From Sialis fuliginosa (taxonomy: Eukaryota > Arthropoda > Insecta > Megaloptera > Sialidae), in the NCBI GenBank assembly GCA_961205875.1, contig OY540812.1, positions 26,235,098 to 26,299,097 of the forward strand: a DNA stretch of 64,000 nucleotides, given 5' to 3'. This document shows, piece by piece, positions 1 to 64,000 of the stretch. Both the position numbers and the translations under genes were made by a program. A model generated the notes under the pieces. That model was not told where the DNA came from and searched no databases. It saw only the letters and a list, made by a program, of their open reading frames with translations. The first letter of the stretch is position 1, and each line of letters begins with the position of its first letter.

Positions 1-834
1 CTATGAATCAGAACTATAGTATCCTTAACCCTAACAGTTGATCGAGGGGAATTAATATGTTCTAAAATTCATGTTGTAACATAAGAAATAAGCAGTGACG
101 ATAATAGTAAATCAACTCAGAAAAATCGTAAATATCTCGGCTCTTGTGCGAGATAAGGTTTTTTTCCCTAAAAACCCCTGGGGTGAAACATTAACCCCCA
201 TGCGAAACCGGGGCGAATCCGCTAGGTTATTATTATTCAAAATTATTATATACAAACGAACAAATGTAGACAGATGTAAATTTTAAATTTTAAACATTAA
301 AAAATATCAACATAAATAACTGTGAATACATTTAAAAATAATATATTTTAAAAAATATTAGACGTTCACTCCATATTTTAATCTTATTTATTAGCCAACT
401 GGAGAAGTGAGAGCGCAAAACATCCGTTATTATTTTTATAATAAATTTATTACTACGATATAGGTAATAAAATAAAATAATAATATCATCAGAAAATGTA
501 ATAGTTACACTTACACAAAATAATGATCATATTACATTTGCATAATAACGTAATATAAAATTATAAAAAATGTTTATAGAAAGTATACATTGCAGTATAT
601 CAGTTGAGATATTAATTTGCCGATAAATTATAAAATTTTGTTCCATCCCATAACGAATTTCTTAAAAGTTTGTATTTATATTAAAAAAATAAATAAAAAC
701 ATTTACTAGTATTTTGGACATTCAGAATAGTAGGTACTTATTATTTATTTCATTACAGGGGACAGAATTGGGTAAAGAATAAAAAAAACATTAAAAATAT
801 TAAAAAGACAGTAAAATACTATAAAAACCAACGC

Positions 835-1400
835 AATTTTTCGAAACACAATTTTTCGAATGAATAATTTTTCGAAAAATTTAAGTTTTATTGTTCAAAT
901 TTTATTTAGTAAATAAAATATTAAGTAAAGTAATATTTGGACATTTTACGATATATTTAATAAACAAAAAACCATGTAATTTATTTAGGTACATATGTAC
1001 ATGCATATGTTAATACATATGCAGTTTGTGAGAGGACTGGCTAATCCTGTCATCAATAAACTAATTTTGTTTAATGTTAATAATAACATACGCGTAAAAA
1101 AGAACATTTATTGGTATTTAAAAAACATAAAAGAAAATCACTTAAATTGAATTTATTAATAAACCAACTTTCAAAAAACATGCAAATACAACTTAAATAT
1201 ACTTCGTAAAATGTCCAAATATTACTTTACTTTATATTTTATTTATAAATAAAATTTTGAACAGGGCGTAAAATTGTTTTGCTTTTTCTTTATTCTTTCT
1301 CATTTCTACCTTTATCAAATTTTGTATATAACTTAATTTAAAAAACCCAAAATTTAATTTTTTCGAAAAATTGTTCATTCGAAAAATTGTTTCGAAAAAC
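835..1400. repeat. Foldback element with TTTTTCGAAA ends
   Basis: The arms at about 836-953 and 1206-1400 contain matching blocks ATTTTTCGAATGAA and AAGTAAAGTAATATTTGGAC. The right arm is interrupted by about 85 bp of unrelated T-rich sequence. It is non-coding. Confidence 0.7.
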
Positions 1401-2337
1401 TCGCCGGATACCAGATTTTGCTTAGTGGGCGTCTTGCCAGTTTGCTACTAAAGAGGGACGTTTTATTATAATATTGAGTACCCCTGTACGGATATGTTTC
1501 TCAGCACATCAAGTCTGTGGTTTTAATTTTACTTTGATACTTACTTGTGTAGCGTCGGCGGCTACACAAGGTTTACTGCATTAAGTCGGTGGTGTTGTAA
1601 ATAAACCTTGCTCATTGATGCTTAGCCAATTGTTAAACATGTACCTGATTTATCATTAAAACGTTTTTTGTAACAATATTTATTACGTTTTTCTGCTACA
1701 AAATACAAAATAATTTGGCCACTTATTAAGAAAAAAAAACGGAAACTATTATACAATAAAAAAGTGTTTTTAAAGATTTAAAACTATGTTTAGGCGAATA
1801 AATATATTGTTTTTATCGTTAGTACTAACAATAAGAGATAAAGTAACTGAAAATTCCCGAAATAATTCTGGGTTTCTATTATATACTCATATTATGTAAG
1901 TTATATTGTTTTTTTTCTTCGGCCGATTTTCGTGGCCGTTGTTCACGTTGTCCTATTCATTCAATTGACGTTTCAACTCTCTTATCGAAGATTTCTTCAG
2001 AAGTGTTTCAGAAAATTGTCCACGTTTTCATCCCGAAAACTTAGTTCATACATATTGTTTGTTGTCTAAAATATTGTATGAGAAATCCAAAAGATAACTC
2101 CAGGGCTACACACTAGAGTAAAGTTAGTTAACTCACGCTTCGGTTTAGAATTTTATAACTGATTTTTTTCGGTCTCGTCTCATACAAGTGACCGAGAAAA
2201 ATCTGGTTCTCGAGTGAATTTTCTTCAAAAAATGTGTTTACATTTATTCTTATGTATAATAAACAAAGCAATTTTAAAAGATAACGAATCTAATTAGTGA
2301 CAATTTTTCTTTTTCAAGGAGACTTGTAAACAAAGAT

Positions 2338-2721
2338 GTTATCAAATTTAACTGTAAAACAGCTTAATTTGATGACAATTGGCCAATGGGTATCAAAATG
2401 GTGGATATTATTTATTTATTAATTATTTTATTATCATAGCATCTGTTTTACATTGTTTCAAATTTTGTCATTCTTTATTTTATAATTTTTGTGTCATAGT
2501 ACTTTTTAATATCCATCACTGGTTTTACTTTGTTTATTACTGGAGAATAATTTAAAAAACTATACATATTTGCAGACTTTGATAATTGAATTGATTTAAT
2601 AAAGATGTACTTGTTTTATTAGTAACATAAGTTCATGATAATTACAAAAAGAAACCCATCAATCCCAAAAAACAGTACACCTTGCTCTTAAAGCAGTCAA
2701 GACTCGTACCAGTACCTTATC
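2338..2721 (+). repeat. CTGGCACCAG repeat family, copy 1 (left end missing)
   Basis: It shares long blocks with 49327-49878 in opposite orientation: CAGCTTAATTTGATGACAAT, TACATTGTTTCAAATTTTGT, CATCACTGGTTTTACT and the AGACTxGTACCAGTACCTTA end. Confidence 0.75.
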
Positions 2722-3739
2722 CTAATTTAGAATATTTGAAAAAAATTGTATAGGATGTAGGTAAATATATAAATGACATAAATGCATACTTATGTATCAT
2801 GTAGGTACATTAAAAAAATCCTATTAGATTCTCTTGTAGGCGGCCATGAATCATAAAACCATTAAATTAAAATAGCCTATTGAAAGATCTAGTTTAAAAA
2901 TGTAATTACAATAGTGTTTGAAATTCCAAACTCTTTATAACATTAAAACATTAAATATACTTAACAATACAAAAGCCATATCATTAAACTTTCATATATT
3001 TTATACTCATCTCTTATAAACGTTAAATATATACAAAATTATCGCTTATTACAGGTGTACCTGAACTAATATAAATGGCTATAAAATTCGATTGCTCTGT
3101 TTTTTTTTTTATCATGAACAATAATCGCAACTGGGTTGTGGCGGCGAAAACTTTCAAATGAGTTTAATTTAGGTCTTTATTAATTCACATTCACCGACTT
3201 TTTTTATACGCACGACACTCTAATGTCTGTTCTATGTATAGTAGATATAATTCACCAATTGTATGCAAAATAAATGTTTTTACATTTAAACTTGTGGCAT
3301 CGCATGTATTTTTTTTCGAAATCAATTTTTTTTGCATGTGCCTGGCCGAACTATTTTCATTTTTATTGTAAAAAAAAAATTGTAAATTTTCCTTGATACG
3401 GGACTGACCTAATTTCCATTTTTATATAGCCTAAGCCCTAAACTAAGATCTTATGCCCGGTATTATAAAGGAGCCAACAAATTTGCAGACTTGCATGCAA
3501 TCAAATGGGGTATTCATTCTGTGATAGTATCTATGGATTAGTTATGGTATTTAGAGCAGTGATACTTCAACTAATTATAACACAGTTGGCGCTTCTGACC
3601 GTACAAAATAATTTTTATAATATTACCACTGTTTTAATACCGTTGGTGTTTACATACCACGCATGCGCAAAATTTGTCAAACACTTCACGAAACTTCAAG
3701 AGAACTGTTTGATACCCCATTTGAAAGTGCTTGCAAACT

Positions 3740-3900
3740 TTTAAAGTATAAAGTACGTTTAGAAGTGTAAATATATAGTTCACTGCAAGTACAATTACAT
3801 GTTATACAAGTACTGTTTAGTAAAGTTAAGTACAAGTACAATTTACTTTCAATTGAAAAGTACGTAGATACGCAAGTACTTAAGTACATCACAGTTCTTC
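3740..3900. repeat. GTACTTAAG-rich repeat, second tract
   Basis: It carries CAAGTACTTAAGTAC and several AAGTACA words, like 54370-54624. A short minus-strand open frame across it is a by-product. Confidence 0.5.
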
Positions 3901-4689
3901 ATATATCTACACAGTACCAACTTTTACATAAAAATTAAAAACTCAATAAATACCGAAGGTAGTTATTTTCTTTTGTTTTTTTAATAAATACATTGTGATT
4001 TGTGAATGCCATTTGTCTTCTGTTTTTTAAGTCATATACGAAGTAGGTATATCTACTATAATTATGTAATGAAATGTTGTTCGAAATTTGAATAAAAATT
4101 CCAGAGACTTAATAACGCAAAATATAATGGAGCATTGTATTTTATGATTAATAATTTTAGTTTATATTACGTACTAATGCTTATGCATATTTTTAAATAG
4201 ATTAGAATAAATATCTCTTGTAATTTTGTGATTATTTAGATAGTTTCGAACCCACAATTTTTTCATATATTTTGATGCTATTACATAAAACATTTTTTTT
4301 TAATTCCTTACAAAATAATTTGCCATTATTTCAATACAATTAATTATAACTATGTCCCAATATTGTCTAATCAGCTAGTAATTGATTTTCCTTGTTCCAA
4401 TCATAATAAATATCTCCAGATAACATAATCGTGAACATATATTTTCTATTGTCCGTATTACAAAACCACTAATAAGAGTTATTGTTAGAAATCTTAAATA
4501 CTGTGTACTTTTAATAATATTAATAATAATACAAGGACGTTTGAGATAGTGTTGGAAAGCATGCAGTGGAACATGATTGTTAATAAAATATGATATAATA
4601 TACCGTGCTAGGTATTAAATCTATGTGACGCATTTTTTTTTTTAAAAAGAACGTTTCGGTTGGTTATTAAATATAATTTTAAAATCTAC

Positions 4690-4960
4690 TCGCGCATTGT
4701 ACCCGGTGTTATCCGTGGATATAAATTTAATCTGTAATAAACCTATTAAACATTGTTTTGAAGATACCTCTCCGACGATTGTTTTTTTTTCGACTTTATG
4801 AAATTTACACAAAATATCCACTTTACACCTAAACTTTCGTCGTAAAACACTATTAATAAGGAAAAGCGGAATAAAATTCGTTCAGTAGTTACTGAGAAAA
4901 TCGTCCACAGACAGACAAATAGACACGGCGAAGGGCATTGTTTTATATTATGTACTTATT
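4690..4960 (+). repeat. Repeat with ACCCGGTGTTAxCC start and CAGACAGAC tail, copy 1
   Basis: It shares GGTGTTAxCCxxGGATATAA, GTAATAAACCTATTAAAxAT and GTTCAGTAGTTAC with 24785-25015, in the same orientation. The layout recalls tails of insect non-LTR elements, but no coding part is present. Confidence 0.6.
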
Positions 4961-7621
4961 ACTGTTTCTTGTGGTAGTGAAGATACCCAACATTAAATTA
5001 AGTACTTTACTTAATTATAAAACGTCATTTCAGGATATTTAATTGTCTTTTCTGCATATATTTTTAAAACACGCAGAAAAAAATAAAATTTGAATATTTT
5101 GTATGCTAAAATCAATAATATTGAACAAAAAAATTACAAACTGGGAAAAAATTTAAAAAAATAGCACCATCGCGATTGTAAAGTACCTATACAAAAAAAT
5201 CTACAATTACATAAAAAAGACCATCTACCATAAGTTGCGCATAGGTTACCAATGAGTCAATTTTGTTTTTTAAATGCGTTTTCTAGTCGTTTTAAAACGA
5301 AATTAGATTTGAAAGGCACACTTATCAATAAGGAATATATTTTCCCATTTCATTAAAATCCTTTTTTATAAAATAAAAATAAAATATTGGTTTTGGTTTA
5401 ATTTTAGGTTATGTAATAAAATACCAGCATTTTGAACTATTCAGTTTTGTAGAATTCATAATGAAGAAAATGGGTCCAAAAAGATCCAAAAAATACCATC
5501 AGTAAAGATTTTAGTTACATACTCCATGTGATGCTTAGAACGAGTTATTACAGTTCCTTACTCAAGAAATTCACAAATATGATTCCACTATATTGGATTC
5601 TGGTAAAGTTTATAGTCTGCATAAAAGGTTTTTTTAAACATAATTGATTTCTAATAATACCATTTTATCACCAAACAGATATTTCCGAAGATTCTCTTAC
5701 GTAAGTAAGAAACAGTGAATGACCCTCGCGGTTCTTCAAACGCCATTGTTTTGTCAGTCTAGTTCCTGAATACATAATTACTACTGTCAATAGTTCGTAC
5801 ACTCCGCTAAGTCTGAAAGAGAACGTCACAAGTCAGGTGAAGAAGACTAGTCATGGTCCAGAGATTTTATAACCACAATTTAGTAGCTGCGTACAGGAAT
5901 AGTGTAGTTCGTTAATGAAAATTTTGCTGTCAGAAGTAGAAACAATATCGGATATTTACTTTGTACTAAAAATACGTTATTTTGAAATTACAGGAATACA
6001 TAGAAAAAAAAATAGAATAGGTAAGTAAGTAGTTAGTTGTTGAAATTAGCGGAAAACCTTTTCAAATTACCTAAAGTAGTTACATAGTTATATTAAAAAT
6101 TTTGATATTATTTTATTTCAGTGTTACACAACTTTGTACGTTCACTGAAAATAGCAATTTTGATTAAAAGTTAAGAGCAACTATATTTCTTTAAGGTCAG
6201 AGATGAAACCTTATCAATCCTTACATTTGGGAGAGTTCAAAGCGATACGCCTTTTTCTAATTATTTTAAAATACGTTAATTTAAACTAGTTTTAGCTGTT
6301 GAAATTATCTTTTCATATACATATTAAATCTTACGCTTCTAACAATAAGTTGATAGGAATTCCGATTTAAAAACCCTGACGTACATATAGGGGGGGGGGG
6401 GGAGATATCTAATACTTGCGACTCCTTGCAAGGAGGAATGAAAATTCTTACATAATTAATGGAGAAATTAGAAATAATTCAAGTGTAGAGTTTGTACGCT
6501 GAGATCAGACTTAAAAAATACTTAAAGCCATAAAAACCGAGACGAGTCTCTTAAAAGTCTGTATATTTTATTACAGTTAGTTTAATTCGAAAGAGAACGT
6601 TTAATTCGGAGAATTAGTGTTGTTCTGGTCCAGAGATCTGAAAAGTATTCGCCATACGCATCATGAGCAAAACACCGGGCGGCCGATCGAAAGGAGTCTT
6701 AAGAGTTATTGCCAACAGTTACGCAACAAATATACTGCGTTGAGTAACTGTTCGTTAGCACAATGAAGGTCGGACGAAAAAATTAAAAGTTGTTTACAAG
6801 GTATTTGACCTGCAAAACTCTATATTGTTTTACAATTTTTAGTTTTTAATATTTATATTGCTGTAAGATTGAATGACATAATTTCTTATTGGGTATACGT
6901 CTAATTTTACTTGAAGATTATATTACTCTTATTATTCCTGACATCTCACGATCTTCTTCAAAATCCAAGAGAGACAAGTTCTTTAAAATACCTATGTCAT
7001 GTTTTCGATTGCAATTATCTCAATATTTTTGAATGTCAATAAAACCTTCATCTCTATACATAAATGAATGATCCTTTGTATGAGGCTTATAGACTCGGGA
7101 ATTACTGAACCGGTTTCAATGCGGTTTTCACCAATAGTTAGATCATTTTTCTGGGCAGTATCGTAGCTATTAATATTTTAAGATAATCTAAGATTTAACA
7201 TCACAAGACTAAAAAAATCTTTATCAAGGTGTGTTTTGTTTCCATGATGTCACAGCATACAACTGTCATTTAGGTATATAAGAACATACCAAGCCATGGA
7301 ATACAGAATTCTATAATTGGGTGGGCATGATTACTTTATGTTTAATTGAATTAATATCCCCGGGTAACACCGGGTCCAATGCGCTAATTATTAATAAATT
7401 ACACCGAGCAACAAAAAAATACATTTGTTTTGCAGCAGAGACCTGAATAGACGATCTTTTGGCGTGCTGAAACCTAATCCAATCTCCAAATTTCTCAATT
7501 AGCTCAGGTTATCCTAACCTAAAAGTGCCAAAAATAACTATTTTGGACATATTTATGAATATTTTAACAAACAGACAATTTTTTTCTAGTTTTCGTTCGC
7601 GACAACAAATAATACTAGGTA

Positions 7622-7974
7622 TATTTATTTTAACAACTGCTTTACATTGTTTCAAATTTGACGATTATTTATTTTATATATTTTGTGTCGTAGTATTTAT
7701 CATTTTCTTATCATTAGCAAGTACCCATCACTGCGTACTCATTACTGGTTTTACTTTATCCATTACTGGAGAAAACACATAGACAAAATAAAAGGCTATA
7801 ATTTAAAAAAAAAACTATATTTGCGGACTTTGGTAATTAAATTGTTTAAATAAAGAGTTAGTTGTTTTATTAGTAACATGAGATCATGAGAATTACAAAA
7901 AACAAGCCCAAAAATCCAAAAAAACTAAAACTTGCTCTTATAGCGGTCATAACTGGTGCCAGTACCTTATATAC
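7622..7974 (+). repeat. CTGGCACCAG repeat family, copy 2
   Basis: It matches copies 1 and 3 from TTTACATTGTTTCAAATT to the end ACTGGTGCCAGTACCTTATA. An 85-aa open frame across it (7525-7782) is an accident of the repeat, since the other copies do not keep it open. Confidence 0.75.
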
Positions 7975-10434
7975 GTACAGTTTGTTGTTACAATTACTCA
8001 GTAGCCTAGACACACTGTTGGAAGCTTGAGGCAGATAACTTATCTAGAACCTTTTTCAACAAAAATGAACAATGTTTCTTAAGGGGAAGTAGAGATTTTT
8101 TTTAAGTGAAGGATTTTTATTTTATTTTTATAATAAAATTTGGTATTGTCAATAGTTTAAAAGCACGAGTGCATGTGCATTCGTTGTGACGATTATTTAA
8201 TTAAGCCGAATTTCCTAATACAAGCGACAAATCTTGTTTTATTATTAAAAATATGCGAATCACAGTTAATTAGATTTTCTGGCCCGTTAAGCAGCAAATT
8301 TTAAAATGACTTTATCCTAAGGTTGATATTATTTATCTTGAATAGAACTGAACGCCGAGACAATAATATTTTCAATCTCGGTCTCGAAATGAGATCGAGA
8401 CGAGTCTGGCTTGAATTATTTAATTATTCAGTTCTAAACACCGGACAATTAAATAATTATTATAATAATTAAAGTTAAATGTATAAGATTTATTATTTCA
8501 TATATGTAGAGTCGCATGCAGAAGTGGTCAACCAGTTTTCATTCAAATTCGCTTATCACAATCTTAGTTGGCTCCTACCATTTGATTATTATAATATTTA
8601 AATAATTTCTCCATGTATCAAACAAAGACCGATATTTTGATACTCATCTGCTAGATAAAGAAGTACTCTTCGTTTATAGTACTCATATATTTGTACGATT
8701 GAATTATTATGTAATCTATTGAAAATTGTATAATTAAATTTAGATACAAAATTAATTAATGAAATGGACGTAGGTATATTTGTGTTTTTATTTAAAATGA
8801 TGTTACAATATAAGCTCCATCTTACAAAAAGATAACCGGTAATGTCTTAATATTTTTGAATCTGTTGTATGCGATTCTGACCTTTAGGGTAGCAGACGAT
8901 TTTTGAAGCCAATATACGTATATCTTTATTATACTATGAATTATTTTAAAACATTTTTCTATATAAAATTGTGTGTTTATTTTTAATTACAAAAAATATC
9001 AACATAATATTTAAAATACAATAATTATTGTTATATTCCAATGAAGCGATACTTAAAGCTTTCTTTTACAAATATTATATAAACATTTGAGTCGTATGTA
9101 GGTTAATAATTATTTTTAAAAAATATTTTTAATCTAATATAATTCAATCAATACGTAATTGTTTGTAGATTAAAATTAATATAAAAATGCACACATTTTT
9201 CTCTTTTAAAATAGGTTACTGCGATTACTTTAGTGTACTTACAATTTTTTTGCGAAGGTTAACATGAGAAAATAGTAGGTACAAAATAAAAATTTCGCGA
9301 TAAAACAAATGTATACAGAAAATGCTTTCCAATTATAAATAATGTATAATAAATATAAAATAATCATAAATAAATATACTTTGTATACAAAACTTAATAG
9401 ATTTTACGATCCTACATAAATAAATACCTACATTACATACATTTTATGTGTTACGTACAAGTTTCACATAATTAAAATCATATAGAAATAATTGATACGT
9501 TAATTTTAAATAATTAGAAAATAAAATAAAATATAATCTAAATATTAATTAACATAATAAACTGGTGTCAAATTAACTACATAATATATTATTTAGAAGT
9601 CAAGTCAAATTGAATTATTGTTTTTAATTAGCGTCAATAATCAGAGCCGATACGAAGTGAGTTCAGCGCGTAAATTTTGTGTACCATATAAATACGTTTT
9701 TTGGGCCCCACACAATTGTTAAAAGCCGCCCCTGTCAATAGCACATCAGTATCGGTAGTAGGTATATCAACAGAATTGTACAATAATAAAAATTCACAAA
9801 CATTAAAAGAAAATTTTTGTACCACTAGAAGCATTTTCATGTAGAAAGAACTATACGTTATCGTAACATTATTTGTAAATGTAATACATCAACAAGGAAA
9901 AATATACCAACAATTATTTATTTACTTTAAAATACAGAATAAAGCACATATTTAAATCATTGTTTAATTTTAATTAGTCTAGAACATTTTAAAATAATGT
10001 GTTGGTATTAAAACTGTATCAAAATTACAGGATGAATGACGTCCAAGCTTTTGACGAATTTATTTACATATATGATTTATTTGCTCAAAATTACTATTTA
10101 TTTAATATCTTGAGAACCCACTGTGATGCAATTATCAAATTTGATAATCAGTTTAGTATTAATAAGTGTTATCGATTTCCAGTATCAATAAATAATTTTT
10201 AGATAAGGGTTGTACGGGGCCAGTGGGTCTGCTGATCTGTATCTAGTATTTTTTGTATGTCAAATTTTTTCTGAATTTATTAACACATAGAATTCTCAGA
10301 TATAAAATAAAAACTAGTTTTGGGTAAAATCTTTAAGAGACTGTAGCTCTCTCACGAAGAATTTCCGGATAAGTATATATATTCTTTTTTTTAAATAGGG
10401 ACCTGATTTAAAATTAATTTATATTTATATTTCT

Positions 10435-11010
10435 TTTAAAATAAAATTTATTTATGGTTCAGATTCGGTTCGGGTTCAAATATAAATTGGTTCGGGTTCA
10501 GCATGGTGCAAACTATTTGGGTTCAAAAACCATTATTTTTTCAGGGTTCAGGTTCGGGTTCCAGTTTGTAATTGAAAGAAAATTATTTTGTTCGAAAAAA
10601 AAATTATAATTAATAAATAAAACATTTTCCGAAAAAAAACATTAATAGCCTATAAAAAATATAGCTAGAAAAAAGGCAAAAAATAAAATTACATTTCAAA
10701 GATTGAAATCTCTACTTTTCAGATTTTTTTGCAAATTCAGTTATAAAATTAAAAAAGAAAGTAAAAAATATGTAAATTTTAATAGTGGACTTGATAACTC
10801 ACATCATATCATAAAATTCAAACAGATTTCCAACATAGGAGAAAAATATAAAAAATAATTTATTGAACCTTTTAAAAATATATGGTTACCGGTTATCCAT
10901 AAAAAAATTCGGATCAAAGTTCAGGTTCGTTGATTTTGAAACATAGTGGTTCGGTTCGGGTTCAGGATAATGAAAAATACGGGTTTTTTCGGGTTTCACT
11001 AGTCTGAATA
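10435..11010 (+). repeat. GGTTCGGGTTCAGG repeat
   Basis: GGTTCGGGTTC words cluster at 10458-10560 and again at 10915-10995, with AT-rich sequence between. It is a non-coding dispersed repeat of unknown class. Confidence 0.45.
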
Positions 11011-12239
11011 CGTATTTGTTACTAGCCAAATTGAAACTTTGTTAGTATGAATGTTAATTGATTTTTATTTTCATCATAATTTTGATACCATATACATAAT
11101 TGTATATCACACTTTCACATTTTCGATTATTAAAATACATAACATCAATTTTATCGAGTTTATTTTGAAGTAGTTAGTCACTATAGCTTTTGAACGACAT
11201 ACATATATCAGTTACATTACATGTTGCATGATTGCAGTACATTTATGTTCTTTTATTTAATGAGGAATAGCTACAAAATGAATTTAAGCTGCTGTCACTG
11301 ATATAGCAGTAGTCAGTTAAAGTAGCTATCTGAATTATCGACTGGTTTATTTACGATTTGCTCTGTTTATTACCCAAAGTGCCTTGGTAAGTTTATGATG
11401 CAGTTGTTGTTTTAATAGTTAATATAATTAACTATTTATTGATGGAGATGCAAGCGAATGTACCCATACTTCAAAAGCTATTGTTTTAAAATAACTTATT
11501 TAATTTAAAAGTGCTTTTATACACATATCATTTGAATTTTATTATCGGATATTAAAATATTCAAAAGCTTTATCTAAGGAAATAAAACAAATTGTTATAT
11601 TTATATAAGAAAAAGTTTGTGTGTATGGAGATTTATGAATCAATTTTGATGAACCCTGTACCAACGTTTTCCTTAAAATCAAACTCTATTACATAATATT
11701 CTATGTCTCAAAATAAAACGTTTTCTATAACTGTAGAATCAATGTTCATTACTTTATAATCAGCCTGTAGACAATTTCCCTTTCATTAAAAATATTTACT
11801 TGAAATTATATATATCACATTCACTGAACAAAGAAGAGAGCATTTTCATTAAAATCATAATAATATACGAATCGAATTTAATTTGTTATTTCATATTAAT
11901 TATAAACCACTTTTAGTTACTTATTAACATTTCTTTAGCTTGTAATTATAATTTGCGAAGAAAAAATTACTATCGTTAATATATACATGCATCACTTTCC
12001 TGTTTTCATTTTTTATATATTTATTAATTAATACACGATGTACCTAGATTCTTACACTTCAGATTATTGATAGCACCGTATGATTAAATGGATTTTTCTT
12101 TCATTATCTTGTTAATTAATATTTATAGACATATATTCCAATTAAAAAAAATACATAAGTATCCGTACATCGATAGTTATAATTACAAAGAATCTTGCGA
12201 AACGTATATTATATAAATTATAATAATTTAATTTTAATA

Positions 12240-12720
12240 CAGGATGATTTAAAAGGAATGTAAAAAAACTTTAACAATGGATCGAGGATGATATTTTAAG
12301 CAAAAAACTATATATGAACATGTGTCCAGAAATTTTTCTTAAAGGAGCTACAGCCCCTAAAAAAATATTAGTTTTTATTTAATACCCATGAAGAACCCAA
12401 AGTAGTTATGTGTGAAAATCAGTTTTATATTAATAAGTGTTATCGATCTTCGGTATCAACCGATAATAATTATTTAGTCCAGTGTATAGTGTATAGGATA
12501 ACAAAGTTTTTATTATTTTGTTTATAATTATCTCATACACCCCTGTGCTAAATAATTATTGGACGATAATGAAAATCGATAACACTAATTAAAATTAAAC
12601 CGATTATCATATTTCATAACTTTATCAATGAGTTCTCCAGATTTAAAATAAAAACTCCCTCGCGAAGAATTTCCAAATGCATATTCGTATAAAATTTTTT
12701 GCTTTAAATAAAATCTTCGA
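12240..12720. repeat. Dispersed repeat with AAGTGTTATCGATxxxxGGTAT
   Basis: It shares GTATTAATAAGTGTTATCGA-type sequence and the GAAGAATTTCCxxATxxATAT tail with 10120-10390, and the tail also with 24335-24365. Within it 12405-12660 is partly palindromic. It is non-coding. Confidence 0.45.
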
Positions 12721-14163
12721 TCTACTGTTAATTTTTTTATAACAGTTGTAAATCAGCCTATATAGCAATAAAAAAAAGGTAAATCTTTTGTATATCTCAA
12801 ATATATTATTTTTAACAATATTTAGTATTGTAATATTTTTAAAAAATCAGGATTTCAATGCACATTAATAATTACTCTTATCATAAGTATATATTATTAG
12901 TTCGTTTTTTTATTTGCAACACATGCCGTTATCAGTCACGTGAAATTTCACCTTCTAACTAACAATAAGACGCGTACTTTATCAACACGCAATGCATTTT
13001 TATACAAGCTTCAATTAATTATTCACATATACCTACTCGTAAATATAGTAGGAATATATACAAACAATGACTTCAGATATACAAATAATAATAGTATTTT
13101 GAGTGTGGGGGTCAAATTTAATTGTTAATAACTAATACAGTTCATTGAATATAAATAATTATATTTTTCTTAAGAGATTTTTAATTTTTTTCAATTGATA
13201 TTTATTATTCTTTATTTATTTAGTACGTACCTAAATAAACCTAATATACAATCTAAAATATTGACAAAAAATTCCAATGAAGTTTAATTATTTAATTATT
13301 AAACATATGAAAAAGTCGCTTTGTATATAGTAAAGAAAATATCTGCCTTGGGAACCACGGGACTTTCTTATACGTATTTCTAACAGTGAATTGTATACGT
13401 GATTCTTTGTTTATTAAAACATTTCTAACAAACTAACAAGATAGAACAAAATGAATAAAATAGATAATATTATTCTCTCCATTATATTATTATAACAAGC
13501 GATTTTTTTAACGTAATAACTGAAAACGGATGTTTACTCTTGTAAATTTTTGGATTTTTGAATTATTTTTGAAATAAACAACAGGCAATTGTCACCATGT
13601 TTATTATCTATTGGATGTCTCAACTTCAAAGGGCCGAGCAATTTTAAGAGGTTGGCTTTTCAAATTAAACTCTATTATTTTGTAGAAATCGTTAGTAATC
13701 TGAATTGATGCTAAATTCAACTATCTCAATAAAATTTAAATTGAATCGTTAAAAAAAACAGTTATGAAAAATAACAATTGTTGCTTAGCAACGGAACTTT
13801 AATAATATAATAAGTTATTAGATAAGGTAGGCTATTTCAAGAATTGAAGATACAATATCACTACTGATTTGAATAGCTGCGTTTAAATTTTATTAGGACA
13901 GTTGCATTCAGCATACAACCAACTTTCCAACGATGTGTAAAAAGTAATAGAATGCAATTTGATAAAATACATTTGATTTTGCTACCGGCTCTGTTAAACG
14001 GAACAAAAAATATACACATCTATCATTATAAGTGGGACAAAAAAAAACATGAAAAATAGAACACCCTACATAAATTCGATTTATACAATTGAATTATTTA
14101 TAATTTTTATATCCCCTCTAGACAATAGGAAACACCCGCTCTTGTCATTTTTATATGTTTACT

Positions 14164-14416
14164 CATAGACATAGAAAACAGAGCCGTGTCAAAAGAAAGA
14201 GATAGAAATAGGTTTGGGATATGTTTGTCCTCTTTTAAACAGGAGTATCTATTTCATTCTTATTAGAAAAAGAGATAGATATATCCCAAACGCCACCGCA
14301 TCTCTCTCACTGTTTTGGAGAAATGTTACATTATATCATATATTAAACACACTGTATGTTTAATTAATATATGATTATATTAATACAGAATGCGCGTTCC
14401 ATGCTCTATGTCTATG
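14164..14416. mobile_element. MITE with CATAGACATAGA ends
   Basis: Inverted ends CATAGACATAGA enclose 253 bp. The interior has a second inverted pair around GTTTGGGATAT and ATATCCCAAAC. It is non-coding; no target duplication was assigned. Confidence 0.5.
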
Positions 14417-14494
14417 TGTTCAACGCCGGATTTTGGAGGGGGGGGGGGAATCAGATAGTCTTAGAGTTAATGATGTAAGCTATATTTAAAAAAA

Positions 14495-14660
14495 AAGTTG
14501 GGGTCTATAGCATCGCGCCAAGCTGAGATATTAATTATTCTTGTTAATTTATCAATATTAATTGACATTTTCAGTGATTTTTTAACATTTTTTTAGGGGA
14601 AGAGAGGGCGGAAAAATAAACCTCGCACAGGGCGCCAGACTTGCTAAGACCGGCTCTGTA
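14495..14660 (-). repeat. GCAAGTCTGGCGCC repeat, inverted copy
   Basis: It contains CGCCAAGCTGAGATATTAAT and GGGCGCCAGACTTGCTAAGA, matching 22868-23170 on the other strand. Confidence 0.65.
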
Positions 14661-15524
14661 TGTGTTTACCTGTTTCGATGGCAGATTCACAAATAACATT
14701 ACACTATAATGGAACCATTAAATTGTGTGTGTCAAACGCAGACACGGTCGAGGAAATCCCGTAATAGAATTAAGTAACTAATCAAATTTTACCACTAAAA
14801 ATATCAAGATATTTATCAACTAATATTTATCAAGATAACTTTCATTTCGTACCCTGATAAATAGTAAACAAAAGTAAAAACCGCAATGTTTATTATAATT
14901 TGATTTCCAAACAGATTCTAAGTTTACTGAACTAGATGCAGATGATATCAATGTCAGAAAAGGTGTAGAATATTATCCGATACTCTTGCGAAAGATTCAT
15001 GTTTATGCTAGTAGTTAGTGCTACTTCACATTCTAATTTTTGCAAGTATTCGTAATTCTATCTACCAAAAAATTAGAACATTTTCGAGTTCTTATCCATC
15101 CGATTGAACAAAACGTAATATGATATGTAGTTTTTTAACTTTCGAAAGAAACTAAAAGTAACATGTATATAAAATTATAAACTTGCACTATTTTAATCAT
15201 GATAGTAGCCAAAATGATTAACCTTTTTGAGAGTAAATTATTTACATCTACAGATTTTTAACTTTCAAAAAATAAAAATGAAAATAACACATGTTAAAAA
15301 CTTACACATTTTGATACACGAAATTTAAATATTCTTTATTAACTATCTAAACAAAATAATTGGGGGTTGGGGGGGGGGGTATATAAAAAATGTTATAAAG
15401 CTAAACGAACGTATTTCAAAAATTTCTATCACGGAATTTTAAAGGTAGGTAATTTAAATTTATTTTAATTTAATTATTATTATTTCATTAATAACTATGC
15501 TATGAGTTTTCTTGTTGTATATTA

Positions 15525-15663
15525 TGCCGTGTTCAGACCGAAAAAACAAAACAGCAACATCGTGTCTTTTTGACAAAAGTGCAATAAAGCCTATGCATTT
15601 TTAAATACGACGTGTTTTCAAACACCGTGTTGCTGTTTTGTTTTCTTTGGTGTGAACACCGCA
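15525..15663. mobile_element. PIF/Harbinger-type MITE, copy 1
   Basis: A 139-bp element has inverted repeats of about 35 bp (GCCGTGTTCAGACCGAAAAA, then CAAAACAGCAAC) and TTA target duplications (15522-15524, 15664-15666). A TTA duplication indicates PIF/Harbinger. A short overlapping minus-strand open frame is a by-product of the repeat and not a gene. Confidence 0.8.
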
Positions 15664-17033
15664 TTAGAATGTTTTCACCTAAAACATTTTGAAAACCGCT
15701 GACAAGGTTGAAAAAAATTTTCAACATTTTTATGATGACACAAGTTGTAAATATGTAAGAACTAAATAAAACTGTCCTTTTTCGCAAAAAAGCAATTAAT
15801 AAGTATATAAAAAAATTTAAGCAACTAATATAAAAAATAAATAAAAATGGTTTATATCTATACCTAGCGTCGCAATTATTAGCCAAACCAGCTGTGAAGC
15901 GATTTACAAAAAATGCATGTACTTATGTACATATTATTTTTAGCAAGTATAAAAAATTACCATTAAAATTAAATATAATGTAATAATAAGAAGTATATTT
16001 AATGATATTGATTAATAAAATCAGAAAATACGGCTGTGGGTGAACTTCGCTACTACAATCAATCAGAAATTGATTCAGGCTCTCTAAACTCTTACTATAT
16101 CTCTACTAGGCTCTAGTGATTTAAACCTCATAATTAATGCGGCACTAAAAATTACAAAGCATCCCTGCATCCCCCCCCGCCCCTATACTCCCTATAATAA
16201 TTTTTTTAACAGCTAAATTAATTCCAAATCCTTAAACGATAAAAATAAATTGATTCACTTTGCGAGACCTTCTCAGGTTATATACAAACGAGGCGTGTTT
16301 TTTATTCCGCTGAAGATGTACTCTGATTCCTCGTCTGATATATCATATAAATATGTACAGAGTAAACATCAAAGGGCATCTCACTTTTCTCTGAGAACGC
16401 GCTAGAACTGTCATCCGATATTTCCAGGTTCGTAATACAATCTCATGAAATTTTTACACCACCATGCTTCCGTAAACTTAAAATATCTATTTCTACATCA
16501 CAATTAATTATAACGGTACCTACTAATGATTTTTGAATTCTAGGTGCAAGCAGCGTCATTTTGTTCTTCACAAATTGTGCAACATTATTATGTATCATTT
16601 AGAAATAGTTACTCTACATAGTAAATCTTACTCGTACCTACTTTCTTTGTTGTATGTTTTGCAATTTTATTTATATTTGATTCTGCAATTGTAACCTTGC
16701 TCTATTGATAACTATCATAAATTAACATTGACGTTGTTTTCTTTTAATCAACAAAAATAATCGTATTTTCGCAAACCACAAAAATATTTTGGGTAAATTA
16801 AAACCTTGTGTTTTGAAAACTTCCTTCCTTCTTTGATTAACGATGCATTTTTATCTTTGTTTGATAAACATTTGTTTTAATAAAATTGGTAATATATGAA
16901 AATTTATAAACAGATTGTATAATAAATACCTGTGTGAAGCTAGCGCCGTAACATACATATATGAGTTTAGAGAATCCTGAAGTTCTCTTATATTTAAAAA
17001 AAATGTCAGGTACGAGTCAAGCCTCGCGTACTA

Positions 17034-17505
17034 GTGTTCCGTATCGTATAGTTTTTCAATTGATTTGATTATGCTAATTTAATTTTAGTAAAGTTAAGAA
17101 CTACTATACTTATATTTAAGTGCGGTGAGTGCTGATAACTTTTTTTTATCTCGGCTTCATTATACATATTTTTCTCAATTTCTTTCAGATTTTTCTCACT
17201 TTCACAAAATATTTGTTTGATTTTTTAATTTGTTAATCGGTGATTTTAATATTAACAAAATGTTTAATTTACGTTTGAATTGTAAACTTACATTTCAGCC
17301 CCCCCCCCTCAAAAAGCGCCAAAAATTAAAAATAATATTTAATAACTCTGGTCTATAATAATTATTGGTCCACTATTTACTATAATTATGCCAAATTTCA
17401 GCTTTCTAGATCAAACGGTTTAGTAGCTAGAAGGTTGTGACAGACAGACACAGTGTTGATTCCATACTTCTAAGTGTTTATTTTTCTGATTTCGGTACAG
17501 AACAC
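17034..17505. mobile_element. Tc1/mariner-type MITE, GTGTTCCGTA family
   Basis: The ends read GTGTTCCGTATCG and, inverted, GTGTTCTGTACCG, flanked by TA on both sides (17032-17033 and 17506-17507). It is 472 bp and non-coding, with a poly(C) run and CAGACAGACA in the interior. A related fragment lies at 37200-37315. Confidence 0.7.
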
Positions 17506-19429
17506 TAAAAATAAAAATAAATTGGGAGCTCTGAATAGCACTCTATGATTTAATGAGTTCTCTTATATTTTGAAAAATAAATCTGCCAATTACCCCCCAC
17601 CCCCACACACACAAAAAATAATAAAAAATAAATCGTTATTGTGTGGGTTAGATTGATAAAAAATGTTTCAACATTTTAAAAGAACTCTAGAATGGCAGTG
17701 CTATCTAAAGCTCATTTTTTCATTTTTATAAACATGCGGTGCTAACTTCACATTGGTAGATAAATAATATAATAATAGATTTCTACAAAAGTATCTAATT
17801 AAATAAACAAACCTATTGAGCTATTATATAGATTTTTTAATTATTCAGTTAAAAATGGATATGTAATGGAAAAAACGTGTAAGTGTTAATCAGACAAAAA
17901 GTCTGCAGCAGTCCACTTTCTGTCTATATATTAATATCGGAAATAAAAACCTTAATATACAGATTATGAACACTATACCGTTCTAATTTCTTTTCTGTGA
18001 GATTATTTATTGCATGAATGTTAATTAGAAAATAATTCCAACACTACTTTATGAACTATATTAGAAATTAATCTACATTTTTAATCAAACTTGAAAAACG
18101 AGTCTGTAAAATAAATACTTACATAGGTATTTGATACAATTATGTACTACTACAGACATTTACATTTTTAATAATATGTATCATATATTTATGTAATTTA
18201 ATAATACGTATAATACATAAAAATTGTATCCAGAAACGCCCAGTATACTTATGTATATAAACACATTTACACATTAACTCATTACAATACATCTTTATCT
18301 ATGTTAGCAGCGCAAAAAAGGTTTCAAATATTGCAATTGCCAGTTTTGTTTTAATTTCTTTACAAATTTTTGATCTTATAAATTTAAAAAATGGGGGGAG
18401 GGGCATAAATAACAATTCACCTCGGGCTACAACCTATGTTAGTCCATCTCTGATCTATGAAGGTACGTATATTTAAACATTTAAACTATAGTCATTTTTT
18501 TAGGTAAGTATATTTTAAAAAGAATAATATAAAATTATTATTTATATTCTGTTTTTTTTTTTATAAATGTTTCTATAAATAAAGATATATTGTTGTAAAA
18601 TAAATACTATAGGCATCTACATCATATTATTATATTTAATTTAATATTTATTTAAGGCCGATGAATATAATAAAATTAAATTATTCAAAATTCAAATACA
18701 CAGACATGTTTTTAAGCATTTACCCTAATCTACCACACACGAATATTACAAAGTGATATGATAGAAAAGGATACGTAAGTACATTATAACAGAAAATTAT
18801 ATATTGGTTTCTTTTTTGCACACCTCGGTGAACATCAAAACAAAAACACACCTGTAGAACACGCTAGGACCTGTTCTCTGTGCTATTAGACACGTGAACA
18901 AGAATTGTTTAGGGCTTCATTTACGTACACCTGTATAAATATTGTGCAATAATTATCGATGACCTTTTGTTATTAATTTGACTTGGGAAACTATAATTTA
19001 ATATGGGACTTAACTGTTAGGTGGGCACCAGTCACAGAAATATGAACATAAAATATACAGTAGAGATGTGCAATTTAAGAATGATTCGTTCATCATTTAC
19101 TGAGCCGGTTTTTTCACATGCAATATTCAATCTTTTGTTAATTTCTTAGTACTATACATTTTTTTAATGAATTTCTAAAACTTTTCTCAACGACTCACAG
19201 AACGATTCGATAAAAACGAATATTTTTACTTATATTCTGAAATAATTCGAATCACTAATAAAAAGACTAGTTTTCCCCACGTAATAGTCAACATTTAATT
19301 TAATTTTAATATATTGATTCATATTTATTGTTAACAAGTTTTTAGAATAGGTACCTAGAACGTAAATAAATACAGTAGGCAAGTTGATATGTTGTATGGT
19401 TTATGACAATCAAGAGTATCAAACACGAG

Positions 19430-19690
19430 GCATGCGGCCCGCGGCCCAACCCATGTAGGAAATTACAAAGGGGCCACGGTTGGCCCAGGCTTGCGCCAAT
19501 GCTAGCCAACATGGGCCAATGATAACTTCGTCAAGGCTTGTCGTACCAAAGCTGTCCCAGAGTTGGCCCAATCTTGGGTAAAGAATAGGTGACCGATGCT
19601 CGGTATCTAAAGGTTGGCCTAGACTGGGACCAATCTCGAAAAAGCAACACTGCTAACTTAATATTGGTCCTAGAGTGAGCCCATCGTCAA
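19430..19690. repeat. GC-rich TTGGCCCA-type repeat patch
   Basis: About 260 bp is rich in TTGGCCCA / TGGGCCAA variants (at least six) within otherwise very AT-rich DNA. It looks like a degenerate minisatellite or a dispersed repeat and is not coding. Confidence 0.5.
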
Positions 19691-22130
19691 TGAAATTATA
19701 AAAAATGTATAAAATAGATTTTTAAAACATTGTAAATTATAGAAGTTAAATACATAAAATATAAATAGTTTCTTAATTTGTGTATTGTGTGTTTATTCAC
19801 ATAATTTTTTTAATATATAAGGAAATTTAAAAAAAATAGAACAATGAAAAATGGAAAAATTAAATACCTACTTTTATCTACTCTCGTTTTATTACACATC
19901 CATTTATAAAAAAAAAATGTTTCGTTGTATTGTTTATGTACCTATTTGATAACACACATTATTCAATATACATACTAATAAAAATATATTCTGATAAAAT
20001 TAAAAATAGCAATGCATGTACAATACGTACTTGCTACTCTAAAATACGTTTCAATTAATCACAATTTTAAGCTAACATACATTACGATTTTGAAATGGAT
20101 TACAACGAAATTTTATAATTATATTTTTATAATCGTCTTGAAATTTTTTTGAAAAAAATCTCAAGTTAATTTATTGATTAATAAGAAAATATCGATAGAA
20201 TGAAATCCCATAAGTACTACTGGGGTGTCACTATTTTGATCTAAAAATATTATATAATTCCAGTACACTAAAAAAGTTTAAGCTATTTTAATTGCTTAAA
20301 CATTGCCCAATGAAGAGGAATTAATTTTTTTAATTTACCATGAGTGCCTCGAGACTTTCTTATACGTACTACTGTACAGTGTATATGTTTCTAATTGTAT
20401 AAAAATAATCATTCTGGACAATTTATAAGAAAAAAAAAATTAATGGGAATAAATTAATTAAATTATAGATCAAAATATTCCCTTGAACTTTTATCTAAAA
20501 TATTCTAAAACATTTTTTTAATTCGCCTCGTTTCAAAAATAATTCGAAAAATTTAATCCATTTACAAATATGAATTTTCATCAGCGGTAAAAATTTTCTT
20601 ACCACATTCTGTCGCATCTGCCTAGTTACAGCATTGTCAAAAAATAAGATGAATAAATAAGAAAACTGATTTGTTAGAATGGTAACTAACAGGATCTTCT
20701 ACGAAATAATTATGTCTACTAAAATCGCATCATTATTAAGAAAACTTTCTTCAAAGGTAAGTACTACATACATATTTATAATTAATTAAATACATCTTAC
20801 ATTTTCATGTTTTTTCTTCAACAATTGATATTTATTACCTCGTAGATAACATAAATTAACCTAATAGCAAGTAAATTGGTTTGCAGAGTTGCTTCTTCTT
20901 TAGATTCCAGTTTTTACAGTAAAACATTTTCTACACTTTGGTGCAATTGTGCAGATGCATTTACAGTAATAAGATTGAATTGTGTCAGTAGAACATGCTT
21001 TAAACCAATACTTAATTATAATTCAATAATCGATTCTTAATTAATTAATTATTATATTAATAATACCAAACAGCGCTGATCTTTTTTCAGTTTTTAGAAT
21101 TAAAAATAAATTTTTACTAAATAAACAGCAAATTACGGAATTACCTATAACATAATGACTACTTAAACGATAAAAAATAAAAATGCGTAAATTTTGGTTT
21201 ATTTATTATTAATTTTTATTTGTTAACTAGCACCATATAGAAAAAATGTGAATTGGTTCGATATTTTACTAAAAATTTCGTATGTATATTATTATAAATA
21301 GGTACTTACATTGTGCAGTTATTGTGTTAAAAATAATAAATGTCAACTAAAATGAAGTATGAAAGCAATAAAATAACACCATGGATCATAATAATTCCTT
21401 AAGAAAAACAATATAAATACTTCCTTATAAACATTGGTTCATTTAATTTTAATAACTTATTGTAGTAAAATTGTTTACTTACCACTAATAATATATATTC
21501 CAATTTTATGTAAAATCCACGCAAATGTAGGCACACTTAACAAACTTACAAAAACACAAATCAAATAAAAAAACAATCAGTTTTTTAAACAATTAAACTT
21601 ATTCAAACTGGTTATGCAATTGTTGCAATAACGGACACGAGTTACCACACTGACAACTGGTAATGCACTGAAGAAATGTTTCACTTTGCCAATCTCATGT
21701 CGGTTGGTAGTTGGAAGACCGGTTCGTTCTTTAGCGCATGCGTGTCAAGATACACTTCTTTCATTCTGACTCGTTTGTGGATGTATTTAGATAGAAGAAG
21801 ATTTAGAGGTGGTTCTTTTTTATTATTTTTTGCATTCTGTGATATTTTTAGCAGAGTTCAAAGAAATGTATCGTAGGTAAGTCTGGTGAAAATATACTTT
21901 TTGCATGAAGCTACCTATGTAGGTACTATAAAGAATAAACATACATATACTTAAGATTATTCTTATCTTGAATTGTCATAAAATATAGCAATACAAATTT
22001 AATTAACATTTATGTTTTAATATTATTTTAATAAAAAAAATTTTTATGTATTATTATTTTTATGGTTTATAAAAATGATGTTATTGTATTTATTTCGAAA
22101 AGCGATAGAGAATTGTAATATCTCATGGAG

Positions 22131-22718
22131 TGAGTACGTTTACACAGCGCTGTTGTTCCGGTTTTACTATAACCGATGTAGTTTAAGCGATGCTGTTTAC
22201 ACATACGAGAATAAGTAACGTCAGCTGGAATTATAATTCCGATCTAATTAGTACGTTATAAGTTCGATGGCATACCAACAAGAAATCCCAAAAATACTTT
22301 GTCTCCTCTACGTTCCACGAATTACGCTTTCTTTTGTTTTCAATCTCTTCGTCTCAGATGTTTTAACCATGTTTTAACTGACGACGCTTTTTCAAAAGTT
22401 AATGTGTTAAGTGCATTACGATGAAATCCCTACACTCCGTAGATAATTATATATTTTTTGGGGTTGGTTAAATAGATATAACTATGTCCATGCAGTTTAC
22501 ACGCGTTTTTATTCCTGCTCTATTCCGAGTTATGCTATGCCTGTAGACCAAGCAGAATAGCATAACTAAACCTGATTTATTTTTTAAATAAAGCGTTGTT
22601 ATTATTATTATTATTAGTTATGTCAGGTGTAAAGCGCCATCTACATGAACTTTTACACCCAGTTTTATTACATCGGTTACAGTAAAACCGGAATAACAGC
22701 GCTGTGTAAACGTACTCA
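22131..22718. mobile_element. MITE with TGAGTACGTTTACACAGCGC ends, copy 1
   Basis: A 588-bp element has inverted repeats of about 47 bp that include CCGGTTTTACTATAACCGAT. A TTATTATTATT microsatellite lies near 22600. No clean target duplication could be fixed. A second copy in the opposite orientation is at 51923-52385. Confidence 0.8.
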
Positions 22719-22867
22719 TGGAAATCGTGGAAATAATCAAAGTAGTTTTGTCAGTCTTAAGAGAGTACTTTCGGTTAATACGGAGAATATGGGTGGCCCG
22801 ACGTCACAACTGTCAAAAACACGTATGTAGTTATTCAGAATAGAGCTGATGCTCTAATAATATACCC

Positions 22868-23170
22868 AGAGCCGGCCTTAGCAAGTCTGGCGCCCTGGGC
22901 GAGATTTATTATTCCGCCCCCCTTCCCCCTAAAAAATGTTCAAAAATCACCGAAAATGTAAATTAAAATTGATAAATTAACAAATAAGTTGAACAGTTAA
23001 TATCTCAGCTTGGCACGATCTTACAGACTCCAACTTTAAAAAAAAAAGTTTACTCAAAAATCACAGCTCGTACACTGATTTGAACCAAAAAAATCAGTTA
23101 TGCCCCATTGTGCGCCGCCCCACCTATCCTGGCGCCCCGTGCGGTCGCCTTGGTTCCCCCCCCCCACCCT
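22868..23170 (+). repeat. GCAAGTCTGGCGCCCTGGGC repeat, longest copy
   Basis: It starts GAGCCGGCCTTAGCAAGTCT and ends in poly(C). A shorter inverted relative is at 14495-14660, and short ends (CAGGGCGCCAGACTTGCTAA or similar) are at 40688-40728 and 42935-42966. It is a dispersed non-coding family of unknown class. Confidence 0.65.
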
Positions 23171-23584
23171 AAAGCCGGTGCAGAATATACCATTTAACTG
23201 TCTTTGGCAAGGACAATCTATTGGAGCGAAAGGGGGTTAATATAATATATAAACGGGGATTCAATCTCCGCCGCAACGAACTGTTTTTATTAAATAATTG
23301 TCAAATAAAAATTACTACATGTTACAATAGATACAGTACATTCTATTATATTCTAACACATCAACACGAGATTTTTGATAGCTGTGACGTCGGGTCGGGA
23401 CACCCATGTTCTCCGTGTTTACCGTACCTTCAATATGAACGAGAGGAGACCATTTGAAATTTGAACGAAACGAGACCGAAAAAAAACATGAATTTTATTT
23501 ATAAGTCTCGTCGAGTCTCGGTTTTAAATGACTATCAATAATTAATAAAAATGTACTATTGGATATTCATTTTTTAATGAATAA

Positions 23585-24445
23585 TTACTACACAGGGTGA
23601 GTCATATCATGCAGGTGGATAGGGTGACCAGGTCTCAGGTTTTCACTTGGAGTCTGTTTTTATACTGTTTCTCCGGGCTCCGGGTTTCGTTATAATTTCT
23701 CTAGGTTTTGTCATAATGATGATGACCAACAAAAAGGTCGTCAAAAAATAGCAAGGGCCGCTTAAGTGGCGATTAGGATATTTAGGTGTCAACAAAAATA
23801 AAAAAAATCATCAAAATTAATAGGTTCACCAATTCTAAGCAATTTATCTGACAATGAACATCGGTTTTTATTTAAATTGTTCAATAATTAACTACCTTTG
23901 GTGAATTAAGCACGAGGAAGCACTGTGCATTTACTTGGCAGATGTTTTTTTCTCAGTACTGTCCACCGCCACTTCTGAACTGGCATTAACAAAATAAGCA
24001 ACGAATTTTAATAAATATAAAAATTTCAAACATCAACCATTCTTTTTTCCAAAGCTTACTTGACTTAAATATTGCACTCGTATAGTTTTGGCTGACTCCT
24101 CGCAACAAACATTTTTTAGTTTTTCATGGCAATTGTGATTTTTATTCAATAATGAATAAAATGCGTTTATTATCGAAGATACGAGAAGCTTTTCATTTGT
24201 TTTTAAAGAGAAAAAAATTATTCTCCGATTTCAAAATTTTCACTCTATCTTTCCGTTTCAGGTTATAAATTAGTATTAATACGCGTTTAATAATAAATTA
24301 ATTTTTTATCACAATGGGTGAATGAAACTAATTTTTCACGAAGAATTTCCGGACAAATGTTTATATGGACTATTTTTCTTGAAATATTTTTCTCGATCAA
24401 TTGTTCATGTTTGTTCCAGCTGATATGACTCATCCTGTGTAGTAA
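23585..24445. mobile_element. Long MITE with TTACTACACAGGGTGAGTCA ends
   Basis: The ends at 23585-23609 and 24421-24445 are inverted repeats (one mismatch in 25). The 861-bp interior has CTTGGCAGATGTTTTT and CGAAGATACGAGAAGC blocks also seen at 50280-50520 and 52985-53960. No coding capacity is seen. Confidence 0.7.
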
Positions 24446-24570
24446 CATTTGTTATATTTCAAAATTGCTTTGTTTATTACATAAATAAGAATAAATGGAA
24501 AAAACAATATTTATAAAAAAAAAATCACACGAGACTGAAATTTTTTTCGGTCTTGGTCTCATCTCAGTTA

Positions 24571-24701
24571 TACCGTGTTTAGATCGAAAAAACAAAACAG
24601 CAACTTTTTGACAAAAGTGCAATAAACTCTATACATTTTTAAATACGATGTGTTTTCAAACACCGTGTTGCTGTTTTGTTTTCTTTGGTCTAAACAAGGC
24701 A
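24571..24701. mobile_element. PIF/Harbinger-type MITE, copy 2
   Basis: It is 131 bp with the same ends as 15525-15663 and is flanked by TTA (24568-24570, 24702-24704). A lone right end of the family (GTTGCTGTTTTG...GGCATTA) is at about 56098-56136. Confidence 0.8.
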
Positions 24702-24784
24702 TTAGTGTTTCGACAGCGTTGCCATTTTTAGTCAAATCGGCAGTGGCGTGATTTATTTTAAAAAATCATTGAATTTATTACTTT

Positions 24785-25015
24785 TAGCAAGTACTACGAC
24801 CCGGTGTTACCCAGGGATATAAATTCAATTTGTAATAAACCTATTAAATATTGTTTTCACTTTCCCACTTCATGTTTACACCAATTATACATCAAAACTT
24901 TCCTCATGAGACACTCTACCCATTAGTGAAAATCGGAATAAAATCCGTTCAGTAGTTACAAAGAAAATCGTGCATAGACGAACAGAAAGACGTGGAGAGG
25001 AACTTTATATACTTT
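24785..25015 (+). repeat. Repeat with ACCCGGTGTTAxCC start, copy 2
   Basis: It is homologous to 4690-4960 over about 230 bp. It lies about 280 bp outside the left end of the RAG1-like transposon. A weaker relative of the tail is at 28600-28700. Confidence 0.6.
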
Positions 25016-25291
25016 TTTAAACTTTATACTAGTACTAGCTGGGCCCACACGGCTTCGCTCGCGTGGACTACGGAATTATTGTTTAGGATTTAAAAAATAT
25101 AGAGTTGAATTAATTACAAACACGATTAGTTATTAATGTAATAAAAACCAAATAACACTTAAATTACCTACCTAACAAAAACGAACCAGAACAAAAAGTA
25201 AAAATAATTTTTGTTCTATTTAAATTTAAAAGTTAATTATTGAAAACAAAATAAACAATTGACAATCAATAGAATACCGGCCTGTTCTGCC

Positions 25292-25296
25292 CAGCG
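25292..25296. repeat. Target-site duplication CAGCG, left copy
   Basis: The five bases just outside the left CACAGTG are CAGCG and recur exactly outside the right end at 28109-28113. A 5-bp GC-rich duplication is diagnostic for Transib/RAG-type integration. Confidence 0.93.
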
Positions 25297-25333
25297 CACA
25301 GTGTGCGATTTTGAAAATCTAGCGGGACAAAAT
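25297..25333 (+). repeat. Left terminal inverted repeat with RSS-like layout
   Basis: Positions 1-7 are CACAGTG, identical to the V(D)J recombination signal heptamer. Positions 8-30 form a 23-bp spacer, and ACAAAATTA begins at position 31, matching the nonamer consensus ACAAAAACC at its first six bases. The spacer contains the palindrome GATTTTGAAAATC (positions 11-23). It differs from the right end at positions 9, 10, 18 and 28 only. Confidence 0.93.
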
Positions 25334-25435
25334 TATTAAAACAAACAATTCGATTAAATTTCATTATGTATATATTTGTAAATAAAAATAGATTATAAAA
25401 ATATATAATTTACATAATTTCTGTATTTATTTATA

Positions 25436-27837
25436 TCAATTATATTCACTGTCAGTTGTATCATCTGAATCACTAGTATTATGATCACTATCATTTTGTT
25501 GCTGTCCTTCTGTTATTACACTAATATTTGGTGGCTGTATTAATTTCAAAACAGCCGGATCAATTGGTAATGCTTTTGTCTTCTCGACTTTCTTCAAAGA
25601 CGTTATAACAGGGTCGGAGCTTATCAGCAAATTGTGCAGAATGTCCGTATTTGTCAACTTTATTGACACTTTTCGTGAATATTCGAGCCGGAATTTTCTA
25701 AATTCTTTATGTCGAGACTCCTGCGCTTCTTCAGACATTTGTCCAATAGGAAGAAGAAAGTTTTGTATTACTTCTGGCCCATGTAGCAATATCTTATGAA
25801 GAGTAACGGGCATTGGGTACCAGTGGTACAATGATATGTATAAATCTGCGGTTTCGTCACAATATGATTTAAATGTATCTATGTTAATCTCATATCCTGA
25901 TGTCAATGTCCGTAGTATAACGTAAAACCTTTCAATAAGAATTTTATTTACACCTGTTATTTCAGCAGTTATTGTAGGGTTCTTAAAAAATTTCCTTGCA
26001 CTATTCCCATCATTGGTGTTTCCACCTCCTTGTTTGGGCGTGTCTAATAATAAGCCTGTTTTTGACCTAAACTGGTCTATTATGTGTTTTTTTCTGGCCG
26101 CAACGCTTTCTTTTTCTTCTGCCGTGCGGCATTGCCATTTCTGCACGTTTAACCGATAGGATATGTGTAAAATACACTCCATTAATCTTATCTGGGCATG
26201 CAGTGTAGATAAGCCCCAAGAAAAGTTCTCAGCATCGCTTTTTCGTTTTCTTATAAGTTCTAAGTTATTCATGTCTTTAGGAGTCGCTTGACAAATATAA
26301 CATTTTTGAGTGGCCTTATTGAATGCCAAAATGTTGCAAACTTTGCCATCGACCATGGTTTCTTCAAATATGTGAGCTACTTCGATCACAGTACCGTTAA
26401 ACTCAACAATTGTCGGTGAAATTGTTGCAATTTGATCACGGACACTTTTAAATTCTTCTAATACTAGCTGCTCAGTCTCCTTTGCAAATATAAATTTAAT
26501 AGGCCTGCAATATGACGTCGATGACGGTCGGGGGTTCTGCCATAATATAACCCTGTTATTTATTTCATTGAACCCGAATATTTGTAAAGGCACTAATGAT
26601 GTTGTCAAAACATTTGCGTCTTCAAAATTCTCCGTGTCGGCTTGTTGTTTGTAACGACTTTGTCCACCACTACCATCACACCCCCATTTAAAAATTATTG
26701 TTATGTTTCTTATTTTTAATACTCCATCAACAATAATTCTATCCAAAACTTCATTTTGAACTAAACTTAGTCTTTTTATAGTCAAGTCAACAATTGACTG
26801 TAACTTTACTTCAGCCATTGATTCATTGATTATACAATCTTCATTGGGTGGATAACATAATGTTTTGGCATTTTTTATTTGTTCATAGGCTGGGTAAATA
26901 TTAAGCCCTTTTGCTTTGGCTGATTTTCTTATAATATTGTATCTTCGCTGGCTCAATTTCGCTCCATGTATTAAGGCCAATGCTTCTTCAGGCGAATACT
27001 TTGGTATATTTTTTTGTTTATCTGCTTTTTGAACAGCTTTTTTTATTTTGGTCGCTCTTTTCGGACTCGAAACTAATTTCCCGAGCATAGAAGCAGCATT
27101 CCTTTTACCTGACTGCCTTAGCTTTATATTGGTTGCATGAGTCAACTCGGTTAAAGTACTTCCCGTAACTAAAGATTTAACCTTCCTCGATTTCGATTTT
27201 AATCCACTTAAATCGAAGTCTTTTTTTGGTCGACCAGGTTTTCGCACACTTTGTGATCCACTTGTAGTCGGTATATCAATATTTTGTATAGATATACTGG
27301 TATTCAACCATTCCTCGTGCTTATTTAAAAAGTCTTTCTTACTGCGATGACACGATCGCCACCTTTTATTGAAATTCGTCATAAATGAGTGAATGACACG
27401 ATTCAGTTCTTGAAGCATTGGCTGAGAACAGTGCTGAAGATTGAATTTGGCTCTAACATAATCCAGAATTATATTTTCAGGCTTTGCTTCAGACGTTTGA
27501 GAGTTATCATCATCATTTTTCAATTTTTCAAATATTTCTCTTTTTGTCAAAGTTAGTATCGCACCTGTTAAAAAATAAATAGTTTGAAAAACTGCAAATA
27601 TCTGCACGAAAACATTAATCCTACTTCTTCTATATAATATTTTGAATGAAATAAGTACAAAATCAGAGCATACAAAGGCATACAAAATTTTTGGCAATCA
27701 AAGAAAATCAATATTTTAAAAATAAAAACTTACTATTTTCTTATTGAAATTAATCGAAAATTTATACAAAATAATGAACTCAAGCATATTATATCGTATT
27801 AATAAATAAACTACATACCTTGTTGGGAAATATCCAT
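25436..27837 (-). CDS. RAG1-like transposase, 2 exons, 715 aa
   Basis: Exon 1 is 27819-27837 (ATG at 27837, encoding MDISQQ plus one base). The intron is 27565-27818 (GTATGT...TAACAG). Exon 2 is 25436-27564. The joined frame gives 715 aa. By alignment from memory to the vertebrate RAG1 core, D303 (in GCDGSGG) matches D600, D412 (in MVDGKV) matches D708, and E622 (in AQESRHK) matches E962. Spacing agrees: 109 versus 108 residues between the two Asp, and exactly 21 versus 20 from the second zinc His to the Glu. Zinc ligands C428-x-x-C431 and H596/H601 match C727/C730 and H937/H942. An AT-hook-like GRPKK lies at 117-121 and an acidic tail at about 698-713. The predicted role is cutting at the CACAGTG ends and inserting the element. 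An alternative start at 27697 would translate the intron into a hydrophobic leader, so I reject it. Confidence 0.9.
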
Positions 27838-28071
27838 TGCACAAAAACTGATCACAAATGTTTATTTTCACAATAACGTCCTTTTCAACCGAGCGTGTAG
27901 ATACTACTGACCATACCTTTTGAACAGAACAGGTATAAACCGGTAATTGTAAAGCGTCTGGCTTAAAAAGCCTGGCGCCTATTATTATTATACTTGGTAA
28001 ATGTTTTGTCTAGTTCATTATCTTCGATTCTAAGGTATTATAAGTTAAATTTAAGATAGTTTTTTTTTTAT

Positions 28072-28108
28072 ATTTTGTCCTGCTAGATTTGCAAAATCTT
28101 ACACTGTG
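28072..28108 (-). repeat. Right terminal inverted repeat with RSS-like layout
   Basis: Read on the minus strand this end starts CACAGTG, followed by a 23-bp spacer and ACAAAATAT, so heptamer, spacer length and nonamer-like hexamer match the left end. Both ends are therefore of the 23-spacer type; there is no 12-spacer end. The poly(A)-like tract just inside differs from the left end, so the inverted repeat stops at 37 bp. Confidence 0.93.
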
Positions 28109-28113
28109 CAGCG
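28109..28113. repeat. Target-site duplication CAGCG, right copy
   Basis: Identical to 25292-25296. The following GC-rich stretch (to about 28150) is the continuation of the host target sequence. Confidence 0.93.
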
Positions 28114-28900
28114 TGTTGGCACGTTCCCTCGCCGCCTCCCGCGCACGGTCACAATCGCGCGAATAATATGCTCCAATATGTATATTTCGATATTTTCTAA
28201 ACTATACGACCAAATTGGATGCTGTAAATGGCAAATTATATCTACATTAAGTACTTATGACGATGAAATTGTTTATTTTGATAAGGATTAATGTTTTGCA
28301 GGTCATAAGTCCATGTAAACAGAACCCAAATATTTTATGTTTTCTTTGTAACATAAAAGCAGTCATTGTGGCTTAAATATAAAAGTTAGACATATCGTGT
28401 CGCGGACTTTATTGTAGAACTTTTGATTCTACACAATTCTTTAATACATTATTTTGTTCTATATTGAACGGTTTAGGCAGCGTATTACAAAACAGCGCGC
28501 CGACGGTAAATTTTTTTCCGACTTGATTTACTATTATCGTCACTGCTTAGTTGTTATGTTACCTAACGTAAAAAAATATAGCCTATAACCTAGCCAGAGA
28601 ACGTACCTATGAATTAAAAAAAACACGTAAATCGGATAAGTGGTTCTCGAGTGATAAGGTAACTAACGGACAGACAGAGAGACGTTGAGCTTTATATATA
28701 TTAAGGATATAGATAAAACAGATAGATAGATAAAAACGTGATGTGTGCCTCACTCACATAAGCGCACTGTTGAAGTGAAACTTCTTTCGTTTTCATTAAC
28801 CATGCAAATTAAATAAATAAAGTAAATGATTATTAAATTTATAATCAATCGTAGGTATTATTTTAACACAAAAACCGTTTACAAAACACGTAGCTTGACA

Positions 28901-29128
28901 CCAACGTAAACTGACATGTACGCATTCATCCATGTTCCTCTTATACATTTACTCATCTCTCTCACGTATAACCAACGTAAAGTGACATGTACACATTCAT
29001 CCATGTTCCCCTTATACATTTACTCATCTCTCTCACGCATAACCAACGTAAACTGACATGTACACATTCTTCCATGTTCCTCTTATACATTTACTCATCT
29101 CTCTCACGCATAACCAACGTAAAGTGAC
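28901..29128. repeat. 71-bp tandem repeat, three units plus a partial fourth
   Basis: Units start CCAACGTAAAxTGACATGTA at 28901, 28972, 29043 and 29114, exactly 71 bp apart. They differ at only a few positions. The fourth breaks off after about 15 bp. Confidence 0.93.
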
Positions 29129-29766
29129 TTGTAGATACGCATGTGCTATTCATCCACCACATCTATTCACGCATATGAACAATCTGTCGAAGTCATTCCA
29201 ATTCACTATTTGCTAAAGAAGTATTCACTTCAAAAATTACCATTAAAATTAAACATAATTAATAATAATATAAATAAAGTACCTATATTTAATGATATTG
29301 ATTAATAAAATCAGAAAATACGACTGTCATGCCCGGTATTATAAAAATATTATAAAATTTGCATTTGCAGCCAAATAAATTCTTTATAATACTTACAATC
29401 AACCAGAAATCGATTCATGCTGTCTAAATTTTTATTATGAGTGACTCTAATCTCGATCACGTGTACGAGTTGAGACGACTTAACTTTTTTCGAGACAAGA
29501 CCGAGCCGAAATGACTTCAAATTTGTCACTAGTCAAATTTGAGAACGAGACAAAACTTACCTTACTCTCGTTTCATGTGCAGCCCTAGAACACACGTTGA
29601 TATGAACTTTAGAATCATCTGTATATATGGACGTATAATCGAGTAAAACTTATACTAATGGTAAACATTTCATCCTTATTTTGTTAACAAAATTATCCGG
29701 CCCGAACGCAATTTGAGTTTGAGATTACTGTACTATGTATCACATATTATATTTAAATTTAATGAT

Positions 29767-29936
29767 CAAGGTATGTAAAGTACAAGGCAGACTCAGTAGC
29801 TCGGCGCGAGAGAGGGAAATACGTCATCTGGGGTGCCCAAATGTGGAGAGGGAGAATGATGTGTCCAATTATAACAAATATAGTCTTGCAACTCGGCGCG
29901 AGAAGGGGAAAATACGTCATCTGGGATGCCCAAGCT
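29767..29936. repeat. MITE relative with internal CTCGGCGCGAGA direct repeat
   Basis: It begins CAAGGTATGTAAAGTACAAG, similar to the ends of 57162-57616. The block CTCGGCGCGAGAxxGGGAAA followed by TACGTCATCTGGGxTGCCCA occurs twice about 80 bp apart. Confidence 0.55.
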
Positions 29937-30239
29937 GATTTGTCAAAAGCTACTAAGGCAACCTGTGTATTTACTCACCTTGTTTAATGATTATATTTAC
30001 TGGCCGTAAAAATAATTCATCCGGTACAATAAAAATAAGAACCCCTTGATAAGACCGGTACGTTCAAGTTAACTATTATATAAATAAATTAAGACGTAAT
30101 ACTCGTTTACCCATATTTATAATTTATATGCTACTCAATTTTTGTCGATTTTTTAATTTTTATACTATAAAATGTTTTTTAAAAACAAACTTTTATTAAA
30201 AATCTTATTTAAAAATATGATATTTGGGGTCGAAAATGA

Positions 30240-33200
30240 ATTGATGATAAAAATGTAAATAAAACACACATATCTTTTAAAATATTATTTTATATTAAAT
30301 ATTATGTTTTTCACAAGACATCATGACATTTTTTTCTTTATCATTTTTCTTTCTTAAATAACTTATCTTACATGCTACAAAATACTAAAACTAAGTAATT
30401 ATAATTTTCATCATATGTGAACAATTCTCTTTTTCTGAAAGTCTGTTTTTTTAAATATATTTTACAACGTTTATAAGAGTTTTAGAGTGTAAAAATGATT
30501 ATTTTCATCAACATAAAATGGTTTTAAGATTACAAAATTTCTTAAAATCATTTTTCGATTTCCGCTTTGTAAATTGTATAAAAACGTTACGCTCAGTTCA
30601 AAAAGTGGCGCCAAAATATCATTCGTTTCCGATTTACAATATAATTTCCATTCATTCACATTGCTTTTAAAATTTATTACTGAGTGTTTAAACTCAATTC
30701 ATAATCGCAAAAGCCATTATTAATTAGTGCATTTAGAATTTAAACATGAACATTCAACATTTAACAGTAAAAATTGTTTAATTTCATAATGAAAATGATT
30801 CAATAACGTACATATTGACAATAATATATATATTTATATTTATAATATATAATGGCTGTTACATTATGAATAGAGTCGACATTTTTAAAATACGTTCAAA
30901 ACCCCATTTACTTTCTTAAATATATTAAAAACATTTACATCGAGTGTCAAAAATATATATACAACATAATTTTCATTTTTATTATTATCAATATTAATAT
31001 ATTATATTATTATAAATATTATGAAATATAAATAAGTAATCTATACTAAATTTTTGGTTGTTGTGGTGTGATTTTAGATTCAACAATACTTTCAAACAAT
31101 ATTTATGTAATTTAGAATGGAATTTTAATATAAATATATAGATATAATTCAAAATCTTCAGTGGTCTGATATAAGAATAATTAACATAAAAAAATCCAAT
31201 TAGTTATGGGTTTAGATGCAACTATAAATTTTATAGATAGTAAAAAAATAATAGAAATGGAACGTATGCCATTTTTTAACTCTGAAATAATTTTTTTTAA
31301 ATTTTATAGATTTTTAATTTTGTTTGAAAGTATTGCATTTATATATTATTATTCTGTTGTACTATTGCATCAATAAAATCTGACTTTAATAATTTATATA
31401 AATAAATAAACTCAAAGGATATATACAGGATGTGTATATATACTGTGACGTTATTTGCAACATTAATAATAAATAGAGAAAACAAAACACAAAAATTTGG
31501 CATCATTTTAAATTCACTTTATAAATCTAAAAAACTAACAATTCAAATTTTAACTGGAATTTGACTGGAATTTTTTAAAATAATTTATTCTTAAAATTAC
31601 AAAATTCAAATACAAACGTATAAATCTAATATATTAGTTAAAATATCGAATTATTCTGACTCTTTTGTTTATTGTTTAAAGGCTAAAGTACGATATATTC
31701 AAGAGTCAATGTAAATTTTTTTTAGAAACAATATATAAATTACGTAAAGAAAATATATTTTCTGACATGAAGCTAGATTTACAAAAGGCAATCTAAGGGA
31801 CGTTTCTATTATCTGAAATATTCTAATTACTACATATTTTCGACATGTAATACTAATATGACACACTTCATTATTAAAAACAAAAACATTTGACGGATTA
31901 CAATATTCAGCACCAATAAAATAAATGCTACATCGTGAAATAAAGACAACTTAAATGCTTAACAGAATCCATTCCAAGACGCTGATCGAATACAATGAAA
32001 ATTATTTCAAATAACTAATCTTGCATTATTTTAACTATGCTGATTTTGTTAATTAACTTTGATCTATTTATCCATGTTAAGCCTAAGATTGTCTTTTGGC
32101 ACTGAATATTGTTTCGATTTAAATTTTGGTTTTGTTTATATTTTATGTATAATTTATATATGTAGGTAATGTTCAGCTAAAAATATTCTATAAATAATTA
32201 TAAATGACTAAATAAATATTAAATACTAAATACACATTAAAATATACACATATTTAAAAATGCATATTATTCTACAATATGCATTCATAAATACATTCGT
32301 CTTTCATACATAAATTAGGAATTTACTGATACAATAATGGCGGCGATACACAAATAAATACTAAACATGGCAGTTTAAAATTTTCTAAAATATCAAAATA
32401 AATATTTACAAAAATGAACTAATGGTAGCACTTTAACAGTACATATAACTTAAAAAGTATAAAATAATATTTCAGTGGTACCGAAATATTCAATAATAAC
32501 ATGTCAATTTATATTTTTATAAATCGTACGTTAAAATAATCAACCTTAAAATTAAACTAAAACACAATTTTTCCTGGTTAATTTAAAAAATATCTAAACC
32601 AAGACATGTCACCTTATTATTAAAATTTCCTATTCCTACCGTTTCAAAATGGTAACAATCACAATCTTTTTGGAAATGTCTTTGTACTGTTTTAGTTTTT
32701 TTTTTTAAATCTATTTTGAGTTCCTATAGAAAGTTAGTAAAATTTGAGATCAATCGAATAAAAATATTTTTACATATGGCATAACGGTTAAAACCATTAA
32801 TAAAAAATACATTTTTTGATTATTTTAAAACTAAATTGCTTTTTATATATTTTGCAATTTATTACAAAAATAAATACTTAACATTTAAAACTATACTTCT
32901 GTTAGTATAGATATTAATATTATCTTTTAAAGTTCTTTTTTTTATCAATCATCGATACATTATTTTTCACCTTTTCGTCTTTCAAAATTAAAATTGAAAA
33001 TCTATATACAACAACGATTGCAGTAATATTGAATATAGATTTATCAAATATGAAACAACAATCAAAGTGGCATTATCTTTGGTTTTTTCGTCTCTATTTA
33101 AAATTGTGCTGATTTAAAAATGAAACAATAAATATTTATATTATTTATAAATTCATGAAATATTGTTGGATGATATGCTAGACCTGACTTACGTCATTAT

Positions 33201-33702
33201 AAATTACACCGAGTAAGGCAATATCTACTCTTTATTTTAAATACTTGCTGATATAAAATAATTTAATATTACATTCAAAATCATATAATTTTCTAGTGAA
33301 ATATTGGCCGAAAATGATTTATGTATTTTCTATTCACGTGTCTAACAAATTATAAAAAGATTTAAAATAGAGAGTGAGCATTGTCCAACCCCACATTATC
33401 AATTTGTAGAATACTTATTATATTAAACAACAGTAAGTTGTATGAGTTTATACAAAGATATGAGTTAGTTCTTCTATTTTGAACATTACTGATATATCAT
33501 TTTTGATGTGATGATTTTTAGAAAACTAAATCGAAAAACTTCATTGTTTAAAATTAACACCAACAAATATTTCATATTCACAAAACATGCGAAATTATAT
33601 GAAAATAAAAGTATATATAAAAATACACGATTAGATTTTTTAAATAGATAATACAATTATATTGATATATTGATTGGCATTTTTAAATCTAAATTCTGGT
33701 AT
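30240..33702 (-). other. AT-rich tract, probably Tet 3' UTR and downstream intergenic DNA
   Basis: There is no open frame of note and no repeat family that I recognise. Several minus-strand AATAAA signals exist, for example at 33231-33236, but the true polyadenylation site cannot be chosen by eye. The near absence of MITEs here, unlike both flanks, is compatible with a long transcribed UTR. Confidence 0.4.
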
Positions 33703-33762
33703 AGGAACATACCAAATACTCAAACAAACATTTAAATAGTTGTTTGAGATTTGGTATGTCCT
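33703..33762 (-). ncRNA. Hairpin in Tet 3' UTR, eight bases after the stop codon
   Basis: The arms at 33703-33727 and 33740-33762 are complementary over 23 bp with two single-base bulges and a 12-nt AT-rich loop. It would form in the Tet mRNA directly after TAG. The size is pre-miRNA-like but the stem is shorter than most. It could also be a short MITE remnant or a UTR regulatory structure. The fold is seen in the sequence; any function is unknown. Confidence 0.55.
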
Positions 33763-33770
33763 TGCAAACC

Positions 33771-35958
33771 CTATCCAACAGCTCCGTTCTCCTGGTAAGG
33801 TCCAGTAACAACACATGGATGCATTGGGAATAATGTAGTCCAACTCATTGTAGTCAATGTAGGAGCACGAATCATTACTTGTTTTCCGTTCTTTCCGCTA
33901 GTAGTTGTCGCTTCTACTAAAGCAGCTAGGTCTGTATTTGTCTCTGAAATATCTCCATCTTTTTCGTTATTTGCTTGATTCTGAGTGTGCGTAGTGTTTG
34001 CATTATTTGTTGAAGTAGTAATACCTAATTTACGTAATCTCATCTTTTGCTCCCATTCCTCCAGTCCGTGTTTTGGCCTATTTAAATTCCGGTGTTGATA
34101 GAATACTAGTGAGATACGAGTTGGTGATAATCTATTAGGTTTTTTTAGAGCTGTTGTTGCATGCATCTCATGTTTCGCACACTCAAACAAAACACTGCCA
34201 TGTCCTAAGGCAATGGCAACACCACCCATCTGAGAATCCTTAAAACATTCTTCATTGTCAGAGAAATCTGTTACTTCACCTATCGGTTCACTTTTCGGTT
34301 GTTCAGGAACGTAAGGAGGCACGCCGAATGGTGGATAAGAGAACCATGGGTTTGTTGGTGCTACTGGTGCATTCTGGCACCAGTTTGGTGCTCCGTTCCA
34401 ATTCCCTGGGAAATTTTGATATCCAGAATATGGATTATAACAGCTGTTATTTCTTAAATATTCTTCACGTTTAATACTGTTAGAGTAATCTAAATTTGGA
34501 TAGTTTAAATGATTTGCTTCATACGGATTGTAATGGCCATATGGAGATGCAAAACGACTCTGAAAGTTATTGTAACCAGGACCAGGATAAGAGCCTGTAT
34601 AAGGATTCACTGTGTTAGCTCCTGTATGATAATCAGAAAACCCATGCGCAGGCTTCATTTCTTCTGGTATATGAGACCAGTTGGTATTTAAGTTATTTGC
34701 AGGAAATGAAATATCAGGAAATCGTAAGTTCATATTAGGATTATAACCTTGAGAATTTGTAGTCTGATTATTGTTTATATTTGGAACGCAACTGTTGTCA
34801 TGGTTTATGTTTTTAATCTCTTGAGGAGGTTGTGGTTTTAGAAACGTTGATGCACTGTTTGCATTCTGATCTATATTATGCTGGTTACGAGAAGGTGGGC
34901 GACCCTTTGGTATTCTGAATGGAGAAATTTCATTTTCAAATGAATGATTAATGTTTGTATTCCAGTTTGTCGACTTTTCATTTGCAGGAGTAATTGGAGA
35001 CTCTAATTTTTTCTGTTGTTGAAAATTCGGGTTACTGTTTGTGTCAATTTGTTTACCCCAGCTATTGTTTGGTACTACTGAATTAATATTTTCATTATAC
35101 GGTGTGTACATTCGATTCATTCCTGTATTGCCAGATATATTTTCATTTGTTTTAGATGTTTTAGGTGTACTTGTGTACATAGGAGAATTTAGATTATATT
35201 TGTTATTAGGAACTGATTTATTTTCAACAGTATTTTGATTATTTGTTTTAAGAATATCAGTCTCATTCATGTTTAAATACATATCCATATTTTCGTTATT
35301 TTTGTTAGATTTTACTTGTCGATATTCATTTCTTGATTCCGGTGTATTTATTTCTGTGCTACTGTTTGGTTCATGGTTCATACTGGCAGCTGACATTCCG
35401 GAATGTACACTTGAATTCGAACCTGCTATAGAATGAACATCACTTTCTGCATTAATGTTATTCATTGTTGTACTATCCGGATCTTCTTTAACTTCTTTAA
35501 ATGTATTACCGTAATTATAATCCCAAGAGTTGTAAAACATATTTTGCCGTTTTGATTCAAGCCATGGCTGGTTTTGACCATATTGTGATCCATAAGTATT
35601 TTGATACTGATTTTGAGGACCGTAAAGACTAGAGTTTTCGTAAGACCAGTTTGAGTACATTGTAGGAGAATCTAGAACGGTGCTGGAAACTTGAGAGCTT
35701 TGTAATTGAGCATCAGTGAAGTTATCTAGCATAGACACCATGTCCAGCAGTGGCCCACCTTGGTTTATGGGAGTCTGCGCTCTCGGAGAACGTGGTGAAT
35801 TATTACCATGATGTTGGCTGCCTGTACTACGAGGGGAATGATTTCCAGATATGTCTTTTTTATTAATCACAGCATCTGGCTCATCTTCTTTGCGTTTTTT
35901 ACCATGACGTCGGCAAGGTTGTAGAGGAACGGAACGGACTCTAACTTCACAAGGATAT
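33771..35958 (-). CDS. Tet: Tet last exon I (Asn-rich insert and catalytic C-half, residues 1230-1958)
   Basis: It opens with [20 protein letters not shown] and a KKRK basic patch. A long Asn/Ser/Tyr/Pro-rich insert follows (about 1260-1780) with a GRPPSR AT-hook-like motif. The fold resumes at [20 protein letters not shown], with H1829 as the third iron ligand and [10 protein letters not shown] carrying R1844. The tail ends [10 protein letters not shown] and TAG at 33771-33773. No frame break is seen. Confidence 0.97.
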
Positions 35959-38900
35959 CTGTAAATAATAAAGTTGCATTATATATCTGCGCATGTCACC
36001 TTTAATAATAATATCACTTACTTTGTTAATGCTTCAATGCTACCGTTCTTCAATTTTTCCTGCTGCCCTTCTTTTGATCCAAATTCATCTGTATCATCCA
36101 ATATGTATAACGGTAAAACGTGTAGTTGTTCATCTGGCGGTTTACTCAAACCTCTGTGTTTTGTTAAACTAACTACAGCAGTACAACCATTGTTCATATT
36201 ATGAAGATCTCGGTGAGAGTGTGCACAAAAATCTATACAAGCAGTTACTCCAGAAAACGGGCGACCTGGTTTAAAACCTAAGCGACATTCGGATGCCTCG
36301 CGTTCAAATTGGCACTGATTTTTAAATGCTTCAGGTGCTAAACCCATGTAAAGTGGACTTAATAATGTTGCAAGTACGTGCATTCTTTCTTCTATTTCAT
36401 TTTCTTCAGTTTTTACACTCAAACGAAATTTTCTAACAGTTTTTGATCTGGAAAGATATATAAAATTTTAATGAGAGGAACTTTTTTATATTTATATTGA
36501 TCAAATATTATTTTTAATTTATATGGACCAATATAAATTTTAAGATATATTCTATATGAGGCAGAACGGTGTGGTAGATCAAATAAGATAAATGGACATT
36601 GGAAATTAAAAAATATGTTAGAATTCGTATTTAAACTATTTGTTTGCTAGCCTTTTAAAGCTATTGTCGAAAATGAATGATCGATAATAAAATATAAAAT
36701 TATCATATAATAAAATATAAATGATAAATACCTGGCATATTTGCATCCATTATAATACATACTCCATGAGCATCCGAATGAAAAACTAGCACCGCACGTA
36801 TCCGGATGTAATCCTTGACACGCGCAAGTTCTGGGTTCGTTTGTAGCACAGCGTCGTGTAGTCGGTAAGCCATAACGGTTCAACTTGTGCGTTAGTAAAC
36901 TGTATACTTTGTCTGCTTCTGGTAACGGCACACCTTCCCAAGCAACGATACAAACTACAATGAACGCTGTGCCACATGAATGACCAGTCCGGTGTTTTAC
37001 AATTGCCAAAACCTTTTCTTCGTAACTTGTTCTACGTATTATCTGTAAAATAATTTTAAAATTAAGCCTTGCATATTAGTATCCTGTACTGTATATTAAA
37101 ACATTTAGCAAACTTGAGAACCGATTTAGATTAGTTTAAATATTATCAAAATACACAATATTTTTTACATTTTAGCTACATTCTTATTTTGAATTATTTT
37201 TGAAAAAATGAGTTTGCCCCCCTCAAAAATTTTTATTTTTATTACAGGTCCACAATTTACTATAATTAGGCCAAATATCAGCTTTCAAGATCAAATGGTT
37301 CAGTATTAAAAAAATTAAAACTATTAAATTATATGCTTACCCATTTTGCTAGAGGGCACCCTTGTACAGTTTTTCCTTCCTTTCCGGTGTAACAAACTTT
37401 CTCTATCCGAACTCCTTTTCCTTTCAAGCCACATCTGTTCTCTAAATCTTTCCTTAATTCCACTAAACTTGATGCGGCACCTTTAAAAATTATTCAACCA
37501 TATAACACATAACATTAAAATTTCAAAATTCTACTCAACTAACCTAAATGCGTGTAATAACTTCCAGGTTCAGGTGGACTTTTATCTGCTGAAAAACAAT
37601 TGCATTCTGGAATTTCGGTGCGTACATTGTTTTTTAATCTCTCTATATTTTCATGGAACTCTCTGTTGTTTCCTGATTTAATGTCTGAAGTATTTCCTTT
37701 GGTGTTATCATTTTTATCATTCTTCTTGTTACCTTTTTCATCTGATTCGATTAAAATTTCATCCTGTGTTTGTAACCCCATGCACGCACCATCTCTTAAA
37801 TGTTCAGGAGTAGGATTTTCAGTTCCACCTTGTCTGCAGCACCAAGGACCTTCTTGAAGTTTAACCGGATTAGGTCCACCTTCTCCAGCATGTAAATGAC
37901 TTTTATGTTCTTTACTTTCACCGATGTCTTTATTTAACTGTGTATTCTGTACAACAGCTGCATCATTTGTATTGTTTGATACGGATTCTTTATTAATATC
38001 ACTTTTATTTTTATCTTCAACAAGAATATTATCGAATGTATTATTTACAATAGCAGGTTGTTCAGTAAAAATTGAGTTATTAGTATTATTATTACTTTTA
38101 TAATACTGATAATCAGATATTTTATTATTAGTTAAATTATTTTCTTGATTTGAACAACTACTTACAGGAACTTCTTCTTTTTTTATAAACATATTTATAT
38201 TGTCTTGAAATTGATAAGAGCTATTTTTAGGGTCGTTATGAAATTGTTCGTAATCATTTGTAAAATTTTGATATTGGTTTTGATAACTGGGTTGTATTGG
38301 ATACATTGGTTGATTATTTGGTACTTCTTGCTTCATTTCAGTTGGATATTTATGTTCTGTTTCTGGTTCATGGCTAGAGTTAAATTTTCCACCTTGAAAT
38401 TGAGCAATAGGACCAAAATTCATTTTACTTTGGAACGCTTTGCTGTCGTTTGAGTCTGAATTATTCCACGATTCATTTTTTTGTTCTTGGATGTATTTTT
38501 TTTGTTCGTTTTCTTGATGATATTTTACATTTTCGTGTACTGATGTACGGTTTAATAATTCTCTTTGGTTTTCTGTACGAAAATTTCTCATTTCATTCAT
38601 TATGTTCCGAGGTTGAACTGATTGTGTTTTATTTGAGTAATTATTTCTTTCGTCAATATTGTAACCTTTATCTATTTCATTATTTTTATTTAATAACGTA
38701 GGGTTAATTTCATTTGTTTTATAATTTTTTTCTATATCATACATGTTATTTTGTGGTATAATTTCTGTTGTTTTTGGCATAAAATTGTTTCTTTGGTCCA
38801 TATAACTTTTATTGTTTTCAACAGGCATGTTATTTGAATATTTCGGTAGTGCATTCGTCGGACCAAAGTTACCATAATTTTTTCTATAATCACCTACTTG

Positions 38901-41900
38901 ATTTTCAGGAATACTTTCTAATGGTTTTGGAAAAAATTGTGGATTTTTATTAGTTTGATCCGTCGACTTATCTAAAAAATTTGACCTGTGTTCATTATAA
39001 TTTTTACTGTCATTAAAATTGTTTTCATCTGTCGCAAACTTCATGAAACTCTCCATAACTGATAACGAATTAGATGAAGAACTATTTTGCTGGACTTGTT
39101 CTGTCCAGTTAGGAACGCCACCACCGCCAATCTGTTGATTCAACTGACGATGGTGGCTATGCAATAAAAAATGACCGGTCGTTAAACTCTCCTCCTTGCC
39201 ATCTGCCCCATCCTTGATATCGTTCTGCTGTTTGTTTAATATCATTGTTTTTATCCTAGAGTTTATGTTGGCTCGATTCTCTGTATTTTGGTCCCAGTTT
39301 TGCCACATGTGTTGCTGGTGAGATAGACCGTTGTTATCTTTCTGCGGACTCGTTTCTATCATTCGGGGACTGTGTCCTATGGCCGAGGATGCGTGGTTAG
39401 TTCCGCTGAGTGTGTTGTACTGACTGCCTGGATATCCGCCACCACTACTAGAGTTGTGTGAAGCTAGCTGCGGATTGCTGCTCACTGGCGGATATCTGTA
39501 ACAGAACAGTTGTTCCGTGTATTTATGTATTCTTATATGTGTTATTTAAGCAATTTATATAATCCAAGCATCATACAAACAGTTTTCAGTAGCATTATTA
39601 TAAAATTTTTACTTGTACTGAAGACATACACAAATAAAGAGACTTACATTTTGATTATCTTTAATGTTTATAAAACATGTAAACATATTCATTTTTGATT
39701 GTAGGTCTTTATGATTGTTGATGAAATTATTGAATTAGAAATGAAGCCCCTTATTTTTAAAGTTTTTTTTAATAATGTCATAAGAGTTCAAGATTACTAC
39801 ATCTGGTTTAAATTTAACTTTCTGTTATACTAAAAAATTAGGTAAAGAAAAGTACTGAGAAGTGATTTGCCTCATAATTATTATTTTTTATTGTTTGTAA
39901 ACAGCTCAACTTATAAGATGATATTATGTTCCCCCCCACCCATTAGTTCAGATTAATACAAATTTTCTGTAGTCTCCTTACATATATGTTATTTTCTCCA
40001 TATAATTAGAATTTTAGTATCGTTATAAAAAACCTGGATTATTCAAACCGCTCGTAACAATCACATACCCAGGCTGGCCGTTTCCCGAAATGTTAGCATT
40101 GGCCGATTGAAAATTTGACTGGTGGTTCGTTTGGAACCCTTGCTGTCCCCCAGCATTTTGAAAATTCTGCCCCGTGTTAGTTGAACTTGGACTAAAGTTA
40201 GCTGGCGATGAGACTGGAGTGAACGCTGCTGATGTTTGTGTTAAATTTGTATTTGAATTAAAGTTTTGTTGTGGCACGCTAGTTACTGTTGTTACCTGGA
40301 AAAATAATTAAAATATTAATAAATTTAACATACTGCCCATAGTATCTTGTATTGTTGATACAAGCTCTTAACTCCAAGAGAAATCTTTAGGTGATTCTTG
40401 GCTTCTAAATATAAGCTGAGTCTTGATTATTGTTTATCATCAAAAAAGAAAACTATATATAAAATTAAAACTTTTAATCTAATCCAACTTTAGTCAAATA
40501 GGTATTTGAAGAAAAAAACATTTTTCATGTGCTTCCGCTATAATAATACAAAGCACTAACTATAATTTCAGCATGTATTTTTTATTTGAAAATATAAATT
40601 TCGAAAATTTTTTTTTTTTTAAATAATATGCAGACATTTGGTGTCTATGAAAATCAAAGTACTTAATTAAATTAAGAATAAGGCATCTCTCCCAGGGTGG
40701 CAGACTCGCTAAAACCGGCTCTGACTTGAGTTGTACGAAATGAATTGTAATACAAAAGTGGAATATCAAATTTTTCGTTAAAATTTTCATTTAAAGTAAA
40801 GAATACATTTTTATCGAAAATACCGTCTAAAGATCATTATTATTATTAGATCAATTTTTTTAAATAAAAAAATTTGACAGAAATTTTAATATAAAATTTA
40901 AAAATTATTATACTTACCGAATTAGGTCTAGTCTGGCCCTGTTCATTTGGACTGGGTGCTGGTTGGAATCCCTGCCCTGCATTAATATATTCCCCCGTGT
41001 ACTGCAACCTCTGCTGTTGGGCCGCACCTGGCGATGGACTTGGCGTGTGCGCGTAACTTCCGTTAGCCCGCGGTGTAGGTGGCCTAGTCTGGGCTATGAC
41101 CTGCACAGGCCCAGCGAAGAACGTACCGCTGGCCGTCTCGAACCCTGTCGTACCGGACGTCGAGTTCTGCTGTTGTTGATAGTTGCTTTGGTATATCGGC
41201 GTCGTATATTGCTGCGTGTGGTATGCGTCTAGTGTTGGCTGTGGAGGGAGTTGTTGGACGAACTGACTTTGTGTCCATCCTGTAGATAAAAAGTTCATTT
41301 TTTATTACATTTAAATTATTACAGTTTTAATACTCCCAGGTTAATATTTCAAAAACAAAGCAAGATAGAGAAAAATGCTTTGGGCAAAAATTTAAAGGTT
41401 TAAAGGGGAACATCAGATGGTGTTATCAAAATTATTTTTGAAGAGGGTCATATAGAGGTCATCTTCTTTTTAATGGGAATCCCTATTTTTATTACAGAAT
41501 CGTGTTCTCCGTGAAAAAAATAAACTTTAGTTGATAAAAAAAATTACGACAATTTTCTAAAATTTTGAACAAAATATTTAAAAAAAATTTACTCAGAAAC
41601 GAACAATCTAGTAAAATTTAGAAAATTATTTGGTATTTAATAAAAAAAATTACTTTCCAAGTTAGATAAGTTTTTTTAAATAAATCAGGGAGTCGAAACG
41701 AAACCGAACCCGGAACGAAACTATTTGTCGAACCGGAACTGAACATGAACCGAAATTTTTAATTTGACTTTGAACTCGAACCGGAACCTAAAAACACATA
41801 ACCAGTTATTAGTTCAAGTTATGTTCGTGTTTTTTATTTAATTTACTAGTCTCTTATTATAATAATAAACCGGTTCGGAGGACTTTGAATCGGTTACCGA

Positions 41901-44900
41901 AATAACAATTAAATTTAAAAATTAAACCGAAACTCTATTTTCTTGGAGTCAAACCGGTTTAGAAAATTGTATCGGTTCGACTCCCTGAAAATATCATTCT
42001 TTCCCCAAACATTTTTCTCTATTTTACTCATATTTGGTGACATAGTACTTTAGTTAGACTATATATCACACAAACTTAAGATTAATATAGATCTTGGCTT
42101 CTGGGTATATCTATTTGGTCGTTTTGCCAACGTTTCGTCGCACATGGCAGTGGACATCATCAGAGTTTTATTGAAAGTGCCTCTTTGCACTTTACATATT
42201 ATCAAATATTGATTTGCTCGACTGATAGTCATTTTGTCTTCTGAACGGTTCATATTAAATATAATTAAAATTATCTCCTAGCTTAAATTATTCGGTTCAG
42301 TACTAACAATTAAGGTACTTTCCCAAAATTTTTATATTTAGATAACTACTAGTACTTATATTTAATATTTTACCTTGCGAGGGATCAGCCTGCCAAACTG
42401 GAGTTGGAAATCTGTTTGGGTCTGCATAAAAAGGCATTGGCGCCTGAAAAATAAAAATTCATTATTAGATAGATACGTATAACATATTATTTTGATAATT
42501 AGTGTAATACACATATTTTTTCTCGTATATTTTATGTGCATTCATATGCGAAAATTTCAAAAATCATCTACGTGGGAGTAGAGTGACTGCCCAAGGCACC
42601 AGGCCAGGTGGTGTGGCGGATGGTCACACGGAGAAACACTTAGTTCATAATAAATTATTAATTTTTAAGGAAAAAGTACAAGCAATGTAATTTGAAACTG
42701 ATAAAACAATTTAATAGTTTTTCTTACGAAAATATTGGAAATTTTATTGCCGCTATGTACTTTAATTAAATCCCGAAATATAGATTAAAAATCAACAAAT
42801 ATTTAATTATTCGTATTGTTTGAGACTTCATTTAATATCTGTTTTTGTATCGTTTAAGCTTAAATCATTAATACAATAAACTATTAAATAATGAAATATT
42901 TTTAATTATTGACACTTGAGGTTGGTGAAAGCAAAAAAAGCTCGCCCAGGGCGCCAGACTTGCTAAGGCTAATTATAAAATTAGATCACCGCGGAAGCCT
43001 TACAAATGAATGCAACTAAATATTCATTTTATATAAAAAAGTATTTTATAAAAAAATACATAAAAGTATTATTTTCCTATGGAACGCCATTAATTAATGG
43101 ATAATGGGATTTACGTCCATTCATTCAGTTATAATGTTTATCAGTATTATTCAGGCACAAACAATCCTTCTTTATTATTGGTCAATATTTGTGTTCAAAT
43201 GCAACATTTACAAATAAACCAACTGAAAAAAAATAATTTTTAATACCTATTGTTACTTACTGATTTTTAATAAATTAATATTATATACAATAAGTTTACA
43301 ATTTAACACAAGATATTTAATCTTGATAGCTAAATACTATATACAGGGTACTCCAATAGTACCACTTCCCGTAGGAGATAGAAAAAAAGTTTACTAATAT
43401 ACATAATATTATTGGTTTGAAAAGATCAACGTCGTAAAATTATTTTCAACAATTTTTGCGTAATAACAAAAAAAATATTATTTAAATGGAACATCCTGTA
43501 ACGTTTTAAGTCTTCCGATGTCATTTTTTAACCTCTACACTAACGTCTGTTCATGTTTTGATTTAGTGTTGCGAAATTATATTTTTTTTCCGAAAAATAA
43601 TCTATAAACAGGCTCAATCTTAAAAAATCGTAGCGACTCGTTTTTTTGAAGCGATGATTTTTTTTTAGCAATAATGGTAGTCCTAGTATAGAGTAACATT
43701 TTGATAATAAACAATTTGAATATACTTCTAAAACTCATTTTTTCAAATGTGAATACCCTTTTCTTATTTCACTATTCGATGGTTTTTTATCTCCTTTTCA
43801 ATTTTTATACGGGATGTCCAATGTCTAAACTCCATAGTTTCTGAGATGTTCAATTCTTTCCACAAAAGTAACCATTTCATCACATTTTTATGCACCGAAG
43901 TATAGGCCATGCTGATGCAAAACAAATGCCGGCGAATTGATTTGTGTCTGGATGAAAATGGAAGACATATTGTAGTCTTGTATCTTTTATGTATTTTCAA
44001 TTTTGTTACTTTTCATAGTTTTTTTGAATAAAATAAATAATTTTATTACATAAGTATTATCCGTTTTAATTATTAAAAATCAAATGTTTCATTTATACTT
44101 AAGTACTTACATTTTGACATTTGTTTTGCATCAGCACGGCCTACTTCGGTGCAAAAAAATGTGATGAAATGGTTACTTTTGTGAAACAGAGAAACAGAGA
44201 CATAGGACATCCCCTATACAAATTGAAAAGGAGAAAAACCCCATCGAATAGTGAAATAAAAAAAGGTCACATTTGAAAAAAATGAGTTTTATCATTTTGA
44301 AGATTGCAAATTTCTGCATTTTTTATGAACATCCTGTAGAACTATATTCAAATTGTTTATTATGAAAATGTTACTCTTTACCAAGACTAATATTATTGGT
44401 AAAAAAAAATTAATCGCTTCAAAAAAAAAAAACGAGGTCGCTACGATTTTTTTTGGTTGAGCCTGCTTATGTATTATTTTTCGGTAAAAAAAATTATAAT
44501 TTGGCGACACTGTCACTAAATAAAAAAAGGAATAGACGTTAATGTAGAGGTTAAAAAATGACATCGGAAGACTTAAAACGTTACAGGATGTTCCATTTAA
44601 AAAAAATTTTGTTATAGCGCAAAAATGAGAATCCTGTCCTGTTGAATCTCCTACGGGAAGTGTGCTAGGAAAGCCGGACGCACTATTGGAACAGCCTGTA
44701 TATATTTAGCTATCAAGATTGTATTAAATTAAATTAAAATTAAATTATTAAATATCTTGTGTTAAATTGTATACTATTAGAAGACCCTGTGTATTAAAAT
44801 TTTGACTTAGCGTTATGCCCTACCCCTCCTCAAAGCACACTCAAATAAATTTAAAACTTTGATAAAACTTATTCTAAGAAAACATTGTATAGTTTGGATC

Positions 44901-46374
44901 AAATGTTTATATAAGATAGAAACCAATTTTGAAATAAATAAATAAAGAAAATAAAGTAAACATTAATATCAAATTAACTTTGAATATTTTATTGTTTTAA
45001 TCAATCAAGAGTTTATATAAATAGATTTACAAACAGTCTTTTATTGTTAAAATTCTTGGAAGTTTATTGCATATCAAAAAAGAAAACAACCAATGTTTTG
45101 ATTAAAAGAATATCATTATAATCTAACCTTATTTATTTTAATCAGTATTTAGAGAGGAGTGGGGAAGATAAAAAATGCCAACACACATTAATTACCTGCT
45201 AGTATGTTTTTCTGTTGTACAATTTATGTGTAAGATGGAGGCAAATAAGGCCCAACTTACTTAAAAATGTTATATTTAGGGTAATAAGTAATGTATATTA
45301 AAAATGCTATGTTAATGGTAAACTTTGGTTTATTATTAATCTAAAGAAGTACGAAAATCAACATTTCTTAAATGATTTTTTCATTTTTAATATATCGTAA
45401 AAAAGTAATTTTGGGCCTTATTAAACTATGGAAGTATAATAAGGCCACTTAACTAAATTAAACATTTTCAGCTGATAAATAAACAATTAATAATTTTATT
45501 TTAATATTTATTTTTTATTCATAACGTGCCGATGCTGCATCCATAGAACAAAATATGTGATCATAAATTGTAATAAATAATTAAAAAAATAATTAAATTT
45601 GGTGGGCCTTATTATCCCTAAAGTAGTACGGTAAAGTTTATTTTATTTTATTTTATAAATCAAAAACTTAAAAGACAATAGAAATCAACTTGCACCATAA
45701 ACTTTAAGGATTGAACTATTACCTAAACAAATAAGAAACAGAAAATACATAAAAACATTTTAACAAAAATTAAGGTTATTTGTTGTTTTTTTTATATAAT
45801 TGAGCATTCGTCACCATCTCTCGCAATAAACTCAGAGATACAGAAAAGTTAGTTTTGTATAAGTATATTCTATGTGTAAATAAGAACTCAGACCGATCCA
45901 ACTATTGTAAATGTGTTTTTTTTACATTGGCCTTTTTACACCCTGGACCTTATTTGCCACAGGTACCTTATTAAGTCCAAATAAAGCATTTATATAAAAA
46001 TATTTGTTATTTTGTATTTATTATAGGAATTATATGAAATTAAACTTGTAAAGTTAATTTTTGACCACCTGTATTTAACTACATAATTTGATAAGTCGAA
46101 TGTAGGCATAATCGCTTTGCTTCTGAACGACTCGTAGAATTACATATTATATTAGCATATAGGAGATACATACCATCGGTTGTGGGATGACAGTCGCCGC
46201 GGGCCCCTGATCGACCTGCACGGGTTTGAGCATGACGGTGCCGGTGGCAGCTCCAGGAGGCACACTCTGGTGCGAGGGGGGTCTGCCCTGCGACTGTTGT
46301 TGCGGGGTCTGGGGGCCCGGACTCACTACCGCACCCACGCTAGAACTACCTGACGGCTTGCGGCCACGATATGT
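33771..46374 (-). CDS. Tet: Tet methylcytosine dioxygenase, nine exons, 5'-incomplete
   Basis: Coding exons, 5' to 3' on the minus strand: 46374-46174, 42443-42374, 41279-40918, 40295-40069, 39495-37544, 37480-37341, 37042-36732, 36447-36022, 35958-33771. All introns are GT-AG and every junction keeps frame, giving 5,877 nt (1,958 codons plus TAG). The protein is an Fe(II)/2-oxoglutarate dioxygenase that oxidises 5-methylcytosine in DNA and, in insects, is also implicated in RNA hydroxymethylation (family knowledge). The Cys-rich domain spans about residues 918-1088. Iron ligands are H1166 and D1168 in HRD, with H1829 in [12 protein letters not shown]1844 in [10 protein letters not shown] is the likely 2-oxoglutarate contact. 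About 560 Asn/Ser-rich residues separate the two catalytic halves, as in other TETs. The frame is open at residue 1, so the start codon and any CXXC domain lie upstream. Confidence 0.95.
36022..36447 (-). CDS. Tet: Tet exon H (catalytic N-half with HRD iron motif, residues 1088-1230)
   Basis: It reads [20 protein letters not shown] through [20 protein letters not shown], with H1166-R-D1168 as the first two iron ligands, followed by [19 protein letters not shown] and the block [18 protein letters not shown]. All are diagnostic of TET/JBP dioxygenases. A 63-bp intron separates it from exon I. Confidence 0.98.
36732..37042 (-). CDS. Tet: Tet exon G (Cys-rich domain, residues 985-1088)
   Basis: It begins [20 protein letters not shown], continues through [34 protein letters not shown] and [19 protein letters not shown], and ends CKYAR. 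These are the zinc-binding cysteines that pack against the catalytic fold in TET structures. The acceptor is TTTTACAG and the donor is GCCAG|GTATTT. Confidence 0.98.
37200..37315 (+). repeat. Fragment of the GTGTTCCGTA MITE family in Tet intron F-G
   Basis: It contains GGTCCACAATTTACTATAAT and CCAAATATCAGCTTTCAAGA, which match the interior of the fuller copy at 17034-17505. The termini are missing here. Confidence 0.6.
37341..37480 (-). CDS. Tet: Tet exon F (Cys-rich domain, residues 938-984)
   Basis: It encodes [20 protein letters not shown] then [20 protein letters not shown] and CPLAKW, an unmistakable match to the TET Cys-rich domain (vertebrate TET2 has [20 protein letters not shown]). 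It is in phase 0 at its 3' end with donor GTAAGC. Confidence 0.97.
37544..39495 (-). CDS. Tet: Tet exon E, large Asn-rich exon ending in the Cys-rich domain (residues 287-938)
   Basis: The 1,952-nt exon begins [10 protein letters not shown]. Most of it is Asn/Gln/Lys/Ser-rich disordered sequence. At about 835-865 is the conserved insect Tet block [18 protein letters not shown], followed by a charged linker. From C918 the TET Cys-rich domain starts (ECNCFS...GSYYTHLG). The donor TTTAG|GTTAGT gives a 63-bp intron. Confidence 0.95.
40069..40295 (-). CDS. Tet: Tet exon D (residues 212-287)
   Basis: It encodes [15 protein letters not shown]... through [14 protein letters not shown], rich in Asn, Gln and Ser. 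The acceptor is TTTTCCAG and the donor is TGG|GTATGT, leaving two bases. The frame stays open through the donor to a stop at 40023, so an unspliced transcript would end with 16 extra residues; the in-frame splice to exon E ([13 protein letters not shown]) is favoured. Confidence 0.88.
40918..41279 (-). CDS. Tet: Tet exon C (residues 91-211)
   Basis: The exon encodes a Gln/Pro/Thr-rich segment ([20 protein letters not shown] then QQQ repeats and [12 protein letters not shown]). It begins after CTACAG and ends TCG|GTAAGT, in phase 0. This is low-complexity, probably disordered N-terminal sequence typical of insect Tet, with no recognised domain. GC content is well above the neighbouring introns. 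Confidence 0.9.
41686..41987. mobile_element. hAT-like MITE in Tet intron B-C
   Basis: The terminal repeats begin CAGGGAGTCGAA (13 of 15 bases match), and the interior is built of CGAACCGGAAC / GGTTCGG motifs. A CAGGG start is typical of hAT elements, but no clear 8-bp target duplication is visible, so the class is tentative. It is non-coding and 302 bp long. Confidence 0.65.
42060..42260 (-). repeat. Interspersed repeat with hammerhead-like core, Tet intron B-C
   Basis: On the minus strand, CTGATGATGTCCACTGCC continues to GTGCGACGAAACGTTGGC (42131-42165). The CUGAUGA and GAAAC boxes flank a stem GUCCAC/GUG-C-GAC. Such boxes occur in termini of Penelope-like and related retroelements (family knowledge). 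Flanking helix pairing is weak, so a working ribozyme is unlikely. Confidence 0.4.
42374..42443 (-). CDS. Tet: Tet exon B (residues 68-91)
   Basis: The 70-nt exon encodes [20 protein letters not shown] plus three residues and leaves one base for the next codon. The acceptor TTTTTCAG and the donor AAG|GTAAAA fit. It is too short to show as a long open frame but joins A and C in frame, giving ...DPSQ-GWTQSQ.... The composition (Pro, Trp, Tyr, Phe) is unlike translated intron sequence. Confidence 0.82.
43294..44774. repeat. 1.48-kb foldback (long inverted repeat) in Tet intron A-B
   Basis: The left arm is 43294 to about 43930 and the right arm about 44118-44774, with a loop of roughly 185 bp. 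Matching landmarks include ACACAAGATATTTAAT at the outer edges, CTCTACAxTAACGTCT-type blocks, AGTCTTCCGATGTCATTTTT, and GCAAAACAAATG at the loop. The arms have diverged by scattered substitutions and small indels. No coding capacity is seen. It is either a large foldback transposon or two opposite copies of one element. In Tet pre-mRNA it would form a long double-stranded stem. Confidence 0.85.
46174..46374 (-). CDS. Tet: Tet exon A (first visible; residues 1-67)
   Basis: The 201-nt exon is in phase 0 at both ends, with acceptor TTTACAG at 46375-46381 and donor GTATGT below 46174. It starts [12 protein letters not shown], where RGRKP resembles an AT-hook, then runs into a Pro/Gln-rich low-complexity stretch. 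It is much more GC- and CpG-rich than its surroundings, which helps mark it as coding. The splice into the next exon reads ...[15 protein letters not shown]. The assignment rests on splice signals, frame and composition rather than on a catalytic motif, so it is less certain than the downstream exons. Confidence 0.8.
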
Positions 46375-47584
46375 CTGTAAACAATCATTACATATAAAAC
46401 ATCTGCCTAATAGCGATTCAAAATGATGTGATTATCAATTATTAATACGTACATACATATATAGATATAGTAAATAGATTTAGATTAACTGCCTGACGGT
46501 GCACGGGGCTTTTTAATATTTTAATAACTTCAGTTTTCAATTTTTTATTTAATTGTTTACCTGAAGAAGTGTTTTCGTATTTTTTAATATAAAATGTATA
46601 TTAAAATAGATTATAAATTAATAAATTATAAATGTGTTGACATTAGGGCTGCACTCGGTCTTGTCCGTACACGAGACCGAGACGATATTGAAAAAAAAAC
46701 TAACAATCAGTCTCAAGTGAATTTTTGTATAGTATTTTTTTTAATTTATAGTCGTCATCAGAAGATTGAGCTAGAAAAAAATTACGGAGAACATTTTTTT
46801 TCAAGAAAATGGAAGATTTTGATTTATAGAACATGGTAATAACTAATAACTTTCCCCTTCCTTCGAAGGGATAATTTTTGGGCAACATCTAGAATTTTGA
46901 GTGCTTTTATTTATTATTTAAGGCACTCTTTTCTCTAAAATTTTCACAAGGAACTGTCGGAAGAGGTCTAGAATCAGTAGACAATCAGTATTGTTTTTAA
47001 AAAAAGCGAAAGTTATACACCCCCTACGAAGGGGGGGGGGGGGGAGTTATTACCATTAAAAAATGTACTCCGTCATTTCTTTCTAACACCACCCCTATAC
47101 GAAATTCTCTGACGACTGAAAAAACAAAGTTTAATATTATAATGAATTTCATACCTACTTTTATTATATGTAATAAATTTATTGCAATAAATTTTTACTA
47201 ATTATTATTTATATTAATTATACTTTCTACAACGGAGATTCTGGCAATATTTATAAATATAAATAATATCTCGGCCTCGTCTCGTCAAAATGTAAGGCTG
47301 TCCCGTCTCGTTTTCATTCTCGTTTTGAAACCGAGATGAGACCAAGGACTAACTAGTAATTATCGGAATGATTTGAAACCGAAATACTTAAATACCTACA
47401 TAAATCGATGATTATTTAAGTGTATTTTATATCTAGATATTGAACGTTTATTATGAAACAATTACTGGCCATAATTTGATAGTGTCTGATAGTAAAGGCT
47501 GTTTATCAACTAACTGCTGTAGTTATCAATTGTATTGTACATGTACATTGGCGCTATCAATAGAGGGTAATGGTGTATTAACAC

Positions 47585-47790
47585 GGGTCGATTTCCGCCG
47601 TGCGGCTAGTCACCTACCAAATCACCTCACAAGGCTGTTCATTTTTTTTTTTTGAAAATATTGAGCAGAACAGATATTCTACTTGGGATAAAAATCGCAT
47701 ACGGCTGATTATTTTCAGCTTTACTAGGCCGTATGCGGCGAAAGTCGGATGCAGGTCTATTTTGGCGCTTTGCACGGCGGAAATCGACCC
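47585..47790. mobile_element. MITE with perfect 19-bp ends GGGTCGATTTCCGCCGTGC
   Basis: A 206-bp element has identical 19-bp inverted ends and a second internal inverted pair (CGCATACGG / CCGTATGCG at 47696-47739). It is non-coding. No target duplication is evident. Confidence 0.75.
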
Positions 47791-48631
47791 TTGTAAAACC
47801 CATATAATAGGACATTAATTCTTATACCATAATTTAAATCTAAATGTGATTTGTTCAGATATCTTTAAATTATCATTTATTTTAACATAGTTTTCGAATG
47901 AGAATATAGATTTTAATAAATATTGTATATAGAATAAGAAAATAATATAATAATATAATAATAGTAGTCACATGAATTTTATTGAGATAACGACATCTTT
48001 CTCAAATTTAAATCTTTATTAATAGCCTGACGATGATTCTGTGAATCGAAAGCTTGCGGTTTCCTCTTCTTTAATAAATTTTGACGTTTAAACAAACAAG
48101 TTTGTTTTTAAAATAAGAAAACACACAAAACTAAATCGGATTAAGTATTTATAAATAATTAAACGAGTACATTATCTTATTATTTATTATGTTCACAAGA
48201 ACCACTATGTAGTTCTATAAAAATTATAATTTCATTAGCATTTTTACGTAGAAAATATGATAGGTAGAAAAGTAACGACTTTGAAATAGTTGTAATATAT
48301 AAGATCTTAGATCTTCCACTGACCCTCGGAGAGAATTTTATAAATATTTTTTAATACTTAAATACAGCCCTGATTTAAATATATTGTAAATAATTGTAAA
48401 TTTGTCTATTATATTAATTAATAATAAAATATATTTTTGTGTTATTTTATATTTCATTTAAAAAATTTACTACACAATCTTAGAAAAAAATAAAAGTATA
48501 TTTTTTACTTGTATAGTAAATGAAAAATTACTTTCTTGTAGCATTGTAATTTATTATTGCCATGAAGTTTGCGTTTTTGGCTTAATAATTATCTCCATGT
48601 AAAAATGTGTATATTAATTTATATTATCATT

Positions 48632-48920
48632 AGAGATTGGAAAAATAGTAGTTATTTTAAATGAAATAGTTACTAGTTGAATTTTTTTTCGGAAAATAGT
48701 TGATAAATAGTTTTTTTTTACGATTTAATAATAATTAGTGCAAACGAAGCAGTAAAAAGTGTCGCAAATAGTTTTAAAATAGTTGGAAAGGTAGTTGCAA
48801 ATAGTTTATTTCAAATTGTGTTCAATCAAACCAGTTTTCTGAAAACGGTGGAGATATGTAATAAAAATTACAATAAATGCATTTTTACGCAATAGTTGAA
48901 AAACTATTTTTCCAATCTCT
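48632..48920. mobile_element. MITE with AGAGATTGGAAAAATAGT ends
   Basis: The inverted 18-bp ends are identical. The 289-bp interior is built of AAATAGTT words. It is non-coding. Confidence 0.7.
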
Positions 48921-49326
48921 AATTATTACTCCCCAACAAAAAGTATTGTTGACGCCTAAGACGGTAGATATTTATTTAGTACTCGAGATTAGCCATATCT
49001 TTAGTAAACTTATAACTTGCTTGCATATATATAATATAAACACATATAGTTCATTTTGAAAAAAAGAAAACATACCTTTATATCGTGTATACCTGATACC
49101 ACATACAAGAAAAATAAAGACATACATTTAACTTATAGTTAGTTAATAATTATATTATAAATATATATCAGTTATAAGTTTGTCGTATTGTATCTTCTAT
49201 GTTGTTAGTGTCAAGAATACAATGATTATATTAAAAACATATTATGAAAAATCAGAAATATGTGCATATGTACTAATATGTAGGTATATATACAATATCA
49301 TAGTTAAAATACAGTTACAGTAGATA

Positions 49327-49878
49327 CTGGCACCAGTCTTAGCCCCCTTTAAGAGCAAAGTATACTGGTTTTTTTTGGGGATTGATGGGCTTCTATTTTG
49401 TAGTTCTCATGAACTAATGTTACCATAGTAAAACAAATATACCTCTTTATTAAATCAATTTAATTACCAAAATCTTCAAATATAGTTATTTGTTATAGCC
49501 TTTTATTTTGTTGATGTTTTTTCTTCAGTAATGGATAAAGTTAAAACCAGTAATGGGCACCCAGTGATGGACACTTGCTAATGAATACAAAATGATAAGT
49601 ACTTCGACACAAAAGTTATAAAATAAAATTTGAAACAATGTCAAATAGATGCTATGATAATATAATAATTAATAAATAAATTATACTCATAATTAATTTA
49701 AATGTCCATCATTTTGACACCTATTGGCCGATTGTCATCAAATTAAGCTGTTTTACAGTTAAGTGTATAGATTATGATTTAATAATGGCAGTAATTAAAT
49801 ATGAACAAATATTTATATTTTAGTACATATAATTAAAGAAGAATCCAACACAGGGGTATGATCCAAGACTGGTGCCAG
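49327..49878 (-). mobile_element. CTGGCACCAG repeat family, copy 3 with both ends
   Basis: It is 552 bp, with perfect 14-bp inverted ends CTGGCACCAGTCTT. TA lies on both sides (49325-49326, 49879-49880), suggesting a Tc1/mariner-type non-autonomous element. This is the most complete of four copies in the window. Confidence 0.75.
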
Positions 49879-50279
49879 TACCTTATATATTTTGAAACAA
49901 AATAATTTATACCTGTGCATTGCAATTTTAAAAATAAATTTCAGGGTTTGAGCTAATAGATTTTTTTATTTTATACCTGAGTTATAACATTAATAAATAT
50001 GACTAAGCAAAAAATAAATCTATACAAAAAGAATATGTAATTTTTCATAATCGAATCTGACGTGTCCAGCAAAGTAGAAATACAAGAATAATTACCTATA
50101 TCTAATTTTTAAAACCGTTTACTTTTACTAGGTATTTTCAGGGTATACTTATAGAAATATTATTACTGATAAATGCTTTCTTTTGAAATTGTACAGCTGT
50201 GTAGGTATATATTGTACATTTGTACATAATATCTAAATAACGTAGAAAATTAGAGTAAAAATGTAGATGTATTAGATTA

Positions 50280-50520
50280 GCTTCCTCGCAATATCGAAGA
50301 TACGAGAAGCTTTGTGATCGTTTTAGATTGAGACAAAAAAAAATGTTCTCCGATTTCAAAATTTTAAATTGATCTTTCCGTTTCACGTCAAGACAAACAC
50401 TTTTCGTTCCATGTCTGTCTGTCTGTCCGTCCGGGTATCCGTTCGTGTGTCTGTCCCCTGAATCCTTGTCACACGCATAACTCATGAACCACTGAACCGA
50501 TATTGTACCTTATATTTGAT
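50280..50520. repeat. Repeat fragment of the GTCTGTCTGTC family
   Basis: It shares CGCAATATCGAAGATACGAG, TTCTCCGATTTCAAAATTTT and CATAACTCATGAACCACTGA with 52985-53340. The short minus-strand open frame through it is not a gene. Confidence 0.6.
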
Positions 50521-51111
50521 AGTAATCTTTATTGTTATCAATACCTAATTCATTATTTTTCAAAGTTCTTTATTTACTACATTCAAATAAATAAATAAAA
50601 ATACACACGTGACGTAGACTATTCTCGGTCTAAGTCACGTGTATGAGATTAGACGAGACAGGTTTAATTTATAATTTTTTATGAGACAGAAGATTTGTTC
50701 AATTATTGCGTTAACTAAAATGAAGTTAACTTATTGCAAATGAAATGTGTGGTACGTTTTCAATAGATTTACATTACAATAGCTTTTTGTCGGTTAATAT
50801 TAATTATATATTTCATGTAAATCATTAGATCCCAAGTGAATAAGTTGTCAAAAGTCATAAATAACATTTGACGGAACAATGTTGACAATACAACAAAAGA
50901 AGGGGTTTTAACTAATGATCTATCCGCTACTAGTTTTTAGGAAGTATTCAAATAGCTCAAAATATATACATGCTGCCTACTTATTTATATGTGCACTAGC
51001 GACCCACCCGTGGCTTCGCCCGCCTTGTATACATTTCTTACTAACATTTATATACCTAATTTAAAATTATAAATATATACTATATAATAATAATTTTTTT
51101 GCCTAATTTTA

Positions 51112-51445
51112 GGGATAACTGTTAAGAAAGGGGCCTGCCCCAGGGCAAACAGGGCAGGTACATTTACGACGCACGTCCAAAATAATAATATCTTTATTTG
51201 TATAAACGTTAAGAATTTATTGAAGAAAAAATGTACAGCAAGCTTTCGATTTATATAATTTTTAGATACATCTCACCCTTCGCCAAACAAGGATTACTGT
51301 TAAGAAAGGGACCTGCCCCGGGACAAACAGGGCAGGCACATTTACGACGCACGTTCAAAAAAAAATCTTTATTTATATAAACGTCAAGAATTTATTGAAG
51401 AAAAAAAGAACAAGCTTTCGATTCACATAATTCGTCAGGCTTTTA
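51112..51445. repeat. Two direct repeats of about 180 bp
   Basis: TACTGTTAAGAAAGGxxCCTG starts each unit (about 51117 and 51295), followed by GGGCAGGxACATTTACGACG and GAATTTATTGAAGAAAAAA. An inverted relative of the end (GCCTGACGATGATTCTGTGA then ATCGAAAGCTTG) is at 48023-48060. The arrangement resembles terminal repeats of Penelope-like elements, but no reverse transcriptase is present. Confidence 0.6.
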
Positions 51446-51922
51446 GAAAAGTATAAGAAATGAGAAAATTGTCATAAATACCAAAATTATTAAATGTTAA
51501 TCTGAAACATTTTTTTATCTCTATTAGGAAGCGAGTTGAACTCGCAATATAAGTGTATTTTTATTTTAATAGAAGAGTATTTCGACTGATATCTATTCAC
51601 TATTATAATATAAGCAATCAACGTTTTTAGGGGTTGAATTTTTTTAATCGCTTCGTAGTGAGTGCTTACGTCATAAAATGAAAACAGCTCTATAGTTTCA
51701 CGTTTCTAGGTCTAAGTGTCTGGGCTGGGCGTTGATGAGTCAGGCACTTTGTATAAATAGAGTTCAACTCGATTTATTTGATTCAGAATCCAAAACGAGT
51801 AACTCCAATTTTATTACACAAATAAATCGTTATTGTTTTATCAGCAAGGGGGTATTGGGATACAATATAATATTATATAGATCAGTTTGTTTTATTTTCT
51901 AAAAATAATTTCTATTAATCAA

Positions 51923-52385
51923 TGAGTACTTTTACACAGCGCTGTTATTCGGGTTTTACTATAACCGATGTAATAAAACCGGGTGTAAAAGTTCGTGTAG
52001 ATGGCACTTTACACCCAACATAACTAAACCGGAATAGAGATGGAATAAAAACGCGTGTAAACTGCATGGACATAGTTAAATCTAATTTAGCCAACCTCAA
52101 AAAATATAAGTATCTACGGAGTATAGGGATTTCATCATAATGTACTTTGCATTAACATTTGAAAAAGCGCCGTCAGTTAAAATATGGTTAAAACACCTGA
52201 GACGAAAGATTGAAAACAAATGAAAACGTGATTCGTGGGACGTAAAGGAGACGAAGTATTTTTGAGATTTCTTGTTGGTACGCCATCGAACTTATAGCGT
52301 ATTTCAAATCGGAATTATAATTCCAACGGTTTAACTACATCGGTTATAGTAAAACCGGAACAACAGCGCTTTGTAAACGTACTCA
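51923..52385. mobile_element. MITE with TGAGTACGTTTACACAGCGC ends, copy 2
   Basis: A 463-bp element shares ends and interior with 22131-22718 (for example the CATGGACATAGTTA and GAGACGAAAGATTGAAAACA tracts, inverted relative to copy 1). It lies upstream of the visible Tet exons. Confidence 0.8.
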
Positions 52386-52984
52386 ATGACTTAAGTGCCT
52401 ATTTGCCTTTATGTATCGAAAAGAAAGTACATATTATAATTTATTTGTACATTATATATTCGCTTTTAAATATTTATAAATAACAATACTCACTTACAGT
52501 CAAGATTAAATCAATATTTATAAATAACAAAGTATCGAACCAATAAATATAGAAACTGATATTTAAAAATAAATCAATATAACGTACACTATTACCGCAA
52601 ATATCTATAAAAAAAAATACTTTTACCACTGAATGGCCAATCCGTTATCAGTGTGTCGTGCTGTTACGTAACACAGCCTTGAGTCATAATTACATCGTGC
52701 AGTGTACTCTCTGTGTGTGTGTCTGTGTGTAGTACACAGTACATGCGTGAAATACCGCAAAAACGATGCGTCGTCGGCGGCCACAAACTCTATACGTATT
52801 TAATATAGGTAATATATTGTATGTATGTGTGTGTGTGATAACCTTCGCACGTAGACTTTTTCCAAATGTTATATTCTGAATTTTAATTTCGTACACAGGT
52901 GAGATGCTTCTAGATTCTCTGTTATTAGACCTGGGCGCGTGAGTAGTTTTGCTTCCTTGTCATAGGGGAAGCTATGTGATAATT

Positions 52985-53960
52985 TCTGATTGTTCTCCGA
53001 TTTCAAAATTTCCACTTGATCTTTTTCGTTTTAGGTCGAGACATGCATTTTGCTTCCTCGCAATATCGAAGATACGAGAAGTTTTGTGATCGTTTCAGAT
53101 TGAGACAAAAAAAATGTTCTCCGATTTTAAAATTTTTAATTTATCTTTCCGTTTCACGTCAAGACAAACACTTTCCGTGTCTGTCTGTCTGTCCGTCTGT
53201 TCCCTGAATTCTTGTCACACGCATAACTCATGAACCACTGAACCGATATTGTTGAAACTTGGTCTGATGGTTGGGTCTGGCTTGAGGACGGTCCCATTTC
53301 AAAATCATCAAAATCGTGTCTAAGGGGAAGAGGTGACACCCCAAAATATTTCTTTTTTCAAGATATCTCAAGAACGACACATGTTACGTGAAAATTTTAT
53401 AGAATATTTTTTGTAGAGCATTAAAATTCCTATAATATGGATCTACAACGTTTGTTGTAAAATATTCTCTTACAAAGATTTATCTCAATTTATTTTAAAA
53501 ATTCGTGTTTTGTTTTTCTAAATTGATATTTGCTTGGCCATATTAAATGTCATTTTGACTTTTTAAATGTCATTTTGGCGTTTTAAATGTCATTTTGACA
53601 TTTGTATAAATTTAGATTTAGATTGAAATTGTCAAAAAATTAAAAATATATGAAAAATATTCAGGTGCGTTTTAAGAAAAATTTCGAACTAAGATTTTTT
53701 AAGTAAAATTTGTATAAAAATTAAATGGTTAACCAATGCCAGGCAATTTATCTGAACACTATCGGTTTTGGTGATTTTAGCACAAGGAAGCACTGTGCGT
53801 TTACTTGGCAGATGTTTTTCTTTCCGTGTCTGTCTCCTGAAACCTTATCACACGCATAACTCATGAACCACTGAACCGATATTAATGAAACTTGGTTAGA
53901 TGGTCTTATATAAAATCATCACACTCATGTGTAAGGGGTGGGGCGGTATCCAAATTTTTT
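52985..53960. repeat. Repeat cluster related to 23585-24445
   Basis: It contains two passes of TGTTCTCCGATTTxAAAATT, TCTGTCTGTCTGTC and CATAACTCATGAACCACTGA, plus the GCACTGTGCxTTTACTTGGC block. A three-fold TTAAATGTCATTTTG short repeat is at about 53545-53600. It is not coding. A further copy piece is at 50280-50520. Confidence 0.6.
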
Positions 53961-54369
53961 TTCTCCAAATTATTTTAAGGAAAATGCGTTTATGTGAAAA
54001 TTTTATAAAACATTTTTTGTACAGAATCAGAAAGGTCATCACAACTTTTGTAGTAAAATATTCTTTTACGAAGATATACATACATAATCTATGTAGTTTC
54101 CTAAAATTCATCAATTGTTTGGATTCACGTGTTTTTTGTTACATTTTTTATAATAGTAGCAAAAATAGATTTGGAAAATAATAATCAGACACGTACTAAG
54201 AAAAGGTTAGAATTAATATTTTCTAATAAAATGAATAATAAATAATAAATTTTATGCATCGCTTTGTCGATGTGAAAAAAAACTTTTTTTTAATTGTGAT
54301 GTTATTTTATAAAATCAAGTAAATTGGGTAGTATTAACTATGAGTATAGTATTACTTCAGATCAGACTG

Positions 54370-54624
54370 TACAGAAAAATGTACTTAAGTACAGTACATA
54401 TTCTTTATACAGAAAATGTACTATAATTGTAAGTACAAACACTTTCTATGATTGTATTTAAAATCATATAATGGCTATTATTTGGAACTGAAAAATTACT
54501 TAAGTATATTTATACGTATTTGAGTACATTAAATTTTTAAGTACATACTCAAGAAAAATCATTTTTTAATATAAGTACAAAGTGCTTTTTTGAAAAAGTA
54601 CAATTATTAAAAAAATGTACTTAA
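54370..54624. repeat. GTACTTAAG-rich repeat, split by 54625-55236
   Basis: It is made of many GTACTTAAGTAC and AAGTACA words; it continues after the nested element at 55237-55260. A similar tract is at 3740-3900. Confidence 0.55.
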
Positions 54625-55236
54625 GGTAGTTCCAGCATGAAATCACTTTTCGACAGATTTGGCCGAATTTTTTTTCTCGGGTTTATAACAACTTTATTTA
54701 TGAATTCCTAAAATTTCATAATTTTTGGCCGTTTAGATCGCGAGATATTTAAAGACAAAGTTCGCGATTTTGAGGGTCATGTCCCATTTAAAGCATGTAA
54801 AATGTCCGGTCTCTCCAACTATTTTTTATTATATTAAAAAATTCACTCGACAGAATTGGAAAAAAAACTAGGAGAGTGTTGAGAAATGATTTTCGAATAA
54901 GTTAAAAAAATAAAAATAGCACCTCGCCGTTTTATTATCAAGATGTAATAATTAAAAAAATTAATTTTCGATCCATTTCCAACCTGTTCACTCAACAGAT
55001 TATAGTGATCTGGCAACGCTGTGCGCAACGCTCTCTGAAATAGTGTAGAATAAAAACGCGATACTATTTGTACATACTGAGACCATAAACAAAAATACAT
55101 AAACACTCAGAGCAACGTTGCCAGATCACTGAAACTAACCATATGTAATTGTATGTGTGAATGTCTGTGTGCCGAGGCTTCTAAATTTTTATCTATAGTA
55201 AATTGTCTGATTATACTATACCACGCTGGAACTACG
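54625..55236. mobile_element. piggyBac-type MITE nested in a GTACTTAAG repeat
   Basis: A 612-bp element has ends GTAGTTCCAGCATG / GTAGTTCCAGCGTG flanked by TTAA (54621-54624, 55237-55240), the piggyBac target. The flanks (AAATGTACTTAA and TTAAGTACATGC) are two halves of one GTACTTAAG-type repeat, showing insertion into it. A smaller inverted pair (AGTGATCTGGCAACG) lies inside at about 55006-55127. Confidence 0.75.
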
Positions 55237-56097
55237 TTAAGTACATGCACAGCTCTGTTTAAGATTAAACTTTCTACTAGTCCGGATTATGTTTATCTCT
55301 AACATTTTCTGCAAGTACGTGCTTTAAAGCAATGATTCCGAACATACATTAATTAATTAGGTATTCAGTAATTATATTATGTGTACTTATAGTGTTTAAC
55401 TTTGCGCGAACTTACTTTAAACTAATTTTTCATTAAATCAAATTTAGATTTAATATATGTATATATCATTTATAGAAGAATATCTATATGTACATTTTCT
55501 ATAAAGCTCAATTTTAGATCACAACAGCAGTAGAGCTATATATTTTATAACTGAAAATTCGCAGCGACTCTTACAAATATATTATATATACCTATATATA
55601 AATATTCGGCATCATAAACGTACATAATAACCATGTGTGAGCACTTTTTTATACTAACAAGGTCCATATCGTAAATCTTTGCGTTGGTCTCTCAGGAACA
55701 TAAAAAATCTTCTTGCTATTTTTATTTTGTCTGGACATTTCTTATACTTCCAACAAGTTTATTCTTTTGTTTAGATTTTAGATAACAGTTGTATGTTTTT
55801 TCTATTGAATAATGTTTATTTAGAATATTTTAAAGCTTTGTTTACATACTATAGATACCTTGTTTCTGATTTCAAAACTATGTATTCATATGTAATATAA
55901 ATATTGACATTCCTGATTTTTTATATGCTTCAGGTTTCTTACGGCCCTTTAATTTTCCTTCACTTTGAAATGGCATAATATATAATATATAATGAATTTT
56001 CGAAATTTTCGACCCTTCCCCCTATCCTTACGTAAAGTTTAAAAAAATATTATGTATTAAAGTAGTAGCAAAGTATTTACATTGATTAAAAAAAAAT

Positions 56098-56136
56098 TTG
56101 TTGCTGTTTTGTCTTTTTGGTCTTAACACGGCATTA
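56098..56136. repeat. Solo end of the PIF/Harbinger-type MITE family
   Basis: It matches the right inverted repeat of 15525-15663, including the terminal GGCA followed by TTA. The left part of the element is absent. Confidence 0.55.
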
Positions 56137-57161
56137 ATCCTGGATAAAGTGTAAATAAAATTTAAAGGACCACAAGTACAACTGATATACATGTATTATT
56201 AACATCCCGCAATGTACACAAGGGAAGTGACATAACCACATCTGTCACGATACCGGAAAACATCTATAATTTGCTCAAATATGAATAAAAGCGGTTTCCA
56301 TTTTCCGAGAAAATGTATGAAAACAAACATCAAACTGCTACTGGATATTTTCATTAGTATCATATTATTATATTGAAATTGTTTATTTTATATTATTTTA
56401 GAGTATAATTACTGCGTATTGTTAAATGTAAATTTAAGTAAAGTTAATTCGAAAATACATAGAGAGAATTATCTACTAAAAATTACCCTATAATTCAATT
56501 TAAGCTTAGAACATTTTATAAAAAAAATAGGTATGGTTATTATGTATATATGTAGTATATTATGTATAGCCAACATTTAGTTTTTACTTATAAAAATGTC
56601 AATTTTTACTGTAAAACATACTATTTTCAGTGTGTATACTTTTCAGTATCCAAAATTTCAATTGCCTTGTATAAATTTTACTATCATTTAAGGTAGTTTT
56701 TACCGCAATGTACATTAATTAGGAGGTATATTACCTGAATGTAGTAATGCCCCAGACATACTAGATTTAAAAGTTATTATTGCAATGTAATAAGAGGTAT
56801 TCTACAGGAATATTCACCAGAAAATTCTCTCAGACAAGAGATAGACTGCAAAATGTGATTCATACATGAAATGACTAACTATATTTATTTTTAATACGCT
56901 TTTATTAGTTTGACCTGTAACTTCCTAACATTGTAAGTAAATCTTACAATTCACTTTTCACCCACTTCTTTCTAATTGTCGTATCGATTTGAAACATTGC
57001 AAACTTATGTAATTCTGGTGACAATATAATATGGCACCATCGAGCTTGATGGAGGTGGTCATAGAGATTTCTCGATGGCTAACAATTAGACCATCGAGTT
57101 TGGGTTCGTTTGATTTGTCTCAATGAAAAACGTGTTTTTAGTTTGTTTATAAGTTTAGATT

Positions 57162-57616
57162 CAAGGTATATAAAGACAAGGTAGTCTCAATAGCTCCTTG
57201 ACCAATCAGCGTTTGCGCGGGAATTACGTCACCAGGGGGATATATTCAAATGTTATAATTGTATAATTAGATAGATTTTTCGAACATAATAATTCCTTTA
57301 TCAACGAAAATTAAGAAAATTTGTACAGAGATAGTTTGGTACCTATACTTTAAGAAACCGACGAGCGCAGTAGCCATTTTGAAGTTATTTGCACCCATTA
57401 GTCGACTATACTCATCAGTTTCTTAAAGTGAAGGTATCAAACTATTTCTGTACTAATTTTCGTTGATAAAGGAATTATTGTGTTCGAAAAATCTATTTTT
57501 ATTGTACGAATTATACATTTATAACATTTGAATATATCCCCGTGATGACGTAATTCCCGCGCAAACACTGATTGGTCAAGGAGCTACTGAGACTACCTAG
57601 TCTTTATATATCCTTG
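57162..57616. mobile_element. 455-bp palindromic MITE
   Basis: The arms at 57162-57358 and 57418-57616 are near-perfect inverted repeats around a loop of about 60 bp. Each arm carries TATATAAAGAC, GACCAATCAG, TTTGCGCGGGAA and TTACGTCA-type words. The flanks GTTTAGATT and GTTTAAACT may be a worn 9-bp target duplication. Confidence 0.85.
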
Positions 57617-59140
57617 GTTTAAACTAGGATTTATTTGAAGTATTAAGAAATTATAACTATACTCAGATTATAAATAATTTGTATTTGATTTATAGGGCGT
57701 TTACAATTTTTATTTTTTGACAGGGTTTACGTTTTGTTAACTATTAAAATGTGCAGTACCACTTCTCTAGCCATCCAGATTTATAATTATCTATATGATT
57801 GATCGTTAACTAGTTTTGTTTGCATAAATTGTAATTTTGTTTTGTTGTGCATCGGCAATAATGTGCGGAATGATTGAAATCTCGATATGCAAAACGATAT
57901 AATCGAATATTCAGTTATCAAATGTAAACTAATCTGCTAGCGCTACTATGCCAGTCAAGTGTGGTCCCTAATTAATTACATATGCATAAATGCTAATTAA
58001 TACGTATTTCAGATTTTGATGAAATTGTTATGACCCATGTAAAACGTCAGATAAATTACAATCAAATTAATTACTATACAAATACTTAAACGACAATTAT
58101 AAAAAGTTGCACGATATGTAATAATTTAATTTTTAGGGTTCCAGAATCCTTATTGTCTTATCGTCAAAGCTCTTTTTCTAAGGAACGACTATCATGTTGA
58201 AATTAATTTCAAATACTAAGATCTTCAGCCTTATTATCCTGTCAAAAATTCAAATTTCTAACTCAATGCAATTTTGAGAGTCATTGACCGATTATTAAAA
58301 CCTATAGAGTAGGTACTTCCCGTTGACCTAGAATTTTGAAATTTGACATGAATGAAGGTCTTATAGCACAAGTAAAGGAAAAAATCCGAAAATCAATAAT
58401 TTCTATTTCTAAACAATTATAAACAATAAACAACATATAGTGTGTCAAATTTTTTATCTCGCTGACGAACTACTTATAATCGTAATTATTAAGAAATATA
58501 TTTGGTCTTACAAATTATAATTTTTATAAATTATAAAATAAAAATACATAACCCTTTATAATTTAAAGGGAAGGGGGGGGGGGGCAGAGGTTAAACGGTC
58601 CAAGGTTTTATCTTAAAAATAGCAAATGCTATCTTGCTGTACCTATCTTTTGCAATTACAATAACTTTTTAAAAATATCAGTGTGTTGTATTTTCATTTG
58701 CTGATCTTATTTTGCAGTTTTTTTTGTGTTTTCCACAAATAAGGATTACAATCAATTTGCCCCAAACACTCAGAAAAAGGGTCATTAAAAATTATTTTAA
58801 AGTAAACATTATTTTTTATACTAAATTAAGTCTTCGATAATAAGATTACTAAAATAATGACTGAACATATATTTTTCAATTAAAATTTTAGGGAACATTG
58901 CCAGAAAACCGTCTTGCATTCTTCACCCCTATACATTAATATTTATGTTTTAAATTGTAAAATTATTTATTGTGAAAAATATTTAGGATATTTTATAAAA
59001 CGTCCATATAAAACCATATAGTATTTTAATATTTTAATCAGTAAAATTCATTAGAGTCATATTAAAATGCTGATAAGATTAGGCTATTAACACATATACA
59101 TCCACATCAGTATATGTACACATATATATGCATATTTGTA

Positions 59141-59500
59141 CATGGGCGCCGGGAGAGGGGTGCAAGGAGGTGCACTTGCACCCCCCTGACAAAAAAGAAA
59201 AAACACATAAAAAAATTAAGAAATACAATTTTTATTTTAAAATTCACTCTTTGAATAACAGTTTAAGTCATAGGACCTTTTTTTTTTGGTCGCGTCAATT
59301 TTAATTTCTAATTTTATAAATTTAAATAAAGTTACATTAGGAAAAATAAAAACTGAATACCTTTTTTTTTTTAGTCATGCTAATTTCAATGCAGGTTTAT
59401 TATTACAAAATCATTTTTTTTTTTTTTATTATCCTCGCATGTAATTTAATTTTATATATCTAAATGCACCCTCCTGAAAGAAATTCTGCCGGCGCCCATG
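59141..59500. mobile_element. MITE with CATGGGCGCCGG ends
   Basis: A 360-bp element with inverted ends CATGGGCGCCGG is flanked by TA on both sides (59139-59140, 59501-59502). GTGCA/CACCC words lie just inside each end. The interior is T-rich and non-coding. Confidence 0.7.
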
Positions 59501-60040
59501 TATTTGTAGTATATAACATTCAATATATATTTAACCAGTATACTAGTGTGTAGATACTTAAAAAAACTCACTTGTTTAAATTATGTATATCATACTGTTT
59601 GTAAATAACATTCTTTGCACTTTGGCCTTATTTTTAATTTGAATTTACTCAATATTATGAGTATGTACTAACAATCTTAGATACATAGATTAAAAATATA
59701 CTTTTTGTATTAAGTTCAGCGATTGAAGAAAAATGAAAGATATATAAATAAGCTATTAGATCAATATCGGCTGTCTTTGTCGCACAGTGAAGATTAATTT
59801 TCGGCACGAAATAAGGAAATGTGCACGTAGACACATTATTTCGAACTATTACTTTCGTTTATTGTTCTAACTTTTAGTGATTCGTGACCTAATTTTAACT
59901 TTTTCTGATTAACTAATATGTACACACATGCAATGTATTTTCTCACCGAGATTTTACTTTTTTTAAGTAGGTATTCATTATTTAAATAAATATTTGTTTT
60001 GTATTGTGGTATTTTTTATCAGGAAGGGCCAAAAACTTAT

Positions 60041-60660
60041 TTTCCTCGCAAATATATTTTCAGTAGGGGAAAAGGAATAATACTTCTAGGTAATTAGTAG
60101 GGTAATTCACCCTATAACTCTCTACTTTTTAGAAATTTTAATTTTTACATAACGAATTAATTTTCAGAATATTATATTTATTTATTTATAAATGACTTAA
60201 TTCTGCTAAAAAATAATTTTCTCTAATTTTTATTTTATAGTTAGTTGTTTTTGGTTTTGAACGTATCATATATTCATATATCAAAAAAAAATTAGGCCTT
60301 AAAAAGGCAAATAAACATATTGGAGAGAGATTTATTTTTCTCGCAAATATATTTTCAGTAGAAGGGGAATAATATTTATATAATAAACTAGTAGGGTATT
60401 TCACCCTCTAACTCTCTACTTTGTAATTTATTTAATGATTTAGATATCAAATTACTTTTATGAAAGAAAACTGTGGAATATTAAATGTATATATTTATTT
60501 TATGTTCGACTTAATTCTGCTATAAAAATACTTTTCTTGAATGTTTATTTTGTAGTTAGTTGTTTTAACCTTAAGACGTTTCCAATATTCATATTAAAAA
60601 TGTTTTAAGCCTTCATAAGGCAAATAAACCGGTACTTTACGGAGATCATAATATATTATA
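60041..60660. repeat. Diverged tandem duplication, about 300-bp unit
   Basis: TCGCAAATATATTTTCAGTA recurs 295 bp apart (60046 and 60341), and GACTTAATTCTGCTA 314 bp apart (60194 and 60508). TAGGG...TTCACCCTxTAACTCTCTAC also occurs in both units. Confidence 0.75.
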
Positions 60661-62348
60661 TAAATAGGTAACACGAAACTCTCTTAATATTTTTGGCGCC
60701 TATGAAGTTAAATGTATCCAAGGTTACTAGATAAACTTATTTTTATAGATTCAAAACTAAAATAGTATAGCATGTAAATTGTAAATATGCATATCTAAAA
60801 AATGAATTAATCCACATGTTATATTAAAAAAACACTGAATTTTTGCAAAAAAGTTACTTTTTTACTTAATGTTTTTTTTTTATAGTTTTTTATATCTAGT
60901 TATAATGCATCTATTCTTTTCACAAATTTAACTTTAGATGGTTTTTATAACTATTATTTTTTTATTATACCTACAATTATTTGAAATTCAGTTTTATAAT
61001 ATAAAAAATAATATTTTCACTTTTTTGCTTTTAAAAAATGATAGAACAGGTATTATTAATTGTTAATCTTTTTGAATTTATCAAACCTTCATATGCATAC
61101 TATTTTGATATAATATAAACAATATTAAAAGGTAAATATGTACATAATTCCCCAAGTACTAATTTCATAAGGGTTCGCATCTAAAAACAGGATACAATAT
61201 AATTTATTCCCGGGCGAGACGTTACTCCTACAGGAACCTGTACTGGGAGATGTAAAAACAAATAGGACTTGCGTACGGGGATGCATTAAATTATAGCGGG
61301 CGATTTGAAATACATAAAAAAACACTTACCTAAATATTTGGCGCGAAATTTAAATTAGTTTTATAAACAATATCACATCGATAACCACAGAAGCACAAAA
61401 TTGCTTGATTTTAGTTATTTTTTCACTATTTTGTATTTATTTTAAAAACTGTTCAGTTATATCTTTACGAAAAAACTAAATAACACTTGATATTTCTGAA
61501 AACATTGATGTTTTTTTTCTAGTATCAGCACTGACTAAAATATACAATATAACAATAATAATTCAACAAATATAACAACTTAAATTCGTTTATTTATAAA
61601 AACAATTCGATAAAAAAATATTTAAGATAATTAGTTTCATAAGTTTTTTTAATTAAAATGGCATCAGTAGTACTAAACGTATGATTTTTTCGGTTCGATT
61701 TTACGATTTTCATTTAGGAAAAGTCGATTTTTCTTAGTTAGACACGTGAATCTTCGACGGTGTGGGTAAAATTCATCGGAGACATGTAGACTAAAATTCT
61801 AAGCATTTATTTTTGCTCTCCACCCATTCCAGACACGAGTAAGAACGTAACTCAACCTACGTTTATATTTTCTGTCCTCGTCTGAAGTATTCGGTTTATT
61901 CGTATATATTTAATAACGTACGTCGTGGATAAACACATACAGTGAGCACGAAAAGGAACGAGAAGCAACGAAACTTTCCGACTAGCAAATGAGATTTTTG
62001 TACTATTGATTCTATACATAGAGATTATTATATATCGTTTTAATTTATATATATTTTTTTAATTAAAATATATATTTATCGAACCAGATAAAATTTGTGT
62101 CTCGAACAGTTTTTAAAGGAAGTATAAAATATCTATACTTAAATTTTTTTTTAAAAGTTCAATCTTCCAAAATGAAAAATAAATTATTACCTAAATAAAT
62201 ATTTTATAGGTTCAAATTGCAATAACATCAACTGAAATATTATATTTCATATTCGTATTCAATAAATTATCTGCATTTTTCATCATATTAATAAAAATTA
62301 CAAGAAAACGGAAAAACTGTGGCTTATCACTTAAAATTAAATATGTAC

Positions 62349-62448
62349 ACCTTAACCATACCCGACACGTGTTTCGACTTCCCAAGAAGTATTCATCAAG
62401 AGTCTAATAATATTAGACAGTCTGGTATTGTTTTATTGTGGTTAAGGT
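62349..62448 (-). ncRNA. Hammerhead-ribozyme-like fold
   Basis: On the minus strand: ACCTTAACCA (pairs with TGGTTAAGGT 80 bases later), ACTC-TTGATGA, a stem ACTTC-TTGG-GAAGT, GAAAC-ACGT-GTC, then GGGT pairing with ACTC. This gives all three helices and both core boxes, with helix III very short, as known in Penelope-type hammerheads. The first core base is U instead of C, which should weaken it. Confidence 0.35.
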
Positions 62449-62518
62449 AAGTATACATATTATTTTGTTTAAAATATAATTAATACTCTTTTTCTAAAAA
62501 ATAAAGCCAGTGGCGCCG

Positions 62519-62740
62519 CGTTACACTATGCTTAGGGTCTAGAGTTAAGGAGGGTGAGAGAATATAAGGTTGTGGTTTATGTTTCTGTAATTGTGTTATT
62601 TATGAGCGAAGAACTAAAAAAAACACTTACATTATTATGAAAACCTAACCTTACATTTTTTGTAAAAAAAAATTAGGTATAAATATGTTGCCCCAAATTT
62701 TTATTCTGCCTACAACCCCCAATTAACATAACGCGCCACT
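62519..62740. mobile_element. Short MITE with AGTGGCGC ends
   Basis: Ends AGTGGCGCCGCGTTA and, inverted, AGTGGCGCGTTA bound 222 bp of non-coding sequence. Confidence 0.5.
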
Positions 62741-63814
62741 AAATAGAGCTTAGATTTATTCTTTTATTATTATTATTCATATAAAAGTATAACATACATA
62801 CGTAATATAATAATATTTAATTTAATTCAAATTTTATTATAAATTATTTCCCCCAAAATATTATATATTGATTATTATAGTAAGATAATTGTAAATTAAA
62901 TGCAGCTTAAACTTTTTTTTAAGTAAATCCACCTTGAATGCGATCCGATTGTTGGGCAAGCTTTATTCAACAATACACTTGCATTATGCATCTCCACAAC
63001 GTTCGACATCAATGTTCCGCGAGCTACCGAACCTGGCCGAACGCGGTGAATTTAATCTAACAGAACCCGAAAGTGCCCGATCGTTAAAAATATGAGAAAG
63101 TGGAAAAACACATATTTTTAATTCCGTGCTCAAAATTATGTTGCGACGAAATTTGAAAAGTTTTTCGTTAGTCGCTCGTTAAAAATGTTCTTATATATGA
63201 AAATACCTGCAGCTATTAAAAAGTTTATTTTTTCAGGTGCTCTGGAAGTTCAGTTTTCCTATGAAATTTAATTAAATTTAATTATAGATATGTGTAGTTG
63301 TAGCATATACCTTAACGCGAATATGAGATATTAAATATCAGCCAGACCAACTACAGTTTTCTCAGTTTTTATATTTTTTAAAACCCACTCTAAAAAATAT
63401 CTTTAATTTTAAATATATTAATATAGATTTTTATGTAAAAAGGACAATAGAGTAATTCCATTGAATCTGAAAAAATATCACAAAATTTATATTTGTGTAA
63501 ATTATTTTTTTGGGAGGTTTAATGATGATTTCATGTAAGTGCAAATTTAAAAAAGAAACTCAAAATTATTAAGTTATTCCACTGTTATTGATATTAGAAA
63601 TAATATAGCGTTGATTTTTAATTATTGTTTAACATTTTCTAACTTGTCCCACCCGTTTCAATATTAAAAATATTTAAATTTGTATTTAACTACAATCAAA
63701 ATTTGATAGTAACTATTCAGGTAACACATAAAAAATAAATTAACTATTGGGATTTTCTAATTTGATTGAATTTCAAGACAGATTATATACATCTAGAAGA
63801 GGTGGGTTAGTTAG

Positions 63815-64000
63815 TTAGCCCCTTTAAGAGTAAGGTATACTGTTTTTTAGGGATTGCTGGGCTTCTTTCTTATAATTCTCATGAACTCATGTTACTAATA
63901 AAACAACTATCTCTTTATTAAATTAATTTAATTACTAAATTCCGCAAATATATGTAGTTTTGTTTTTAATTATTTTGTTTAGGTTTTTTCTCCGCAGTAA
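63815..64000 (-). repeat. CTGGCACCAG repeat family, copy 4 (cut by window end)
   Basis: It matches copy 3 from AGCCCCTTTAAGAGTAAGGT through TCATGAACTCATGTTACTAA. It continues past the end of the window. Confidence 0.7.

Follow-up and report, generated by a model that had tools for sequence, protein, structure and literature searches.

The transposon and its gene

The window (the whole stretch of 64,000 nucleotides of Sialis fuliginosa DNA analysed here) contains a complete Transib transposon, flanked by target site duplications and bounded by inverted repeats. The minus strand of the element holds a single long open frame, which encodes the transposase. The features are as follows.

25297..28108, gene on minus strand: complete Transib transposon, 2812 bp, with 31 full-length gapless genomic copies including itself
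25292..25296, no strand: left target site duplication CAGCG, an exact match with the right one
28109..28113, no strand: right target site duplication CAGCG, an exact match with the left one
25297..25333, plus strand: 37-bp terminal inverted repeat on the gene 3' side, with CACAGTG at 25297-25303
28072..28108, minus strand: 37-bp terminal inverted repeat on the gene 5' side, with CACAGTG at 28102-28108 (minus strand)
25327..25335, plus strand: nonamer-like ACAAAATTA, separated from the terminal heptamer by 23 bp, 6/9 to ACAAAAACC; function putative
28070..28078, minus strand: nonamer-like ACAAAATAT, separated from the terminal heptamer by 23 bp, 6/9; function putative
27819..27837, minus strand: coding exon 1, predicted from sequence (MDISQQ and the first base of the next codon)
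27565..27818, minus strand: predicted intron GT...AG, 254 nt, with splice dinucleotides kept in 31/31 copies
25436..27564, minus strand: coding exon 2 with stop TGA, encoding the transposase, whose DDE triad in 715-aa numbering is D303/D412/E622
27002..27253, minus strand: NBD-like region (residues 105-188 of exon 2) containing the GRP motif, from alignment and profile comparison
25426..25431, minus strand: AATAAA, possible polyadenylation signal directly past the stop

The two 37-bp ends are identical at 33/37 positions, and the inverted repeats extend to 54 bp at 81%. A pattern of these ends, with N at the four differing positions and up to 3 mismatches allowed, matched the window twice, at the two element ends, and had 0 matches in 100 shuffles. 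With the exact CAGCG duplications and 30 further full-length copies elsewhere, this bears out the complete element described in the first-pass annotation.

The coding part of exon 1 comprises 19 nt, with the ATG at 27837, and joins exon 2 to give 715 aa. The gene is thus predicted to have two exons, with removal of the GT-AG intron; the RAG1-core-like open transposase of this length proposed earlier stands, its frame being open and its splice predicted. Note that exon-2 residue numbers, used below, equal the 715-aa numbers minus 6. Alignment of this transposase with 39 of the 120 relatives listed (40 rows in all) showed D297, E616, C422, C425, H590 and H595 to be identical in 40/40 rows, and D406 in 39/40. 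These correspond to D303, D412 (the 39/40 position), E622, C428/C431 and H596/H601, which had been called alignable and are so. All seven residues of the DDE triad and the zinc C2/H2 were kept in 31/31 genomic copies.

One ORF of at least 150 aa overlaps the element. A RAG2-like gene was looked for inside the element ends, and no second ORF of at least 150 aa was found, in agreement with the RAG2-free character noted initially. This is normal for Transib, for which a single RAG1-like gene was reportedly described in 2005. The phrase "RAG1-like transposon without RAG2" applies to Transib in general.

About 5.7 kb from the transposon lies an ORF (window 33771-35870, minus strand) with a match to the Tet_JBP oxygenase domain (PF12851, E 7.7e-10), which is part of a TET gene. 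It had 74 matches, and its three named relatives were from Dufourea (a bee), Microctonus (a braconid wasp) and Carabus (a ground beetle), consistent with the insect-like host genome recognized at the outset.

Copies of the element in the genome

A search of the genome (392 Mb, 20 contigs) found the whole exon-2 protein at 99-100% in 31 places. DNA was compared for all 31 full-length copies, 30 together and one (L040) added apart. Every one of these gapless copies measured 2812 bp. CACAGTG was present at both ends in 31/31, although its absence from every other copy had been envisaged as contrary evidence. Exact 5-bp target duplications flanked 29/31 copies; they were GC-rich with the consensus CGNCG (C26 G23 N C24 G26 over 28 exact duplications). 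Two full-length copies (L003 and L018) were without matching duplications, a state possibly due to ectopic exchange between copies.

Among the 30 copies compared together, there were 28 variable sites, with a mean pairwise difference of 7.6 and a maximum of 14, and 44/435 pairs were identical. Identical copies occupied different sites, the largest group having 8 members. All four combinations occurred in six pairs of variable sites, with one site common to all six, indicating that copies exchanged sequence or that a single change was repeated. The near-identity of the copies could in part be due to gene conversion.

Exon 2 was free of stops in 19/31 copies. A shared nonsense codon was present at codon 248 in 9/31 and at codon 501 in 3/31. 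Because these 12 copies sit at separate sites and are each flanked by an exact duplication of their own, we infer that broken copies were mobilised by transposase supplied in trans. The nonsense lineages thus offer a snapshot of trans-mobilisation inside a young burst. Older relics of the family (L041 and L042) are 88.5-94.1% identical over matched stretches, so the burst is recent but the family was present in this genome before it. At least 37 genomic matches were obtained for one end; 31 belong to the full-length copies, 2 to longer copies and 4 to others. Since these matches are mostly full-length copies, there is no large MITE family for that one end among them.

Relationship to Transib and RAG1

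Transibs are a known group of insect transposons, and their transposase has a common origin with the enzyme that rearranges vertebrate antibody genes. Transib is described as having one gene similar to RAG1 (PMC7204232). When the transposase was compared with the PDB by phmmer, the H. zea Transib transposase ranked first (E 6.5e-119, over 190-658) and RAG1 next (E 2.3e-07). A profile of the 40 aligned rows gave E values of 8.6e-193 for HzTransib, 1.5e-12 for ProtoRAG RAG1L and 6.6e-12 for RAG1. The Pfam match of the transposase was RAG1 (E 5.8e-9), a family matched by 28/40 aligned rows at E up to 10. An AlphaFold model (mean pLDDT 85.8) had HzTransib as its best structural match.

A protein database search yielded 332 relatives among 7988 scored candidates, these being the sequences sharing most words with the query. 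The species-named relatives among the 120 listed were insects (Diabrotica, Temnothorax, Sitophilus, Zophobas, Leptopilina, Sipha and Spodoptera). Closest among the relatives listed was P0002, a Transib-like protein of 675 aa that is 69% identical to the query across 95% of the query length. We built a tree of 33 rows, which took in 25 of the 120 listed relatives and in which the RAG rows are pieces and the root serves for drawing only. The three RAG rows were separate from the 30 Transib rows (support 100/100). The transposase grouped with P0002 and P0004 (100/99) and then with P0003 (100/99); its pairing with P0002 alone was weak (82/20).

Thus, the search and phylogeny proposed in the first-pass annotation give HzTransib as best match and place the protein with the Transibs, apart from RAG1 and ProtoRAG. 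We consider it nearly certain that the element is a Transib that has recently spread; it is very young and probably autonomous. It represents a new family within the known Transib superfamily, and its type is already known. No description of this family was noticed among the results of general literature searches on Transib, which is not proof of novelty. The suggestion of a separate Transib-related family therefore holds as to the family, but the family lies within Transib. For the origin of the V(D)J recombinase, the element has the same significance as other Transibs.

Other readings of the element fare less well. Derivation from the RAGL (ProtoRAG/TransibSU) line with loss of RAG2, which would make this a transitional RAG1-only element, is very improbable and was rejected: the transposase is nearer to Transib than to RAG1L/RAG1, with HzTransib best both in the PDB and in the structure comparison, and its place in the tree is among the Transibs. 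For a separate superfamily that only resembles RAG1 by convergence, we found nothing in favour; the alignment to HzTransib over the full core already refutes it and the fold is shared, leaving it a negligible probability. Regarding the present state of the Transib family, the burst may be over, with copies silenced or broken and the family dead in this host. The nonsense codon in 12/31 copies and the existence of relics would fit such an end, whereas the stop-free exon 2 of the remaining 19 copies, the CACAGTG ends kept in all 31 and the identical copies at different sites argue against it, making it unlikely. The family is young and possibly active, and its ends are unusually RSS-like.

The same genome contains other transposons. 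A second young Transib family (L031-L035) is 2875 bp long with the ends CACATACG / CACATAGG; its protein is 42% identical to the transposase of 25297-28108, and exact duplications were found in 3/5 copies taken (L031, L033 and L034; not L032 and L035). Ends of a third and a fourth Transib family (L036 and L037) were looked for and none were found. L037 contains a Transib-like open frame of 746 aa without stops (1874-3904, minus strand; 34% identity), which had the longest terminal branch of all Transib rows in the 33-row tree. Neither ends nor duplications were found for it. It could be an ancient element or a gene that the host has adopted.

Two longer Transib copies (L038, element 803-4985, and L039, element 828-5010) measure 4183 bp each, with the duplications TGGCG and CGGCG, respectively. 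In their 904-aa frame, the Transib core is fused with a Mutator-like domain (PF20700; E 1.3e-67, profile positions 3-357 of 357). Among the 120 listed of 963 relatives of this fusion, none covers >52% of the query, and thus no listed relative holds both halves. Gene capture was considered and rejected: the structure is accounted for by a separate TTAA-site transposon having entered the Transib, with part of each element lost. The donor of the insert is an open PF20700 transposon of about 2775 bp, represented by L046 and L047, which are 99.9% alike and whose matches to the insert are at 99.94% and 99.89%, respectively. Its ends start GGCAGTAGTC, and TTAA flanks both sides of L046. The pairing of a Mutator-like domain with a TTAA site appears to merit attention.

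End signals and the NBD-like region

Each end of the element reads CACAGTG, 23 bp, ACAAAA, and resembles a 23-RSS. In vertebrates, the consensus signal is CACAGTG, a spacer of 12 or 23 bp, and ACAAAAACC (PMC8289069). A 6/9 nonamer match at a fixed offset has a chance of 0.012 in this base composition, and the ends of the second Transib family score 6 and 5. Other offsets in A-rich DNA score equal or higher in three of the four ends (both of the 25297-28108 family and one of the second family). The weight of the nonamer match as evidence is tempered by this chance and by these A-rich offsets. The four ends of the two families align gap-free, and all have CACA, GATTT (positions 11-15) and a TAG..GG.CAAAA block (positions 24-36); thus, the block, with CAAAA at the nonamer offset, is present in both families. 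This shared offset is better evidence than the nonamer score. Transib ends, according to one description, may be either symmetric or asymmetric and contain conserved elements (PMC9435367), and a review figure legend gives, for Transibs, 12/23 pairs as well as nonamer-like blocks at 20-22 bp (PMC8355894).

The GRP motif (exon-2 residues 111-113, each letter in 39/40 rows) occupies the position of the nonamer-binding domain (NBD) of RAG1, just N-terminal of the part aligning with the RAG1 dimerisation and DNA-binding domain. In the PDB search, the profile of residues 105-188 was collinear with the RAG1 NBD, at 6.5 and 5.8 bits only. Against the zebrafish RAG1 NBD it scored 10.6 bits, with 0/2000 shuffles as high (best 9.6), and against the mouse RAG1 NBD 8.7 bits, with 2/2000 shuffles as high (best 16.9). 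Longer RAG1 fragments gave 8.8 and 7.2 bits (1/2000 shuffles each). The 40-row profile search of the PDB, listed to E 10, contained no chain consisting of the NBD only. In the structure comparison, the VIA rows for RAG1 begin at residue 186-189. Folded alone, the N-terminal part gave a poor model (pLDDT 68.2), for which Foldseek returned no match at E 0.001 or better. The profile scores suggest a likely but weak homology of this region to the RAG1 NBD. An NBD in Transibs was already reported in 2022 (PMC9435367).

We tentatively suggest that both ends may form a complete 23-RSS-like signal whose inner block is read by a RAG1-homologous NBD-like domain, a possibility we rate somewhat below even. 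If true, bipartite heptamer/nonamer recognition would here be carried out by one protein, without RAG2, in a system that has spread recently; RSS architecture would need no RAG2 and may predate it. Bipartite Transib ends and the NBD are already published, and our data support this known picture. Because it combines 23-RSS-like ends and an N-terminal NBD-like region with numerous near-identical copies, the family is a practical substrate for the question of heptamer/nonamer recognition without RAG2.

In the mechanism we propose, the spliced 715-aa transposase would most likely bind both element ends, cleave by nick and hairpin with its D303/D412/E622 site, and insert by cut-and-paste at CGNCG-like 5-bp sites. 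As a guess, the core would read the CAC heptamer and the NBD-like region the inner TAG..GG.CAAAA block. Transposase from intact copies would move broken copies in trans. The ends, the duplications, the dispersal of copies, the family and the fold are established by the present analysis; the hairpin chemistry, the dimer and the part of the protein reading each DNA block are proposed by analogy with H. zea Transib and RAG1.

Compared to known systems, the transposase shares 15-21% identity with RAG1-RAG2/ProtoRAG; in contrast to these, the element is without RAG2 and has equal spacing at both ends, with no 12/23 asymmetry. Transib Subgroup II is reported to have lost the alpha11-alpha12 RAG2-binding region and the CTT2 tail (PMC9435367). 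Identity to Hztransib is 37-41% (PDB 6pqn, 6pqr, 6pqu, 6pqx, 6pqy and 6pr5), whose solved chain begins at the core, without a counterpart of the ~190-aa N-terminal GRP part found here. The Hztransib element is given as 3518 bp with 489 aa deduced; its ends are described as having little or no nonamer similarity (PMC8289069), and it is mobile in vitro (PMC6941560). Drosophila melanogaster Transib1, which is mobile in flies, is likewise a Transib with recent near-identical copies and 5-bp duplications (PMC12974806), a likeness by description in a different host.
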